From NCBI RefSeq assembly GCF_034259205.1, contig NZ_CP139487.1, positions 1,426,001 through 1,490,000 of the forward strand: a DNA stretch of 64,000 nt, read 5' to 3'. Below the pieces are notes generated by a model. It was not told the origin of the DNA, did no database searches, and was given only the letters and a program-made list of their open reading frames with translations. The DNA comes from Peredibacter starrii (GTDB taxonomy: Bacteria; Bdellovibrionota; Bacteriovoracia; Bacteriovoracales; Bacteriovoracaceae). The position numbers and the translations under genes are program-made. The number at the start of each line of letters is the position of its first letter. The first letter of the stretch is position 1. Shown in pieces: positions 1 to 64,000 of the stretch.

Positions 1-2
1 CC

Positions 3-425
3 CTCTCAGCTGGAGCTGCTCCCATTGGTGCCACTCTCTTGAATAAAGAAGTAGGGAAGTCGATGCAAGAGGAAAATTACCCTTATTCCACTTACGGGTG
101 GCATCCTCTGAGTGTGGCCGCGGCGATCGCAAGTGTGCGCTTCTTTCAAAAGCATTGGGACGAATTACAGGTTAATATTCAATTCATGAATGAATACTTC
201 CAACAAAGATTCTCTCAGATGGAATTCAAAAAAACTCCAAAGATGAATATTATGGGCATGGCCATGCATCTGGATTTTGGGAAGTCAGATTATGGCGAGA
301 AAGTGACGGAAAGGGCCTTCAAGAAAGGTCTAATCCTTGCGGAAGGCACGACTCTGTTTCCGGCCCTTGATATCGATTTTGAGACTGCTAAGGCGGGGTT
401 GGATATACTGGAGAAGAGTTTGTAA
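3..425 (+). CDS. Class-III PLP aminotransferase, C-terminal part
   Basis: The reading frame enters from the left edge, so only the last 140 residues are present. The first residues, LSAGAAPIGATLL, match the strand just after the PLP-binding lysine in class-III aminotransferases (ornithine, acetylornithine and 4-aminobutyrate types); the lysine itself lies outside the window. The rest fits the small C-terminal domain, with the expected glycine-rich turn (KKGLILAEGTTLFPAL) and a final helix. The family transfers an amino group between an omega-amino donor and a 2-oxo acid in the cytoplasm. The substrate cannot be told from this fragment. The gene ends with TAA and no clear terminator follows at once. 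Confidence 0.8.
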   Translation, partial: LSAGAAPIGATLLNKEVGKSMQEENYPYSTYGWHPLSVAAAIASVRFFQKHWDELQVNIQFMNEYFQQRFSQMEFKKTPKMNIMGMAMHLDFGKSDYGEKVTERAFKKGLILAEGTTLFPALDIDFETAKAGLDILEKSL

Positions 426-559
426 TGATGAGTCCTACTTATTTCTTTCTAAAGCACTTCGAAACCGAAGGATTTACACCTGTTCGCTTCTCCTGCCACT
501 TGCTTGCTCAGAGATTGGGAAGTAGCCTGAGGGGCCAGCACCGATAACAAAAAGCTGGT

Positions 560-815
560 AAAGAGGTTGGGTGAAATCTCGGAAATCTAAATCACCGGGA
601 GATTTGGCGTGAAACTCTTTAAAAACAACGACTGTCTGCTAGTTCAGTAAAGATCAGAAATAGTATCAGTACTAACTTACTGGAGCCGCACGTGGGACTC
701 TCTACTGGAAAGTCTTTCGGACGTGGGTTCGATGACGAGGACGGGATGCCCGAGGCTGCGAGCGAAGATGGTAAGCTGGGGTCGGCGGTTCAATTCCGCC
801 CGTTGTTACCATTGG
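560..815 (+). ncRNA. Candidate structured RNA, family not recognised
   Basis: The GC-rich stretch can fold into several stems. Positions 683-693 (GAGCCGCACGT) pair with 721-730 (ACGTGGGTTC) with one bulge and one GU pair, closing a domain that contains a GACT/AGTC hairpin. Positions 784-800 form a perfect 5-bp stem with a seven-base UUCAAUU loop, just like a tRNA T-arm. It is followed by CGTTGTT and ACCA at 801-811. A perfect partner AACAACG lies at 624-630. The pieces resemble a tRNA or tmRNA 3' end, but no D-arm, anticodon arm, G3-U70 pair or good tag frame was found. Strand and ends are guesses. A chance fold cannot be excluded. Confidence 0.3.
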
Positions 816-924
816 AGCGAGTTCATCGAAGCGGTGGAGGCGCGGAGACATTCCCATCACTAAAAATTTCAGACGGTGCCCAAACTAATTGAAAACATTA
901 CTGCTTCTCACACACTCGTAAGGG

Positions 925-946
925 CGTGTGGCAGAAATGTGGCAAG
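925..946 (+). repeat. Left 22-bp direct repeat of a small cassette
   Basis: The sequence CGTGTGGCAGAAATGTGGCAAG recurs at 2621-2642 with one change (21 of 22 bases identical). Each copy contains TGTGGCA twice, eleven bases apart, as expected for paired recombinase or protein binding sites. The two copies bracket a 1.7-kb segment with a distinct gene content. An attachment-site role is an inference. Confidence 0.6.
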
Positions 947-996
947 AAAAGAAATCTTAAGTAAATTCACAATAATAAAATGTCGATAAATCTATA

Positions 997-1245
997 ATGC
1001 TAAGACGGATTATCCTTAAAATATTTAGGGTTTATATTATCGTTGATAAAAAGAGTGAGAGCTTCACCTTCGTTCACTATTTAGTAATAGTCGCCATTTC
1101 AGCAGTCGTTACAGCAAGTATAAAGAGGTTCGTTACTCAAGGTCATATTTTTGATAAAAGGCCTGCAAGCTATATTATTTACGATGTTGTGGAACCTCAA
1201 ATCTCACTGCCTATTCATGAGCAACTAAGACAATATGATGATTAG
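997..1245 (+). CDS. Possible small membrane protein
   Basis: This 82-residue frame has a basic N-terminus and one likely membrane helix around residues 27-46 (HYLVIVAISAVVTAS), followed by a polar tail. No ribosome binding site is visible in front of the ATG and the family is not recognised. It is the first frame inside the repeat-bounded cassette and points the same way as the two better supported genes behind it. The AT-rich base composition makes chance frames common here, so it is given as possible only. Confidence 0.3.
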   Translation: MLRRIILKIFRVYIIVDKKSESFTFVHYLVIVAISAVVTASIKRFVTQGHIFDKRPASYIIYDVVEPQISLPIHEQLRQYDD

Positions 1246-1346
1246 AGATCGTTTCTTAATTAAGAAATGGGTTTAGCACGATGCTACTTAAAGCCATGAA
1301 GACCATTTTCTGTAAAAGGCGACTTTAACTTTTTAAGTGATAGATA

Positions 1347-2213
1347 ATGAATCGACTTATAAAACAAATTGTTTACCTCTATCTTAGAGAAAATAGAAAG
1401 CGAAAAAAGCTTAACGAGGTTGGATGCTTTAGATCACTTCACACTGCTCTTCGTAAAAAGCCGGGTATTGTTGTTAAAGAATATCATGCAAAATCGTATG
1501 TAAAATTTTCGATTCAAGATACTAACTTTAAGAAAATAAAAAAATATGGCAAATGCGAGCTGTCTGACCTTGTTATCATATCTTTTTCATCTAAAAAGCA
1601 GCATCCAGTTAAGATAACATTTCTTCAAGCTAAAATTACCAAAAATAGTATCTCCCATGCGAAAAGGTATAAACACAAGTACTCTGTAGATCATACGCAA
1701 TGGGATCTTTTACATAATCGTCCTTCTGTGAAGCCGACAGGACAAATTAAAAATAAAGTTCCATCAACAATACTTTCTAATGCTGTTTATCCATCTATTG
1801 GTTCATATGGTTTTTTTATTCCAGAAAGTAATGGGAAAGATGCTGGATTCAGTTTTTTCAGTTCAGCCATATTAAGACCCGTGAAAGCGATTTGTGGAAA
1901 AGCGGGTCAGGTCACTGTACAGATGGGTAAAAACAGAAAAACAAATCCAGATGAAACAAACTATTGTTGTTGTTTATCCATTTTTTTAGAAAATTTATTT
2001 TTGGGAAGGATCGGTAGCCCTATACGTACACAAGCTGAGAATGAGCTTGTGGGTGGTCTAATAAAATCAATACTAGATGAAAATGTTTCTACTGAAGAAG
2101 AGACAATATTAAATTCTCTGAGAGAGCAATTAGATTTGGATCAAAAAGAAATTCAAAAAATAAATATGCGTTTTGTTGTAATAGATACATCAAAAATTCG
2201 AACTGAAGCTTAA
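1347..2213 (+). CDS. Predicted PD-(D/E)xK-type nuclease of unknown family
   Basis: The 288-residue product has a stretch at residues 67-97 that matches a restriction-endonuclease-like core: E71, then SD74 followed by a hydrophobic strand (LVIISF), then a strand ending in FLQAK with Q94 and K96. That is the D...(E/Q)xK arrangement of the PD-(D/E)xK fold. The rest is basic at the N-terminus and has a Cys-rich spot (CCCL, around 211-214) and a long acidic helix near the C-terminus. No methylase or helicase is next to it; the only close partner is the FTGPGGG-repeat gene, 31 bases downstream in the same direction. It could cut DNA or RNA, or be a degenerate nuclease fold. Function is inferred from the motif alone. 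No strong ribosome binding site was seen. Confidence 0.6.
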   Translation: MNRLIKQIVYLYLRENRKRKKLNEVGCFRSLHTALRKKPGIVVKEYHAKSYVKFSIQDTNFKKIKKYGKCELSDLVIISFSSKKQHPVKITFLQAKITKNSISHAKRYKHKYSVDHTQWDLLHNRPSVKPTGQIKNKVPSTILSNAVYPSIGSYGFFIPESNGKDAGFSFFSSAILRPVKAICGKAGQVTVQMGKNRKTNPDETNYCCCLSIFLENLFLGRIGSPIRTQAENELVGGLIKSILDENVSTEEETILNSLREQLDLDQKEIQKINMRFVVIDTSKIRTEA

Positions 2214-2244
2214 GTAGTTGTTTAATTACAAGAGGAGATAATTT

Positions 2245-2577
2245 ATGTGGCCTAGAGATCAATTTACTGGTCCAGGTGGTGGAAGATTCACTGGTCCAGG
2301 CGGAGGATTATTCACAGGACCAGGTGGTGGAAGATTCACTGGTCCAGGCGGAGGATTATTCACAGGACCAGGTGGTGGATTATTCACGGGCCCAGGTGGT
2401 GGATTATTCACTGGCCCAGGCGGAGGTTTATTCACTGGTCCAGGTGGAGGATTATTCACTGGTTCATGTTCAAATCCATACAAAAGCAACATCCCACCTT
2501 GGGATGTTTTCATTGAAGAACTTGAAAAAAGAGGAAATAAAAGAGTTGCTGATTTATTGAGGGAACATATTAAGTAG
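2245..2577 (+). CDS. FTGPGGG octapeptide-repeat protein
   Basis: This 110-residue protein begins MWPRDQ, runs through eight near-identical octapeptides FTGPGGG(R/L) plus a ninth broken unit, and ends in a 36-residue tail that should form an amphipathic helix (PPWDVFIEELEKRG...LLREHIK). A strong GAGGAG ribosome binding site lies eight bases before the ATG. The repeat region is coded by 24-bp units. The regular Gly-Pro-Gly-Gly-Gly turns with an aromatic residue every eight positions suggest a stacked beta-turn or solenoid-like rod, or a flexible multivalent scaffold. Its place just behind the predicted nuclease suggests the two act together. No biochemical role is known to me. Confidence 0.75.
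   Translation: MWPRDQFTGPGGGRFTGPGGGLFTGPGGGRFTGPGGGLFTGPGGGLFTGPGGGLFTGPGGGLFTGPGGGLFTGSCSNPYKSNIPPWDVFIEELEKRGNKRVADLLREHIK
2263..2454 (+). repeat. 24-bp coding tandem repeat, eight units
   Basis: Eight in-frame 24-bp units encode FTGPGGGR or FTGPGGGL. The units differ mainly at third codon positions, so the protein repeat is held while the DNA has begun to drift. Such an array can expand or shrink by slippage in steps of eight residues without breaking the frame. Confidence 0.95.
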
Positions 2578-2620
2578 AAAATCATTCTTAGAGGAAGTGC
2601 TTATTCTACGGTTTCCGAAA

Positions 2621-2642
2621 CGTGTGGCAAAAATGTGGCAAG
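2621..2642 (+). repeat. Right 22-bp direct repeat of the cassette
   Basis: This is the partner of 925-946. It is also embedded in a short inverted repeat, because CGTGTG at its start pairs with CACACG at 2644-2649. The left copy instead has a looser CACAC match on its other side. This asymmetry would fit recombination between two attachment sites. Confidence 0.6.
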
Positions 2643-2676
2643 TCACACGTAAATGGCCCTTCTTAAAACTATGGTT

Positions 2677-2721
2677 CCAGCACACTTTTCCTGAATCGGT
2701 ACTTACGTAAAAGTGTGCTGG
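2677..2721. terminator. 13-bp hairpin between convergent genes
   Basis: CCAGCACACTTTT at 2677-2689 is the exact reverse complement of 2709-2721, with a 19-base loop. A T-rich run (atcttttctt) follows on the plus strand. It sits between the repeat-protein gene and the end of tgt, so it may end transcription from both sides. The loop is longer than usual for an intrinsic terminator. Confidence 0.6.
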
Positions 2722-2804
2722 ATCTTTTCTTAACAAATATCCCTGATTATGAAAATGAGATCGATCTTGAAAGAATTTTTAAAGAAAGAAATGTGTTGAT
2801 ACTA

Positions 2805-5629
<2,825 letters not shown>

Positions 5630-5791
5630 GAGAACATCATGACTTAAGAATCTCGAGTAGGCTATCGACTTCAAAGGACCAAACTTCAATATCTTATGAC
5701 TAGATAAAATCACCTCCATCAAACAAACCACCGGCATTTAAATAAGAAAGCTTAAGTAAATATGTATGTGCTAGATACCGATAAGACTTAG

Positions 5792-5986
5792 ATGAATTTC
5801 ATCAAATCATGTTTTCATTCTTTAAGAAGCCGTTTCAAAGAAAAGGGCTTCCGATATCTTATAGACATATTTTATCTTCTGATTTTCACTGAAATCTTTC
5901 CCTATATATTAGTAACTTTCCTTATTCTCATTAAATTTCGAAGTGCAATTTGGGCCAAGATAATAAATGAGATATCTGGAGGCTAA
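5792..5986 (+). CDS. Possible small membrane protein
   Basis: A 64-residue frame with a basic first third and one strongly hydrophobic segment (LIDIFYLLIFTEIFPYILVTFLILI, residues about 23-47). No clear ribosome binding site precedes the ATG. It lies 40 bases before a second small membrane protein in the same direction, which gives slight support. The family is not recognised. Confidence 0.35.
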   Translation: MNFIKSCFHSLRSRFKEKGFRYLIDIFYLLIFTEIFPYILVTFLILIKFRSAIWAKIINEISGG

Positions 5987-6026
5987 ATAGAAAGATCGCT
6001 TTATCCATTATCATAGAAGGAACTCC

Positions 6027-6320
6027 GTGAACGAAGATGATAAAAAAACTGGTTGGGAAAAATTTGATGAGTGGTTTTTGACTCGTACAATTTGGCCTAG
6101 ATATAGAAGACCATATAAAGACCTTCATGGTGTAAATCTTTTTATCCTGTGTCCGTTGGGTCTGTTCATGTTTCTTATGAGTGAGCTTTACTTTGGGGGG
6201 ATTCGTTTCCAAGATGTCTCGTTAAAAACGATTTATCTTTTATCCATTTTTACTTGGATATTTATCGCATGGCTTTTATGTTGGAGTATTAAAAAATTGT
6301 ATCTTCATCTAAAAAGATAA
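6027..6320 (+). CDS. Small two-helix membrane protein
   Basis: This 97-residue frame starts with GTG behind a good AGAAGGA ribosome binding site. The N-terminal 40 residues are polar and rich in Trp, Arg and Lys (WEKFDEWFLTRTIWPRYRRPYKD). Two hydrophobic segments follow, at about 42-58 and 68-88, with a basic tail. It is most likely an inner-membrane protein with the N-terminal part in the cytoplasm. No family is recognised. It may be cotranscribed with the small frame at 5792. Confidence 0.6.
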   Translation: MNEDDKKTGWEKFDEWFLTRTIWPRYRRPYKDLHGVNLFILCPLGLFMFLMSELYFGGIRFQDVSLKTIYLLSIFTWIFIAWLLCWSIKKLYLHLKR

Positions 6321-6373
6321 TATGCTATCAGTTCAAATACGAAGCAGGAGTGTAAAAACTCCCGCCACCCGCA

Positions 6374-6886
6374 TTACTTGTTCTGTGCATTTATAACCGC
6401 ATCTAGAGAATACTTTCCTGCTCCTGTGAAGAAAAGCGTCGCAGACATTATCAAAAATAAGAATGCCAGCTCTGCTGATCCAGTTCCCCAGCCGCTGTTG
6501 CCTCCGCCAAGTGCGAACCATTGTGGTAATCCCAGGTACTCAACACCTGCACCAGCATTCGTATTGCTGATGGTAATACGAAAGAGGGGATCTCCAGCAA
6601 CTAAGTGAGTTCTAACTGCCATCACCATTGTGGCGACAACCCCAAAAGTTGATACGGGTGTAAGAAGTCCTACTGTAACTGCTAATCCGCCACCCACTTC
6701 TGCTAAAACGGCGAGAAACTGAAAGAGTGCTGGAACCGAATCTCCTAACCAACCTGTGGGATTGGCCAGCTTAGGTGTCCCGTGAAGAACCATGGCCAGT
6801 CCGGCCACGATTCTTAGAGTTAAAAGTCCAGTTGAAGTAAATGAGTCATGAGAACCAGATCTGAAGATTTTATTTGTGAGTTTCAT
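6374..6886 (-). CDS. DoxX family membrane protein
   Basis: The 170-residue product has four hydrophobic segments and the DoxX features near its first helix (LLTLRIVAGLAMVLHGTPKL) and second helix (LAVLAEVGGGLAVTVGLLTP). DoxX-type proteins are inner-membrane proteins linked to quinone or thiol redox chemistry; their exact reaction varies. The ATG at 6886 has an AAGGA ribosome binding site and overlaps the end of the upstream VOC gene by 17 bases, so it is the last gene of a minus-strand operon behind a divergent LysR regulator. Confidence 0.85.
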   Translation of the reverse strand: MKLTNKIFRSGSHDSFTSTGLLTLRIVAGLAMVLHGTPKLANPTGWLGDSVPALFQFLAVLAEVGGGLAVTVGLLTPVSTFGVVATMVMAVRTHLVAGDPLFRITISNTNAGAGVEYLGLPQWFALGGGNSGWGTGSAELAFLFLIMSATLFFTGAGKYSLDAVINAQNK

Positions 6887-7793
6887 ATGAAGTATCCTTG
6901 TAATTATGGTTATCAATAAAGACGTAAATTTTTGCGATCTTGCCGTTAGCGAAAAGAATGAAGTCTTCACCGGTATGAACGATCTTTCCTTTCGCATCAA
7001 CTAAGTTCCATTTCGCGCGAGTGGAGTCATGATGAGTTTCAACTTTTGTCACGACAAACTGATGCTGAGGAAACTTTTTGTGAAGCTCATCATACATATT
7101 TTTGAGATTCTTATGTCCCACTACAGTGAAGAACGGATCAATGAAATCGATATTGGAACTGTAAGCTAAATCAAAGAGCGTATCTCTCTTTGCCGAATCT
7201 AATTCATTAATGGCATCGAAGTGTTTGGTAATAATAATATCTTGTTTAACAAAGTTTGTTTCCACAGCTTTTCCTTTTGGTGATTCTCCTAATTCAAGTT
7301 CTAATCCCCATGGCGACATAAAATGGACCCATGTTTCTCCAGCCGTTTCCCCGAAGGTCATAACCATTGGTTCTCCAATAACTGTCAGACCTTTCTCACG
7401 AAGATACTTAACCGCCTCGTGAATGTTCTCAGTGTAGAAGGCGATATGATGCCCACCAAGATCTTCGTGATCAGGAGGAGTCTTTTTGCCTTTAGAGTTT
7501 TTATATTCAAAAAGCTCGATATTAGTTCCATCTCCACAAGTGATCATGCTCAACTCAATGGTCTTCGCTCTAGGCTTAACCTTCTGCTTCCGATCATTCG
7601 ACATACTGTGGTCCATATTAAATGGACCCATATGAGTTAAGGGTGCACAACCAAAAGTATCTATAAAGAACTTAGATGCTTCTGCGATGTTTGGGACTGT
7701 AATGCCCACGTGATCAATTTTCTTCATCGTGAGCGCCGGATCTTTTGAGTAGGCATGGGCACTTATCATCAGTAATAAAAATAAAAGTTTCAT
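6870..7793 (-). CDS. Secreted VOC (glyoxalase-like) protein fused to a SnoaL-like domain
   Basis: The product of 307 residues starts with a signal peptide (MKLLFLLLMISAHAYS). Residues about 22-175 are a vicinal-oxygen-chelate domain: KKIDHVGITVPNIAEASKFF, then GGHHIAFYTENIHEAVKYL, with the usual His and Glu metal-site positions (H in DHVGI, E in IELFEY, H in GHHIAF). Residues about 190-305 fit a SnoaL/NTF2-like cone (HFDAINELDSAKRDTLFDLAYSSNIDFIDP...). Both folds are common in small-molecule enzymes; fusion of the two with an export signal is less usual. The ATG at 7793 has an AAGGAGAG ribosome binding site. It follows the SDR pseudogene by ten bases. Confidence 0.8.
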   Translation of the reverse strand: MKLLFLLLMISAHAYSKDPALTMKKIDHVGITVPNIAEASKFFIDTFGCAPLTHMGPFNMDHSMSNDRKQKVKPRAKTIELSMITCGDGTNIELFEYKNSKGKKTPPDHEDLGGHHIAFYTENIHEAVKYLREKGLTVIGEPMVMTFGETAGETWVHFMSPWGLELELGESPKGKAVETNFVKQDIIITKHFDAINELDSAKRDTLFDLAYSSNIDFIDPFFTVVGHKNLKNMYDELHKKFPQHQFVVTKVETHHDSTRAKWNLVDAKGKIVHTGEDFILFANGKIAKIYVFIDNHNYKDTSYETHK

Positions 7794-7803
7794 ATTTCTC
7801 TCC

Positions 7804-8549
7804 TTAGACTTGAGCCTGGCCACCATCGACCGCGATTTCAGCACCATTGATGTAGCGACTATCATCTGAAGCTAAGAACAGAACTGTATTTGCAATTTCT
7901 TCTGGATCAGCAAGTCTTCCAGAAGGAACTGTCGCGATGAGAGCTTCTTTTAGATATGCGGCCTGGTCACTTGGAACTAGATCAAATAATCCAACGGTTG
8001 ATGTAGGGCCCGGACTGATTGCATTCACTCTGATATCCAACCCTTTGAGGTCAGTCGCAAAGCTTCTTGCAAATGATCTGATAGCGGCTTTGGTAGCAGC
8101 GTAAACACTGAATGCTGGATTCCCACGATTAGCTCACTTGAAGAAGTAAGAAGGACTGAGCTACCACGTGAAAGAAGTGGAATCGCTTTCTGTACAGTAA
8201 AGAGAGTTCCTTTTACGTTGATATCGAAGGTTTGGTCATAGTGCTCTTCTGTGATCTCTGGAAGGGCCTTGAATTCACCACCACCAGCATTCGCGATAAG
8301 AACATCGATGCGACCCTTAGTTGATTTCACAACTTCATAAAGATGATCGAGGTCTGAAAGCTTAGAGATGTCGCCTTTCACGGCCGTGACGTTTCTTTCA
8401 AGTAATGTGACTGCTTTATCAAGCTCCGACTGTCTTCTTCCTGTGATGAAGACATAAGCTCCTTCATCTACAAATTTCTTAGCGATGGCCAAACCAATTC
8501 CTGAAGTGGCGCCTGTAACTACTGCAATTTTTCCATTTAACTTACCCAT
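7804..8549 (-). pseudogene. SDR family oxidoreductase, frameshifted
   Basis: The N-terminal two thirds keep the SDR cofactor loop (VTGATSGIGLA) and the NAG motif (IANAGGG), up to VLLTSSS. The frame then slips. Near 8131-8137 one base is missing (or two are extra), because the other frame continues exactly as expected with ANRGNPAFSVYAATKAA, containing the YxxxK catalytic pair, and then IRVNAISPGP to a normal C-terminus. Without repair the catalytic Tyr and Lys are lost. The start ATG at 8549 has an AGGAGA ribosome binding site. It may be a real recent mutation or a sequencing error; both parts are otherwise intact. Confidence 0.85.
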
Positions 8550-8672
8550 AAAATATCTCCTGTAGAGGTTTGTTGTTTTCGTTAAATCAATAATAGAGGC
8601 TGCAGGCATATTTGATTAGTCTGGATAATCTGGATATACTGTCCATACATAGAAACAATAAGGATCTAAGTT

Positions 8673-9566
8673 ATGGATTTAAATAGTGTGAGTATGTTCG
8701 TGAGGGTGGTTCAGCTTGGGAGCTTCTCAAAGGCTGGAGTTGAATTAGGGGTACCGAAGTCCACAATCTCTAAAAAGATTGCTGAACTCGAAGTCCATTT
8801 GCAGACGACGCTTTTAAGGAGAACAACTCGCAGTCTTCAACTTACAGAGTCTGGAAGAACCTTCTTTGAGCAGGCCTCGAAGAGTTTATCGGAATTAAAG
8901 TCGGCTGAAGTCTATGCTCAAGAAGCGAATCTTGAACCAGCCGGCGTACTAAGAGTTACGGCCGTCGCGGATTTCGCGACCCAAGTTATTAGCCCCATCC
9001 TCGCAGGTTTTCTAAAGAAGTATCCCAAGATTAAATTGGAACTCGTACAGACAGATAAGGTCTTAGATCTTGTGAATGATAATATTGATGTGGCCGTGAG
9101 AATTGGAAAGCTCACGGATTCGAATCTCAAATCAAGAAAGCTCGGCAAGCATCGCTATCAGATGATGGCGAGTCCGGCTTATTTGAAGAGTTGCCCTCCA
9201 CTGAATTCGCCACAAGACTTGAAGAATCATACATGCCTAGTGTTTGCTCCAAGATCTGACTTCCGTGTTTGGAATTTGAAGACAGATAGATATAAGGCTT
9301 CCATCGATGTGAATGGTCAGTTTGTTTCTTCAAGTGCTTCCGCGGTGAGAATGCTTGCGATCGAAGGAGCAGGGATCGCTTTATTGCCGGTGCCGACTTG
9401 TGTATCAGAGCTTGAGTCAGGGAAGCTAAAGATCGTTTTACCTAGCTGGGAGTTAGAAGAGGCGAATGTGCACTTTGTGTATCAGAAACTTGAGTTTACC
9501 CCGCTAAAGGTGACCGCGTTTTTGGATTATGTGGGGGAGAGGATTAAGCCGATGTTGCAGTATTGA
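8673..9566 (+). CDS. LysR-type transcriptional regulator
   Basis: The 297-residue protein has the LysR helix-turn-helix in residues 1-60 (FVRVVQLGSFSKAGVELGVPKSTISKKIAELE) and a periplasmic-binding-like effector domain from about 90 on, of the type found in CrgA/DmlR-like regulators (SGVLRVTA-like start, LVNDNIDVAVRIGKL). It is transcribed divergently from the SDR-VOC-DoxX operon with a 123-bp gap. The usual arrangement is that such a regulator controls the divergent operon in answer to a small molecule. The inducer is unknown. Confidence 0.9.
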   Translation: MDLNSVSMFVRVVQLGSFSKAGVELGVPKSTISKKIAELEVHLQTTLLRRTTRSLQLTESGRTFFEQASKSLSELKSAEVYAQEANLEPAGVLRVTAVADFATQVISPILAGFLKKYPKIKLELVQTDKVLDLVNDNIDVAVRIGKLTDSNLKSRKLGKHRYQMMASPAYLKSCPPLNSPQDLKNHTCLVFAPRSDFRVWNLKTDRYKASIDVNGQFVSSSASAVRMLAIEGAGIALLPVPTCVSELESGKLKIVLPSWELEEANVHFVYQKLEFTPLKVTAFLDYVGERIKPMLQY

Positions 9567-9839
9567 GGAAGAGGAGGTGGTTGCAAATAGTATCAATACT
9601 AGCTTATCTGAGATTTATGGGGGGCCACTATTTCCATATGAGTAAGTTCCAAGTAACAAAAATTAAAATGGTTTACAAAGAATATGGTGAATATCAATTA
9701 TTTTCACGGACTTTGCTTCTAAAGTTTTGTTTCTTAACATAACGAAAATTCATAAGTCATCAAAGATCTTCAACGTTATTCGGGAGGGGTAACGTTGAGG
9801 AATGTTTACGCTCTATTATTCACATAGTAAGAAGATTTT
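9567..9839. other. Intergenic region with two palindromes
   Basis: The gap holds TAGTATCAATACTA at 9588-9601, a perfect 14-bp palindrome with a two-base centre. It is part of a 22-base match to 658-679. A second inverted repeat lies at 9770-9798. A 34-codon frame at 9638-9742 has no well placed ribosome binding site and is not called. Confidence 0.6.
9770..9798. promoter_or_regulatory. TCAACGTTA inverted repeat before a membrane-protein gene
   Basis: TCAACGTTA at 9770-9778 is mirrored exactly by TAACGTTGA at 9790-9798 around an 11-base centre, 41 bases before the gene at 9840. As RNA the stem can be extended by a GU and a GC pair. There is no T-run after it, so an operator or a leader hairpin fits better than a terminator. 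Confidence 0.45.
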
Positions 9840-10736
9840 ATGAAAGAATTAATATTTAACACCGTACTTATAGAAAGAATCCATTTAGCTTTTACTCGTT
9901 CGTGGCTTGGCTTTATTTTAGTATCTTCATTGCTTTTGTTTCTTATAATGTCATTATCTATGAACCTAGCTTTTTACTTCTGGAAAGTAGACTATATTCC
10001 TTATCACGAAAAAACCTTCGTAAATTTTTTTTCTGACCTAATTTCATTGCGAAATGATCTTCTGATTTTATCTATCACTTGTTTATATCTCATTTGGGGC
10101 TTCGTCAGATTATTTCTTGATCCGATTTTTAAAGTTTTCATGCTCCCTTTTGAAACCATATGGAGTTTTTTTGGAAATGTTCATGGAACTCATGGACATA
10201 GTGATCACGATCCATATGACTGGTTCGATGTGATTCAAATGAGAGTTTTTGAATGGAGAGGGAAAAGGTTTATCATCTCTACAGGTGAAGCTATGTGTGC
10301 TATTTCCCTCTTGTTTTGGAGCATTCTATACTTCATTATTCAATCATACTTCAGTTGGTGGTCCATCTTGCTTATCTTTGCTGCTTCTTCATTTTATTGG
10401 CTTGCAGTTAACAATCTGCGATACGTTTTTTATGATGACTTACCTGAGAGCAACGTTGAAAAGATTAATAAACGAAAAGATCATAAATTTGATAGAGGAC
10501 TTATATATTCACTGTCTACCATCGTGTTAGTTTTGCTTGCATTTATAATAAGTTTAAAAACGAGATCATCGTTTCACTCCTACTTCTCTTCTAAGACAAG
10601 AGTAGAAGTTTGCACTGTGGAGAAATGTTTTTATGGAAACTATCTGCAGACAACCAGTTATGGTCACTTGATTCTTAAAGATGGGCTGGCAGTAGCAATA
10701 TCAGGGGAAAACCTTAAGCATATTACGTTTTATTAA
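9840..10736 (+). CDS. Multi-pass membrane protein, family not recognised
   Basis: The 298-residue product has hydrophobic segments at roughly 22-46, 73-92, 150-167, 170-190 and 220-240. A polar loop with a His/Asp cluster (HGTHGHSDHDPYDWFD, about 116-131) lies between the second and third, which could bind metal. The last 50 residues form a soluble tail with two cysteines (EVCTVEKCF). It is the first gene of the AT-rich block that leads into the defence genes. No motif ties it to a known transporter or sensor. Confidence 0.6.
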   Translation: MKELIFNTVLIERIHLAFTRSWLGFILVSSLLLFLIMSLSMNLAFYFWKVDYIPYHEKTFVNFFSDLISLRNDLLILSITCLYLIWGFVRLFLDPIFKVFMLPFETIWSFFGNVHGTHGHSDHDPYDWFDVIQMRVFEWRGKRFIISTGEAMCAISLLFWSILYFIIQSYFSWWSILLIFAASSFYWLAVNNLRYVFYDDLPESNVEKINKRKDHKFDRGLIYSLSTIVLVLLAFIISLKTRSSFHSYFSSKTRVEVCTVEKCFYGNYLQTTSYGHLILKDGLAVAISGENLKHITFY

Positions 10737-10797
10737 ACTCATTGGTTCAGGGGCTGTAAAATTTATTTGATATCAGTATGGTTAGAAAGTAGGGAAA

Positions 10798-11313
10798 GTG
10801 GAGTCATTTAAAGAAGAAGTATTGAGCATATATTCTAACCTTCAGGTGTATTATGAAATTGCAAATGACGCATTTGAGGAGTCGGAATACCATCTAGCAA
10901 AAAACAGTTTGCCGAAACCCGATGGTGGATATATTAGGGCTTTTGACCCCCATCGATTGTCATTTAAAAACGGTTTAATTTCGACTTTATTTTGTGGTTC
11001 TTATATCGACCTTCATATTCGTTTGGCATACATCATGAAGAACGGCTCCGCACCTACCTGGAAGTGGGATAATGGCAAGGGAAGAACTAATAAGATAAAA
11101 CTGGAAGAATTAGGGGTTTTAGACGTTGACCTGTTGAATTTGATAGAAGGATTTGGGAGGGCACGCAATCAGATTGCTCATGAGAAGCCTATTGTCTTTG
11201 GAATATATTCTTCTGGCTCTATTAGTGGAACTGCACAAGAAAGTGCAAAGTTGGGTATCACTATAATCAATTGCTTAAGGAAAGCCTTACCACTTAGTAA
11301 TACTAACAATTAG
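10798..11313 (+). CDS. HEPN-like domain protein
   Basis: A 171-residue, mostly helical protein that starts with GTG. Near residue 118 it has RARNQIAHEK, which fits the RNxxxH active-site motif of HEPN ribonucleases. The central part (LISTLFCGSYIDLHIRLAYI) looks like the second helix of such four-helix bundles. HEPN proteins cut or bind RNA and are common in toxin-antitoxin and anti-phage systems. No obvious small antitoxin partner adjoins it; the next gene, 20 bases on, is a GNAT. The call rests on the motif and helical character. Confidence 0.5.
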   Translation: MESFKEEVLSIYSNLQVYYEIANDAFEESEYHLAKNSLPKPDGGYIRAFDPHRLSFKNGLISTLFCGSYIDLHIRLAYIMKNGSAPTWKWDNGKGRTNKIKLEELGVLDVDLLNLIEGFGRARNQIAHEKPIVFGIYSSGSISGTAQESAKLGITIINCLRKALPLSNTNN

Positions 11314-11333
11314 TGGTAGAAATAGCAGGTTAA

Positions 11334-12101
11334 ATGGACGAAATCAGAGTTTGCTCAAAAGAAGATTTAAAGCAAGTATTGGATTGGTTAAAGGCTGAAA
11401 ACGCAGCAGGTTTGCCGGGATGCTTTTATTGTAATCGTAGTCTCATTAAAGAATCGTTTAAGAAAAAAAATGTTTGGATTTTAGATTTGGGGAAGGGGCC
11501 GATTGCATTTTTAGTACTCAATCCACTCTGTTCATCAATCGAGATACTAGAAGTAAAACATGCTGAGCGTGGTCATGGTTATGGCAGAAAGATGGCAGAA
11601 TTCGCAATCTCTTACTTTAAGTCAAAGAATCACTCTATCATTCGAATCGATTGTCAGCCGAGTTCATCGATAAATTTTTGGAAGAAGATGGGGTTCCACT
11701 TATATAAAGAGACTTTTAAAGGAGTATCTAAAAAAAATCATTACTCAAATCGAGCCTATTTGAAAATCGGTAAAGATAATTATGTAGACCCTTCATGGCC
11801 AATGGTCTCAGTGGAAATTCGTTTCTACCCGGAGCAAGTTAAATGGAATGATAAGAGTGTTGAACCTATTGTTGTTTTTAAACCAGATTGCTTTCGAAAA
11901 AGTTCAAATGAATTAGTACTTAAAGATAGAATCGTATTTTATCACCCCTCCGTTTTTGAAGCCAGAGATGTTGTGATTTGCATATCAGTCGAAGATAACA
12001 AGTTATATATGGATAAAGCTAAGTATGAAGAAGGAAAAATTTTTGGTATCAATAAACAAGACAATGATTTGTTTTGGTTGGATAGAATTCTAATCCCTTA
12101 A
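11334..12101 (+). CDS. GNAT acetyltransferase with C-terminal extension
   Basis: Residues 1-155 form a GNAT domain. The acetyl-CoA pyrophosphate loop is ERGHGYGRKM, followed by the helix that ends in FYxxxGF-like FWKKMGFHL. The remaining 100 residues (PSWPMVSVEIRFYPEQ...) are a mostly beta region I do not recognise; simple GNATs are 140-170 residues long, so this one is clearly extended. It lies directly behind the HEPN gene. In toxin systems GNATs can acetylate aminoacyl-tRNA, but nothing here shows that activity. Its end overlaps the end of the convergent HEPN gene by a few bases. Confidence 0.7.
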   Translation: MDEIRVCSKEDLKQVLDWLKAENAAGLPGCFYCNRSLIKESFKKKNVWILDLGKGPIAFLVLNPLCSSIEILEVKHAERGHGYGRKMAEFAISYFKSKNHSIIRIDCQPSSSINFWKKMGFHLYKETFKGVSKKNHYSNRAYLKIGKDNYVDPSWPMVSVEIRFYPEQVKWNDKSVEPIVVFKPDCFRKSSNELVLKDRIVFYHPSVFEARDVVICISVEDNKLYMDKAKYEEGKIFGINKQDNDLFWLDRILIP

Positions 12102-12706
12102 CAAAGTTTTTGGGCGATCACACTCATGGCATCACTAAGCTCTTGGTATCGAGATGTTAAAGGTGTAATGGTATATGAACTTCTTAGATAGCCGATAGCA
12201 TTTCTTTCATGTGGTTTTAGTCTTGTTTGATTTAAAATTTTTTTTTCTAACTTTTCAATTGATGCTGGACTGGTATGAGCAATTGCGTTTCTTATTGTGG
12301 AGATTCTATTTAAAATTTCTTTATCTGCTTGAGTCAAAAGTCTAAATGGGAATTCTGATTTGAAATGGATTTGTGACATCTGAACTAAGTTCTCAAATGG
12401 CATCCATTTAATAAATGGTTGCTCACCCTTTACAATTTTAAATGCAAGATTTCTATTTTTGAAAGAGTAGAATGTCTTCACTGGAGCAGATGAACCTTTT
12501 AAGCTATTTGTCATATGTCCGAAATATAAATTTTCAAGAAAGACTTCAAAATGATTCGTCATTTTTATAAAGATACCAGCATACATGTACTCAAGATCAC
12601 TTTTAAAAATTTTTTTCTTCTGGTATTGGAGTTCAGCTCTTTGTCGTACACGTTCAAGAGCCTTAAGTTTATTTGTTAATTGAGTAGATAAGAGACTAGT
12701 ATTCAT
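12098..12706 (-). CDS. HEPN protein paired with DUF262 (MAE_28990-like)
   Basis: The 202-residue, helix-rich product carries STIRNAIAHTSP near residue 133, a clean RNxxxH HEPN motif, and an N-terminal coiled helix (LTNKLKALERVRQRAELQYQKKK). The pattern, with a middle segment VFLENLYFGHM, resembles the MAE_28990/MAE_18760 HEPN families. Its ATG follows the stop codon of the DUF262 gene without a gap (TAAATG), so the two proteins are very likely made together. By family knowledge such HEPN proteins are RNases held in check by, or fed by, the partner. Which is toxin and which is sensor cannot be read here. Confidence 0.65.
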   Translation of the reverse strand: MNTSLLSTQLTNKLKALERVRQRAELQYQKKKIFKSDLEYMYAGIFIKMTNHFEVFLENLYFGHMTNSLKGSSAPVKTFYSFKNRNLAFKIVKGEQPFIKWMPFENLVQMSQIHFKSEFPFRLLTQADKEILNRISTIRNAIAHTSPASIEKLEKKILNQTRLKPHERNAIGYLRSSYTITPLTSRYQELSDAMSVIAQKLC

Positions 12707-13774
12707 TTACTTCTTTAAGCTATTAAGATGATTAACTGCCTCCTGACGGAATTCAATCGTTTTAAGTCGTCTTTTCAATAATGACTCCTCTAGTTTCTTG
12801 GGAAGTTTTGCCGTCTCGAATTTTTGCAGAGATAATACAATTGAAGATATATCTTTAATGCTAAATTTTCTGGGCTTCTCTGGAGTGAGACTTGAGCTTA
12901 TTCCGTAAGTAAGATCATAAATCCATGTGAAGAGGGCATAAAAGTGTGATGAAGAAGAGAAGAAGACGCCTTGATATTTAGGGAATAATTCTTTATCTAA
13001 AAAATCCATGATGTGAGCAAATCTTTTTTCCACTTCTTTCCGGAATGTGAAGGTTTCATCATATTCCTGATAAAAAAGATCAAGCTTGTTTTGGTCCTTT
13101 GATTCAATGCCGTTTATAATGAAGTGATATAATTCACTAGTAAACTCTATGTCTGCCATTCGGGATAATTGCGGAGTTTTAAAAGTTCTCCAATGAACCC
13201 AATTCTCGTAGTGCGTATACGACATTTCGTATATAGAAGATTTAAGTTCTCCAAACCATTCTGCATTTCGTAATTCTTGGAAATTCAGTTTTGTTCCTGT
13301 TGAATTCATTCGAGAAAAAATTTCTAAGATTTCTCTGTCTCCCATGTCAGAAGGTAAAATATGAACACTAAACTTATAGTTTAAAATGAAGTTTCTCATG
13401 TCCTCTGGAAGTTCATTAAAAGCCTTGTTGGCAAGTTCCTTGTTGTGGTTCTTGGAAATTGTAACAGAGGATGACGAATCAATTTCATTTGGTATCAAAT
13501 GAGGAGCAATAAAAGAGATGATTGTAATTAATCGCTGTTGCCCATCAACGACATCCCGGATAGGTTCGAATTTGCCACTTACACGTCTCTCACGTATTAG
13601 TATAATTGGAATTGGTAAGCCTCTAGAAATTGTGTCTAGTAAAAAAGACTTAGCGCCTTTTTTCCATACACTCTTTCTTTGAAAGTCCGGGCGGAGATTT
13701 AAGGTTTCAGATTGTTGCCAACCAACAAAGTCTCCGACGGTGTAAACTGTTTTCGAAATTTCCCATTGTTTCAT
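12707..13774 (-). CDS. DUF262 domain protein (ParB-like/GmrSD-type nuclease fold)
   Basis: The 355-residue product has the DUF262 core in residues 12-130: LRPDFQRKSVW, then LPIPIILIRE, then VVDGQQRLITI with the conserved DGQQR motif. The C-terminal two thirds are helical. DUF262 is the N-terminal (GmrS-like) half of GmrSD-type restriction proteins and uses NTP for nuclease control; here the DUF1524 half is absent and a HEPN gene follows directly instead. The ATG at 13774 has a weak CAGGGC site. The pair stands divergent from the restriction-modification operon at 14212. Confidence 0.8.
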   Translation of the reverse strand: MKQWEISKTVYTVGDFVGWQQSETLNLRPDFQRKSVWKKGAKSFLLDTISRGLPIPIILIRERRVSGKFEPIRDVVDGQQRLITIISFIAPHLIPNEIDSSSSVTISKNHNKELANKAFNELPEDMRNFILNYKFSVHILPSDMGDREILEIFSRMNSTGTKLNFQELRNAEWFGELKSSIYEMSYTHYENWVHWRTFKTPQLSRMADIEFTSELYHFIINGIESKDQNKLDLFYQEYDETFTFRKEVEKRFAHIMDFLDKELFPKYQGVFFSSSSHFYALFTWIYDLTYGISSSLTPEKPRKFSIKDISSIVLSLQKFETAKLPKKLEESLLKRRLKTIEFRQEAVNHLNSLKK

Positions 13775-14211
13775 TAAAAGCCCTGAAATTGGATATAGTA
13801 AATGATGAACTTAGATGTTTCTTTTGAATTATTTTATCATAAATTTTGGAAATATCAAAAATAGGATCCCGCAATAATGGAAGAGATGCTTGAATCAATT
13901 TTTAAGAAGCATTCATCTTTTGAGTTCAAAGCATCTTTATTATGAGTAAGGGGAGTATTGATTTCGTTCGTCTAAAAGCAGTGCTTAGGCAAAAAATTCC
14001 AATTTATGAGTAAGTTTTCTTAAGGTGGAATTGATCAAATAGGCTTGGAGTAACCGAGAAATCGATATATACCTCTCTCAAATTATCTAATTGTTTGTAC
14101 TGTCTTAATATTTAGTTTGCCATTTCTAAGATTTCTTAAGTTTTTTTTGTTTCATAAAAACCCCAAAATCAAAGTTAATAATTAATTTTTTTTCTTTGAT
14201 GGGGGTTCAGG
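13775..14211. other. Divergent promoter region of two defence modules
   Basis: This 437-bp AT-rich gap separates the DUF262/HEPN pair from the methyltransferase operon. It must hold promoters for both directions. No protein frame with a ribosome binding site was found. The only clear structure is the inverted repeat at 14161-14205 next to the right-hand gene. Confidence 0.6.
14161..14205 (+). promoter_or_regulatory. Hairpin overlapping the ribosome binding region of the RM operon
   Basis: ATCAAAG at 14168-14174 pairs with CTTTGAT at 14194-14200, and CCCC at 14161-14164 pairs with GGGG after it, with three unpaired A between the two stems. The G-run lies 7-11 bases before the ATG at 14212. 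In RNA the fold would bury the likely ribosome binding site; in DNA the arms could serve as an operator. Confidence 0.4.
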
Positions 14212-14967
14212 ATGAACCAAGAGAATGTTTTTTTTCATCATCGTTCTAAGCAAAGGATAAAGGATCTCGGCGAGGTTTTTACTCCAGATGCTTTCGTTCA
14301 CCAGATGTTAGATCTATTAGTCTCAGGAGTCGAGGATTCAAAAATCTGGGCTGATGAAAACAAGATATTTTTTGAACCTACATGCGGTCATGGAAATTTT
14401 GTTACGGCTATTCTTGAAAGACGACTTAATGCAATTTCTACTTCGGCCAAAAAGAATAGAGATCCTCAGTATAGTCTGTATTCAATCGCAAATTCTATTA
14501 ATACCATTTGGGCAATTGATATTGATAAAAAGAATGTTGAAGAGTGTAGATATAGAGCATTATCTGTAATTATGAGTTTTTGGTCTCAATCAACTGGTAC
14601 TTCGTATAAGTTGCTCTTAAAACAGAACAGAAAATTCTTTATCCATCTATTGTGTGCTATCCAATGGCATATTCATGAAAACGAAGCACTCTCTGCTCTT
14701 TCAGATGAAGGTCAGTCGAAAAAATCAGCGAGTAAAACAGATCTGGGATCAAAATGGATAAATACTAACAAGCATCGTCCACTGGATTTTGAATTAACTT
14801 GGTGTGAATACTTTCAACAAGGCTTGAAGCATAAATATAAGGTTATTGAGTTTGAACGAGCCTCATCATTTGTCGACTCTCTCCTAACTGGACAAGAGAT
14901 TAAAGGATTTGAGGAATTTTCATTTGCCCTTGAAGTAATTTCTATCAGAGACGTCAGAGTCGCGTAG
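14212..14967 (+). CDS. N6-adenine methyltransferase-like subunit lacking the NPPY motif
   Basis: The 251-residue product keeps motif X (LGEVFTPDAFVHQMLDLL), motif I (FFEPTCGHGNF, the AdoMet loop) and motif II (WAIDIDKKNVEECRYRA) of gamma-class adenine methyltransferases. The NPPY/DPPY catalytic motif IV and a target-recognition domain are missing. It is therefore unlikely to methylate by itself. It is followed eight bases later by a complete methyltransferase gene, so it probably acts as a partner subunit, or it is a shortened relic. The frame is clean and ends normally. Confidence 0.7.
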   Translation: MNQENVFFHHRSKQRIKDLGEVFTPDAFVHQMLDLLVSGVEDSKIWADENKIFFEPTCGHGNFVTAILERRLNAISTSAKKNRDPQYSLYSIANSINTIWAIDIDKKNVEECRYRALSVIMSFWSQSTGTSYKLLLKQNRKFFIHLLCAIQWHIHENEALSALSDEGQSKKSASKTDLGSKWINTNKHRPLDFELTWCEYFQQGLKHKYKVIEFERASSFVDSLLTGQEIKGFEEFSFALEVISIRDVRVA

Positions 14968-14975
14968 GAGCGTTT

Positions 14976-16442
14976 ATGACTGCAGAGAAATTGAATTTAT
15001 CCAGAATAAATACTCATGTCGTAGACATTCTTGGAAATGTAAAGGGTAGAGATCAGCCAATTATGCTGATGAATAGAGCAATTGAACTAATTGCCCCACT
15101 GGGTGAAGAAGTACTTTCTTCTGACGAATATGTATTTTTTGATCCCTTCTGTAAAGCTGGCGAAATCCTACTCGCATGCGCTTTCCTAAAGAGCTATTAC
15201 AAGATTCATAAGAGCAAACCTTTACCTACAGTAGAAGAAATTCAAAAGTCGATGTTCGAGGATAATAATTTTTATGCTTTGGCACCGGATGAAAGACATT
15301 ATCGTCTTAGTCTTAGAACATTTCTGGGGAATGAAAAGTCTCATGACGAAGATTATATAAAGATGATCCGATGTGGTGATTATCTTTCAGAGCTCGATGG
15401 AACATTAACAGAAGAAAAATTTACAGAGAGGTTCAATCAAATGATTGAGTATATCAAGAAGAATTCGCCAAATAAAAAAATTATTGCAGTGGGGAACCCT
15501 CCTTATCAGGAGTCTGATGGAGGATTTGGGAAAAGCGCTAAGGCTGTTTATAATTTTTTTACTGAAGCTTTGTTAGATAGTCCTGATATTAATAAGTTCA
15601 TCCTCGTAATTCCATCGAGATGGTTTGGGGGAGGAAAGGGCCTTGACGAATTTCGCGAAAAAATCCTGGCGTTAAAATCTGTGAAAGAAATTAAATATTT
15701 TGATAATTCCTCAAAAGTATTTCCTACGGTCGATATCAATGGAGGTGTTTGCTTCTTGCATGTAGATAAAGACTATGCTGGAACAACTTATCTTTCAGAT
15801 GATAAACATCGTGAAATTATTGATATGTCAGAGTTCGATATCATTCCAGACGATCCCAAGTCTTTCTCAATTATTCGAAAAGTTCGAAACAAGTGGAAGG
15901 ATAAATATGTTGGTAATAAGGCTTGGCCAAGTAAACCTTTTGGTTTAAGAACTAATTATTTCGATGTTAATCCGGATCTTGGGAAATCACATTCAAAAGG
16001 AGTCGCTTGCTTAAGTAAAGGAAAGCAAATTAAATATGCTTCACGATCTCACATTACAAAAAATAAAAATCATATAGATTCTTGGAAGGTTTGTGCACCC
16101 AAGGCTGCAGGTGGATCTAAAGGGAGTCGTCGTTCTACTATTCCTCTAAATCAGATATTTTTAATTGGGAAAGGGATGGTAACAACAGAAACATACAATG
16201 TTATTGATGTTTTTAAAACTAAGTCAGAAGCTGAGAATTTTATAGCCTACTTAAAAACTGATTTCGCTCGATATCTAGTAGGTTTGCGAAAAATAACACA
16301 AGATTTACCTCCTGATAGATGGAATTGGGTTCCATACGTAGATTTAAAGAAAGCCTGGAATGATGAAGAGTTGTGTAAACTATTTGCAATTACTAAGGAA
16401 GAACGAAAACATATGTCCGCCAAAGTTGAGGAGTGGTCATAA
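14976..16442 (+). CDS. N6-adenine DNA methyltransferase, Eco57I-like
   Basis: The 488-residue protein has motif X (VKGRDQPIMLMNRAIELI), a motif I variant (FFDPFCKAGEILLA) and the catalytic motif IV NPPYQESDGGFGKSAKAVYNFF. The insertion behind NPPY is typical of Eco57I/type IIG methylases. From about residue 230 it continues into a target-recognition-like region ending in GLRKITQDLPPDRWNWVPYVD, as in TaqI/Eco57I families. It should methylate adenine in a specific DNA site and protect the host. A good AGGAGCG site precedes the ATG. Its TAA shares a base with the ATG of the nuclease-helicase gene. Confidence 0.85.
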   Translation: MTAEKLNLSRINTHVVDILGNVKGRDQPIMLMNRAIELIAPLGEEVLSSDEYVFFDPFCKAGEILLACAFLKSYYKIHKSKPLPTVEEIQKSMFEDNNFYALAPDERHYRLSLRTFLGNEKSHDEDYIKMIRCGDYLSELDGTLTEEKFTERFNQMIEYIKKNSPNKKIIAVGNPPYQESDGGFGKSAKAVYNFFTEALLDSPDINKFILVIPSRWFGGGKGLDEFREKILALKSVKEIKYFDNSSKVFPTVDINGGVCFLHVDKDYAGTTYLSDDKHREIIDMSEFDIIPDDPKSFSIIRKVRNKWKDKYVGNKAWPSKPFGLRTNYFDVNPDLGKSHSKGVACLSKGKQIKYASRSHITKNKNHIDSWKVCAPKAAGGSKGSRRSTIPLNQIFLIGKGMVTTETYNVIDVFKTKSEAENFIAYLKTDFARYLVGLRKITQDLPPDRWNWVPYVDLKKAWNDEELCKLFAITKEERKHMSAKVEEWS

Positions 16443-18907
16443 TGAAATCTGAAGCTCTTGAACTTTATGTATACACTACCAAATCTCATGAAGTGAGTGG
16501 TCTCATCAAAGTAGGTCATTCATTACGTGGAAGACATAAAGAAAGAATCAAAGAGCAGTTTGGAACGAGTAATCCAGAACAACCTATTATCAAATGGGTA
16601 CAAGAACTTCCAGGAGGATTTCGTGATATTGATATCCATTCTCAGTTAATAAAGAATGGGATTTCGAGAGTTGAGGGTGGTCCCGGGAAAGAGTGGTTTA
16701 TTGCCACTCTGGACGACGTTAAGCGTGCTTATAATCAATTAGTTAATGGCAGTAAAAGACTGGAGAATTTTAAGCCTCGGCAAGAGCAATTGGAAGCAGT
16801 AGAAAAAGCAAAAAAATGGTTTGTTAAGGATTATCCCAAAGAAGTGCTCGAATCTGCGACGCACCAAGATCGTTTTTTGTTAAATGCAAAAATGCGTTTT
16901 GGTAAATGCTTCACAGGTATACATATTGCGAAAGCGATAAAGGCCCGAAAAACTATAGTAGTTACATATAAGCCAGAAGTCATTTCTGAATGGATGGAGT
17001 CAGCTAATAATCATGTCGATTTCGAAGGATGGATGGGAATCAGAGCTAAGAAAAAGAATGGGGTCTTCAATGAACCATGCTTATCTGTTGACGGAGATTT
17101 TCCCGATACGTCTGGCCCTATAGTCCTATGTGTCTCCTTACAAGATCTAAGTATCGACCAGGATGGGGAAACGAAAAGACGACTTGAAAAGGTGATAAAA
17201 TCCAAATGGGATCTGATCATTTTTGATGAAGTACACTTTGGAAGTCGTACTGAGCGGGCAAAGTACATTATTGATAAGATAACAGATCTTAATATAACAT
17301 ATCGTCTTGATCTTTCTGGAACCCCTTTTAGACTGATTCAGCAAGATGATTTTTGTTCTCAACAAGTTTTCACTTATAGTTATCTTGATGAGAAAAAAAA
17401 TAAAGATTTTGAGATCTTCGGAGATCTGCATGGCACAAAGGAAAAGATATATCGGCAAATGCCAAATCTGGACATCTCCACAATTGAAATTACAGAAGAT
17501 GATATATGTGAGCAGACAGAATCCTTTATAACTGATGATTTAGACTTTTCTCTTAATGAACTCTTTAAAGCAAAGAAAAACGGTTTTGAGCATGAAGATG
17601 CTGTTGACCATTTTTTGGATGGTTTAGTAAAGAGGGATCATGATGCTAAAGCTATTAGCGTCTATGGTAAACTCGGCGAACAGTTAGGTCTGCCACCGAT
17701 TCGCCATTCTGTTTGGTGGTTAAATAGAGTAGACTCTGTTGCAGCACTAGCTTCGAAATTACGGAAACATCCATATTTCTCTCGGTTTGAAATTATAAAC
17801 GCTTCAGGAAGTGAAACAGGCAATGAGGATGATGAAACCTTGGTCGCCAAAGATAAAGCTACAATTGAAGAAAAGATAAGAGCTGTTAATAATGATCCAA
17901 AAAAGCTTGGCACAATAACTTTAACGGTCAGAAGATTTCTGACCGGCGTAACAATAAAAGAATGGGAATCGATTCTTGTCTTAAATGATGTAAAATCTGC
18001 AGAGTCGTACTATCAAGCCATTTTTCGTGTTCAATCTGCCTGGGTTGATCGTGATACTAAAAAGGTTTTGAAACCACAGGCATGGGTTTTTGATTTTGCC
18101 ATATCTAGATGTTTACGAATTACTTATGAATACGCAGATGCTCTGGCAGATCAGCTAGACCAGCAAGATAGTTTTGCTGAAAGATACACTGTCAATAAAG
18201 ACAATCTAGTTCAGACGATGACAGGTTTATGTGAAAGTCTTAATATCAAGCGTTTTTATGAAGGTAGGCTATCTTCGGATCAAACAACAGCTAGAGATAT
18301 TTTTGATGCTTTGAACTTAGAGGGTTCAAGGATTTCTTTGGCAAAAAGAATTACAAGTGACGCTTTAGTTAACTTCACTTCGTTGAAATTATTAGAAGAA
18401 AATCCAAGACTTTTTGAGGTTTTAAAAAAGGTAAAGGGATATAGAACTCAAGAAGTTGGTTCTATTGAGGACTTCGTTCAAATCGGACTTGATGCTGACA
18501 AGTTAAAAGAAAAGAAAAGAAAAAATGATATTACGGAAGAAGAAATTGAAGAGAATAATAAAGATTTTGTAGAAGATGAAAAAGATAAAGAGAAACAAAC
18601 TAGGAAAAAATGGTTCGCAACTCAGATTAAACGATTAGCTATTTGTATGGCAGACTTCGTTTATATGACTCAGTTTAGAGAACACAACATTGATCATGTT
18701 ATACAAACTAAAGACTCGGAGTTCTTCGGGGTTGTCACTGGAATTTCGAAAGAAGACTTTTCGGAGCTATGTGAGTTTGAGTTTATAAACAAATCATCCC
18801 TTAATAGAATTGTACGTGAATTTAGATGCCAAGAAGAGAGTTCTTTAAAGCCTGAAGAATACATTCTAGAACAGTTAAGAGCGATACATGTAAAAGAGTC
18901 AGCTTAA
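16442..18907 (+). CDS. GIY-YIG nuclease fused to an SF2 helicase (restriction subunit)
   Basis: In this 821-residue product, residues 8-95 match the T5orf172/GIY-YIG fold: LYVYTT, then GLIKVGHSLRGRHKERI, then an H65 segment and GKEWF with E86. Residues 110-600 are a superfamily-2 helicase: FKPRQEQLEAV, Walker A variant MRFGKCFTG (150-158), DEVH (262-265), SGTPF (292-296) and SAESYYQAIFRVQSAW as motif VI. The rest is charged and helical. The ATG at 16442 overlaps the methylase stop (TAATG), and GAGGAG precedes it; an in-frame GTG at 16433 is less likely. It is the probable ATP-driven cutting subunit of the restriction-modification system formed with the two upstream genes. Confidence 0.85.
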   Translation: MKSEALELYVYTTKSHEVSGLIKVGHSLRGRHKERIKEQFGTSNPEQPIIKWVQELPGGFRDIDIHSQLIKNGISRVEGGPGKEWFIATLDDVKRAYNQLVNGSKRLENFKPRQEQLEAVEKAKKWFVKDYPKEVLESATHQDRFLLNAKMRFGKCFTGIHIAKAIKARKTIVVTYKPEVISEWMESANNHVDFEGWMGIRAKKKNGVFNEPCLSVDGDFPDTSGPIVLCVSLQDLSIDQDGETKRRLEKVIKSKWDLIIFDEVHFGSRTERAKYIIDKITDLNITYRLDLSGTPFRLIQQDDFCSQQVFTYSYLDEKKNKDFEIFGDLHGTKEKIYRQMPNLDISTIEITEDDICEQTESFITDDLDFSLNELFKAKKNGFEHEDAVDHFLDGLVKRDHDAKAISVYGKLGEQLGLPPIRHSVWWLNRVDSVAALASKLRKHPYFSRFEIINASGSETGNEDDETLVAKDKATIEEKIRAVNNDPKKLGTITLTVRRFLTGVTIKEWESILVLNDVKSAESYYQAIFRVQSAWVDRDTKKVLKPQAWVFDFAISRCLRITYEYADALADQLDQQDSFAERYTVNKDNLVQTMTGLCESLNIKRFYEGRLSSDQTTARDIFDALNLEGSRISLAKRITSDALVNFTSLKLLEENPRLFEVLKKVKGYRTQEVGSIEDFVQIGLDADKLKEKKRKNDITEEEIEENNKDFVEDEKDKEKQTRKKWFATQIKRLAICMADFVYMTQFREHNIDHVIQTKDSEFFGVVTGISKEDFSELCEFEFINKSSLNRIVREFRCQEESSLKPEEYILEQLRAIHVKESA

Positions 18908-19276
18908 GTTGTATTTTAGATGTCTATACTTTTCCATCATCTTCATAATCCAAGCTGCCTCTATATCTTTGGGAGTCGGTTTTTCTTTGGTTTTTAACTC
19001 TTTAACTATTGGAGGTTCATAATAAGGTCTTTCTTTGGGCTTGAAGGTCTTTATTCTTAATTCCCAAACGATCCTACATATGATCGAACCTCTCAAATTA
19101 TTGCATCGGCGATGAGACAAAGTTAGGTTACGAGCTGATGAATTTCCTCCCTCTGAGAGAGGGACAATATGTTCTATCGAACTATCATCGAAATATTCAA
19201 TCTTGTTTCGACATACGAAGCATATGCGATCGGATTTTCTCCATAGCTGGAAACGCTTTTTTCTTATATCACCCAT
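18899..19276 (-). CDS. HNH endonuclease
   Basis: The 125-residue product has a textbook HNH core: CFVCRNKIEYF with two Cys, then SIEHIVPLSEGGNSSARNLTLSHRRCNNLRG with the general-base His, the middle Asn and the zinc-binding Cys/His set. The C-terminal 50 residues are basic and helical. Such small enzymes nick or cut DNA. It points against the restriction operon and overlaps the end of the nuclease-helicase gene by nine bases. The ATG at 19276 (AGGTGG site) starts two bases after the end of a small lipoprotein gene. Confidence 0.85.
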   Translation of the reverse strand: MGDIRKKRFQLWRKSDRICFVCRNKIEYFDDSSIEHIVPLSEGGNSSARNLTLSHRRCNNLRGSIICRIVWELRIKTFKPKERPYYEPPIVKELKTKEKPTPKDIEAAWIMKMMEKYRHLKYNLS

Positions 19277-19277
19277 A

Positions 19278-19466
19278 TCACCACCTACAGCTGACTCCGC
19301 CATGCTCGCAGACTATGCAATCATGGCCGGCAATGAATCTGAGGCTGCACTGGTTCTGAACAACCTCATCTTCTAGACCTAGGGCTTTCCCACATGATGT
19401 GAAGACTATGGTCATGATGACTATTAGGAAAACTGCTGCAAAGCTTTGGATAAAAAATGTTCTCAA
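19278..19466 (-). CDS. Small Cys-rich lipoprotein upstream of HNH gene
   Basis: This 62-residue frame starts with TTG behind a GAGAGG site. It has a hydrophobic signal (FAAVFLIVIMTIVFTSC) ending in a plausible lipobox Cys, then a short mature part with four more cysteines in its last 25 residues (QC, DC, CEHGGVSC). The spacing suggests disulfides or metal binding. It stands just in front of the HNH gene and its upstream region contains one of the WYL-type inverted repeats. It may be an ordinary small lipoprotein caught between two defence genes. Confidence 0.5.
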   Translation of the reverse strand: MRTFFIQSFAAVFLIVIMTIVFTSCGKALGLEDEVVQNQCSLRFIAGHDCIVCEHGGVSCRW

Positions 19467-19503
19467 GTTGTACCTCTCTGAGGTTCAAAGGTATTAGAGT
19501 CGA

Positions 19504-19520
19504 GTCTCAATATTCGGGAC
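19504..19520. promoter_or_regulatory. Operator-like inverted repeat 1 (WYL/BrxR type)
   Basis: GTCTCAATATTCGGGAC is an imperfect inverted repeat (GTCYC, seven bases, GRGAC). A near copy lies 86 bases further on. It stands between the divergent small-lipoprotein/HNH genes and the WYL regulator gene, so a bound regulator could act on both. Confidence 0.55.
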
Positions 19521-19531
19521 TTTCTATAAAA

Positions 19532-19543
19532 TAAGAATTCTTA
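19532..19543. promoter_or_regulatory. TAAGAATTCTTA palindrome
   Basis: A perfect 12-bp palindrome lying between the two larger inverted repeats in front of the WYL gene. In so AT-rich a region it may be chance, but its place inside a divergent promoter region makes it a candidate binding site. Confidence 0.3.
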
Positions 19544-19589
19544 AGAATGCATATTTTCAAAGACTTAAGTCTCAAGGCAACTGACCATT

Positions 19590-19606
19590 GTCTCAATTTT
19601 TGGGAC
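19590..19606. promoter_or_regulatory. Operator-like inverted repeat 2 (WYL/BrxR type)
   Basis: GTCTCAATTTTTGGGAC matches the repeat at 19504-19520 in 15 of 17 bases, keeping both arms. It ends 21 bases before the ATG of the WYL gene, where a bound repressor would block transcription or translation start. Confidence 0.55.
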
Positions 19607-19627
19607 TTCGATACCGATAATTAACCA

Positions 19628-20593
19628 ATGAGTAAAACTACGAACTATTTAAATATCTTGTACAAGATTTCCTTGTCTCCGACGCGATATTTATCAGAGT
19701 CCAGTATCAAAGAAATGATGGGCAATCCTCCAAAGTCAACATGGCATAGACAGATCAATGAACTGTTAGAAGGATCGAAAGATGTGCCACCTTTGCTTAT
19801 TGAAACTTTGAATCCTAGTGGTGAAAGACTATTTTGTTTAAACACCAAAGGCTGGCAAGCTTTTCTTGACGCTCAAGAAGAGGGCAAGTTTCTTCTTGAA
19901 TGTTATCGCCAGGTGGGACATCTCTTAGATAGTCATTTTACTGATATGGTTTTTGACTTGGCCGATACGGATCGTAGACACTTTGACCGCCTAGGAAGAA
20001 AGTTTATGCATCTAGTGACGGTTAAAGCCTCTCATTCATTAAATACTCGAAAAACATTAGATTCTGTCATTGAAGCATTAATCGGAGAAAAACAAATAGA
20101 GCTTACTTATGATGGTGGTCTAAGGAAAGTTATGCCTCTAACGTTATGCCAGTATAGAGATGAACTTTATCTTATGTGTTATCGGATCAAAGACGACTCA
20201 CTATGGGAAAAGAGAACATATAAGCTTTCCCGTATTAATGGAATTAGAGTCCTTGATAAAAAATTTCCCTATCCGTCAAAATCTGAATGGGATCCCATTA
20301 AAGAATATAAAAATTCATCCGGTCTGGTACTTGGTGAAATTAAAAGAGTTATGTTGAAGGTTTATGGACCTAGCAGAAAGATATTTTCTGAAAAAGAGTT
20401 CTTTAACGGAGAGTTTGTGAATAGAGGAGAAGACTTCGATGCTTATCTTTGCTCTTATACAAATTCAGCAGAGCTCCTGGGCCAAATCTTTGTTTATGCC
20501 CAGGATATCGAAATTGTAGATAACGAAGAATTGAGAAATGAATTTGTAATCAAGGCCCAACAAGGTCTTTTAAGAAATAAACTGGCAGCATAA
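19628..20593 (+). CDS. WYL-domain transcriptional regulator (BrxR/CapW-like)
   Basis: The 321-residue protein has an N-terminal winged helix (residues about 10-65, SESSIKEMMGNPPKSTWHRQINELL). A WYL domain follows in the middle (KQIELTYDGGLRKVMPLTLCQYRDELYLMCYR), then a C-terminal WCX-like segment (KRVMLKVYGPSRKIFSEKEFF). This is the layout of BrxR and CapW, which repress defence operons until a nucleic-acid or nucleotide ligand is bound. Two matching inverted repeats stand just upstream. McrB begins 11 bases behind its stop, so it is the first gene of the mcrBC operon. No clear ribosome binding site was seen. Confidence 0.85.
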   Translation: MSKTTNYLNILYKISLSPTRYLSESSIKEMMGNPPKSTWHRQINELLEGSKDVPPLLIETLNPSGERLFCLNTKGWQAFLDAQEEGKFLLECYRQVGHLLDSHFTDMVFDLADTDRRHFDRLGRKFMHLVTVKASHSLNTRKTLDSVIEALIGEKQIELTYDGGLRKVMPLTLCQYRDELYLMCYRIKDDSLWEKRTYKLSRINGIRVLDKKFPYPSKSEWDPIKEYKNSSGLVLGEIKRVMLKVYGPSRKIFSEKEFFNGEFVNRGEDFDAYLCSYTNSAELLGQIFVYAQDIEIVDNEELRNEFVIKAQQGLLRNKLAA

Positions 20594-20604
20594 AGGTATT
20601 GAAC

Positions 20605-23295
20605 ATGGCCATCGCAAGTGATGTGAAGCAATTATTTAATTATCTACAAAAGAACAACTTACTGACAGACCAGATAGTTAAGGATCTTCAAAATGCAGAT
20701 TACTGCTCCAAGGAACTGTCTGCGGGAAAGTATCCCGTACTTCTGAAATTGGATGATACTAGATCTCATCAAGAACAACGAAAATTTGGAACTCCACAAG
20801 CGAGATATTACGACCCCGAAACTTACAGTTTGACCTTCAAAGATCAAAAGTATCTATTTAGTAGTCAGCTTTTTGAAGAGCAAAGGAAGAGATATTATAG
20901 TTGGTTAAACAGAAGCTTCGGATTGAATCCAGTTAGAATCATTTCTGGTCCCAAAACAGAACTGATTACTAACATAAGAACTTTGATTGCCAAAGGATTC
21001 AAGAGTGAAATTCTGAAAGAGAACGATTATTACTATATTAAAAATAAGAACGTTTTTGAGTCGTTTAAATCACTAAAAGTTGCAAAAGCCGTTTTGGAGA
21101 CTGCATACCAAGGTTTCTTAGATTCGAAGTCAACGTTTCAAAATTATCTCTCAAGCCTACCTAAGAAATCACGTGAATATGAGCTATTTGAGATTATAGG
21201 TAAAGTTGTGGCTCATTTCGATCTCCATGGTTTCAATAAAAGCGTATGGAATCTCAATGAAGATAAGCGAACTCTGGCTAGAATCGGTGTCCGTCAGAAT
21301 GATTGGGTGAGGTATTTAATTAATTATAAGATTTCACAGAACGATGCTTTTTTAATGAAGCCCGGTAGTGTGAAGAATACTATTCGTTACATTGAATCTC
21401 CTAATTTAAACTTCACCATACTTTCAGATAACCAACGTGAGGCTTTTTCAAAACTGATATTAGGAATTGAATTTGATCCGGATACCTTCTCTAGTGAGCT
21501 TACAGAGCTGCTCAGAGATGTAGAAATACCTGTAAATAATCCACTAAATCGAAATGTGTACATCAGCCATTGTCTTTATCATGAATCTATTCTTGAACTC
21601 TGGGAAGAAGTCGAGCCTAAGGGATATTGGGTTTTGGGGGCATGGTGGGGTGGAGATACAGAAGAAAAAGATCAATCTAGACGATTTATTGAGCAATCAA
21701 TATGGGAGAACGGTTTTGAGGAAAGTTCTGGAGATCCCTCTCTTAAAGTTGTGCAGAAGATTAAAGAGGGGGATTTTGTGGCCCTCAAGAGTTCATATCC
21801 CTCTAAAGACGCTAATGGCAACAAGATCTCTTGTTTGATGATCAAGGCAATTGGAGAAGTCGTTTCGAATGATGGTGATGGAATCAACCTTGCTGTTACT
21901 TGGGAGAAACAAGAGCATAAAGTGTTCGGCTTATCCTATATGAAGACTGCGGAAGCAGTTAAGGAAAAGGACATTGAAGCCATATTCAGATTGAATAATT
22001 CTGTTAAAGGCGAAGAAATGAGTCAAAGATGTATTGATAAACCTAGGAATGTAATCTTTTTTGGTCCGCCGGGTACCGGCAAAACTCATAAGCTGATGAA
22101 TGAGATTGCACACGAATTTATTGGTGAGAGCCTTTCAATAGAGTCTAAGATGGCTGAAGTTTTTGAAGATTTTCCACTTTGGAAGGTTATAGCCTGTACT
22201 TTGATCGATGCAGGAAAGCCATTATCAGTTAAAGAGATAATGGAACATGAATTTGTTATCATTAAGTCAAAGTTGGTTGGTACCAAGACTTTTAAGGAAA
22301 GCATTTGGGGCAAGTTACAGTCAAAGACTATTCTGGAATCAAAGACAGTAAATACAAAAAATAGATCTGCTCCATATGTTTTTGATAAGAATGAAAATTC
22401 CGAATGGAAGCTGGCCGGGGATTGGAAAGAAGAACTTTCAGATGAAATAAAGCTTGTTCAAGAAATGAGACAAGGGGAAAAATTAACAGGGTCCTTTAAA
22501 AGATTTGAATTTGTTACTTTTCATCCGAGCTTTAGTTATGAAGATTTTATGGAAGGTATCAAGCCCATTCTGGATGAGGAGTCTGATAATGGACTTCAAT
22601 ATACCTTGGTTAATGGAATTTTCAAGAGGATGTGCCTTAGGGCTGCCGAAGATCCTAAGAATAACTACGCCATATTTATCGACGAGATTAATCGAGGAAA
22701 TATTCCTTCAATTTTTGGTGAATTGATCACGCTAATTGAGGAAGACAAGAGAGGTCGAGTCAGCACAGTGCTTCCATACTCTAAAATCGAATTCACTGTT
22801 CCAAAGAATCTCTTCATATACGGGACTATGAATACGGCTGATAAAAGTGTCGAGGCTTTGGATTTAGCCCTGAGACGAAGATTTATTTTCGAGGAATTGG
22901 AGCCGAGATTAGAGGCGATTGATTGTGAGTTTGAACCTGAACTCATTAAAAACTTGTTTAAAACCCTAAATACTAGGGTTGAAGCGCTACTAGGCAAAGA
23001 CTTTAGAATTGGTCACAGTTACTTCATGAAGGAGCAGATCAAAGACATTAATGGACTTCGAATTGTTTTTGAAAACAAGATTATTCCTCTTCTGAAAGAG
23101 TACTTTTACGAAGACTGGGAGAAACTATCAATGGTCCTTGGTAGAAAGTTCGTCGCGAAGGTTAATTCTGGAAAGATAAAATTTGCTAAAGGGTATTCAG
23201 ACGTTCCTGAAGAGTATCAAGAAAAGTCAATCTACAGAATCAGTGACTCAAAAGATTGGGACTTGTCTACCTTCAAAAGTATATATGAAGATTAA
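20605..23295 (+). CDS. mcrB: McrB-type AAA+ GTPase of modification-dependent restriction
   Basis: The 896-residue product has the McrB AAA+ core: Walker A FGPPGTGKT at about 487-494, Walker B FIDEINRGNI, then GTMNTADKSVEALDLALRRRF. An insertion after Walker A looks like a small winged-helix domain (LWKVIACTLIDAGKPLSVKEIM). The first 470 residues contain an EVE/PUA-like segment (GYWVLGAWWGGD...IKEGDFVALKSS), a fold used to read modified bases. McrB hydrolyses GTP and moves DNA for the McrC nuclease. The ATG at 20605 is preferred over the TTG at 20599 because AAAGGT is eight bases before it. Its end overlaps mcrC by 11 bases. Confidence 0.9.
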   Translation: MAIASDVKQLFNYLQKNNLLTDQIVKDLQNADYCSKELSAGKYPVLLKLDDTRSHQEQRKFGTPQARYYDPETYSLTFKDQKYLFSSQLFEEQRKRYYSWLNRSFGLNPVRIISGPKTELITNIRTLIAKGFKSEILKENDYYYIKNKNVFESFKSLKVAKAVLETAYQGFLDSKSTFQNYLSSLPKKSREYELFEIIGKVVAHFDLHGFNKSVWNLNEDKRTLARIGVRQNDWVRYLINYKISQNDAFLMKPGSVKNTIRYIESPNLNFTILSDNQREAFSKLILGIEFDPDTFSSELTELLRDVEIPVNNPLNRNVYISHCLYHESILELWEEVEPKGYWVLGAWWGGDTEEKDQSRRFIEQSIWENGFEESSGDPSLKVVQKIKEGDFVALKSSYPSKDANGNKISCLMIKAIGEVVSNDGDGINLAVTWEKQEHKVFGLSYMKTAEAVKEKDIEAIFRLNNSVKGEEMSQRCIDKPRNVIFFGPPGTGKTHKLMNEIAHEFIGESLSIESKMAEVFEDFPLWKVIACTLIDAGKPLSVKEIMEHEFVIIKSKLVGTKTFKESIWGKLQSKTILESKTVNTKNRSAPYVFDKNENSEWKLAGDWKEELSDEIKLVQEMRQGEKLTGSFKRFEFVTFHPSFSYEDFMEGIKPILDEESDNGLQYTLVNGIFKRMCLRAAEDPKNNYAIFIDEINRGNIPSIFGELITLIEEDKRGRVSTVLPYSKIEFTVPKNLFIYGTMNTADKSVEALDLALRRRFIFEELEPRLEAIDCEFEPELIKNLFKTLNTRVEALLGKDFRIGHSYFMKEQIKDINGLRIVFENKIIPLLKEYFYEDWEKLSMVLGRKFVAKVNSGKIKFAKGYSDVPEEYQEKSIYRISDSKDWDLSTFKSIYED

Positions 23296-24562
23296 ACGCC
23301 TAACTGTTTTTGAACACAATTCATTGAGAGTAGGCGAAGATGAAAATAATCTTTCAAAGAAAGAGTTTGAGGCATTATGTCTTTATCATTCTAAATCATC
23401 TCAGAAGTTCTTTTCTATTGAATATAATAAAATTCGTTTCAAACATTTTGTCGGCGCAATTCAAGTCGGATCGCTTATGATCGAAGTATTGCCGAAAGTT
23501 GATCATGATAATGATAATTTTGATCGATGGCATCACGCGCTTATTAACATCTTACAACACACAAAGCGAATTAGATCTTATTCGGCCAATAACTCAAACT
23601 TAGAAGTTCATAATGGATCTTTAATTGATCTATATATTGAACATTTTTTAAATGAGGTAGATCGTTTATTACACTCAGGGCTTAGGAAAAAGTACAGGGT
23701 TGAAACTTCCAACTTAAATGTACTTAAAGGAAGAATCGATTTTGGTAAACATCTCAAAAATAATCTCGCAGACATGACTAAGTTTAACTGTGCTCACGAA
23801 GTATTTAACTGGGATCATGACATTCATTCTGCGATTAGGATGGCTCTTAATATTGTAATAAAGACTGTGAAAAACCAACATCTAGTCGCGAGAGCCAAAA
23901 AACTTAACCTTTACATGCCTGAAAATGTTAAACAATCTATTTCCATCGATCGATTAGACAGAATTAAGCTAGATAGGACAACAAAAAGGTATGAAGTAGC
24001 TTTAACTCTATCCTCACTTCTAATACGATCTTTTTGCCCCATGATGACAGCTGGTAAGTCTTCAGTTCTGGCTATTATGTTTGACATGAATCATCTTTAC
24101 GAAGATTTTATTTTTAACATGATTAGACGCTGTCTGGCCGATACTGAATATACTGTCGAAAGAAGAATGAAGAAGTTTTGGAAAGATAAAGTGATTAAAC
24201 CTGATATGTTGATCACAAATGGTCGAAAGGTTATTATCATGGATACTAAATGGAAAATTCCTCAAGATGGTACTCCCACTGATGCAGACCTAAAGCAGGT
24301 TTTTGTTTATAACAACTATTTCGATTCTCCTGATTCAGTCTTGCTTTATCCTTGGTCTTCAATATTTGAAGGGGTTCAAAAAGAATCCTTACATGGTGAA
24401 TATTATCAACCTCTCACCCTAGATGGTCTCTGTATTCCTAATAGCTGCAGAGTTGAAACAATTAGTTTCTTTGATTCGAATGACAAATTTGACACGGGGA
24501 AAATCTTAGATGAAATAAAACAAATCATCTTTACTATCATTGAAAGTCATAAAGTGGCTTAA
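23285..24562 (+). CDS. mcrC: McrC-type restriction nuclease subunit
   Basis: The 425-residue protein ends in a PD-(D/E)xK nuclease core: IKPDMLITNGRKVIIMDTKWK, with the catalytic Asp, Asp and Lys. The N-terminal part (VGAIQVGSLMIEVLPKVD) is the McrB-binding region typical of the 5-methylcytosine restriction system subunit C. It starts inside the end of mcrB, so the two are translationally coupled. McrC gives the complex its DNA-cutting activity against modified DNA. The reading frame is open upstream, but the ATG at 23285 begins at the family start (MKIKRLTVFEH). Confidence 0.9.
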   Translation: MKIKRLTVFEHNSLRVGEDENNLSKKEFEALCLYHSKSSQKFFSIEYNKIRFKHFVGAIQVGSLMIEVLPKVDHDNDNFDRWHHALINILQHTKRIRSYSANNSNLEVHNGSLIDLYIEHFLNEVDRLLHSGLRKKYRVETSNLNVLKGRIDFGKHLKNNLADMTKFNCAHEVFNWDHDIHSAIRMALNIVIKTVKNQHLVARAKKLNLYMPENVKQSISIDRLDRIKLDRTTKRYEVALTLSSLLIRSFCPMMTAGKSSVLAIMFDMNHLYEDFIFNMIRRCLADTEYTVERRMKKFWKDKVIKPDMLITNGRKVIIMDTKWKIPQDGTPTDADLKQVFVYNNYFDSPDSVLLYPWSSIFEGVQKESLHGEYYQPLTLDGLCIPNSCRVETISFFDSNDKFDTGKILDEIKQIIFTIIESHKVA

Positions 24563-24636
24563 TTTCCCATTGTATCTCCCCAAGTCTTGTCATGACCCCT
24601 CTCATATACTGATCCTCTCCTTATGAAGGAGACCTC

Positions 24637-25347
24637 ATGAACTATCTTTTGCCTCTGCTTTTGCTCCTTGTGTTACCCGGCTGCTCAACCACCAAGAAAG
24701 AAGATAAGCTCAAAAACGAAATCACCCAAAGACTCTTCGATCTCTGGGACAAAACCATAGGTGATTCAGTCTCTGATTCCAAGACAGCTTCAATTGCAAA
24801 CAAGAAAGTCGAACTAAAAAGACCCTTTGATCTCGCCATCTACTTCAAGCAACCCGACAAAAAAGAAGAATGGCGCTGGACTAGGGAAGACAAAGAATTT
24901 CTTCAGAACAAACTCGACGATAACAAAAAAATCGTGAAACGCTCCTTCGAACTCATCAATACCGCAGGCACCGAAGACATCAAGGCCTTGAGAACCATGG
25001 CCGCTCAGCAAGGTGCTGATGCTCTTTTAATCGTGCAAGGTAAGGCCGAAGTGGAGAGTAATCTCAATTCCACTGGTTTATCATACGTCGTCCTTGTTCC
25101 CACGCTCTTCGCTAATGGAAATACCGTTACTAGTGCTTTTGTCACTCAGGCCGTACTTTGGGATGTCAGAGATTCCGTCGTTCACCTAGGCTCTGAAACT
25201 GAAGGTGAGTGGAAGATGAAGCGACCGCTCTTCTTTAAACAAGAGGACAGGGCGATTAATAAAGCAAAAGAAGAGTCATTACTTCATTTAGAACAGCAGC
25301 TTAGTAAGCAAGCATCACAGCGCTGGTCTTCCAAGACTCGCCTGTAG
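24637..25347 (+). CDS. Lipoprotein of unknown function
   Basis: The 236-residue product has a lipoprotein signal (LLLLVLPGC) and a strong GAAGGAGA site before the ATG. The mature part has a helical, Lys-rich first third and a central segment (MAAQQGADALLIVQGKAEVES) that resembles the alpha-beta repeat of proteins that read their own domain as a lipoprotein-bound TolB-N-like fold. No family can be named. It marks the return to ordinary chromosome after mcrBC and points toward a convergent group of other lipoprotein genes. Confidence 0.75.
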   Translation: MNYLLPLLLLLVLPGCSTTKKEDKLKNEITQRLFDLWDKTIGDSVSDSKTASIANKKVELKRPFDLAIYFKQPDKKEEWRWTREDKEFLQNKLDDNKKIVKRSFELINTAGTEDIKALRTMAAQQGADALLIVQGKAEVESNLNSTGLSYVVLVPTLFANGNTVTSAFVTQAVLWDVRDSVVHLGSETEGEWKMKRPLFFKQEDRAINKAKEESLLHLEQQLSKQASQRWSSKTRL

Positions 25348-25734
25348 TTATTGATCGTTCCTTACTTTCGCCCAGCTTTTAATAATCAAAGGCTTTGCAT
25401 CGATGCGCATGCAGGGGACAGCTGTAATAAGCAGGAATTGAGTATAGGTACTGATCTTAACATCAGCTATTCCAACCATATGCTCTGAACTATCTTGCTT
25501 ATATCTCACTAACATTTTCTTGTAATGATTTTCGATATCCAATTCTAGGAAACCACAGCTCTCACTCCAAAGTACATAGTTTTTATCTTTGATGAGGAGG
25601 GGAGCTTGACCAGGATTGAAGTCGGCCGGATCAAAGATCATCGCCCCATAAGTGCCTTGCTCTTGCTTAAGCATCGTACAAGAAACGAGTAGGGTTAAGA
25701 GAAAGAGATTAAGTATTTTCACAGTAAAACTCAT
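25348..25734 (-). CDS. Small lipoprotein
   Basis: A 128-residue frame with a lipoprotein signal ending LLTLLVSC. The mature part is mostly beta and has two further cysteines (ESCGF and VPCMR) that could form a disulfide. It is the last gene of a three-gene minus-strand operon; its ATG lies 26 bases inside the upstream lipoprotein gene. No family is recognised. Confidence 0.65.
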   Translation of the reverse strand: MSFTVKILNLFLLTLLVSCTMLKQEQGTYGAMIFDPADFNPGQAPLLIKDKNYVLWSESCGFLELDIENHYKKMLVRYKQDSSEHMVGIADVKISTYTQFLLITAVPCMRIDAKPLIIKSWAKVRNDQ

Positions 25735-26056
25735 TCACTACACATTCCTGGCCATAACCCAAGTAAAAAAACCTATCTTCGACTTGATTATCAAAACTAT
25801 AGTTGGAATTATTGCAGCTTTTCTTTAAAACGGATTCTAGATCTAAAATTAGTTTGGTTGGCACAAAAACATAAATCTGGGCACAGTCTTTTTTAGTTTC
25901 TTTTGTGTTTCGGGCTTGGCTCTTCATCTTCATGAGTTCATCGTAGTTAATCTCATCCTGATCAAGATTTTTAACAATAATAGGGATCTTTCCCATACTA
26001 ATATTGGCACAACTTGAAACCATGAATGTAAGAGCTAGAATGAGGTACCTTCTCAT
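25709..26056 (-). CDS. Small lipoprotein
   Basis: A 115-residue frame with a lipoprotein signal (LALTFMVSSC) and four later cysteines (KKDC, KKSC, QEC, FYC) in a short mature part, suggesting two disulfides. It overlaps the YjiK-like gene before it by four bases (ATGA) and the next lipoprotein by 26 bases, so the three are made as one operon. Function unknown. Confidence 0.65.
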   Translation of the reverse strand: MRRYLILALTFMVSSCANISMGKIPIIVKNLDQDEINYDELMKMKSQARNTKETKKDCAQIYVFVPTKLILDLESVLKKSCNNSNYSFDNQVEDRFFYLGYGQECVVNEFYCENT

Positions 26057-26916
26057 AGGTACTTTAAATCGATCTGTTGATAGTAATAAGGCTCAGACGT
26101 TAAAATCAAGTCTCCATCTTTTCCAATAGTGATTCCTTCATATTGAGACTTAATAGATTTAAGTACTTTCTTAGAAATGTACTTTGAAAGAGGATACTTT
26201 TTAACCAGAGTTCCATCTTCTGCCATATCTAGCATGCTATAACTTTCATGAGACAGGATCATTAGACGTTGAGATTCTTCATTGAAGAATAGGCCACTTA
26301 GATCCGAGATATGCCCTTTTAGCTGGTCATTTGTTATTAATAATGTTGGCTGTACTGATTTAATCGAAGAGTCAGCAGGGCGATTGAATTTATAAACGGC
26401 CATAGGACTCTTTTCTTTACCGGCATAGAATACTTTATTTACTTGATCGTAGGCCAACCCCTCAATCCCTTCATTTCCCCAATTCTCATTGGTTGGATTC
26501 ATCGTAAATTGATAACCATCTCTTAAAGTATCGTAGGTATCCTTCTCAGTAATCGTGAGAATGAAGATCCTTCCACTTTCTTCAGCGATAGCAACTTCAG
26601 GGTACATTTGCCCATTGCTCTCCTGCATGCCGAGATAGACAATCTCTTCACTATCTCCAAGATTTGATATGCTTATAGTTCGTTTATGATTGAAATTTTC
26701 ATCGGATTCATAAACGAGCCCTTTTTTATTCAAAACAAAAAAATAGGATTTTGTTTCTGGAACCCAGGCCACACCGGATAAATCATTTGGATTTGCACCA
26801 TTTTTGACAAAATCTAACACCCTGAACTGGGGTACTTCGCCACTACTAGAGTAAGCAAGATGAGTAGTAGTTTGAGCTAATAAAACGGCAAATAGAATAA
26901 AGATTTTAAATGTCAT
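26053..26916 (-). CDS. Secreted YjiK/SdiA-regulated-like beta-propeller protein
   Basis: The 287-residue protein has a cleavable signal (MTFKIFILFAVLLAQ) and repeated beta-propeller blades: LSGVAWVPETKSYFFVLN, NEGIEGLAYDQVNKVFYAGKE, ISDLSGLFFNEESQRLMILSHES and YEGITIGKDGDLILTSEP. This repeated (E)GL(A/T) pattern is the hallmark of the SdiA-regulated/YjiK family, which is related to bacterial phytase-like and esterase-like propellers. No catalytic role is established for it. It leads an operon with two small lipoproteins and is divergent from the GST gene. Confidence 0.75.
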   Translation of the reverse strand: MTFKIFILFAVLLAQTTTHLAYSSSGEVPQFRVLDFVKNGANPNDLSGVAWVPETKSYFFVLNKKGLVYESDENFNHKRTISISNLGDSEEIVYLGMQESNGQMYPEVAIAEESGRIFILTITEKDTYDTLRDGYQFTMNPTNENWGNEGIEGLAYDQVNKVFYAGKEKSPMAVYKFNRPADSSIKSVQPTLLITNDQLKGHISDLSGLFFNEESQRLMILSHESYSMLDMAEDGTLVKKYPLSKYISKKVLKSIKSQYEGITIGKDGDLILTSEPYYYQQIDLKYL

Positions 26917-27086
26917 GATTCTCTTCTTATGTTTGTTCCAATTAGGTCTTAATTAAAACCAAACTTATTCGTAAAGTCTCCTAAAATGGCCATAAGTGCT
27001 ATGCATCACCCCTTGGAAATTGATTCACTTGTGATCAGGAACCCTGATAAGATAGGTCATCGTCCACAAGGCATGAGGGTTCATTC

Positions 27087-27938
27087 ATGAGCGAAAAATA
27101 CGTCCCACCAAAAGTCTGGAAATCTGCTGAAGGCAATGGTGGAAAATTTGCAAATATCAATCGTCCGACGGCCGGTGCACGGACTGAGCAAAAGCTCCCG
27201 GTAGGTGAGCATCAATTTCAACTGTATTCACTGGGTACACCCAATGGTGTGAAGGTGACGATCATGTTCGAAGAACTTCTCGAACTTGGAATTAAAGAAG
27301 CTGAATACGATGCCTATCTCATTAACATCGGCGAGGGGGCCCAATTCACTTCGGGCTTCGTTGAAGTAAATCCAAATTCAAAAATCCCTGCAATGGTGGA
27401 TAAGAATAACGGTAACCCCATCAATGTTTTTGAATCTGGTTCAATCTTAGTTTATCTCGCAGAAAAGTTTGGAAAGTTTTTACCAACTGATCTTGCTAGT
27501 AGAACTAAAGTGATGAACTGGCTTTTCTGGCAAGTGGGAAGTGCTCCATTCGTAGGTGGTGGCTTTGGTCACTTCTATGTCTATGCTCCGGAAAAATTCC
27601 AATATCCCATCGATCGTTTTGCCATGGAGACGAAGCGGCAGCTGGATGTTTTAGACAAGGCCCTGGCGAATTCTCGCTACATTGCGGGAGATGAATACAC
27701 GATCGCTGACATGGCGATCTTCCCTTGGTATGGACTACTGGTGAAAGGCAAGATCTATGATGCTGCCGAATTCTTATCGGCCCATGAGTACAAAAACGTC
27801 AACCGCTGGGCAGATGAAATTCTCAAAAGACCGGCCATTGCCAGAGGGCGAATGGTAAATCGTGCTCAAGGTCCAGAGACTGAGCAGGTGAGAGAAAGAC
27901 ACAGTTCTAAAGATTTCGAAGGAAAAAATATCACATGA
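27087..27938 (+). CDS. yghU: Glutathione S-transferase, YghU type
   Basis: The 283-residue product matches the YghU/disulfide-bond oxidoreductase group. It has a long N-terminal arm (YVPPKVWKSAEGNGGKFANINRP), a thioredoxin-like domain (LYSLGTPNGVKVTIMFEELLE; NPNSKIPAMVD; FESGSILVYLAEKFG) and an all-helical C-terminal domain (YIAGDEYTIADMAIFPWYG). It should use glutathione (or a similar thiol) to reduce disulfides or peroxides in the cytoplasm. GAGGG precedes the ATG. The next gene starts inside its stop codon (ATGA). Confidence 0.9.
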   Translation: MSEKYVPPKVWKSAEGNGGKFANINRPTAGARTEQKLPVGEHQFQLYSLGTPNGVKVTIMFEELLELGIKEAEYDAYLINIGEGAQFTSGFVEVNPNSKIPAMVDKNNGNPINVFESGSILVYLAEKFGKFLPTDLASRTKVMNWLFWQVGSAPFVGGGFGHFYVYAPEKFQYPIDRFAMETKRQLDVLDKALANSRYIAGDEYTIADMAIFPWYGLLVKGKIYDAAEFLSAHEYKNVNRWADEILKRPAIARGRMVNRAQGPETEQVRERHSSKDFEGKNIT

Positions 27939-28579
27939 AAATTCTACTACCACTTATTGTTCTTTTTTTCTCTCAACTCGCTCTTGCGAACTGTGCCCCT
28001 CAGCTCGATAGCTACAATCAGGCACAAACCAATTTAAAGAAACTACTTGATAAGTATTTTGGGCATGCAATTTCGAATGTAAGAGTCACTTCTGAAAAAG
28101 TTGAAATTCTAAAACAACTGGCCAGGAGAGGTGCTGTGACCACTCCAGAGCTTGCCTATGACTGGAGAGGGCGCACGGACGCCAATACAAAATTCGAAGA
28201 AACAGAAAGTGCCAAGATCCTTGCTGCCAATAAAGAAGTGGATCAGCTTCTGGAGACACTCCGCAGCTGTGTAAAGGCCCAGAGACCGGCATGTAACCAG
28301 GACTTCAAAGACCTTGAAAAATTTCACGCATCAATAAGTGAAACCAGCAAAGAGATAAAGACATCCTACGAGCCGTTTTTAGTAGAGCTTAAGGCCCATG
28401 CCCGCGTGCTTGAATATTGTGTAAAAAATAATTCAGTTGTTATTAAGCCTTTTTTGGTGATGGACGAAATTACTAGTTTTACCTCGAAGCAGCCTGAAAG
28501 ACAGAAACTTCTAAAAACAACTTTTGAAAATTATTTTAATTCGGAAGATATGAAAGATTTGCGAAACTGTATCGACTAG
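27935..28579 (+). CDS. Secreted protein of unknown function
   Basis: The 214-residue protein has a signal peptide (MKILLPLIVLFFSQLALA) and a helical mature part with six cysteines that may form disulfides in the periplasm. It overlaps yghU by four bases. No family is recognised, and the link to yghU may only be transcriptional. Confidence 0.65.
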   Translation: MKILLPLIVLFFSQLALANCAPQLDSYNQAQTNLKKLLDKYFGHAISNVRVTSEKVEILKQLARRGAVTTPELAYDWRGRTDANTKFEETESAKILAANKEVDQLLETLRSCVKAQRPACNQDFKDLEKFHASISETSKEIKTSYEPFLVELKAHARVLEYCVKNNSVVIKPFLVMDEITSFTSKQPERQKLLKTTFENYFNSEDMKDLRNCID

Positions 28580-28596
28580 AACCGAGGAGAATTAAG

Positions 28597-29076
28597 ATGG
28601 ACACCCCAAAAAATCTCATCTGCATCATGTACGACAAAGACGCTGAACAAGCGGCCCGCTTCTACGCTGAAGTTTTCCCCAATAGCTCCGTCGGCGCTGT
28701 CCATCGCGCTCCAGCTGACTATCCATCAGGCCAAGCAGGCGATGTCCTCACTGTAGAATTCACCGTCCTCGGCATCCCTTGCATTGGTGTAAACGGTGGC
28801 CCATACTTCAAGCACACCGAGGCCTTCTCATTTCAAATCGCTACAGAAGATCAAGCTGAGACAGACAAATACTGGAACGCCATCGTGAATAACAACGGCA
28901 AAGAGAGCATGTGCGGTTGGTGCAAAGACCGCTGGGGCGTCTCATGGCAAATCACACCCCGTACTCTCACAGAGGCAATGTCTCGTGGCGGAGATGAGGC
29001 CAAACGGGCCTTCACTGCCATGATGAATATGAGAAAAATTGATGTGGCCGCAATCGATGAAGCGAGACGAGGTTAG
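28597..29076 (+). CDS. VOC superfamily protein, PhnB/3-dmu-9_3-mt type
   Basis: The 159-residue product has the layout of the PhnB-like VOC group: KNLICIMYDKDAEQAARFYAEVFPNSSVGAVHRAPADYPSGQAGDVLTVEF. A second half with FSFQIATEDQAETDKYWNAI and CGWCKDRWGVSWQITP follows. Members bind small molecules or divalent metal; the reaction is unknown. A strong GAGGAG site stands in front. Its high use of GC-ending codons is unlike the AT-rich defence genes nearby. Confidence 0.85.
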   Translation: MDTPKNLICIMYDKDAEQAARFYAEVFPNSSVGAVHRAPADYPSGQAGDVLTVEFTVLGIPCIGVNGGPYFKHTEAFSFQIATEDQAETDKYWNAIVNNNGKESMCGWCKDRWGVSWQITPRTLTEAMSRGGDEAKRAFTAMMNMRKIDVAAIDEARRG

Positions 29077-29172
29077 GGTATCAAACTCCTATACCAGTAT
29101 TCTTAAGGAGCACTGGTAAAAAAGATATAGGTAGCTTTTATTGAATAAGAACTCAGAGTACAATTGAGTCTT

Positions 29173-30483
29173 ATGAAGAAAGCTGTCCAAAATATTTTCG
29201 ATTTCTATGATCGATATGCAGAGACTTTGATTACAAAGCGTCTGCATTCGATTGACGGATATCAAATTAAGGCCCGTGCTCTTCTGATTCTTTGGACCTG
29301 TACCACTACCGTCATGTGGTTTTATGTCATCTACTGCCTCTATGCCTTCCCGGTAAATTCACCGGTTGCGTGGGGTGGCCTAACTTTCACCATCATTCAT
29401 ACGGCCTCACCTTGGATTTTTAAGTTTTCTCAATCTTTCCTAATGGCCGGACTTAACATTTCTTTGAGTGGTCTAGGTTTCCAGACCCTGGTCTGTATAT
29501 ACACAGGGGGAGTTTATTCTCCGGCCGCCATCTGGCTCACTTTCCACCCGGTGATTCTGGGATTCTTCGGAGGAACGGCCTGGATCTTTTTCTCCGTTAC
29601 CCTGAACTGCCTCATCATTGTTTGTATGTATACAGCGGGTCTTTTGAATGTGCTCCCGCCAAATCAACTACAGCCTCTTCTTAAGGATGGGATGATTCTC
29701 ACTTCCTATATTGGCCTTGATGTCCTCGTTGCCATTTATACAGTGATGGCCTTCAAGATTAACCTTAAGAAGAAGCAGGAACTGAATCACAGTAAAGATC
29801 TAACAGAGAACTTAGTGCGCATCCTTTGCCACGATATTAAGAATCCTCTGTCTGTTATTCAGATCTCTAGTAACTATCTTAACCGACCTCAGGAAAACAC
29901 AGCAAAGTGGGTTGAGCGTATCGTTATTGCTTCGAATGACATTAGACAGATCGCAGATTCAGTGACTCTTTGGATTTCTCACCGTGATGGCAAAGTAACA
30001 ATGCTGCAAGAGCCGATCTCAATCAAAGATATGATCGAGCATCTGGATATGGCCTTTGAGGACAAGTTGCGTGAAAAGAATATCCTCCTGAGATTAAACA
30101 TGCTCTGTCAGAACCACTGTATTCTGGGTGATAAATCGGCCGTTTATTATCAGGTGCTAAATAACCTAGTTTCAAACGCCATTAAGTTCTCATATGAGAA
30201 TTCAACAATTGACGTTAATTTCAAGGCAACAGAGTCACACGTGATGATTGAAGTTCGTGATTACGGTACAGGAATTCATGAAGAGCTGATTGAAAAAGTA
30301 TTTTCACCATTCTCAGTAGTCAGCTGTCCTGGAACTCATAATGAAAGAGGAACGGGGTTTGGTCTATCGATCGTTGCTACGATTATTGAGAAACTCGAGG
30401 GAAGAATCATGATCGAGAACATGAAAAAGATCCCGCACCAAAAAGGTACGAGAGTCGAGGTCACGTTCCCGAAACACTCTTAG
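29173..30483 (+). CDS. Membrane sensor histidine kinase
   Basis: In the 436-residue product, residues 35-195 carry five or six hydrophobic segments and no large periplasmic domain. The HisKA segment has H220 in RILCHDIKNPLSVIQ, and the ATPase domain shows NLVSNAIKF (N box), DYGTGI and GTGFGLSIVA (G boxes). It should autophosphorylate on H220; no response regulator gene adjoins it, so the partner must lie elsewhere. A membrane-buried sensor of this kind usually feels the membrane or electron-transport state. The ATG at 29173 was preferred over an in-frame TTG nine bases upstream. It converges on cstA with a short overlap. Confidence 0.85.
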   Translation: MKKAVQNIFDFYDRYAETLITKRLHSIDGYQIKARALLILWTCTTTVMWFYVIYCLYAFPVNSPVAWGGLTFTIIHTASPWIFKFSQSFLMAGLNISLSGLGFQTLVCIYTGGVYSPAAIWLTFHPVILGFFGGTAWIFFSVTLNCLIIVCMYTAGLLNVLPPNQLQPLLKDGMILTSYIGLDVLVAIYTVMAFKINLKKKQELNHSKDLTENLVRILCHDIKNPLSVIQISSNYLNRPQENTAKWVERIVIASNDIRQIADSVTLWISHRDGKVTMLQEPISIKDMIEHLDMAFEDKLREKNILLRLNMLCQNHCILGDKSAVYYQVLNNLVSNAIKFSYENSTIDVNFKATESHVMIEVRDYGTGIHEELIEKVFSPFSVVSCPGTHNERGTGFGLSIVATIIEKLEGRIMIENMKKIPHQKGTRVEVTFPKHS

Positions 30484-32024
30484 TATCTTTTCTTATGCCA
30501 ATAAGTCACTAGTCCCAAACACACCACGCCAGTACCGATACCAATCGGATTATTGGCAGTTGCTGGAAGCCCAAGACCAATTTCTGAAGTCATGATGTAG
30601 GCAACTGTCAGAGCAGTTCCCGCAATCGCTGGAATGCTCACGATCCAGTGAAATGTTTTTTTATCAAACAAGTACTTCGTCGCTAACCACATCACACTCG
30701 TTGAAAGAAGCATGTTAGAGAAAGCGAAATAGCGCCAGATTAAAGAGAAATCAATCTTCGTCATGAAGTAAGCAATCACCAACAAAGGCATTGAGATCAA
30801 AAGGCGATTTCTCATGCTCTGAGGAATTTTGAATGCATCAACAATAGTTAAGCGCAAAGCTCTGAAAGCAGTGTCACCAGACGTGATGGGGAAGATCGCA
30901 ACCGCAAGGATCGCCATAATTCCACCGAATGAACCAAGATACGTACTCGAGATTTTATTCACCACAAGACCAGGACCACCTTGAGCAATAAGAGCTTTAA
31001 GCTCTACATAACCACCAGGGAAAGCCGCCATTCCAGCAAGCGCCCATACGGCCGCAACAACACCTTCAGATAACATCGCTCCGTAGAAAACCGGACGCGC
31101 ATACTTTTCATTGGTCAAACATCTCGCGATGATTGGCGATTGAGTCGAGTGGAAACCACTAATAGCACCACAAGTAATCGTCACAAACAGAAGAGGCCAA
31201 ACTGGTGGGGCCGAAGGATCACGATTTAAAAGTTCATGTCCCATATGTTGAGCGTGATCGAAATAGGCAAATACGTTTTTGATCTCAGGAAGCATTGGTG
31301 CTGAGATAAATAAAGCAACCAGCATTGAAACCGTCATCACTACCATAAGTAGACCAAAGGCCGGATAAAGCTTCGTAATAATTTTATCAATTGGTAGGAG
31401 AGTCGCGAGGAAGTAGTAAATCAGAATGATCAGAACCCATAACTGATTGCTTGAAAGAAAAGTATCTTTAAAAACATCCAGATTACTAATTAGTCCAGCT
31501 GGGCTCATGATGAAAACCACGCCAACAAAGAACAAGAGCATCGCTGTAAAGAGAAGCATCAAAGCTTTGAAGTGTTTTCCTAAATAGGCCCCTGCAATCT
31601 CTGGAAGACTCTTACCACCTTCTTTCAGACTTAGAACGCCCGAGAAATAATCGTGAACAGCGCCGCCGATGATATTTCCAAGAACGATCCAGACGAAAGC
31701 GATGGGTCCGTAGACTGCTCCTAAGATTGGCCCGAAGATTGGTCCAACTCCGGCAATATTTAAGAATTGAATCAAGAAGGCGTTGAATGGTTTGACCTTC
31801 ACATAATCCACTCCGTCTTCTAATCGAATAGCAGGCGTTTCAGCATTGTGATCAATGCATGCCTGTTTCTCGACGAAGGGGCTGTAGAATTTGTAGGCGA
31901 GGATGAGAACTAAAATGCAAAGTGTAAATATAATCATGCTAATTATTGTAGTCCTGTTTGAAACTTTGGCTACGAAAAAATACTGAGTATATATTCGAGG
32001 TTTTCTCTCTGACAGCTTCCACAT
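30480..32024 (-). CDS. cstA: CstA family peptide/pyruvate transporter
   Basis: The product of up to 514 residues is a many-helix inner-membrane protein with CstA signatures: AGVGPIFGPILGAVYGPIAFVWIVLGNIIGGAVHDYFSG near the N-terminus and AISGFHSTQSPIIARCL in the middle. CstA imports peptides or pyruvate during carbon starvation. E. coli CstA is about 700 residues, so this is a shorter member lacking the C-terminal extension. The start is uncertain: ATG 32024 adds a basic leader, while ATG 31937 begins at the first membrane helix as in relatives. The membrane kinase gene converges on it. Confidence 0.85.
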   Translation of the reverse strand: MWKLSERKPRIYTQYFFVAKVSNRTTIISMIIFTLCILVLILAYKFYSPFVEKQACIDHNAETPAIRLEDGVDYVKVKPFNAFLIQFLNIAGVGPIFGPILGAVYGPIAFVWIVLGNIIGGAVHDYFSGVLSLKEGGKSLPEIAGAYLGKHFKALMLLFTAMLLFFVGVVFIMSPAGLISNLDVFKDTFLSSNQLWVLIILIYYFLATLLPIDKIITKLYPAFGLLMVVMTVSMLVALFISAPMLPEIKNVFAYFDHAQHMGHELLNRDPSAPPVWPLLFVTITCGAISGFHSTQSPIIARCLTNEKYARPVFYGAMLSEGVVAAVWALAGMAAFPGGYVELKALIAQGGPGLVVNKISSTYLGSFGGIMAILAVAIFPITSGDTAFRALRLTIVDAFKIPQSMRNRLLISMPLLVIAYFMTKIDFSLIWRYFAFSNMLLSTSVMWLATKYLFDKKTFHWIVSIPAIAGTALTVAYIMTSEIGLGLPATANNPIGIGTGVVCLGLVTYWHKKRY

Positions 32025-32057
32025 TTCTTCAAGGTTTGTGATTTAAAAATATTAACC

Positions 32058-33143
32058 ATGAGAACACTATATATTGGCGGACAAAAAAAGAAGAACTCAA
32101 CTGGATCATATTGGAAGGTGTATATCTTCCTGATCCTACTCTTAACCGGAATCGGATTTGTGTTGAAATTAACAGCTCCGATGATTGTGGAGAATTGGAT
32201 TAATAAGAAAGGGACTGATACCGACGGATATGCTTTTTCGGTTAGAAACGTAGACCTCTCACTTCAGAATGGGAAGATTACCTTGAATGATGTGAAGATC
32301 TTTAACCCTCAAACATCCTCGAATTTACTCGAAACTCCCAATCTGACGATTCAATTAGATCTGGTTGATCTTGTCCTTAATCAGAATAAGAAGGTCTCAA
32401 TTACGGCGGATAAAGTTGATCTTTATATTTCGAAAGATCTTAATTCTGAGATCGAAAGAATGAGAGCAACTAATGCAAAGGCCGGAAATGATGTCTATCT
32501 CGACGTCTTGGATGGAAAGATCACTAAGCTCAACATTATTGAGAAGAAAGAAGATCAAAGTCGCACGATGCTTGAACTAAATGATGTGAATTTAAAAGTA
32601 AAAGAAGTCTCTCTCCTTTCAATTAATAAGAAGTCCGAGTTTACTCTTACTTCGACTGTCGCTGATGGTGGGAAGATGAACCTTACTGGTAAAACCCATG
32701 AGGGCAATGGCATTACTCCATGGGCCGTTCACGGGACACTTAAGCAAATTCCATCTGGCTTCTTTAATAAGATTGCTGGAAGTGAACTACCTTTCGCTTT
32801 CACTGAGTCACACTTGAATGCGGAACTAACGGCTTATTCGGATAATGGATCAGTACTAGGAGAAATTACTCCAGAGATCAAGAAATTGAATCTAATTCAA
32901 GAGAAGCCAGGTGTACCGACGCAAACAATTAAGAGAAAGCTGAGTGATGATCTGACGTTTGTTTTGCCTTTCACGCTGAAAGACAAACTCACGGTGGAAT
33001 ACTCGGAGACGTTCCAAAAGCTTAAGAGCTATAAGAAGTATCCAGCGGCAGTGGCAAGTAACGATGCTACTGAAGCCAAGACCGAGGTCAAGGCCGCTGA
33101 ACCTGTAAAACCTAAAAAATCGTTTTCTTTCTGGTCATTTTAA
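32058..33143 (+). CDS. AsmA/DUF748-like envelope protein
   Basis: The 361-residue protein has one N-terminal membrane helix (IFLILLLTGIGFVLKL) and then long repeated beta strands typical of AsmA/DUF748 proteins (FSVRNVDLSLQNGKITLNDVKIFNP; LDLVDLVLNQNKKVSITADKVDLYI). It ends in an Ala/Lys/Glu-rich tail. Members of this broad family form grooves that carry lipid between membranes. The conserved region here is short. A strong bidirectional terminator follows. Confidence 0.7.
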   Translation: MRTLYIGGQKKKNSTGSYWKVYIFLILLLTGIGFVLKLTAPMIVENWINKKGTDTDGYAFSVRNVDLSLQNGKITLNDVKIFNPQTSSNLLETPNLTIQLDLVDLVLNQNKKVSITADKVDLYISKDLNSEIERMRATNAKAGNDVYLDVLDGKITKLNIIEKKEDQSRTMLELNDVNLKVKEVSLLSINKKSEFTLTSTVADGGKMNLTGKTHEGNGITPWAVHGTLKQIPSGFFNKIAGSELPFAFTESHLNAELTAYSDNGSVLGEITPEIKKLNLIQEKPGVPTQTIKRKLSDDLTFVLPFTLKDKLTVEYSETFQKLKSYKKYPAAVASNDATEAKTEVKAAEPVKPKKSFSFWSF

Positions 33144-33148
33144 AAATA

Positions 33149-33177
33149 AAGGCTCGCTTCGGCGGGCCTTATTTTTT
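33149..33177. terminator. Bidirectional terminator with UUCG loop
   Basis: AAGGCTCGC at 33149-33157 pairs with GCGGGCCTT at 33162-33170 over nine base pairs (one GU) around a TTCG tetraloop, with a T-run behind it on the plus strand and an A-run before it. It lies between convergent genes. Confidence 0.9.
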
Positions 33178-33459
33178 AGTTCTGCGACCTGGTTTCGCAA
33201 GAATCTCGATATAGAAGTGATCCGCACCTTGAGTTACCACACCATCAATGCACTTATTGATTTCTGATACGTGAATGATGAGTGATGTATGGCTTTCTTT
33301 CCCAAATCTACAATCAAAATCCCAAAAATCTACGCCATCTTTAAGAGGTTTTCTTCTTTCACGGGCGATGTATTTGCTGATCTCGTGTTTTACGTAATCA
33401 ACTTGACGGGCAGGGGCTTTCTTTGGGTCAGTGAGTTTAAATGTCTTTTTCATAGGCAT
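33169..33459 (-). CDS. DUF6172 family protein
   Basis: This 96-residue protein has the conserved core ARQVDYVKHEISKYIARERRKPLKDGVDFWDFDCRFG, which I recognise as the DUF6172 family of small soluble proteins. The function is unknown. A second ATG two codons inside (MKKTF) fits relatives equally well. It shares its terminator with the AsmA-like gene. Confidence 0.75.
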   Translation of the reverse strand: MPMKKTFKLTDPKKAPARQVDYVKHEISKYIARERRKPLKDGVDFWDFDCRFGKESHTSLIIHVSEINKCIDGVVTQGADHFYIEILAKPGRRTKK

Positions 33460-33521
33460 TTCTTAACGCTTTTAGGCCTATTCTGGCTATCTTTTCCTCA
33501 TAAAGCTTCGTATAAAACTGT

Positions 33522-34631
33522 ATGGCCTATTTTCACGAACTCATTAAACACCCTTTGATTCTTCAAAATCTTGAAGAGCTTAGCTACTTTGAAGCGACTG
33601 ATATTCAAAGGGAAGGGATTCCCCTAATTCGTGAAGGTCGCGATATCTTTGGGGTGGCCCAAACAGGGACTGGAAAGACCGGTTCGTTTTGTCTGCCACT
33701 GATTGAGAAGCTTTTAAATTCGGAAGCAAGTTCTATCCCTCGTGTTTTGATCCTCGTTCCGACTCGTGAACTTTGTATGCAGATTCATGACAATATCCAG
33801 GCCTTTGCTAAGGGAAGTGCGCTTAAGTCTTGTGCTATTTACGGTGGAGTGAAGCACATCTTTCAAACGGAAGAGATCAATCAAGGGGTGAACTTTATTG
33901 TCGCGACTCCTGGAAGACTTCTTGATCTACTTAAAAAAGAAATGATTAAGCTCGAAGGTATTGAGGTCTTGGTTTTAGATGAAGCTGATCGCATGTTGGA
34001 TATCGGTCTCATTGGGGATTTGAATCAGATCTTGAAGTTTATTCCAAATCGCCAGCAGACACTTCTATATTCGGCTACAGTGCCGGAAAGCATTCGTGAG
34101 CTTTCGAAGAATTTTCAAAAGAATCCAAGTTTCATAGAGGTCGCTAAGAACACATCAGTTAATTCGGATATTTCTCAATATGTGTTTCACTGTGAGCCGA
34201 ATCAAAAGCTACCGCTTCTAAAAAATATCATTATGGAAGAGGCCTTTGGTTCAGTGTTGATTTTCACGAATACGAAAGAAAGAGCTGATGAAGTTGCATT
34301 GTACTTAACTAGAAACTCCATCGACACAAAAGCGATCCATTCTGATAAAAAGCAAGCTGAGCGTGAAAAGATCATTAGGCAATTCGCGGACGGGAAGATC
34401 AATGTTTTGGTGGCAACAGATCTAGTCGCTCGAGGAATTGATATTGAGACGATTGGGATGGTGATTAGCTTCGATTTACCCCTTGATCCAGAATCCTATG
34501 TTCATAGAGTGGGGCGAACTGGCCGAGCTGGTCGGTCTGGACTGGCCTTTAGTTTCTGTGCAAAGAGCGATCTCAAGCTATTACAGAAGATTGAGAGCTT
34601 TACTAACTCTAAGATAATTCAAAGAAACTAG
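33522..34631 (+). CDS. DEAD-box RNA helicase
   Basis: The 369-residue protein has all core motifs in order: a Q motif (FEATDIQREGIP), AQTGTGKT, PTRELC, TPGRLLD, DEAD, SAT, the ATDLVARGID segment and HRVGRTGRAGRSG. It stops directly after the helicase core, without the basic tail of RhlE, SrmB or DeaD, so it is a minimal member. It unwinds RNA with ATP, probably in ribosome assembly or mRNA decay. The first codons place it close to the RhlE group. Confidence 0.9.
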   Translation: MAYFHELIKHPLILQNLEELSYFEATDIQREGIPLIREGRDIFGVAQTGTGKTGSFCLPLIEKLLNSEASSIPRVLILVPTRELCMQIHDNIQAFAKGSALKSCAIYGGVKHIFQTEEINQGVNFIVATPGRLLDLLKKEMIKLEGIEVLVLDEADRMLDIGLIGDLNQILKFIPNRQQTLLYSATVPESIRELSKNFQKNPSFIEVAKNTSVNSDISQYVFHCEPNQKLPLLKNIIMEEAFGSVLIFTNTKERADEVALYLTRNSIDTKAIHSDKKQAEREKIIRQFADGKINVLVATDLVARGIDIETIGMVISFDLPLDPESYVHRVGRTGRAGRSGLAFSFCAKSDLKLLQKIESFTNSKIIQRN

Positions 34632-34651
34632 TTAAAATTTTACAGCAGACA

Positions 34652-34679
34652 TTGCAATTTCCCAAATCGTGCCTATAAT
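34652..34679 (+). promoter_or_regulatory. Sigma-70 type promoter of the nitroreductase gene
   Basis: TTGCAA at 34652-34657 and a perfect TATAAT at 34674-34679 are 16 bases apart. The start codon of the nitroreductase follows 36 bases after the -10 box, leaving a short leader. Confidence 0.65.
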
Positions 34680-34714
34680 GCAATTATTATTGTCACAATT
34701 AAGGGAGCATATCC

Positions 34715-35347
34715 ATGAATTTGATTGAATTACTTAATTGGCGTTACGCCACTAAGGCCATGAATAAAGAAACTGTTTCAGCTGATAAGGTTGAGAAGAT
34801 CCTAGAGGCGGCCCGATTAACTCCAACTTCAAGCGGACTTCAGCAGTTCGAAATCATCGTAGTCACAAATCAGGAAATCAAAGACAAGATCAGAGCAGTG
34901 TCGTGGAACCAGTCAATGGTTTCAGATTGTTCTCATCTTCTTGTGTTCGCGGCTTGGGATCAGTACACGCCAGAGAGAATCAATGGCATGTTCGACCTGG
35001 TGAATGAGGAGAGAGGGTTTAAGAACGAGGGCTTCGAGGCCTACCGTCAGAAGCTTCTTTCTATGTATCCTCAACAGGACCCTGAAGTTAGCTTTCAGCA
35101 CGCTGCCCGTCAGGCCTATATCGCACTTGGTACGACCATGGTTGCTTGTGCTGAACTTAAAGTGGATTCAGTACCGATGGAAGGTTTTGATCCTAAGGCA
35201 GTAGATGAGATCCTTAATCTTAAGGCCCGCGGTCTAAGAAGTGCAGTGATGCTACCGATTGGTTACCGTGAAGCGAAGAATGACTGGCTAGTGAACTTGA
35301 AAAAAGTTCGTCGTCCTAAAGAGCAGTTCATCGTGGAAGTTAAATAA
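34715..35347 (+). CDS. NAD(P)H nitroreductase, NfsB-like
   Basis: The 210-residue product belongs to the FMN nitroreductase fold: LLNWRYATKAMNKE at the start with the FMN-binding Arg and Lys, then RLTPTSSGLQQFEIIVV, a mid-protein QAYIALGTTMVACAEL helix, and PIGYREAKNDWL. It reduces nitro compounds or quinones with NAD(P)H in the cytoplasm. It stands alone between a promoter and a terminator. Confidence 0.9.
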   Translation: MNLIELLNWRYATKAMNKETVSADKVEKILEAARLTPTSSGLQQFEIIVVTNQEIKDKIRAVSWNQSMVSDCSHLLVFAAWDQYTPERINGMFDLVNEERGFKNEGFEAYRQKLLSMYPQQDPEVSFQHAARQAYIALGTTMVACAELKVDSVPMEGFDPKAVDEILNLKARGLRSAVMLPIGYREAKNDWLVNLKKVRRPKEQFIVEVK

Positions 35348-35358
35348 TTTGTCCCTTG

Positions 35359-35393
35359 GTTCCGGCAGGCGCTTAAAGTCTGCTGGAACTTTT
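35359..35393 (+). terminator. Intrinsic terminator after nitroreductase
   Basis: GTTCCGGCAG at 35359-35368 pairs with CTGCTGGAAC at 35380-35389 over ten base pairs (one GU), followed directly by TTTT. Confidence 0.8.
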
Positions 35394-35457
35394 CTCTTGT
35401 TCCCCGCCACCAAACCTGCATAAAATATTCCTATATCAATTCTATTTAAAAGGTTTT

Positions 35458-35925
35458 ATGCAATTCCAACAGGATTTTAAGGGCCCTCAATCTAATATGC
35501 ATTTCAATTTCCCTGAGGTGCAAGACTTTGAACCCGAGTACATGCCTGAGGTCATTTCACCTGTTTTTATCGATACAAGCGTCAGCGTTAGTTATTCTAA
35601 GCAGAGCTGGTTTAAGAAAATGCTGGCACTTCCTAGAGTGGCGAGCTTTGTTCTTGAAAGCCTGGAAAAGATTAGCAGTTTCTCAAACGACATTAATAAT
35701 TCAGTCTCTAAAGTCGCAAGCCGAGTTTCAATTCTAGAAGCGAGTCAGGGAGATTTCAGGTCCCTCAATGACAGACTTCAACAAGTTGAGATGAAGGTAA
35801 CTGATTTGCCTGAAATGAACCTTCAGATTCAGGAACTTACGAAGAAGAATCGCATCATTACTATTGCGATGTTGGTCATGGCGTTAGTGAACCTGGGCCT
35901 TGCAGCTTTCCTTTTTATTAAGTAG
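35458..35925 (+). CDS. Tail-anchored coiled-coil protein
   Basis: The 155-residue protein has a polar N-terminal third, a coiled-coil-like middle (SFSNDINNSVSKVASRVSILEA through LQIQELTKKN) and one C-terminal membrane helix (IITIAMLVMALVNLGLAAFLFI) with no real tail. It has no export signal, so the soluble part should face the cytoplasm. Two further genes follow within a few bases. Function unknown. Confidence 0.6.
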   Translation: MQFQQDFKGPQSNMHFNFPEVQDFEPEYMPEVISPVFIDTSVSVSYSKQSWFKKMLALPRVASFVLESLEKISSFSNDINNSVSKVASRVSILEASQGDFRSLNDRLQQVEMKVTDLPEMNLQIQELTKKNRIITIAMLVMALVNLGLAAFLFIK

Positions 35926-35935
35926 TCTCGGACAC

Positions 35936-36301
35936 ATGAAAGAATTTATTGATCACATTCTCAAAATTTTGAATACCAACGGCTTCCCTCAAAAGCGAGT
36001 GTCACTTCCTACTGAGAAGATGTATGAGGCCGCTGACAATAAGGGTTTTAGTTTTAATCAAGTTCTCGAAGAGCTAAAAGCTGCTCATAATATTGATGCT
36101 CAGATTGGACCGGATAAGATTATCTTCTCGCAAATTGTGACTACATCATCAAAACAAGAAGACATGATGAAGCAAGCCCAGGAGATGATGTCAAAAATGA
36201 GCCCTGAGGAATTAAAGCGCATCCAAGACATGTTCATGAACATGTCACCTGAGGAGAAAGAAGAAATTCTCAAGAAGGGTAAAGACCTCGGTTTGATCTA
36301 A
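35936..36301 (+). CDS. Small cytosolic protein with MSPEE motifs
   Basis: The 121-residue product starts with a compact alpha-beta region (MKEFIDHILKILNTNGFPQKRVSLP) and ends with a Met/Glu-rich helix pair containing KMSPEELKRIQDMF and NMSPEEKEEILKK, which resemble each other. It starts ten bases after the coiled-coil gene and ends one base before the methyltransferase gene, so all three are one operon. The family is not recognised. Confidence 0.65.
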   Translation: MKEFIDHILKILNTNGFPQKRVSLPTEKMYEAADNKGFSFNQVLEELKAAHNIDAQIGPDKIIFSQIVTTSSKQEDMMKQAQEMMSKMSPEELKRIQDMFMNMSPEEKEEILKKGKDLGLI

Positions 36302-36302
36302 G

Positions 36303-37088
36303 ATGAAGTTGTCTTCCGAGCTAGAAGCATTCGTTCAGAGTCACCTCAATCTTCAAGTTAAGATTTCCTATCCAGACCATCACGGATTTTTACTTCGTCA
36401 CAAGTTAGGCGATTGTGCCCAGGTTCTCGATGTTGGAACTGGTAATGGGACATTTGTCGCTCGCTTAGCAGAAGACCATCCTAATATTCATTTCGTTGGT
36501 ATTGATAAACGTAGGCATTGTATTGATAGTTGTAAGACCACAAAAAACTTTGAGGCCTTCCAAGTTGATATGTTTTCTCGCACGAGCACCTTCGATTTCT
36601 CTCAGTTTGATGGATTCCTTATGAGGTATTTCCTACTTCATGTTGATAATGCTCAGAAGATCCTGGAACTCTTTAAAGCAAAGGCCAAAAGACCTTCAAG
36701 GTTTTGGGTCATTGATCTTGATTGGTCTCAGTTTACCTGCGAACCCAAGAGTGAAACTTTCGATAAGCTCACAGGGCTGGTGAAAGACTTCTGTTCAAAA
36801 ATCTCAGTGGAGTCCAGGGGAGGACAGAATGCCTTGCCTTTGCTTCAGAAACTAGGGTTTCAAAATATCCAAGTCGAACATATTCCATTCTCTTCAAAAA
36901 ATATTCCGATTGAAGAACTTGCTCTTTATATTAAACAGGAAGTGTTGTGCTATTCCATCATGAGTGGGAGGGCGATGAATGACCCTGAAACAACTGAGCT
37001 TGTGCAATTCATAGACAAGGATGTGAGAGCAGGAAAGTTTAAAATTTCCTATGGTATGATCTTGCTCACTGCTGAACTTACTCCATAG
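36303..37088 (+). CDS. SAM-dependent methyltransferase
   Basis: The 261-residue product has a class-I methyltransferase core: VLDVGTGNGTFVARLA (motif I), VGIDKRRHCID (motif II, acidic Asp), QFDGFLMRYFLLHV (motif IV region) and FWVIDLDWSQF. No target can be assigned; small-molecule methylation is the usual role of this layout. It is the last gene of a three-gene operon. Confidence 0.8.
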   Translation: MKLSSELEAFVQSHLNLQVKISYPDHHGFLLRHKLGDCAQVLDVGTGNGTFVARLAEDHPNIHFVGIDKRRHCIDSCKTTKNFEAFQVDMFSRTSTFDFSQFDGFLMRYFLLHVDNAQKILELFKAKAKRPSRFWVIDLDWSQFTCEPKSETFDKLTGLVKDFCSKISVESRGGQNALPLLQKLGFQNIQVEHIPFSSKNIPIEELALYIKQEVLCYSIMSGRAMNDPETTELVQFIDKDVRAGKFKISYGMILLTAELTP

Positions 37089-37096
37089 GAGCATCC

Positions 37097-37495
37097 ATGC
37101 TACGCATTTTCTCTACGATAATTTTTTTAACAGCAATGAGTAGTTTTTCTGCATTCGCGAATGGGATTTCAACTCATGTTCTTGACCTCGCTACAGGAGT
37201 TGGAGGAAAAAACGTCCCCGTGATTCTGGAGCTGAAGAGCAAAGAGGGGAACTGGACCAGGTTTGCCACCGGAGTGACTGATGAGAATGGAAGAATTAAA
37301 TCTTTTAATTCACCGATTAAAGTGAGCAAGGGAATTTACCGCTTAAGCTTTGATATGAGCAAATACACTGGAAGCAAAAAGAGCTCTTTCTTCCCGGAAA
37401 TTAATGTGGTCTTCCAGATTGAGGATGAAAATCTCCACTATCATGTGCCAGTGGTAGTGAGCCCTTACGGATATAGTACTTATCGCGGGAATTAG
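37097..37495 (+). CDS. uraH: Periplasmic 5-hydroxyisourate hydrolase-like (transthyretin-like) protein
   Basis: The 132-residue product has a signal peptide (IFSTIIFLTAMSSFSAFA), then the transthyretin-like fold with the first signature GISTHVLDLATG and the final signature HYHVPVVVSPYGYSTYRG. The family hydrolyses 5-hydroxyisourate in purine breakdown. The usual last residues YRGS are YRGN here, and no other urate genes are near, so it may have a changed role. It stands eight bases after the methyltransferase gene. Confidence 0.8.
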   Translation: MLRIFSTIIFLTAMSSFSAFANGISTHVLDLATGVGGKNVPVILELKSKEGNWTRFATGVTDENGRIKSFNSPIKVSKGIYRLSFDMSKYTGSKKSSFFPEINVVFQIEDENLHYHVPVVVSPYGYSTYRGN

Positions 37496-37498
37496 ATG

Positions 37499-37527
37499 CT
37501 CGAGGTCTCTTTCTAGAGGCCTTCGAG
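37499..37527. terminator. Hairpin between convergent genes
   Basis: CTCG plus AGGTCTCT pairs with AGAGGCCT plus CGAG around a TTCT loop, with one bulged base. It overlaps the last codons of the TolC-like gene. A T-run is missing, so the terminator call is tentative. Confidence 0.45.
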
Positions 37528-38877
37528 TAACTGTCCCGAAAACAACTTTGCATCAATATGGTATTGTTGACTGTCGAATAAAGTCGTCCAACGTTTGATG
37601 TCCGCCTCAGCAATGTCTTGCTCCCGCAAGTTAAAGATGAATAAGTCACTTTCACCTTGAAGCCAGCGTTTCTTCTCAGCTTCCGCCATAACTTTAGTGT
37701 TCTCATACTCTCGACTTACGACTTTATATCGCTCAAGGCTCGCTTCAACTGATTCGGTGGAAAAATTATAGAATCGTTCGAGCTCTTGGAGGAGATATTG
37801 CTTCTGCTTTTGAATGGCCAGGGTTTTGTATTCAGAAGATACGGTCTTTCCCCCGGCCTTTCTGTTTTCCAATGGAAAATCAAAGCTTACACCAATTTTG
37901 ATGGTCTCAGGGTCATAAGGGACATCACTCGATAGTTCACGAGAGGCGAGGACGTCAAGATTTAGCCCCGGAAGCTTTTGATTCTGGTTCAGCTCCTTCT
38001 GTTGCCTCATGGCCTCATAATGAAGATTCAGAATCTGGAGTTGCGGAACCTTGTCCCAGTTAAATGATGTGGTTTTTGTACTCTTATGAACCTTAGGATC
38101 CACTGGTGCCTGATCTTCTGAGGGAATCAAGCTGATTCCTTTATCAGTTCTAAGATAAAGCGAAAGTTCTATCGCAATTCTTTTAAGATCGATTTCGTTC
38201 TTTAAAACTTCGTCTCTTCGTTTATCGATTGCTCTTAAATTATCTTTGATCTTCAATCTTTCGACGTCGCCGGCCTTAAACTTTTTTTCAATCATTTCCT
38301 GGCGACTGGTAGCGAGATTCAGAATGTTTCTTCTGATCTGCAGCTTCTTACATTCCAGAAGCCACTTATAATAAAGCGAGAGTGCCTTGTGGGTCGCGGT
38401 CAATTTTTTCGTCATGAGCTCTTGCTTAGAGATCTCTTGATTTATTTTGGCAATGCGGGCCCCGAGTCGTGCCTCATCATTGGCGAAGTTTCTAAGAATT
38501 GGTACGGTTAGACCTGCAAAGAGCTCTCCAGCGGAAGAAGTTCTGTAATAACCATCGTACTCAGCAAACTTACCATTACCTTGTCTATGACCGGCAATGA
38601 GACCGATACCGTAGTAGGGAGTCTTACGTTCAATCGCCGTTTCAAAATACTGGTTGTCATACACATTCTCGATATTGTTACGAGATTTAAATTTTACTTT
38701 GTGGTCAAAGTTTCCAAGGCTTGCTTCGTATTCACCTTTACTTGCTTCGTACTTAAGCAGGGCCTCTTGAATCAGAGGATAGTGGTTATTTACTGACTCA
38801 ATGATCTGTTGTTCTGTAATTTCCGCGGCAAATGCCACATTTAAAGAAGTAACAATAAATAGAATAGGGACTATCAT
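37513..38877 (-). CDS. TolC family outer-membrane efflux protein
   Basis: The 454-residue product has a signal peptide (FIVTSLNVAFA) and the paired long helices of TolC-like proteins (YPLIQEALLKYEASKGEYEASLG; LALYYKWLLECKKLQIRRNILNL; repeated later as KAGGKTVSSEYKTLAIQKQKQYLLQELERFYNFSTESVEASLERYKV). It should form the outer-membrane channel of the exporter coded by the two upstream genes, which it follows with a four-base overlap (ATGA). Confidence 0.85.
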   Translation of the reverse strand: MIVPILFIVTSLNVAFAAEITEQQIIESVNNHYPLIQEALLKYEASKGEYEASLGNFDHKVKFKSRNNIENVYDNQYFETAIERKTPYYGIGLIAGHRQGNGKFAEYDGYYRTSSAGELFAGLTVPILRNFANDEARLGARIAKINQEISKQELMTKKLTATHKALSLYYKWLLECKKLQIRRNILNLATSRQEMIEKKFKAGDVERLKIKDNLRAIDKRRDEVLKNEIDLKRIAIELSLYLRTDKGISLIPSEDQAPVDPKVHKSTKTTSFNWDKVPQLQILNLHYEAMRQQKELNQNQKLPGLNLDVLASRELSSDVPYDPETIKIGVSFDFPLENRKAGGKTVSSEYKTLAIQKQKQYLLQELERFYNFSTESVEASLERYKVVSREYENTKVMAEAEKKRWLQGESDLFIFNLREQDIAEADIKRWTTLFDSQQYHIDAKLFSGQLLEGL

Positions 38878-39902
38878 TTATTACCCTCATCACCTTCGGA
38901 ATCTTTTTTGATGGTGAGAATTTTTGTGAGTTCGTCCTGAATAGGTTCAAGAACAGGCGGAAAGCGATTTAACTGTCGCCATATTTCCCAACCAATGTTT
39001 GTTTCTCTGAATGAAATATAGGCCCTGGCATGGGCGCCTAATCTTAAAACGTTCTGGCTTGGCCATTTTTCATCTTCAACCAAAAGAACACGAAATTTCC
39101 CATGATACGAACTTGCTTGGTCGATAAGATGAACCTTCGCTGCAAAGGTATTGATGGCGAGGGACGGCCAGCCTGGGATTTGAATTGAGGGCCATCCTTC
39201 AAACTGAACTTGGGCCTTCATTCCAGATCTAATGAGGGAGGCATCGTTACCATCCACCCAAATCTCTGTTGCCATTTTCGTAACGTCAGGAGTGAATACC
39301 AAAATCGGAGTTCCCGCTTTGATGAGGTAGCCTCGTTCACCCGAAATGATTCTTACGACTGTTCCGCTTCTTGGGGCAAGGACTTTTTGTTGTGATTGTC
39401 TTGAGAGCTTTGTTTCGGCCTTTACTTGAGTGGCCAGGGTCTTTTGATATTCAAGGATCATTTTGGAGTGTTCGATTTTGGCCTTCTCATACTCTTTACG
39501 AGGAGAGAGCCCTTGTTCAAACAACTTTCTCTGGCGGTCGAGATTGATTTTTGCGGTGTCCATCATGAGCTCTGCTGAGTCTCGTGCGGCAGTCGCTGCG
39601 TCTCTCTCGGTTCCCATTCTATCGAGAAGGGCGGGATCATTATCGATAAGTTCTGCTAATACATCTCCTGCCTCAACTCGATCTCCCTCTTTGACTTTCC
39701 ACTCTTTGATAAATCCGGTGACGGGAGTTGTGATACTTTGTACACGCTCATTGGGATTGATTGCTGTTACTTGGCCCACACCCACGGTAAATGAAACCCA
39801 TGGGAGTAGACCAAGTAGAATCACGGGTAAAATAAAGAAACCAACTTTGATGTTGCCAGCGATTCTGATAGGAAGTGCTGGCACGTAAAGATATTTTTTC
39901 AA
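38874..39902 (-). CDS. HlyD-type membrane fusion protein
   Basis: The 342-residue protein has one N-terminal membrane helix (GFFILPVILLGLLPWVSFTV). A lipoyl-like half motif follows (ITTPVTGFIKEWKVKEGDRVEAGDVLAELID), then a coiled-coil hairpin (about 95-170) and the second lipoyl half (VLAPRSGTVVRIISGERGYLIKAGTPIL). It links the inner-membrane part to the TolC-like channel. It overlaps both neighbours by four bases. Confidence 0.85.
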   Translation of the reverse strand: MKKYLYVPALPIRIAGNIKVGFFILPVILLGLLPWVSFTVGVGQVTAINPNERVQSITTPVTGFIKEWKVKEGDRVEAGDVLAELIDNDPALLDRMGTERDAATAARDSAELMMDTAKINLDRQRKLFEQGLSPRKEYEKAKIEHSKMILEYQKTLATQVKAETKLSRQSQQKVLAPRSGTVVRIISGERGYLIKAGTPILVFTPDVTKMATEIWVDGNDASLIRSGMKAQVQFEGWPSIQIPGWPSLAINTFAAKVHLIDQASSYHGKFRVLLVEDEKWPSQNVLRLGAHARAYISFRETNIGWEIWRQLNRFPPVLEPIQDELTKILTIKKDSEGDEGNK

Positions 39903-40744
39903 ATGCTTTGCTCCAATGCTTTTTTCATTTTGTAGTGACTAGTTTCAAAATCATAAAGGGACTCCATCGACTTAGGGAGTTTAATCAGAGATGCAAAGAT
40001 CCCCGAAAGGATGATCTCCGCCGATACAAGTTGTCCCAGTGAGAGAGAGTCAGTTTGAACAAAATAAATTCCCAGACCAATGAGAATAAGGTGCGCAAGG
40101 ACGAATAGGATTCCCACGATGATGGTGTTGAATTTGATGACACTGAAGTGGGTATGGCGATCTTCCAGAAATCTTTCAGTATATTTAAGCTCGGTATCGT
40201 TGGGAAGCACATCTAATAAGTCATACTTTCTGTCCGACTCAAGGATGGAGGTCTTAATTGCAAATTTGTTTTTGTTCCAGATTAGTTTCAGTCCAGTGAT
40301 GATTAAGATCGGTAATAAGATGAACCCCGGGTGGAACAGAATGACCGTAATCATGCCGAAGATCAAAGAAAGGGCGATATCAGTGAAGTCAGCAAAGGTC
40401 TTTGAGAAACTTTTTGTTCCATTGAATAATTCAAGGAAGTAGTAGGGTGTCTTGACCGGTCTGACGTTCCATTCAGGAGTTACGAGAAGAATCATCTCTC
40501 TTTCAATGTACTCCGATAATATGATGAGGGAGTAGCGAAAGATCTGCGACAAGATAAGGCCAACTGCAATGATAATGGTAAAACTAATCGTATTTTGCCA
40601 AATCCCTGACAGGATTAAATTGTTCACCAGATACTGTACCGTCAAGGGAATGATCAGTGTCGTACCGCCATAGAGCAATGCAAAAATAAAGTATTCTCTT
40701 TTGAGTTTTAATTTCTTCAATGTCTCTAAGAATTCGATATTCAT
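39899..40744 (-). CDS. ABC-type exporter membrane domain without ATPase
   Basis: The 281-residue product resembles the membrane part of a type-I secretion/peptidase-like ABC exporter: six hydrophobic segments and the typical last stretch SLGQLVSAEIILSGIFASLIKLPKSMESLYDFETSHYKMKKALE, which in full exporters leads into the ATPase domain. Here the gene stops at that very point and no ATPase gene adjoins it. The ATG at 40744 has a CGGAG site. It leads an operon with HlyD and TolC-like genes. It must borrow an ATPase coded elsewhere, or it works without one. Confidence 0.75.
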   Translation of the reverse strand: MNIEFLETLKKLKLKREYFIFALLYGGTTLIIPLTVQYLVNNLILSGIWQNTISFTIIIAVGLILSQIFRYSLIILSEYIEREMILLVTPEWNVRPVKTPYYFLELFNGTKSFSKTFADFTDIALSLIFGMITVILFHPGFILLPILIITGLKLIWNKNKFAIKTSILESDRKYDLLDVLPNDTELKYTERFLEDRHTHFSVIKFNTIIVGILFVLAHLILIGLGIYFVQTDSLSLGQLVSAEIILSGIFASLIKLPKSMESLYDFETSHYKMKKALEQSI

Positions 40745-40957
40745 TAAAAAACTCCGCATGGTCCGGATAGGTCTTTATAGACGAATTTTACGTGATGAGT
40801 TTGTCTGGCTGGAAAATTTCATCAGATAATAATTTATATATTCTAATTATCAGTTATTTAATGGCAAAAAAATATGTCTTACTTTTGTTCAAATCTCGTT
40901 AATAACAACATAAACTTTCATTACATCTAGCATCATGAGCTACGAGATAGGAGACAT

Positions 40958-41338
40958 ATGATCATCGGAAACAGACAAGGCACTTTGGCCGCGGACTTAC
41001 ACACAAGAAATCATCAAATCACGGCCGGCCTCTCTGAAAAGATTGGAGGCAATGATGAAGGCATGAACCCTCATCAAATCATTGAGGCAGGTCTTACGGC
41101 CTGTACGATCCTTACTTGTCAGATGTACGCCGATAAGAAGAAGTGGCCTCTTACAAATACAAAAGTAACAGTGAAAATCACGACTGAAGAAGTGACTGGT
41201 GCAGTATTTCAAAGAGACATCGTATTTGAAGGGGATCTGACGGACGAGCAGAAAGAGAAGCTCCTTGCAATTGCGAACAAAACTCCCATTTATAACTTAT
41301 TAACTAGATCGATTAGTATTGATACAAAACTGGTGTAA
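40958..41338 (+). CDS. OsmC/Ohr family peroxide-resistance protein
   Basis: The 126-residue product fits the OsmC fold. NPHQIIEAGLTACTILTCQMYADKK carries two cysteines on the central helix (C49 and C54 or so), and FEGDLTDEQKEKLLAIANKTPIYNLLTR is the usual end. Members reduce organic peroxides with a reactive Cys pair. The active-site spacing looks shorter than in Ohr, so it is closer to the general OsmC group. It is divergent from the exporter operon. Confidence 0.85.
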   Translation: MIIGNRQGTLAADLHTRNHQITAGLSEKIGGNDEGMNPHQIIEAGLTACTILTCQMYADKKKWPLTNTKVTVKITTEEVTGAVFQRDIVFEGDLTDEQKEKLLAIANKTPIYNLLTRSISIDTKLV

Positions 41339-41350
41339 TCGACTTTACTT

Positions 41351-41374
41351 GAGGACATATTAAACTGTGTCCTC
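41351..41374 (+). terminator. Hairpin after osmC-like gene
   Basis: GAGGACA at 41351-41357 pairs exactly with TGTCCTC at 41368-41374, followed by a weak T-run (tttgtt). It stands between the osmC-like gene and the SDR gene. Confidence 0.5.
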
Positions 41375-41400
41375 TTTGTTCATGGTTTATTCTGTGAACT

Positions 41401-42339
41401 ATGAAAGAAGAACTTAAAAACAAAGTCGTTCTCATTACTGGTGGTTCAAAAGGTCTCGGCTATGTACTTGCCGAGCATCTCCTTAAAGAAAATTGTAAAA
41501 TTGCCATCTGTGCCCGTGACCTGAGCGAGTTAGAAAATGCCCAGGAACATCTGGGACCGGACGTCCTGACTCTTCAATGTGATGTCGGGAAGGTGGATGA
41601 GGTCAATAAGCTAGTCAGTGATGTCATAAAACATTTTGGTAAGCTGGATATTCTTATCAATAATGCCGGTGTCATTATGGTTGCACCAATGGAGTCTTTC
41701 AAACGGGAAGATTTCCAAATGGCCATGGATATCATGTACTGGGGAATCGTGAATACGACGTTGGCCGTTCTTCCTCATATGAAAGAGCGCAAAGATGGTC
41801 ATATCGTTAACGTGACTTCTATCGGCGGGAAAATTAGTGTTCCGCATCTCTTGCCTTACAGTTCTGCAAAATTTGCGGCAGTAGGATTTTCAGAAGGGAT
41901 TGCTGTCGAACTTCGAAAAGATAATATCTTCGTCACCACAGTCGTTCCTTGGCTCATGAGAACTGGTTCCTATGTGAATGCATTCTTTCAGCGCGGGAAC
42001 AAAAAAGAGTTTAAGCTCTTTGCTCTCTCCTCAACAGCACCATTACTTACAATCAGTGCTGACAAGGCCGCTCGGAGAATTGTGAAGGCCCTTAAAGAAC
42101 GTAAGGCCTTCAAGATTGTTGGTTTCCAAGCTGGACTGTTGAACGAGATCCATCATTTCTTCCCAAATCTTTCAGTCAAAGTCCTAGGAGCTATGTCAGA
42201 GTTCATACCTGCTGTACATAAAAAGGCGCCATTTGAAAAAGGTAAGTCCATTAGTGAACGATTTGAGGATGCCGAGGTTCCTGGAGCAAGAGAGATTGGT
42301 CAAAAGGCCCAAGAAGATCATCAAGAACTAAGGCACTAA
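41401..42339 (+). CDS. SDR family oxidoreductase
   Basis: The 312-residue product has the NAD(P) loop (VLITGGSKGLGYVLA), the NNAG motif (LINNAGVIMVAP), the catalytic Ser (VNVTSIGGKIS) and YxxxK (YSSAKFAAV). The substrate-binding end is longer than in plain 250-residue SDRs and ends with a charged tail. The substrate is unknown. It converges on an AraC-type gene. Confidence 0.9.
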   Translation: MKEELKNKVVLITGGSKGLGYVLAEHLLKENCKIAICARDLSELENAQEHLGPDVLTLQCDVGKVDEVNKLVSDVIKHFGKLDILINNAGVIMVAPMESFKREDFQMAMDIMYWGIVNTTLAVLPHMKERKDGHIVNVTSIGGKISVPHLLPYSSAKFAAVGFSEGIAVELRKDNIFVTTVVPWLMRTGSYVNAFFQRGNKKEFKLFALSSTAPLLTISADKAARRIVKALKERKAFKIVGFQAGLLNEIHHFFPNLSVKVLGAMSEFIPAVHKKAPFEKGKSISERFEDAEVPGAREIGQKAQEDHQELRH

Positions 42340-42340
42340 T

Positions 42341-43144
42341 CTATCTAACACCGGAATTCTTAATATACTCTGTTGGTGAACACCCCATGTGTCCTCTAAA
42401 CATGGCTATGAACGTGCTGACGTTTTGATAACCAAGGTTGAATGATACATCACTGACCGATACATTTTCTGAGAGTTGCTTCAATGCTGTATAGATCTTA
42501 ACTCTTTGTCTCCACTCCGTGAATGCGAGGCCCGTTTCATCTGTAAAATGGCGGGTAAATGACCGAAGCGACATTCCAGAAAACTTTGCCCACGTTTCTG
42601 TGGAAGACATGTCTTCAGGGGATTGTAGAATCTTTTTGGCCGTCTTTTGTAGCTTCTCGTCCTTTGGCATAGGAATATGGAAGAAGTTTGCGGCCTTCGC
42701 ATTTTTTAGTTCATCTTCAGCAACTTTGGCCAGACGCTGTTGTTCGGCATTGTAGTTGAGATCAGATTCCCATGAACTCATACGCTCGAGAATTGACTTA
42801 AATAAAGGAGTAAACTCCATAACAGATATCACTTTCGGCAGCGTCTTCTTTAAGTGTTCTGGCACGAAGACGGCCATGATTGAGCATTCACCAATAACTT
42901 CTGTGATGTGCATAATGTTCGGTGGGAGATAAAAGAAAGTATTGTGTGAGATGACCCACGAATCAGTTTCAGTGGCAATCCGTACGATTCCCTTCTGTAC
43001 GCAATTGAGTAGCCCGAAATCATGGGTATGAAGTTTCCTTTCCATCAAAGAGTCATCAATCGTGAATTCTCGCGCGAAGATGTACTTGAACTTAGAAAGT
43101 CTTTCAATGAGCTCTAACTTATCTTTTGGAAGGTTCTTTTTCAT
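42341..43144 (-). CDS. AraC family transcriptional regulator
   Basis: The 267-residue protein has an N-terminal cupin-like sensor (LHTHDFGLLNCVQKGIVRI; FFYLPPNIMH) and a C-terminal double helix-turn-helix (TWAKFSGMSLRSFTRHFTDETGLAFTEWRQRVKI and VSVSDVSFNLGYQNVSTFIAMFRGHMGCSPTEY). It resembles the NimR/YdeC-like group that controls efflux genes. It starts about 100 bases from a divergent small gene. Confidence 0.9.
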   Translation of the reverse strand: MKKNLPKDKLELIERLSKFKYIFAREFTIDDSLMERKLHTHDFGLLNCVQKGIVRIATETDSWVISHNTFFYLPPNIMHITEVIGECSIMAVFVPEHLKKTLPKVISVMEFTPLFKSILERMSSWESDLNYNAEQQRLAKVAEDELKNAKAANFFHIPMPKDEKLQKTAKKILQSPEDMSSTETWAKFSGMSLRSFTRHFTDETGLAFTEWRQRVKIYTALKQLSENVSVSDVSFNLGYQNVSTFIAMFRGHMGCSPTEYIKNSGVR

Positions 43145-43241
43145 TGGCCGATCCTCGATACTTATTGGCTCAGTTACGATAACACGTTTTGACCATTATA
43201 GGTATATTAGAGATCATGAAAATCTCCAGGGAAGAAGGAAA

Positions 43242-43571
43242 ATGAGCGATATTCTTTTTGCTAAGGTCGAAGAAAACTTCTACCGTTGCCTTAACTCTAA
43301 TCATGAAGAAGATATGACCATGGCCCTAGAAAAGTTAAAGGCATCATTAGTTGAAGCTGAGGTACATAGTCATTCGGCCAAAAAATACTCAAAACTGTTT
43401 CTTGAAATGTTTCAATTCTCTGAAACTTCCAGTGAATCTCTATGGGCACAGGCGCCTAAGATATACTCTGCTGTTGGTGAATTTATTCATTCACGAAATT
43501 CATACGAAGATGAATTCCGTGAAGAAGTGAATCGAATGGGGCTAGGGAAGTACTTGGAAATGATTGATTAA
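43242..43571 (+). CDS. Small helical protein, family not recognised
   Basis: The 109-residue product is acidic and helical. The ATG at 43242 stands behind a strong GAAGAAGG site; the open frame upstream of it overlaps the divergent AraC gene and looks random. No motif was found. It converges on the esterase gene. Confidence 0.65.
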   Translation: MSDILFAKVEENFYRCLNSNHEEDMTMALEKLKASLVEAEVHSHSAKKYSKLFLEMFQFSETSSESLWAQAPKIYSAVGEFIHSRNSYEDEFREEVNRMGLGKYLEMID

Positions 43572-43576
43572 AACTA

Positions 43577-44404
43577 CTACTTCCTTTGATTAATTAACCA
43601 TTCTTGTACTTCAGGTTTTGCCCAGTGGGCATCCCAACAGCCATGGCCACAAGTGCTATTATAAACCGTGAGGGTAAATTCGTGGATGTAGTTGCTACAA
43701 GACTCAATTTTAGGCTTAGCCAATTGCCAACCTGTTGACGTGAACAAGTTGTCACTGTTATTTCCGAAGACCCAGACTGGAATGTCTGCCATCTCACAGA
43801 CGTCTGAAAAAGTATTCGCATAAGCTCCAGGCATTGCACCTGCAATGAGGTCTTTTGAATTCTTGATGAGTTCTTGGGTTCCGATAGATCCTGCAGAAAG
43901 ACCAGTTACAACAATGCGATCAGGGTCCACTTGATATTTTTCCATGGCATCTAAAATCACTTGTCTTAACTGAGAGTGAATCCAAAGCCCGCTTCCATTC
44001 GAGCCAGCTGGGGCCCAATTAGGAGCAATAACGATTGCCGGGTATTTTTGGGCGAGAGTCGTGCCCCAGACTTGTTTTATAAAACCGGTTTTTCCTCCAC
44101 CGACTGCCGTATGAGCGATGTTCAGGACGGAACCATTTAGGCCATGAAGAGAAAAGATCATGGGATAAGTTTTATTCGGATCAGTTCCGTAGTCGGCCGG
44201 GAGAAAAACCGCGCAATCATAACCAGATGAACGGTCCCATAGAGTAACTTTCCCGGCCCTGGCATCCGCTGGAGTAGTGGGAGTTGGATTAAGAGGAGAT
44301 TCGGTTGATTCTGATGGAGTTTGTGAACTTGAATCATCTTTTTTATTACATCCTACAGAGAAGATGCTTAAGAGGATGAGAAGAGTCGTTAATTTTTTGT
44401 ACAT
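43577..44404 (-). CDS. Esterase/PHB-depolymerase-like lipoprotein
   Basis: The 275-residue product has a lipoprotein signal (LLILLSIFSVGC), a Ser/Thr/Pro linker, and an alpha/beta-hydrolase core: SLHGLNGS oxyanion region, nucleophile motif VTGLSAGSIG, an acid site near VWVFGNNSDNLF and the final His in TCGHGCWDAHW. This layout fits secreted feruloyl-esterase or polyhydroxybutyrate-depolymerase-like enzymes. It should be tethered to the envelope. The substrate is unknown. Confidence 0.8.
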   Translation of the reverse strand: MYKKLTTLLILLSIFSVGCNKKDDSSSQTPSESTESPLNPTPTTPADARAGKVTLWDRSSGYDCAVFLPADYGTDPNKTYPMIFSLHGLNGSVLNIAHTAVGGGKTGFIKQVWGTTLAQKYPAIVIAPNWAPAGSNGSGLWIHSQLRQVILDAMEKYQVDPDRIVVTGLSAGSIGTQELIKNSKDLIAGAMPGAYANTFSDVCEMADIPVWVFGNNSDNLFTSTGWQLAKPKIESCSNYIHEFTLTVYNSTCGHGCWDAHWAKPEVQEWLINQRK

Positions 44405-44443
44405 GAGTATGGCCCCTTTTGGGACCATACTAAATAGAAAATC

Positions 44444-46957
44444 TTAAAATTTTGTGGAGTTTAATCTAAAAATAGACCGGGTGACAAAAATTCCCAACCC
44501 CGCGATGAAACTCGCTATTAAACAGGGAACTAGGTCATGAAAATGTAGAAAGTTGAATCTAAAAAGCGATCTAAAGAATGGGGTATAGAGAACAAGGGCC
44601 AGCAAAGCAAAAGACCCTGCCATTATTATTGTAAAGTGTTTTGCACATTCTCCCACTGTGACTTTTCCAATTCGAATGTAAATGAGGAAGAGGTTCGAAA
44701 TAGTAAGAGTTGTAAATGTGATCCCTCGTGCATCCGATGGCCCGAGACCATTCTTCAAAGAGAATAGATAAATTCCTATCACTGCTATCGATAAAACAAG
44801 CCCACTCGATAAACTTTCCAATAGCTCAGATCGAGAGAGCATTGCACTTTTTGTGGATCGAGGATGCTTCTTCATTAAATCAGAAGTCCCAGGAAGTGCC
44901 TCGTATAGTGTTGTTGATGCCGGTTCTATTACCAGATGAAGAAAGGCAATATGCACGGGTAGCAAAATAATGGGAAGATTGAGCAAGACTGGAACTATTG
45001 AGAGCACTGTTATAGGAATATGAATCGCTAAAAGGTAGGTAAAGGCACCTTGTAGATTTTGATAAATTCTTCTTCCGATTCGAATCGATGCAACGATAGA
45101 AGAGAAGCTGTCATCCAGAATGACTACTGACGAGGCCTCTCTGGCAACATCGGTTCCTCTTTTTCCCATGGCTATACCGACCTGGGCTTCACGTAGCGCG
45201 GGCGCATCGTTGACCCCGTCCCCGGTCATGGCCACAACCTCTCCGGAAGACTTTAACAAAGTGACTATTCTAAGTTTATCTAACGGCTTCATCCTGCAAA
45301 AGACTTGAACCTCTTTAAGTTTCTGTAACAGTTCTTGGTCATTCATTTGTTCAATTTCTGATCCGGTAAGTACCTTGTCATGGTTTTGGAGATCAATCTG
45401 CTTGGCTATGCTTTTTGCTGTCGCTGGATGATCACCTGTTATCATTAATACTTTTATTCCGGCCCCTTGGCATTCTTCAACGGAGGACTTGGCGTCGTCT
45501 CTGACAGGATCCTCAAAGCCGATAAGGCCCAGAAACTCGAAATTGAAATCATGTTGTTTCTCGGGGAGAGTAGGCGAAGATGAGCTTGCGACACCCAGAA
45601 CCCTCAGTCCCATAGAGGCCAGAGTAATCATTTCATCTTCGATGATCCTGGCCCTTTCAGGAGGAAGATGACAAAGGTCAATAATCGCTTCAACTGCTCC
45701 CTTTGCTCCTATCACATAATTATTTTGAGTTTTTCTCTTCCATGCATAAGAGACAGCAAGTAGTTTGTCGCTGATTTGATATTCTCTTGAGATTTTCCAG
45801 TCTGGATGAAGATGCTCTGTTTGTTCTAATAAATGAATGCCTGTTTCTTTTATGGCCTTCTCCATGGGATCAAAAGGATCAATTGGGGTGGCCAGAATTC
45901 CAAATTCCATAATTTCATGAAAAGATTCCGGTAAGGTCTGACTTTGGTCATTGAGATTAATCTGTTCTTTCCCATTCCAAAGTTTTTTTAGGACCATTTT
46001 GTTTTGAGTAAGTGTTCCTGTTTTATCCACACAAAGATATGAGATGGACCCTAGGGCCTCTATCGAAGGAACCTTTCTGGTTAATACATTTCTTTTTGAT
46101 ATTCTCCAGGCACCTGCAGCAAGAAAAATCAGAAGAACGGCGGGGAGTTCATTTGGAAGAAGGGCCATGGCGAGAGTAAGACCCATAAGAATTCCATCTA
46201 AAAGATCACTTGTTGAGTACCAATAATACAAAATAATAAAGATGGTCAGGGCCGCAACTAAAACGGTTAGTTTGTTTACGATCCTCCTGGTTTTTTTTTG
46301 AAGAGTAGTTCCTTCATCTTTAACACTATAAAGACTTGAACCAATCTTCCCCAGTTCAGTATTCATTCCTGTTCTCAAGACTTTTCCAAGGGCCTGGCCC
46401 CTCAGAACAAGAGTTCCAGATAAAACGAGGTTGGGTAGAGTTAATGGTGATTTTTCAACTGAGAAGGATTCGCCTGTAATGATGGATTCGTCTATGGAGA
46501 TGGGCCCACCTTTTAATAATTCGATGTCTGCCGGAACCCTATCTCCCTCATTTAAAATGACGATATCACCTGGCACAATTTCCCTGCCCGGAATTCTCAT
46601 TTGTTTCCCTTCGCGAATAACGACTGCTCGAGGGCTTGAAAGTTTTTTTAAAGCGCTTAAGGTTTTTTCGGTCTTGTTTTCCTGGTAAATGGTGATCGCT
46701 AAAATAAGAAGCAGAAAGGCGAGGAGGCTATAAATTTCAGCCGCCTCACCTAAGATGATATAGATAATTCCAATGCCTATGAGAAGAAGCACCATGGGCT
46801 CTTTGATGGCCCCTATAATGATTCTCCCAAGTCCACGGGGACGATCGGAGCTGAGCTCATTATGACCGAATCTCTCTAATCGACTGAGACTTTCTGAGTG
46901 TGAAATACCAGCTAAGGTTTGATCAGTAGAGGCTTTCATGATGATAGGTTTTTTCAT
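44444..46957 (-). CDS. Cation-translocating P-type ATPase 1
   Basis: The product of about 837 residues has the P-type core: TGES in the actuator domain, LCVDKTGTLTQNK with the phosphorylated Asp, MTGDGVNDAPAL at the hinge, and eight to ten membrane helices. The ion-site segment in helix M4 reads PNELP in place of PEGLP or PEEFP. Members pump calcium or other cations out of the cytoplasm. The start is uncertain; ATGs at 46975, 46960, 46957 and 46939 are all possible and all but the first few overlap the end of the CBS gene upstream. That overlap makes the pair an operon. Confidence 0.9.
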   Translation of the reverse strand: MKKPIIMKASTDQTLAGISHSESLSRLERFGHNELSSDRPRGLGRIIIGAIKEPMVLLLIGIGIIYIILGEAAEIYSLLAFLLLILAITIYQENKTEKTLSALKKLSSPRAVVIREGKQMRIPGREIVPGDIVILNEGDRVPADIELLKGGPISIDESIITGESFSVEKSPLTLPNLVLSGTLVLRGQALGKVLRTGMNTELGKIGSSLYSVKDEGTTLQKKTRRIVNKLTVLVAALTIFIILYYWYSTSDLLDGILMGLTLAMALLPNELPAVLLIFLAAGAWRISKRNVLTRKVPSIEALGSISYLCVDKTGTLTQNKMVLKKLWNGKEQINLNDQSQTLPESFHEIMEFGILATPIDPFDPMEKAIKETGIHLLEQTEHLHPDWKISREYQISDKLLAVSYAWKRKTQNNYVIGAKGAVEAIIDLCHLPPERARIIEDEMITLASMGLRVLGVASSSSPTLPEKQHDFNFEFLGLIGFEDPVRDDAKSSVEECQGAGIKVLMITGDHPATAKSIAKQIDLQNHDKVLTGSEIEQMNDQELLQKLKEVQVFCRMKPLDKLRIVTLLKSSGEVVAMTGDGVNDAPALREAQVGIAMGKRGTDVAREASSVVILDDSFSSIVASIRIGRRIYQNLQGAFTYLLAIHIPITVLSIVPVLLNLPIILLPVHIAFLHLVIEPASTTLYEALPGTSDLMKKHPRSTKSAMLSRSELLESLSSGLVLSIAVIGIYLFSLKNGLGPSDARGITFTTLTISNLFLIYIRIGKVTVGECAKHFTIIMAGSFALLALVLYTPFFRSLFRFNFLHFHDLVPCLIASFIAGLGIFVTRSIFRLNSTKF

Positions 46958-47369
46958 CATCTTGGATGAGACCAAGAAAATATTCTAATATGTCGTCTAT
47001 TGTGATTATTCCCTTCATTTCACCTTTTTTGTTTTCGACAACGAAGGCCGACACTCTTTGAGCAAGAAATTCTTCAATAACTTTTTGTACGGAGGTCGAT
47101 TCACTGACGACATAAACTGGCCAATTCATGTAATCGTGGACCTTTTGAGTGGAGTTAAGGCTTAGCTCCATATGTTGAGAATCGACAAGATCGCTTCTGA
47201 TGGACTTCCATAGATCTCTGTCGCTAAGGATACCGACCAATTTACCATTCTCCTGAACCACGAGATGTTTTAAATTTCGATTGGTCATTATTTGACTGAC
47301 CTCTAGCATTGAACTGTTTGGGCCAATTGATACTATTTTTTTGGACATCAAATCTTTGGCCCTTACCAT
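46923..47369 (-). CDS. CBS-pair protein
   Basis: The 148-residue product consists of two CBS motifs (KDLMSKKIVSIGPNSSMLEV... KLVGILSDRDLW and YVVSESTSVQKVIEEFLAQRVSAFVV... KGIITIDDIL). CBS pairs bind AMP, ATP or similar ligands and often control a partner protein. The ATG at 47369 has a perfect AAGGAG site two bases from the end of ldhA, and its end overlaps the P-type ATPase gene, so it could tie ion pumping to the adenylate charge. Confidence 0.9.
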   Translation of the reverse strand: MVRAKDLMSKKIVSIGPNSSMLEVSQIMTNRNLKHLVVQENGKLVGILSDRDLWKSIRSDLVDSQHMELSLNSTQKVHDYMNWPVYVVSESTSVQKVIEEFLAQRVSAFVVENKKGEMKGIITIDDILEYFLGLIQDDEKTYHHESLY

Positions 47370-47371
47370 AA

Positions 47372-48394
47372 TCAATCTCCTTCTTTCTTTCTGACGTGAA
47401 CATATGAGCAAACCTCATTTTTAAGTTCTTTTCCCTTTTCAAAGTCCGATATGTTTTGAAGAGTGGTTTGTGCAATATTGCTAATGGCCTCTTTTGTTAA
47501 AAAAGCCTGATGCGAAGTGAGGACAACATTAGGAAAGGTCAGGAGACGAGCAAGTGTATCATCCTGAATGACTTGTTCTGAAAGATCTTCGAAGAAGATA
47601 CCTTCTTCCTCCTCATACACATCGAGACCAGCGTAACCGATTTGACCGCTTTTAAGGGCGTTAATGAGGGCCTTCGTATCAATTAGGGCGCCTCGTCCGG
47701 TATTGATTAACATCACACATCTTTTCATCTGAGAGATCGATTTCTCATTGATCATATGATGTGTTTCGGGTGTGAGAGGAACGTGTAATGAAATAATGTC
47801 TGATTTTGAAATGAGTTCTTCTAAAGAGACATATCGGCAGAAGTTTTTTTCCGTACCAACGGAGTATTTAGTATCATATGCAAGAACCTGACAGCCGAAA
47901 CCATTCATTATCCGACACATGATGGTTCCAATTTTTCCCGTTCCAATAATCCCAATGATTTTATTATGGAGATCAAATCCCATCAAACCATTGAGTGAAA
48001 AATTTCCTTCGTGGACTCGCGTGTTGGCACGGTGAATTTTGCGGTTGAGGGTCAATATTAGACCAGTTGCATATTCGGCTACTGCAAAAGGTGAGTATTC
48101 CGGAACTCTCACGACCTTTATCCCGAAATCGGATGCGGCCACAAGATCTACATGATTAAAGCCCGCGGACCTCAGGGCCAATAGTTGAATACCAAGTTCA
48201 TGCAAGTATTGAATTGTTTCTTTAGTGAGTCTGTCATTTACAAACGAGCATATGCAGTCATAACCCTGAGCAAGTGAAGCAGTTTGATAAGTCAGACGTG
48301 GTTCAAAAAATGAGATAGAATGGTTGAAAGTCGCATTGACCCTTTCAAAGAATGGTCTTTCAAAAGCATGAGTATCGAAAAAAGCGATTTTCAT
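47372..48394 (-). CDS. ldhA: D-lactate dehydrogenase (2-hydroxyacid dehydrogenase)
   Basis: The 340-residue product has the D-2-hydroxyacid dehydrogenase layout: LLALRSAGFNHVDL, VPEYSPFAVAEYATGLIL, the NAD loop GIIGTGKIGTIMCRIMNGFG, and later NTGRGALIDTKALINAL with the active Arg. The sequence is close to fermentative LdhA, which reduces pyruvate to D-lactate with NADH. It stands in one operon with a short basic peptide gene in front and the CBS and ATPase genes behind. Confidence 0.9.
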   Translation of the reverse strand: MKIAFFDTHAFERPFFERVNATFNHSISFFEPRLTYQTASLAQGYDCICSFVNDRLTKETIQYLHELGIQLLALRSAGFNHVDLVAASDFGIKVVRVPEYSPFAVAEYATGLILTLNRKIHRANTRVHEGNFSLNGLMGFDLHNKIIGIIGTGKIGTIMCRIMNGFGCQVLAYDTKYSVGTEKNFCRYVSLEELISKSDIISLHVPLTPETHHMINEKSISQMKRCVMLINTGRGALIDTKALINALKSGQIGYAGLDVYEEEEGIFFEDLSEQVIQDDTLARLLTFPNVVLTSHQAFLTKEAISNIAQTTLQNISDFEKGKELKNEVCSYVHVRKKEGD

Positions 48395-48403
48395 TCAAGT
48401 TCC

Positions 48404-48490
48404 TCATCTGCGAGGGCGATTAAATGTTCTCGTCTCTGAATGGGCCTTGCCTTTTCTCTTTGATTTTTTTGCTTTCTTTTGAGTTTTCAT
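48404..48490 (-). CDS. 28-residue basic peptide in front of ldhA
   Basis: A short frame reads MKTQKKAKKSKRKGKAHSE followed by TRTFNRPRR and TGA. The ATG has a perfect AAGGAG site eight bases upstream, and the ldhA start follows ten bases after its stop. Half of its residues are Lys or Arg. It may be a real nucleic-acid-binding peptide or a leader that couples ldhA translation to something. It is too short for most gene finders. Confidence 0.5.
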   Translation of the reverse strand: MKTQKKAKKSKRKGKAHSETRTFNRPRR

Positions 48491-48617
48491 ACAGTTTCTC
48501 CTTCGAAGCATAACCGCATAAATAGTCACATCCATCCCGTTTCCTGCATACTGATTAAAAAGCTTCTTAACTATAAATTAGGCCCCATTGAGGCAAAGTT
48601 CTTAATATAATTTTCCT

Positions 48618-48995
48618 ATGGAAACAGTCGAAGAATTCATGACAAATAGTTACCCATGTTGTTCATCTGCAGAATCTTTGAAAGATGTTTGTAATATCCT
48701 TGCAGAGAATAATTGCTCAGAAATTTTCATCGTTGATAAGAATAAAAAGTTAATAGGTGCCGTTTCGGGACGTGATATCTTTTCGAAGTGTGGTAGTGGA
48801 GCTGACCCATCGCAAATAGATGTCATTGATTGTATGCATAAGGTGCCGGTCATCATTAATGCTCAAATGGAGTTGGAGGATTGCTTAACTGTCCTTGAGC
48901 ATAACAATGTAGAATCGGCACCTGTTGTAGATCGTAATGGTAATTACTGCGGACTTATTTCCCTTAACGATATCAAATCCAACTTTAAGGAATGA
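48618..48995 (+). CDS. CBS-pair protein
   Basis: The 125-residue product is a bare pair of CBS motifs ([36 protein letters not shown]...GRDIF and [33 protein letters not shown]...SLNDI). It should bind an adenosine ligand in the cytoplasm. It is divergent from the ldhA group and its end overlaps the end of the malic-enzyme gene. Confidence 0.9.
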
Positions 48996-50655
48996 CTTTC
49001 GGTTCGAACGTTCTATAGACCGGCATCCAGAAGTTGTCGTCGATGGCCTTAAGTAGGTCCTTCTCACTCTTAGTCTTGGCAGCCAATCCAACTTTAAGAG
49101 CAATCGCGCGAGATACTTTCTGAATATCTTCAACAACTGGAAGAAGATTATTTCCAGTCTTGTTACCTAATGGTGACATCTCAGAAAGCGCTTCAGATGC
49201 GGCCATGAGCATTTCATCCGTCACTTCTTTTGCTCCACTGGCAAGAACTCCAAGTCCAATACCTGGGAAGATATAAGAGTTATTACATTGAGCAATTGGA
49301 TAAGTTCTTCCATTGAATTCAACTGGCATGAACGGACTACCCGTCGCCACAAGTGCTGAGCCATTTGTCCATTCAATGATATTTACCGGCTGAGCTTCAA
49401 CTCGAGATGTCGGATTCGAGAGAGGCATAATGATTGGTCGAGAGCAATGAGCATGCATCGTCTTGATGATCTCTTCAGTGAATAATCCAGGCTGACCAGA
49501 AACACCGATTAAGATTGTAGGCCTCACGTTCTTAACCGTATCAAGAAGAGAAATATTCGCCTGATCTTTAATCCATACATGGCCCTCGCTCTTCTGAGCA
49601 AGTGCTTGTTGGAAATCAAGAAGGTTAGGCATTGTATCTGTGATAAGACCGTAACGATCTACCATGTAGACTCGTGCGCGGGCCTCTTCATCACTAAGAC
49701 CTTCAACTTTCATACGAGAGATAATTTTCTCCGCAATACCAGCTCCAGCGGAACCAGCACCTAGGAAAACAATTCGCTGATCTTTGAGTTGATCTCCAAC
49801 GGCGCGACAAGCGGCCATTAGACAACCGAGTGTCACAGCAGCGGTCCCTTGAATATCGTCATTGAAACAGCAAAGTTTTTTGCGATATTTCTTTAAGATT
49901 GGAAGAGCGTTGTGCTGAGCGAAGTCTTCAAATTGAAGAAGAACATTTGGCCAGCGACGTTTAACCGCCTTAATGAAAGCATCGATGAAGGATTCATACT
50001 CTGAACCAGTCACACGTTGATGCCTCCAACCCATATAAAGAGGATCTTTCAGAAGTTGATCGTTATTCGTACCAACATCAAGGACGATCGGAAGAGTGTA
50101 GGCCGGGCTAATCCCACCGCATGAAGTGTAGAGGGAAAGTTTACCGATAGAAATGCCCATGCCACCGATACCTTGGTCCCCAAGACCCAGAATACGTTCA
50201 CCATCAGTAACCACAATGACTTTCACTTTTTGTTTGGTCACATTGCTCAGCATCTCGTCGATGCGATCTTTGTTCGGATACGAAATGAAAATACCGCGAG
50301 AAGCGCGATAGATATTTGAGAAATGCTGACAGGCCTCACCAACTGTTGGGGTGTAGATGATCGGAAGCATTTCAGCAAGGTGCTTTTTCACGAAGTGATA
50401 AAAAAGTGTCTCGTTAGTATCTTGCAAGTTTCTTAGAAAGATATGTCTTTCAAGGTCTTCTTTTAAAAGAGCATATTGAGCTGCAATTCTTACTTCTTGT
50501 TCTTCAATTGTTTCAAATGCAGAAGGAACGAGACCATGGAGTTTAAGATCATGGCGTTCTTGTTCAGTGAATCCAGTGCCCTTATTTAAAAGAGACATCT
50601 CTAAAAGATTTGTGCCGTAGTAAGGGATCTTTACCGGGCGAGTGGAGAAAGTCAT
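48985..50655 (-). CDS. maeA: NAD-dependent malic enzyme
   Basis: The 556-residue product is close to Mae[13 protein letters not shown]-like segment ([16 protein letters not shown]), [64 protein letters not shown], and the NAD loop [15 protein letters not shown]. It converts malate to pyruvate and CO2 with NAD. It feeds pyruvate to the neighbouring ldhA product. A CCGCC-rich leader with no special regulatory fold precedes it. Confidence 0.95.
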
Positions 50656-50693
50656 ATATCCGCCTTTTAGACTATAAAATCGATGAGGCTATC

Positions 50694-51446
50694 TTATGAA
50701 ATTTTTCGCAGGTAAGAAACCAACTCGTCTTGATTTCTTTCAGAGTCCGCCAATGAATTTGATTTACGTTGTTCCTTGTGATGGAAGTACTTACCAGTTA
50801 CTAAGGCCTCAGGATCATTACTGATTGCTAGCCAAATCTGAGTTTCTGCTCCTTTCATCAAATTATCTGGAGCACCAGCCCCTCCCATTCTTGTAGGGAC
50901 CCAACCAGGATCTACAGCATTAACATAAGTACCTGGCCAGTTTCGAGCAAAGTATTTAGTGAGCATGAGATCATAAAGTTTTGAATCGCTATAGGCCTGA
51001 GTATAGTTCCAAAGTCGTTTTTCCCATTGAGGATCTGTCATATTGAATTCACCACTTTGGTGCATACCTGAGGAAAGAAACACCATTCGTTCTGGTCGCG
51101 CTAAAAGAGTGCTAAGAACAAATGGAGTGAGAACGTTCACCGCGAACATAGTACGAAGGCCGTCTCTTGTTACAACTTCAGCATTCGTTTCATAGATACC
51201 AACGTTATGAATGATGGCATCGAATGGACCTAAAGCATTGGCCTGTTTGGCGACAGACTTTATTTCATCAAGAGTTGAAACATCTCCGATCACAAACGGA
51301 ACATCTTTTCCAATTTTCTTTTTTGCTTCTTGCGCTGATTTCTCACTGCGGGCATGAAGAACCACCTGGTGGCCTTTCTCAAGAAGAGAGTTGCCTGCAA
51401 GAAATCCGAGACCTGTCGTAGAGCCAGTTATAAATATTTTTTTCAT
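50694..51446 (-). CDS. SDR family oxidoreductase
   Basis: The 250-residue product has IFITGSTTGLGFLAGNSL as cofactor loop, HNVGIYE in place of the usual NNAG, LSSGMH with the catalytic Ser region and YSDSKLYDLML as YxxxK. The C-terminal VDPGWVPTRMGG is typical of the group related to retinol-dehydrogenase-like SDRs. The ATG at 51446 begins directly at the first strand; the frame reaches 51482 without a better start. Substrate unknown. Confidence 0.85.
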   Translation of the reverse strand: MKKIFITGSTTGLGFLAGNSLLEKGHQVVLHARSEKSAQEAKKKIGKDVPFVIGDVSTLDEIKSVAKQANALGPFDAIIHNVGIYETNAEVVTRDGLRTMFAVNVLTPFVLSTLLARPERMVFLSSGMHQSGEFNMTDPQWEKRLWNYTQAYSDSKLYDLMLTKYFARNWPGTYVNAVDPGWVPTRMGGAGAPDNLMKGAETQIWLAISNDPEALVTGKYFHHKEQRKSNSLADSERNQDELVSYLRKIS

Positions 51447-51550
51447 GGGCCAATTGTATCGTGGTAAGCGCGTTAGCTGCAATAGGTCTTCTGCTGCTCA
51501 GACCCTCGCTTCTTGCAGCGGGTAGTTTAAAATCTCTATGAGGTGACGTT

Positions 51551-52024
51551 ATGAAAGCATACCAAATTTTAGCGGTTGCTGTTTGTCTGACATTAAATCT
51601 TTCTTATGCAGAAGACATATCGATCACGAAAGAAAAATCTCGCGAGGAACAAAAAGGTCCCGAGGCCTACTTCACAGGAAAGGCCACTATTAAACCTTTA
51701 TTTACTTCTCCTGTGCCTGCACGGACACAAGGAGCCTCAGTGAAGTTTGAAGCTGGTGCGAGGACGGCTTGGCATTCTCATCCTCTTGGTCAGACTTTGA
51801 TTGTTACAGATGGAGAAGGTTATGTTCAAGAGAAGGATGGTAAAGTACATAGAATTAAAAAAGGAGATGTGGTGTGGACTCCTCCAGGAGTGAAGCACTG
51901 GCATGGTGCTGGCCAACGTTCAAGCATGACTCATCTCGCGATTCAAGAAAGCCTTGATGGAAAAGTCGTGGAATGGATGGAGAAGGTCACGGATGCTGAA
52001 TACAAGGAAGTAAAAAACAAATAA
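51551..52024 (+). CDS. Secreted cupin-domain protein
   Basis: The 157-residue product has a signal peptide (ILAVAVCLTLNLSYA) and one cupin barrel with motif 1 (TAWHSHPLGQTLIVTDGEG) and motif 2 (KGDVVWTPPGVKHWHGA), so two or three His can bind a metal. It resembles carboxymuconolactone-type quercetinase-like cupins that carry a signal peptide. It is divergent from the SDR gene by about 100 bases. Reaction unknown. Confidence 0.85.
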   Translation: MKAYQILAVAVCLTLNLSYAEDISITKEKSREEQKGPEAYFTGKATIKPLFTSPVPARTQGASVKFEAGARTAWHSHPLGQTLIVTDGEGYVQEKDGKVHRIKKGDVVWTPPGVKHWHGAGQRSSMTHLAIQESLDGKVVEWMEKVTDAEYKEVKNK

Positions 52025-52780
52025 TTACTTTCGACCCCAGATGAAAATTCTTTTGAAGGGATAGAAGTAAGGTTTGTCATCAGGCAATACCTTGAACAAT
52101 CGCTCTCTATATTCAGTCATAAAATTTTTGAATTGATCTTCTTTCAGGCGACTTTGGTAATAAGTCAGCATACTGCCTTTTACCCATTCAATAACTTCTT
52201 CGCGGGAATTCAGTATATGTCCATAAACTCGCAACTGAACTTTCTGTTCTTTGAATCCAAGTTTGAATAATAAGCTAGCATAATCTTCAACTAAGAGTAG
52301 TGGATGTTCTCTTGATTCATAACCTAACTCTCGGCTGAGTTCATCAGCAATCGTGTGAGTAGGATAGTCGTGATTCATGGGCATCTGAACTGCTAGCTGA
52401 CCACCTTGTGAGATATTCTTGGAAATATTTTGAAAAAGAGCAGGATGATCTCCACACCACTGCAGGGCCGCGTTTGAGAAAATAATGTCAAATTGCTTAC
52501 CAGGATTCCAAGATGCGATATTGCCAAGTTCAAACTTTAAATAGTCAGTCTGGAATGCTCGCGCTTTCTCCAACATCTTTTCAGATGAATCTATTCCAAA
52601 CGTTTGTTTAGCATTCATCTTTTTATGAAGTTCAGCAGTTAGTTCCCCTGTGCCACATCCTAGATCAACGATGCTTGGAGAATCGACTTTGTTTAGTAGT
52701 GACATGAGATCATAGAACGGTTCTGAACGTTGATCTTTAAACTTTTCGTATTGATTGGGGGCCCATGAATCTTTGCTCAT
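52025..52780 (-). CDS. tam: Trans-aconitate 2-methyltransferase-like enzyme
   Basis: The 251-residue product starts MSKDSWAPNQYEKFKDQRSEPFYDL, the Tam signature, followed by VDLGCGTGELT (motif I), FGIDSSEKMLEKA, and IIFSNAALQWCGDH. Tam methylates trans-aconitate, a toxic by-product of the citric-acid cycle. The ATG at 52780 fits the family; the open frame continues upstream to 52828. Confidence 0.85.
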   Translation of the reverse strand: MSKDSWAPNQYEKFKDQRSEPFYDLMSLLNKVDSPSIVDLGCGTGELTAELHKKMNAKQTFGIDSSEKMLEKARAFQTDYLKFELGNIASWNPGKQFDIIFSNAALQWCGDHPALFQNISKNISQGGQLAVQMPMNHDYPTHTIADELSRELGYESREHPLLLVEDYASLLFKLGFKEQKVQLRVYGHILNSREEVIEWVKGSMLTYYQSRLKEDQFKNFMTEYRERLFKVLPDDKPYFYPFKRIFIWGRK

Positions 52781-53049
52781 AATGGTGCTCTCATTATAGT
52801 TTTTTAAAGTTTCTTTTACAGTGTACAAGAATTAGACAAATTTTTCTTAATAAGACCCTGATTTACTGATCTACAGTTTGGCATTCCACTTGCTCAATGG
52901 TCTTCGACCGAATTTCCAGGTCGTCATTCACTTCTCTCACACTCCCAATTCTATTTATTTCCAAGGAGCAATTAAACCACTGTGAGGTAGTCGTGCGTGC
53001 GCTTGTCTGATTCGGCCAAACTCTATTAACCCTCATGAGGAGGCCAATT

Positions 53050-53196
53050 TTGAATTCGATTTTCTTAAAAATGGGAATGTTTTTGATCATCGTTACACTT
53101 CTTAGTTTCACCGTCTCTTGTGTCAAGGAAGAGAAGAAGAAGAGCAGCAGTGCCCCGGCGGGAATCGCCGTAAAAGTTAAAGCAAGTAAATTTTAA
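53050..53196 (+). CDS. Small lipoprotein (48 residues)
   Basis: A short frame starts with TTG behind a strong GAGGAGG site. It has a hydrophobic signal (MGMFLIIVTLLSFTVSC) ending in a lipobox Cys, then a Lys/Ser-rich mature part of about 25 residues. Its TAA is 12 bases before the next gene, whose own AAGGAGG site overlaps it. So it is very likely a real exported peptide in a two-gene operon. Confidence 0.65.
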   Translation: MNSIFLKMGMFLIIVTLLSFTVSCVKEEKKKSSSAPAGIAVKVKASKF

Positions 53197-53208
53197 GGAG
53201 GAAATTAC

Positions 53209-54447
53209 ATGAATAAATTTTTGGCATTACTCGTTTTTACTTCAATGACTGCACTGGCCCAGGAGAAGGGGCCCGTAACTCCAACTTCAGTTACATACAC
53301 TTTCAATTCAGCTCAGTTGACTATGTTTAATGATGATAACTATGGATTGTTTCGAGATCCAATTCAACATACGTTTAGAAAATCCGATCCCGATTTTGGA
53401 AACGCCGAGATCAATGATGTGACTGTAGGTTTTGGTCGCTATAAGTCTATTAGTCTTTGCTTTTCAACTACAGTGTCGATGACTTTCAATGGCGAGAAAT
53501 ATAACGGTCGCGATGGAACTAATATAGATCAGGGAGATTTGATTTATGGTCAAGCAAATGGGACCGTTAGCACGGTCAATCCAGGTGCAGTTCATCCCAT
53601 TCAATTAATCATGGGTGGCCAATCACAGTGGTGTACCTCGACTTATTTTAAAAAGCCCTTGTGTGTAGTCGGTCCAGGTACGAATACATGTGAGATCGGT
53701 GACGATATTTACTCATCTGAAGGTAAGATCAATATCAACACTGGAGAATTAGACCTGGGAATGGGCGCACCTATTAAACTTCAGATCAGCTTTTTAATGG
53801 ATATGCTTAATGGAGTGATCATTAATGCTGATACTGGCGAAGTAACCACTGCACCGGCAGTAAAAATTGTGATGGGAAAACCAGGGGCAGCGATTCACCT
53901 TGGTAAGTGGGACACCAATGGCGCGACTGATGTGAGCATGATTTTTAGTAATGATAAGACTCTATTGTCTGTGATGTCGTCAGAATATCCGGGTACTCAT
54001 TCACAAGGTTTCTGTAGTGGTCAAAGTAATGCTTACGTGACGAGTGTGCCTTTTGCTTCTTCGCTACCTACAAATAGTATTAACTTCATTACATACTTTG
54101 ATGATGTGACTGGTAAGGTGGCCTATCCAAATATTTCTTCCTGTATGGATGAAAACAACTGTAACCCTGTTGGTTTCAACCTCTTTAGCGATGTCATTCA
54201 GGAAGTTTCCCAAGTTGCCTCTGTTGAGTGTGTGGATGAGAACGATGCGGACATTCCTCCCGTTCTTTTACAGTATGGTTATCTCTCAGTTGGTTCAGGT
54301 GAAGTTGGTGGACCGCAAAATCTCGCGGTTCAGAGAATCGTTGATCCGACAAACCTGTTCGGAATCTGTACTCCATCGAGCACTGGATATCTTGTTGGTA
54401 AAACAGGTGTATGTAGTTTTGTTGGTTCAGACGTTAATGGATATTAA
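53209..54447 (+). CDS. Secreted beta-rich protein of unknown function
   Basis: The 412-residue product has a cleavable signal (FLALLVFTSMTALA) and a long beta-rich mature part with about ten cysteines, mostly paired in short distance (CSTT.., CVVGPGTNTCEIG, CMDENNCNP), so it should be disulfide-bonded in the periplasm or on the surface. It has an AAGGAGG site and ends just before a strong terminator. It may be a host-interaction or matrix protein, but no family was recognised. Confidence 0.65.
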   Translation: MNKFLALLVFTSMTALAQEKGPVTPTSVTYTFNSAQLTMFNDDNYGLFRDPIQHTFRKSDPDFGNAEINDVTVGFGRYKSISLCFSTTVSMTFNGEKYNGRDGTNIDQGDLIYGQANGTVSTVNPGAVHPIQLIMGGQSQWCTSTYFKKPLCVVGPGTNTCEIGDDIYSSEGKININTGELDLGMGAPIKLQISFLMDMLNGVIINADTGEVTTAPAVKIVMGKPGAAIHLGKWDTNGATDVSMIFSNDKTLLSVMSSEYPGTHSQGFCSGQSNAYVTSVPFASSLPTNSINFITYFDDVTGKVAYPNISSCMDENNCNPVGFNLFSDVIQEVSQVASVECVDENDADIPPVLLQYGYLSVGSGEVGGPQNLAVQRIVDPTNLFGICTPSSTGYLVGKTGVCSFVGSDVNGY

Positions 54448-54457
54448 ATAAATGGTT

Positions 54458-54490
54458 GCCCTGACAGACTTAGTCTGTCGGGGCGCTTTT
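54458..54490 (+). terminator. Strong intrinsic terminator
   Basis: GCCCTGACAGAC at 54458-54469 pairs with GTCTGTCGGGGC at 54473-54484 over twelve base pairs (one GU) around a TTA loop, followed by GCTTTT. Confidence 0.9.
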
Positions 54491-54559
54491 CAGGAAAACT
54501 CAAGGTAAATGACGCTGAAGAATCCTCTAAAATAATTTTTATCAAATGAGGAGGTTCAG

Positions 54560-55060
54560 ATGGAAATTTACCAACTTCTTAAAGACGACCACAAAACTGT
54601 CAAAACTCTTTTAAAGAAACTTGAGGATACGACAGAGCGCTCTCAAAAAGAAAGAACGACTTTATTTACTAAACTTAAAGAAGCTCTGATTCCTCACACT
54701 CGTGCAGAGGAGAAAATCTTTTATGAGTCTTTGAAACTTTCTGAAGTCAAAGAGGCCGATGATCTTGCCTATGAAGGCTATGAAGAGCACGGCGTGGCCG
54801 ATCGCCTGATTAAGGAGCTTGATAAGACTGAACCTAGTGATAAGCGTTGGACCGCCTTGATGTCAGTTCTTAAAGAAGTTGTTGAACATCACATTAAGGA
54901 AGAAGAAGAGAACATGTTTAAGAAAGCTCAGAAGTCGTTCGATTCTGAACTAGCGGTTGAGATGGGTGAGAACTTCCTGGAACTTAAAGAGAAGTTTTTA
55001 AATATTCTGCAAGCGGGGAAAATACCTAAGCAGGCACCTTCTCATTCACTTTCTCCTTAA
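54560..55060 (+). CDS. Hemerythrin HHE-domain protein
   Basis: The 166-residue product is a four-helix hemerythrin: first iron ligand in LLKDDHKTVK, then LIPHTRAEEKIFY (H and E), EGYEEHGVADRLI and VVEHHIKEEEENMF. The set of His and Glu fits a di-iron site. Such proteins bind oxygen or nitric oxide or protect iron enzymes. It is followed two bases later by a DUF488 gene and belongs to a region rich in energy and stress genes. Confidence 0.9.
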   Translation: MEIYQLLKDDHKTVKTLLKKLEDTTERSQKERTTLFTKLKEALIPHTRAEEKIFYESLKLSEVKEADDLAYEGYEEHGVADRLIKELDKTEPSDKRWTALMSVLKEVVEHHIKEEEENMFKKAQKSFDSELAVEMGENFLELKEKFLNILQAGKIPKQAPSHSLSP

Positions 55061-55062
55061 GC

Positions 55063-55446
55063 ATGATCCGTATTGTTCAACTTGGATCACCTCGCGCCAA
55101 AAAAGAAGGTCTTCGACTGGGAACGGTTCGAAGACCTCCCCGAGGAGTGCCTAAATCCGAATTTTCCAGAAGAAACTTCTATGATGTATGGATGCCAATC
55201 CTTTCACCATCACCTGAATTGGTGAAGAAAGGTCTGCATGCGGTTACTCCGAAAGAATGGAGGTCTTTTGAAAGGAATTATCGTGCCCAGATGAAAAGGC
55301 CCGATGCTTCCCATGTCCTCGATCTTCTGGCCGCCATGTCTCATGAAACAAATTTCTCAGTGGGATGCTATTGTGAGAATGAAGAGCGATGTCATAGATC
55401 AATTTTGAGAGACATTCTTAAAGAGCGTAAGGCCGATGTTTACTGA
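55063..55446 (+). CDS. DUF488 family protein
   Basis: The 127-residue product has the DUF488 start (IRIVQLGSPRAKKEGLRLGTVRRPPRGVPKSEFSRRNFYDVWMPILSPS) and end (SVGCYCENEERCHRSIL with the CxxxxxCHR motif). The role of the family is not settled. It is cotranscribed with the hemerythrin gene and converges on the OmpV-like gene with a seven-base overlap. Confidence 0.85.
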   Translation: MIRIVQLGSPRAKKEGLRLGTVRRPPRGVPKSEFSRRNFYDVWMPILSPSPELVKKGLHAVTPKEWRSFERNYRAQMKRPDASHVLDLLAAMSHETNFSVGCYCENEERCHRSILRDILKERKADVY

Positions 55447-56285
55447 TACCCTCGTTCCTTTGATTGGTAGAAGAGATAACTGAAGCCGACGAAGGCCGAA
55501 TAGGTATAATCAGCTTTATAGAGTGGAGAACCGGCATTCGCATTGCCCTTAAAGCTATTTAGTCCAAAACCACCATAGATTCCAATTTGGTCTTTTTCAT
55601 AGATGTAGGCAAGGGCCGCGGATGAAGACATATAGCCTGATCCTGCATCATACTCTGGTCTCTCAGCAGTTGCGTATTTTCGATCAACTTCAAAATAAAA
55701 CTCCTGCATCTGATGAGTTGTATGTGTTCTTGTCAGACTCAAAATGATTGAATTGAACTTACTGTCGTCAAAGTAGTAACGGGTATTGAATGATGGTGCA
55801 AAGACCAGGCCTTGATAAGTGACGCTACTCAAATCTGTTGAGGCCGCAATCCGAACTGGGAAAAACAGTCTTACCCATAGTCTTTCCGTGCGAACCAGAA
55901 AGATATAAAACCTCGGGCCCAGTTCTCCCACCCAATCGAGATCATTCATGCCTTTTCGAGCGTCGTTCTTATCTGAATTCGCTGAAAATGCACCACCACC
56001 GCTCAGATCAAATCCGTAAACGGTATTATGGAGAATTCTTGCCTTCATACTATCTTCTTCGTCGGAACGAAGTCTGAGCCCTCTGTATCTCACTTGAGGA
56101 ACAGCAAGATATCTCAGACGACCTTGATCAGAGGCCGGATAGTCAGGAACAAATGCTGAACCACCAATAACTCCGAATTCATATAATGGCTTATTTGATT
56201 GCACGGGATGCAAACTGGCATAGAGAGGCGACAGTAGGAATAAAACCAATGTGATCAAAATCATTTCAAATATCTTAACATGCAT
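55440..56285 (-). CDS. MipA/OmpV family outer-membrane protein
   Basis: The 281-residue product has a signal peptide (MILITLVLFLLSPLYA) and the MipA/OmpV pattern: YEFGVIGGSAFVPDYPASDQGRLRYLAVPQVRYRGLRLRSDEE, and alternating strands ending in YTYSAFVGFSYLFY. These are small barrels that act as scaffolds for murein enzymes or as pores. It is divergent from the MHYT kinase; the two start codons overlap. Confidence 0.8.
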   Translation of the reverse strand: MHVKIFEMILITLVLFLLSPLYASLHPVQSNKPLYEFGVIGGSAFVPDYPASDQGRLRYLAVPQVRYRGLRLRSDEEDSMKARILHNTVYGFDLSGGGAFSANSDKNDARKGMNDLDWVGELGPRFYIFLVRTERLWVRLFFPVRIAASTDLSSVTYQGLVFAPSFNTRYYFDDSKFNSIILSLTRTHTTHQMQEFYFEVDRKYATAERPEYDAGSGYMSSSAALAYIYEKDQIGIYGGFGLNSFKGNANAGSPLYKADYTYSAFVGFSYLFYQSKERGYQ

Positions 56286-56315
56286 TTGCAGTATGTCTTT
56301 TCTATAATTTTTGTT

Positions 56316-57848
56316 ATGTCACACTTGCATCATGAGCATGACATATTCTTGATGGTCCTTTCAGTAATTATCGCGATGTTTGCTTCTTATACTGCGCTCG
56401 ATCTCTCTAACGCTGTTTCTACCGTGAAAGGACGAATCCGCTGGTTTTGGCTTGCTGGTGGTTCATTTGCGATGGGGGTTGGCATCTGGAGTATGCACTT
56501 TGTTGCTATGCTTGCCTTTAAAGTCGAAGGACTTACTTTCTACTATGATGTTCCACTTTTAGGTCTTTCTATGGCCGCGTCTGTCTTTGGCTCATTGTTA
56601 TCCCTTCTTATTGTCAGTACCGGGAAACCGACTATTCAAAGTTATCTCGTCGGTAGTTGTGTGATGGGTGCGGCGATTTCGAGCATGCATTTCATAGCAA
56701 TTAAGGCGATGAAGATGGAGGCTGGAATCACTTGGAACTATTTTCTCGTTATTCTTTCCATTGTCATATCGATCCTGGCATCTGGCCTAGGACTTCATTT
56801 TGCTTTTCTCTTGAAGAGGGATTATTCCTTTAAAGGTTTTATCTATCGGGTAATGGCCGGGATTATTCTTGGAATTGCAATCGCAGGAATGCACTACACG
56901 GCCATGGCGGCGATGTATCTTCATAAAGTTCAGTCTCATGTCATTGTAAATCCGACTCACTTACTAGCTGCCGATGGCTTGGCCGGATCTGTTATCATTG
57001 CCACCATTCTTATACTTGGTTTTGCGATTACTGGAACAAATCTTGAGCTCGCCATTATGACAAAGCAAAAGGAAAACGAAACTCTGGAGTCATCAATCAG
57101 AATCCGTGATCACTTTGTTTCTTTGGCAAGCCATGAACTCAAAGCGCCACTTACTTCCATAAAACTTCAAAATGATCTCATCATGAGATCGATCAAAAAG
57201 CAGGACGTTGATTTGAATAAGATGGAAGGCATGCTTTCACGAACCGGAAAGAATGTAGAAAGGATCAATAGGCTAGTGGATGACATGCTTGATGTCTCAC
57301 GAATGGATTCTGGCAAATTAACTCTTCAAAAAGAGAACGCTGAACTATCAACCATCCTGAGTGAAGTGATTGAAAGACTTCTTCCAATGCTGGAATCGGC
57401 CGGATGTCCGGTTTTTTATCATTTCATGGAAGAATATGAAGGCAATTGGGACAGATTCAGATTAGAGCAGGTCTTCACTAATATTCTTATCAATGCCGCT
57501 AAATACGCACCTGGAAAACCGATTGAGGTCAGTATCCGCGAATATGAGGACATGGCGATGGTGAGTATTCGTGATCACGGTAAGGGAATTCCCCCTGAAT
57601 TTGCCGAGAAGATCTTTGATAAGTTTGAAAGAGCGAAGAATGAGGGGGACGCCAAAGGGCTTGGTCTTGGCCTTTTTATTTCCCGTGAGATCATCCATCT
57701 CCATGATGGGAAGATCCAAGTGAAGAGCACTCCTGGCGAGGGCTCAGATTTTCAAATTTTTCTCCCTGTCTTGAGGCCATCTCAGACATTTGATGGTATC
57801 TTTAAACAAAAATCGACAGGGACCCATAATGAGCAAAGTAAAAGTTGA
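56316..57848 (+). CDS. MHYT-domain sensor histidine kinase
   Basis: The 510-residue product has seven membrane segments with three MHYT-type motifs (M60-H61-F, M124-H125-F, M192-H193-Y-T), thought to bind copper and sense oxygen, CO or NO. The kinase part has H273 in SLASHELKAPLTS, then the N box INAAKYAPG, and DHGKGIP and GLGLGLFISRE. No response regulator adjoins it. An in-frame ATG at 56280 is possible, but the one at 56316 begins at MSHLHHEHD. Its last 20 bases overlap the cold-shock gene. Confidence 0.85.
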   Translation: MSHLHHEHDIFLMVLSVIIAMFASYTALDLSNAVSTVKGRIRWFWLAGGSFAMGVGIWSMHFVAMLAFKVEGLTFYYDVPLLGLSMAASVFGSLLSLLIVSTGKPTIQSYLVGSCVMGAAISSMHFIAIKAMKMEAGITWNYFLVILSIVISILASGLGLHFAFLLKRDYSFKGFIYRVMAGIILGIAIAGMHYTAMAAMYLHKVQSHVIVNPTHLLAADGLAGSVIIATILILGFAITGTNLELAIMTKQKENETLESSIRIRDHFVSLASHELKAPLTSIKLQNDLIMRSIKKQDVDLNKMEGMLSRTGKNVERINRLVDDMLDVSRMDSGKLTLQKENAELSTILSEVIERLLPMLESAGCPVFYHFMEEYEGNWDRFRLEQVFTNILINAAKYAPGKPIEVSIREYEDMAMVSIRDHGKGIPPEFAEKIFDKFERAKNEGDAKGLGLGLFISREIIHLHDGKIQVKSTPGEGSDFQIFLPVLRPSQTFDGIFKQKSTGTHNEQSKS

Positions 57849-58227
57849 ATTCGTTAAGTACGACATGACCAAAACGACCAATCGTAAGCGTAAGGACATG
57901 CTGGTTGATAATCATTCAGAGAAGGCGGTCATTACTCAACTCGAGCGCATTCATAAAGGGGAGAAAGTCGTTAAAATTCATGAAATCATCTGGGGTGAAG
58001 CTCAAGTAAAGCAAGACCAAGGTGACTTCTTCATGGGTGTGGTGAAATTCTTCAACTCAGAGAAAGGTTTTGGTTTTATTCAACCTGATGAAGAGATGGA
58101 AGACCTGTTCTTTCATAAGACTGCATGTGCTGAAGGTATTCCTCAGGAAGGTGATACCGTTGCTTTTCAAATTAGCGAAGGGCCTAAGGGGCCAATTGCC
58201 ATTCGACTTAGGATTGTAGAATCTTAG
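57829..58227 (+). CDS. Cold-shock domain protein with N-terminal extension
   Basis: The 132-residue product ends in a cold-shock domain (GVVKFFNSEKGFGFIQPDEEMEDLFFHKT) with RNP1-like GFGFI and RNP2-like LFFH motifs for single-stranded nucleic acid. The first 65 residues (KVKVEFVKYDMTKTTNRKRKDMLVDNHSEKAV...) are an extension not found in plain 70-residue Csp. The ATG at 57829 lies inside the end of the MHYT kinase gene, so the two are translated together. It converges on P-type ATPase 2. Confidence 0.85.
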   Translation: MSKVKVEFVKYDMTKTTNRKRKDMLVDNHSEKAVITQLERIHKGEKVVKIHEIIWGEAQVKQDQGDFFMGVVKFFNSEKGFGFIQPDEEMEDLFFHKTACAEGIPQEGDTVAFQISEGPKGPIAIRLRIVES

Positions 58228-60901
58228 CGGGGCCGGCCTTTCGTCTCAGTACAAGTTTTCTTATCTCCTCTACCCAGAGAACCAAACTTCCGATAACTCC
58301 AATAGTTAGGACGTCTCTAAAAGCAATGGGTGTTGTATAAAAAAGTTTATTCATGAACGGTGCATAAATCACTAGGGCTTGTAACAAAAATCCTGTCAGA
58401 AGTCCCCCAATTAACCATTTGTTGCTTAGAAGACTCATTCGGAAAACTGAATGCTTATCTGAACGGCAATTGAGCGCATTAAACCATTGTGCTACAGCGA
58501 GAAGTGTAAACGTCTGAGATTGTACTTCCACAAATGGAAATCCCATTTCTAAGGAATAGAAAAAATATCCTAAGGTCGTTAAGGCGATGGTTGGTGATAA
58601 CAGAGACATTCGACGTAAAAAATGTCGGTCAATCAAAGGTTCTTCTCGTGGAACTGGGCGCTGTTTCATTTCATCTCCTTCCTCTGGCTCCATTATGAGT
58701 GTTACTGTGAGGGCGCCATCTGTTACAAGATTAATCCACAGGATTTGTACCGCCGCTAAAGGTGGTGGATAACCAAGTAATATAGCAGTAAAGAGAACCA
58801 ATAATTCGGATATACTGGTGGTAAAGAAGTAGATGATGAGCTTCTTTACATTGCGATAAACGAGTCTACCTTGCTTGACCGCTTCGACAATGGTGGAAAA
58901 ATTATCATCGGTGATAATAATTTTTGCTGATTCTTTGGCCGTATCTGTTCCTGTAATTCCCATCGCCACACCAACATCCGCTCTTACCAGAGCTGGTGAA
59001 TCATTCACCCCGTCTCCTGTCATCGCAACAACGTTCTTTTTATTCTGAAAAGTCTTGATGATTCTAAGTTTTTGATCGGGATGTACTCGAGCGAATACAG
59101 AAATGTGATTAATGCGTTTTTCCAGTTCATCGTCGCTCATCATTTCCAACTCTGCGCCATCTATTGCTTGATCGCCACTTTTCATTATACCAAGAACTTT
59201 TCCGATGGCCTGGCCCGTATGTTTATGATCTCCGGTGACCATAACCGGTCTGATTCCTGCATTTAAACATTCCTCAATCGCAGCACGGACTTCCTGTCTT
59301 GGAGGATCCATTTGACCTACAAGGCCAAGGAAAACGATGTTCTTATTGTATGTTGCTTCTCTTATTTCTTCGGTGATGGGACCTTCAATTTTTGCAAAGG
59401 CCAGAACCCGAAGGGCTCGCTGGGCCATCTTCTCCGATGCTAAATGTGCCCTTTCGTCAGTGCCACATATATGCAGAATTTTTTCTGGAGCTCCTTTAAT
59501 CCAGGTGATGATTTTGCCATCTATCTGGTGTTCTGTGGCCATTAATTTGAGTGAAGAATCAAAAGGTATTTCATCTTTTCTTGGAAATTTTTTTTCAAAT
59601 TCTTCCTTATGCATACCTCGTTTGGCAGCAACCGTCAGAAGAGCACCCTCAGTAGGGTCACCGAGAATTTTCCATAAATTTTTATCGTCTTGAATGAGTC
59701 TAGCATCATTACATAAAACACCTGCGGTAAGTAATTGGTCTATGTCTTTATCAGTTTCGTTTTGAGAGTTTCCTTTGACTATAAATTCTCCTGAAGGTGA
59801 ATATCCCACTCCAGTCACATCTACTGAAATACCGGATGGAAGATAAAGCGCTTCTACCGTCATCTCATTTTTGGTCAGTGTTCCGGTTTTGTCTGTGCAG
59901 ATAATGTCAGTTGAGCCCAAGGTTTCCACCGCAGACAGTTTTCTAACGATGGCCTTTTTACCCGCCATCCTTCTGACTCCAACTGCCAGAGCGACTGTTA
60001 TGGCTACAGGAAGACCCTCTGGAATCATTGACACAATCTGGCTGACTCCTATCATGAAAATTTCAGAAAGCTCTAGGCCTCTTAGAATTCCAATCCCTAC
60101 GATGAGAAAAAATACAACTGCAGCAAGATAAATAATTGTTCTTCCAAAATGCGAAATTTTATTTTCCAAAGGAGTTAGTAAGTTCTGTTTCTCATTGGTG
60201 AGCTTGGCGATTTTGCCGACTTCGGTGTTTTGACCAGTGGCAACGACGATGACCGTTCCTCTCCCAGATGTGACAAAGGTTCCTGAGTAAACCATATTCG
60301 TTCTTTCTGCAAGAATGGTATCTACAGGTATGTCTGAAATGCTCTTTCGTACTGGTAACGATTCTCCGGTTAATGCCGACTCGGCAACTGATAGATCTCT
60401 GGCCTCGATAATCCTTCCGTCGGCCCCAACTGCGTCACCAGCATTTAGTAAGAATATATCACCTGGGACTAATTCCCGTGCTTCGATTCTTACTTCCTGA
60501 CCGTCCCGGCGCACGGTTACCATGAGTTTGGCAAGTTTTCGTAGGGACTCAAGACTTCTTTCAGCTTTAGACTCCTGGAGGGAACCTATTAAAGAATTCA
60601 ACATAACAACAGTTAGAATGACGGCAGCATCACTTATCTTATTCAGAAAAAATGCAATAGAGGCCGCTATGAGAAGGAGATAAATGAGGGGACTTTGAAA
60701 TTGTTTTATAAATACAGCAAACAAACTTCTATGTTTTGGTTCAGGCAATTCATTACTGCCAAATTCCTTAAGTCGCTGATTAGCAACCTCTGAAGATAGC
60801 CCAGATTTAAGGTCGCTCCGATGAGCATCAAATAAGGTGGCTTCATTCATGTTATGCCAGGCCGAAGTTCCATGGTCAGGGAGCAGAGTCGATGGTTCCA
60901 A
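58208..60901 (-). CDS. Cation-translocating P-type ATPase 2 (Ca2+/Na+ type)
   Basis: The 897-residue product has the N-terminal cation-ATPase domain, LTGES, the M4 ion site PEGLP, ICTDKTGTLTKNE, MTGDGVNDSPAL and an M6 segment NLVTDG. This fits PMCA/SERCA-like or bacterial Na+-type pumps. The start is a TTG at 60901 behind an AAGGAA site; an ATG at residue 18 is possible. It follows the antiporter gene by 19 bases in one operon with a CBS gene in front. Confidence 0.9.
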   Translation of the reverse strand: MEPSTLLPDHGTSAWHNMNEATLFDAHRSDLKSGLSSEVANQRLKEFGSNELPEPKHRSLFAVFIKQFQSPLIYLLLIAASIAFFLNKISDAAVILTVVMLNSLIGSLQESKAERSLESLRKLAKLMVTVRRDGQEVRIEARELVPGDIFLLNAGDAVGADGRIIEARDLSVAESALTGESLPVRKSISDIPVDTILAERTNMVYSGTFVTSGRGTVIVVATGQNTEVGKIAKLTNEKQNLLTPLENKISHFGRTIIYLAAVVFFLIVGIGILRGLELSEIFMIGVSQIVSMIPEGLPVAITVALAVGVRRMAGKKAIVRKLSAVETLGSTDIICTDKTGTLTKNEMTVEALYLPSGISVDVTGVGYSPSGEFIVKGNSQNETDKDIDQLLTAGVLCNDARLIQDDKNLWKILGDPTEGALLTVAAKRGMHKEEFEKKFPRKDEIPFDSSLKLMATEHQIDGKIITWIKGAPEKILHICGTDERAHLASEKMAQRALRVLAFAKIEGPITEEIREATYNKNIVFLGLVGQMDPPRQEVRAAIEECLNAGIRPVMVTGDHKHTGQAIGKVLGIMKSGDQAIDGAELEMMSDDELEKRINHISVFARVHPDQKLRIIKTFQNKKNVVAMTGDGVNDSPALVRADVGVAMGITGTDTAKESAKIIITDDNFSTIVEAVKQGRLVYRNVKKLIIYFFTTSISELLVLFTAILLGYPPPLAAVQILWINLVTDGALTVTLIMEPEEGDEMKQRPVPREEPLIDRHFLRRMSLLSPTIALTTLGYFFYSLEMGFPFVEVQSQTFTLLAVAQWFNALNCRSDKHSVFRMSLLSNKWLIGGLLTGFLLQALVIYAPFMNKLFYTTPIAFRDVLTIGVIGSLVLWVEEIRKLVLRRKAGPAKILQS

Positions 60902-60920
60902 GTGTATGTTCCTTTCTCAT

Positions 60921-61928
60921 TTAGTGAGTTTGCCCAAGAAAATAGAGTGAAACATTTGTGAGTATGACTAAAAGGATGATGGTTAATGCATCCGGTTCGA
61001 TAAGAAGTTTTCGTTTTTCGACTTGATAGAGCTGCCCCACGATGGCCACTGAAGTAATTAGAATGGTCGCAATACAAGTTAAGAGGTGATTTGGCGATAC
61101 GGAAGCAAGAAGTGATCCGTGATGAAAAAAGTCCAAGGGAATCAAGATCACTATGTTTAAGGTGTTACTTCCGAAAATGTTTCCGACCGCCAGATCGTAG
61201 GCCCGATTTCTGATGGCCACAATTGTTGAAACCAGTTCAGGCAGAGAAGTTGAAAAAGCAACTAACGTAGTTCCAATAAATGTTTTCCCGAGCCCACTCA
61301 GAGTGGCTATTTCCCCTGCTGCTTCAGAAAGGTAGGGGGCCGCGATGAGAATGACAAAGGCAGACAGAAAGTAACCGGTAAATGCCTTAATGGCCGGGTA
61401 CTTTTTGTCTTGAATCTTAGGTTGATGTTCTACTTTGGCCTCATAAATTTTTTGATCATAGTAAAGTATGCGAGAACCCAGAAAATAGGCAATAGTGAGA
61501 AGAATTGGACCCATTCCAATTCCTGCAAAAGTTGGAATAACTAATTTAGATTCTAAAAAGATGGCCAGACCAGCAATTGAAGCAATTCCGATACTGATAG
61601 CACCCAAGAGGGCATGCTTAGAAGAAGCTCTGGAAAATATGGGCGATGTTCCTTTATGGATAAGATCGGCAATTGCAAGAATAAGAAGATTGAAAATACT
61701 ACTTCCAAACAGATCTCCAACTGCAATATCAGGCATATGATGTCTGACAGCACTAACGTCAACCAGGAACTCTGGAAGAGAGGTCGCACCCGCTAGCAGG
61801 ATGCTGCCAACAAATAAACGGCCAAGATTAGTAACTTCTGAAATTTTATCGGCAAATTTTACAAGAAAAGTTCCGGCAATAACGATGACGAGGGCCGAAA
61901 TTCCAAATTGCAGCAATGACTCACGCAT
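60921..61928 (-). CDS. Calcium/sodium antiporter (CaCA family, YrbG-like)
   Basis: The 335-residue product has ten or so membrane helices and both inverted alpha repeats of the exchanger family: GATSLPEFLVD with GDLFGSSIFNLL in the first half, and AFSTSLPELV with GNIFGSNTLN in the second. It should exchange Na+ or H+ for Ca2+ across the inner membrane. It lies between a CBS gene (eight-base overlap) and a P-type ATPase gene. Confidence 0.9.
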   Translation of the reverse strand: MRESLLQFGISALVIVIAGTFLVKFADKISEVTNLGRLFVGSILLAGATSLPEFLVDVSAVRHHMPDIAVGDLFGSSIFNLLILAIADLIHKGTSPIFSRASSKHALLGAISIGIASIAGLAIFLESKLVIPTFAGIGMGPILLTIAYFLGSRILYYDQKIYEAKVEHQPKIQDKKYPAIKAFTGYFLSAFVILIAAPYLSEAAGEIATLSGLGKTFIGTTLVAFSTSLPELVSTIVAIRNRAYDLAVGNIFGSNTLNIVILIPLDFFHHGSLLASVSPNHLLTCIATILITSVAIVGQLYQVEKRKLLIEPDALTIILLVILTNVSLYFLGQTH

Positions 61929-62391
61929 GACTATCGAGTTGGGGCTTCAATAAAGTAAATGCTCGTAAAACGTCGTGGCGTGTAACCATTCCTTTCAACT
62001 TACCGTTTTGAATCACCGGAAGTCGTTTTATTTTATAGTGGATCATCATATTGATGACATCATCAAGGGTGTAATCCAGTTCGACCGTTTTGGGATTTTT
62101 AGTCATTACATTTTCCAGGGGCACGTTCTTCGATTTTTGAAAAATATCTTCCACTCCATTAGAATAGAAAATTTGTCCAAATAATCTTTTAAGGGCCACA
62201 AGTGCATGAGGAATGTTGGCATCTTTTCCTACAAAATCAGATTCCGTTATGATGCCAATTAAGTGGGCGGCCGAATCGACAATTGGTACGACACTTATAT
62301 TTTTTTCGAGCATTAATTTTGCAGCATCTTCAACAGTGTGCTTAGGTGTTAAATAAATTACGTCCTTTGTCATGAATTCGGAAACCTTCAT
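61921..62391 (-). CDS. CBS-pair protein
   Basis: The 156-residue product begins MKVSEFMTKDVIYLTP and has two CBS motifs (VEDAAKLMLEKNISVVPIVDSAAHLIGIITESDF; ENVMTKNPKTVELDYTLDDVINMMIHYKIKRLPVI...GMVTRHDVL) around a middle helical insert. The ATG at 62391 with its GAGG site fits better than the longer frame to 62505. It overlaps the antiporter gene, so ion exchange may be tied to an adenosine ligand. Confidence 0.85.
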   Translation of the reverse strand: MKVSEFMTKDVIYLTPKHTVEDAAKLMLEKNISVVPIVDSAAHLIGIITESDFVGKDANIPHALVALKRLFGQIFYSNGVEDIFQKSKNVPLENVMTKNPKTVELDYTLDDVINMMIHYKIKRLPVIQNGKLKGMVTRHDVLRAFTLLKPQLDSHA

Positions 62392-62634
62392 TGAGACCTC
62401 GCTTGTTATAAGTACAGTACGTTGATTAAAAACATAGTCTAGACATGTGCGGCCAATTTTTTGCGCTCCAAAAAATCTTAAGCCAACCTTCTCTTTTTCA
62501 ACCATTTAAGCGGTCAATGAAAAACTATTAGAAGGTGCCACTTTGGCATCTTGAGATCATGATTACCCCTAAGATATAAATCTCTTCGTTTGAAGTTGTG
62601 ATCTAACGAATGACACTAAACTTAGGGAGTAATC

Positions 62635-63411
62635 ATGAAGAGTTTTATGCTCATTGCATTTTTTGTTCTCGGCCAGGGAGTCAGAGCTGAGACAATGGGA
62701 GATGGTGTTCACTCCATCGTCAGGGGAACAGACGGTGAACCTCATTTAGTTAAGATGAATTCAGGTGAGGTAAAATTCATTGAGCAGAATGAAGGGCATA
62801 AGCTGGCCGTTTTTGAGAAGAAGCTTATGACCGCCAAATCACTTTCTTCAAATGTCCAAAATAAATTTCAAGTTGAGCCGGGTGCGAGCTATGAACCAAC
62901 TGTAGTTCCTGATGCTCAGATTCCTGAAATCTTTAATAGAATGAATCCGTATATTAAAAGAAAGTCTGAATGTTCGGACCGTGCTCATGTCTGGGCGTAT
63001 GATGAGTTTCAGAAAAGTGGTATTAAGTCACAAAAAGCATTTCTTATGCTGACTGATACTTATATTAAACGTACTCGCTACAAGTGGTGGTTCCACGTAG
63101 CTCCTATGTACACCACTGCTTCAGGTAAGAAGATCGTTATGGATTTTCAATTCCTTGATCGTCCGGTGACATTCACTGAGTGGAAAAATCACCTTGTGTT
63201 CAGTAAGCGTGAATGTGTGACTGATTTCAAATTCAATGACTACGATGCAGGCGCGGATCAAACTCAGGATTGCTACACTAAGCATGAACCAATGTATTAC
63301 TACATTCCTCAAGACATCGGTGCGTTTGAGAATGGTAGACAGATTACTGGTTGGAGTGTTTCAGGTGTAAATGCAGCCCGCTCAAGAGCTTTCTTTCAAG
63401 GGAGTCTATAA
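62635..63411 (+). CDS. Secreted protein-glutaminase-like enzyme
   Basis: The 258-residue product has a signal peptide (MLIAFFVLGQGVRA). Residues 110-180 fit the protein-glutamine glutaminase fold, related to transglutaminases: Cys in SECSDRAHVWAYDEFQKSG, His in WWFHVAPMY and Asp in IVMDFQFLDRP, in the order C-H-D. Such enzymes deamidate glutamine in target proteins. A good AGGGAG site stands upstream. The next lipoprotein gene begins directly after its stop codon. Confidence 0.75.
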   Translation: MKSFMLIAFFVLGQGVRAETMGDGVHSIVRGTDGEPHLVKMNSGEVKFIEQNEGHKLAVFEKKLMTAKSLSSNVQNKFQVEPGASYEPTVVPDAQIPEIFNRMNPYIKRKSECSDRAHVWAYDEFQKSGIKSQKAFLMLTDTYIKRTRYKWWFHVAPMYTTASGKKIVMDFQFLDRPVTFTEWKNHLVFSKRECVTDFKFNDYDAGADQTQDCYTKHEPMYYYIPQDIGAFENGRQITGWSVSGVNAARSRAFFQGSL

Positions 63412-64000
63412 ATGAAATCAAAAAATATTATTTTCATGATGGCGCTTTTTGGACTTGTGGCCTGTGGTAAAGACGGCGGAGGCTCAGGTAGTGGTGGAGG
63501 AAGTGTCACACAGGCCGCTGCTCGTGAAATGGTAGAGGCCGCTCCTGGTTCGTACTACGCCATTCTTAGACCAGTGAACATTTATTCAAATGGTTTCATT
63601 CCATATGGGTCAGCGATGTTTACCTTGCAGGGGGATCAGCTTTCTGTAAGCACGTCAATGGATGACGATCAGGCAGTTCCGCACAGACAAACTCTGCACA
63701 TCGGAACTCGTTGTCCGACTCAGGCAGATGATTCAAACGGAGACGGCTTTGTTGACTATGAAGAGGCCATGAAAGTTGTTGGCTCAGCACTTATGCCACT
63801 TGATGATGACTTAAATTCGCAATTGGGAGGAAAGGATCTTTATCCTAGAGGCCGTGCGATGACTTATAAGAAGGTTGTTTCTCTTTCTAAGGTCAATGCT
63901 GATCTTTGGAAAGCAGATGAAGATCCTTCTGATAATGTGATGAAGCTCTCAAACGGGCAGGGAATTGGTTTTGAAGGAAGAGTGGTTCTCGCTCATGGAA
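63412..64000 (+). CDS. EF-hand-containing lipoprotein (runs off the window)
   Basis: The visible 196 residues have a lipoprotein signal (MMALFGLVAC), a Gly/Ser-rich linker, and one EF-hand loop (DSNGDGFVDYEE, with Asp, Asn, Asp, Asp and Glu at the calcium positions 1, 3, 5, 9 and 12). The rest is mixed alpha-beta. The frame is still open at the right edge. It follows the protein-glutaminase-like gene without a gap (TAAATG), which suggests that the two exported proteins act together, perhaps in a calcium-dependent way. Confidence 0.75.
   Translation, partial: MKSKNIIFMMALFGLVACGKDGGGSGSGGGSVTQAAAREMVEAAPGSYYAILRPVNIYSNGFIPYGSAMFTLQGDQLSVSTSMDDDQAVPHRQTLHIGTRCPTQADDSNGDGFVDYEEAMKVVGSALMPLDDDLNSQLGGKDLYPRGRAMTYKKVVSLSKVNADLWKADEDPSDNVMKLSNGQGIGFEGRVVLAHG

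What the first reader, a model, noticed from the sequence alone, without database searches (positions are those of the whole stretch)
14212..18907. Restriction-modification operon with a catalytic and a non-catalytic methylase subunit and a GIY-YIG helicase
The first methylase keeps AdoMet motifs but lacks NPPY; the second has NPPY and a recognition region; the third gene joins a GIY-YIG nuclease with an SF2 helicase. This does not match the classic type I (HsdRMS), III (Mod/Res) or IIG layouts. A heterodimeric methylase with a translocating GIY-YIG nuclease may be a separate class.
Basis: partly seen in the sequence, partly recalled or inferred. Interest (0 to 1): 0.65.

Follow-up and report, generated by a model that had tools for sequence, protein, structure and literature searches.

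The report
Split-methylase restriction operon, DrdVI-like
This is a three-gene bacterial anti-phage restriction system in which one protein holds the methyl donor, a second holds the catalytic motif and picks the DNA site, and a third is a DNA-pumping nuclease; it is a real but already catalogued kind of system (DrdVI), here in a distant branch found in Bdellovibrio relatives and Legionella.

Summary
M1 (251 aa) has MTase motifs X, I, II and no NPPY. M2 (488 aa) has an Eco57I/M.TaqI-type MTase fold, NPPY and a TRD. The third protein (824 aa) is a GIY-YIG nuclease fused to an SF2 helicase. The same operon lies on pDrdVI of Deinococcus wulumuqiensis 479, reported as M1-2.DrdVI (GCAGCC, m6A, 'type IIG') with a fused GIY-YIG translocase/REase. 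MaeIV is a second published 'split methylase' relative. So the layout is already described and widespread (at least 535 genome hits), not a new class.

New detail from 117 M1s and 118 M2s: M1 keeps every AdoMet motif residue (Gly-x-Gly 117/117, motif II Asp/Glu 117/117) and never has NPPY (0/117). M2 always has NPPY (118/118), but its motif I has Lys for the first Gly (118/118) and its motif II acid is always lost. The AdoMet half and the catalytic/TRD half therefore sit on different proteins. Gene 1 is not a local remnant: 113 of 120 testable loci have it. Activity, target motif and cleavage of the window's system are untested.

The parts
14212..14967 (+). M1: AdoMet-binding half of a gamma-class N6-adenine MTase (motifs X-III), no NPPY
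   Evidence: (117 homologues: G59, G61 and E55-P56 117/117; motif II D/E103 117/117; NPPY-like 0/117); AF2 model residues 8-195 align to CamA 16-159, the N-terminal MTase half
14269..14286 (+). M1 motif X, GEVFTP (residues 20-25)
   Evidence: T24 116/116 occupied
14368..14400 (+). M1 motif I, FFEPTCGHGNF (residues 53-63)
14509..14535 (+). M1 motif II, WAIDIDKKN (residues 100-108), acid D103
14976..16442 (+). M2: MTase fold with NPPY plus C-terminal target-recognition domain (Pfam Eco57I)
   Evidence: AF2 pTM 0.85; best solved match M.TaqI 2np6, Z 18.5, rmsd 4.1 over 342 residues, model 27-461
15135..15170 (+). M2 degenerate motif I, FFDPFCKAGEIL (residues 54-65); K60 replaces the first Gly
   Evidence: K60 118/118 and G62 118/118; motif II acid position A103 is A/G/S in 118/118
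15495..15506 (+). M2 motif IV, NPPY (residues 174-177)
   Evidence: 118/118
15873..16439 (+). M2 C-terminal target-recognition region (about residue 300 to the end)
   Evidence: structural alignment extends over the C-terminal regions of M.TaqI, CamA and MmeI; boundary approximate
16433..18907 (+). GIY-YIG nuclease fused to SF2 helicase/translocase (DrdVI-type REase); overlaps M2 by 10 nt
16460..16738 (+). T5orf172 GIY-YIG domain (about residues 10-102); Y12, K26, G28, R38, E87
   Evidence: 147/148 Y12, K26, G28; R38 146/148; E87 147/148
16883..16909 (+). Walker A-like NAKMRFGKC (residues 151-159)
   Evidence: G157 and K158 148/148; residue 159 is T in most homologues, C in the window's clade
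17225..17236 (+). Walker B / motif II, DEVH (residues 265-268)
   Evidence: D and E 148/148
18014..18034 (+). helicase motif VI-like, QAIFRVQ (residues 528-534)
   Evidence: Q528, F531, R532 and Q534 148/148

Best explanation
A DrdVI-type restriction-modification system. M1 and M2 together make one N6-adenine methyltransferase for one asymmetric site set by the M2 TRD. M1 supplies the AdoMet-binding half (motifs X-III); M2 supplies NPPY and target recognition, its own AdoMet half being degenerate. The third protein docks on the MTase/TRD complex at unmodified sites, moves along DNA with its SF2 motor at the cost of ATP, and cuts with its GIY-YIG domain. Host sites are protected by m6A. Shown here: gene content, order, co-inheritance, intact signature residues, complementary motif loss, predicted folds, and homology to DrdVI. 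Shown by others: M1-M2 pairs of DrdVI and MaeIV methylate DNA in E. coli. Inferred: that M1 AdoMet is used with M2 NPPY, that translocation precedes cleavage, and that this copy is active.
For: Operon identity: all three window proteins match the pDrdVI genes L013 2175-2813, 2822-4441 and 4410-6989 (M1 38% over 117 aa, E 7e-18; M2 32% over 329 aa, 3e-45; helicase 29% over 861 aa, 3e-91). pDrdVI is reported as M1-2.DrdVI GCAGCC m6A IIG, DrdVI as fused translocase and GIY-YIG REase, and MaeIV as a split methylase. Conservation: 113 of 120 testable loci have M1; the commonest order is M1|M2|helicase (109 of 153 loci); pairwise distances of the three proteins correlate (Spearman 0.78-0.86). Complementary motifs. 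In the variants M1|NPPY|HEL-K and M1|HEL-K|NPPY the NPPY chain begins at the NPPY strand (MSKEFKFDVVIGNPPYQ), the M2-like AdoMet half is on the helicase chain and further decayed (DLYMKSG or DLFSTAG), and M1 is still present. M1 model = N-terminal MTase half; M2 model = whole M.TaqI-like enzyme. Nuclease and helicase motifs nearly invariant.
Against: The AF2 model of M2 alone pairs its degenerate half with the NPPY half into one complete MTase fold, so M2 might still bind AdoMet itself and M1 be only an activator; M.TaqI itself is active without the first Gly of motif I (own knowledge). No complex was modelled, and a coevolution test had too few sequences. The window clade has GKC instead of GKT in Walker A and has lost M2 motif X and the zinc-finger cysteines, so its activity may be altered. 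Published evidence that DrdVI cuts DNA was not found in the library.
Confidence: 0.82

Rival explanations
1. M2 is a complete, self-sufficient methyltransferase (Lys in motif I tolerated), and M1 is a non-catalytic activator or pseudo-methylase partner, as METTL14 is to METTL3. The operon would still be a DrdVI-type RM system.
For: M2 alone is predicted as a complete M.TaqI-like fold with the degenerate half and NPPY together; motif X Thr kept in 109 of 118 M2s.
Against: Motif II acid absent in 118/118 M2s and Lys for Gly in 118/118, while M1 keeps all AdoMet residues. In split variants the M2-like half lies on another chain and decays further. M1 is present almost always; in one otherwise intact locus without M1 (L135) a separate MTase fusion lies upstream.
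Confidence: 0.2
2. A type IV-like or abortive nuclease: the GIY-YIG helicase attacks modified or foreign DNA, and the methylase pair is an unrelated passenger.
For: McrBC and DUF262 genes are neighbours in the same island; one locus (L010) keeps the helicase alone.
Against: Co-inheritance of all three proteins, overlapping genes, and fusions of the helicase with M2 in Enterococcus and Lactococcus.
Confidence: 0.05
3. A decayed, inactive island relic.
For: Walker A GKC and loss of M2 motif X and zinc cysteines in the window's clade; a related locus L022 has frameshifts.
Against: All three ORFs are intact here and in L154, L155, L156, L021 and L007 at 41-63% identity, with nuclease and helicase catalytic residues otherwise kept.
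Confidence: 0.08

Closest known systems
DrdVI (Deinococcus wulumuqiensis 479, pDrdVI; M1.DrdVI, M2.DrdVI, DrdVI)
   Same: Same three genes, order, domain make-up and signature residues; M1-M2 cloned together and shown to make m6A at GCAGCC
   Different: Only about 27/26/32% identical overall; window clade lacks M2 motif X Thr and the zinc cysteines and has GKC in Walker A; target site probably different
MaeIV (Methanococcus aeolicus)
   Same: Described as a split methylase/RM similar to DrdVI; m6A at GCACY
   Different: Archaeal; sequence not compared here
Type ISP enzymes (LlaGI, LlaBIII)
   Same: SF2 translocase, gamma-class MTase and TRD acting as one restriction complex; M2 model matches 5ffj and 4xqk
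   Different: Single polypeptide with a different nuclease (Mrr type) and one MTase domain (established knowledge)
OspHL35III-like systems (Blow et al. 2016)
   Same: MTase/TRD, translocase and GIY-YIG nuclease combined
   Different: Translocase and GIY-YIG nuclease on separate proteins, whole MmeI-like MTase (PMC4752239)
CglI
   Same: ATP-dependent nuclease with a helicase-like subunit and an asymmetric site
   Different: Separate endonuclease and helicase subunits (PMC5737866); no GIY-YIG helicase fusion

Membership tests
DrdVI-type split-methylase RM | Three genes in the order M1, M2, REase/translocase | tested here: met
DrdVI-type split-methylase RM | M1 homologous to M1.DrdVI, no NPPY | tested here: met
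   38% over 117 aa, E 7e-18; 0/117 NPPY
DrdVI-type split-methylase RM | M2 homologous to M2.DrdVI, with NPPY and TRD | tested here: met
DrdVI-type split-methylase RM | GIY-YIG nuclease fused to an SF2 translocase | tested here: met
DrdVI-type split-methylase RM | m6A at an asymmetric site made by M1+M2 | not testable with these tools
   needs long-read data or cloning; shown for DrdVI and MaeIV (PMC6430315, PMC10113651)
Type I (HsdRMS) | Separate HsdS subunit with two TRDs, HsdM with NPPF/NPPY, HsdR nuclease | tested here: not met
   no HsdS-type protein in the operon; TRD is inside M2
Type III (Mod/Res) | Mod of the beta class (DPPY) plus Res with a PD-(D/E)XK nuclease | tested here: not met
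   M2 is Eco57I/M.TaqI-like with NPPY; nuclease domain is GIY-YIG
Classic Type IIG (single-chain RM) | Endonuclease, MTase and TRD in one polypeptide | tested here: not met
   three chains; the DrdVI authors nevertheless file it under IIG
Type ISP | Single chain of nuclease, SF2 motor, MTase and TRD | tested here: not met
   three chains, GIY-YIG nuclease

The most novel reading that the evidence does not exclude
M1 and the degenerate N-terminal half of M2 are related and compete for the same NPPY/TRD half: with M1 in place the complex methylates; with the Lys-bearing pseudo-half in place, which in some lineages is physically part of the helicase chain, AdoMet is excluded and the complex becomes the restriction form that launches the translocase. 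The switch between modification and restriction would be a swap of half-domains.
Probability: 0.12. Interest if true: 0.65.

Novelty: new member of a known kind. Interest (0 to 1): 0.33.

Why it matters
The system shows how widespread the DrdVI-type 'split methylase' is (at least 535 hits in one genome collection, many phyla, plasmids and prophages). The family-wide motif pattern makes a precise, cheap prediction: the methyl donor sits on M1 and the catalytic motif on M2, with an invariant Lys marking the degenerate site. PADLOC matches these proteins only piecemeal, as type II and IIG, and no NCBIfam model reaches its cut-off on them, so annotation would gain from a family of their own.

Tried and rejected
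(1) A class of its own: rejected once pDrdVI and its papers were found. (2) Gene 1 as a remnant: rejected (113 of 120 loci). (3) Tethered M1-M2 structure prediction: the one in-frame abutting pair (L061, stop between) was considered, but MAFFT placed all 76 M1 rows on the M2 pseudo-half, so M1 and M2 were folded apart. (4) Direct-coupling analysis on 105 M1-M2 pairs (effective number 75): the signal exceeds random re-pairing, but that control ignores phylogeny and the top pairs do not pick a partner half, so inconclusive (one search failed on memory). (5) Natural M1-M2 fusions: none among 153 loci; 12 matches in the phylum all have M1 frames of 201-287 aa. PMC4996451 reports a fragmentary gene with M1-like and M2-like ends in Bibersteinia; its sequence was not in reach. 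(6) Solved-structure sequence search: no meaningful match for M2 (best E 0.67) and none for g3. (7) E. coli genomes: no near match.

Full report
Observation. M2 starts 8 nt after M1, and g3 overlaps M2 by 10 nt, as in a translationally coupled operon. They sit in a low-GC stretch (0.34-0.37 against 0.40-0.46 outside) with other defence genes, in a complete 4.15 Mb genome. The closest named chromosomal relative is from Bdellovibrionaceae (L022). No other genome of the same genus listed in the searches carries g3 or M1, so the operon was probably acquired horizontally.

What it is. Pfam gives Eco57I for M2, and T5orf172 (GIY-YIG) plus ResIII for g3; M1 has no Pfam match, but PADLOC finds its N-terminal half in several type II MTases. 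tblastn on plasmids found the same operon in Legionella adelaidensis and, at about 30% identity in g3, in Mycolicibacterium, Mycobacteroides, Acuticoccus, Sphingopyxis, Rhizobium, Variovorax and Deinococcus wulumuqiensis NEB 479 plasmid pDrdVI; the phage collection gave a gut phage, NatCom_35866. In Enterococcus and Lactococcus plasmids g3 and M2 are one chain, with M1 still separate.

Known name. PMC6430315 lists pDrdVI as M1-2.DrdVI, GCAGCC, 6mA, IIG, cloned in ER2796. PMC4996451 describes DrdVI as a fused translocase and REase with a GIY-YIG domain and names M1.DrdVI and M2.DrdVI. PMC10113651 calls MaeIV (GCACY) a split methylase similar to DrdVI and shows that M1-M2.MaeIV methylates in E. 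coli. All three window proteins match the three pDrdVI genes in order. The finding is therefore a member of a described kind.

Breadth. Among 153 loci the order M1|M2|g3 is by far the commonest (109). Of 120 loci with room upstream, 113 have M1; the seven others are mostly remnants, contig ends or divergent forms. In one of them (L135) a gene whose sequence reads as an adenine-cytosine MTase fusion (my reading, not run through a family library) stands upstream of an intact M2 and g3, as if another methylase had taken over protection. Distances between M1, M2 and g3 correlate strongly (Spearman 0.80, 0.86, 0.78).

The split. Family-wide counts show complementary loss. M1: motif X Thr 116/116 occupied, motif I E-P and Gly-x-Gly 117/117, motif II Asp/Glu 117/117, NPPY-like 0/117. 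M2: NPPY 118/118, motif I Lys in place of the first Gly 118/118, motif II acid 0/118. In the variants where g3 carries the M2-like N-terminal half, that half has decayed further (DLYMKSG, DLFSTAG) and the NPPY chain starts at the NPPY strand itself, while M1 is still encoded. AlphaFold2 gives M1 as an N-terminal MTase half: its model residues 8-195 align to CamA 16-159, with only two strands of the sheet. M2 is given as a whole M.TaqI-like enzyme (Z 18.5, rmsd 4.1 to 2np6 over 342 residues). My reading is that M1 provides AdoMet and M2 provides NPPY and the TRD. How M1 reaches the NPPY half while M2 has a pseudo-half of its own is not settled: either M1 displaces that half, or both sit in a larger assembly. 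A coevolution test lacked power.

The nuclease-motor. Over 148 g3 sequences the GIY-YIG residues (Y12, K26, G28, R38, E87) and helicase motifs (GK157-158, DE265-266, SGT295-297, Q..FR.Q528-534) are invariant or nearly so. The window's clade has Cys for Thr after the Walker Lys and has lost motif X Thr and the zinc cysteines of M2, so it is a distinct branch of the family. Six relatives of this branch (L154/L003, L155/L004, L156/L002, L021, L007, L022) carry M1 too, at 42-49% identity.

How it works. By analogy with ATP-dependent RM enzymes of types ISP and III (established knowledge), an unmodified target bound by the M2 TRD would recruit or activate g3, which translocates and cuts with GIY-YIG; methylated targets are ignored. 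This step is inferred; no cleavage data for DrdVI were found in the library.

Verdict. Observation confirmed; interpretation partly right; not a new class. The invariant Lys and the complementary motif loss were not found described in the papers searched, but the library holds only part of the literature and REBASE itself could not be queried.

Noticed in passing
window 9840-24562: Low-GC defence island around the operon: HEPN-like (12098-12706, -), DUF262/GmrSD_N protein (12707-13774, -; PADLOC NsnA 6e-36, PD-T4-2_A 4e-26), HNH protein (18899-19303, -), WYL regulator (19628-20593), McrB-like (20599-23295) and McrC (23183-24562); no tRNA in the window and no integrase among the flanking genes scanned.
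   Followed up: partly
L022 11705-16083, L155 4601-7398, L028 3151-6593, L114 8913-12403, L127 8926-11793: McrB homologues, most with McrC beside them, lie next to the DrdVI-type operon in several unrelated genomes, as in the window.
   Followed up: no
window 16907-16909: Walker A of the translocase reads GKC instead of GKT in the whole window clade (window, L002, L003, L004, L007, L021), an unusual change at the Mg-binding residue.
   Followed up: partly
L135 1163-5960: Locus with M2 and g3 but no M1; upstream is a 727 aa protein that reads as an adenine MTase fused to a cytosine-C5 MTase, plus a 334 aa protein, possibly a natural replacement of M1.
   Followed up: partly
L010 5884-8520: Corynebacterium crudilactis plasmid keeps only the GIY-YIG helicase, beside IS1133 and aph genes; M1 and M2 are gone.
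   Followed up: no
L017 2419-9288: Bifidobacterium longum: an IS256 element between M1 and the M2-like chain; that chain has no NPPY.
   Followed up: no
window 2805-4901 (-): tRNA-guanine transglycosylase fused to a Methyltransf_30 domain in one 698 aa ORF.
   Followed up: no
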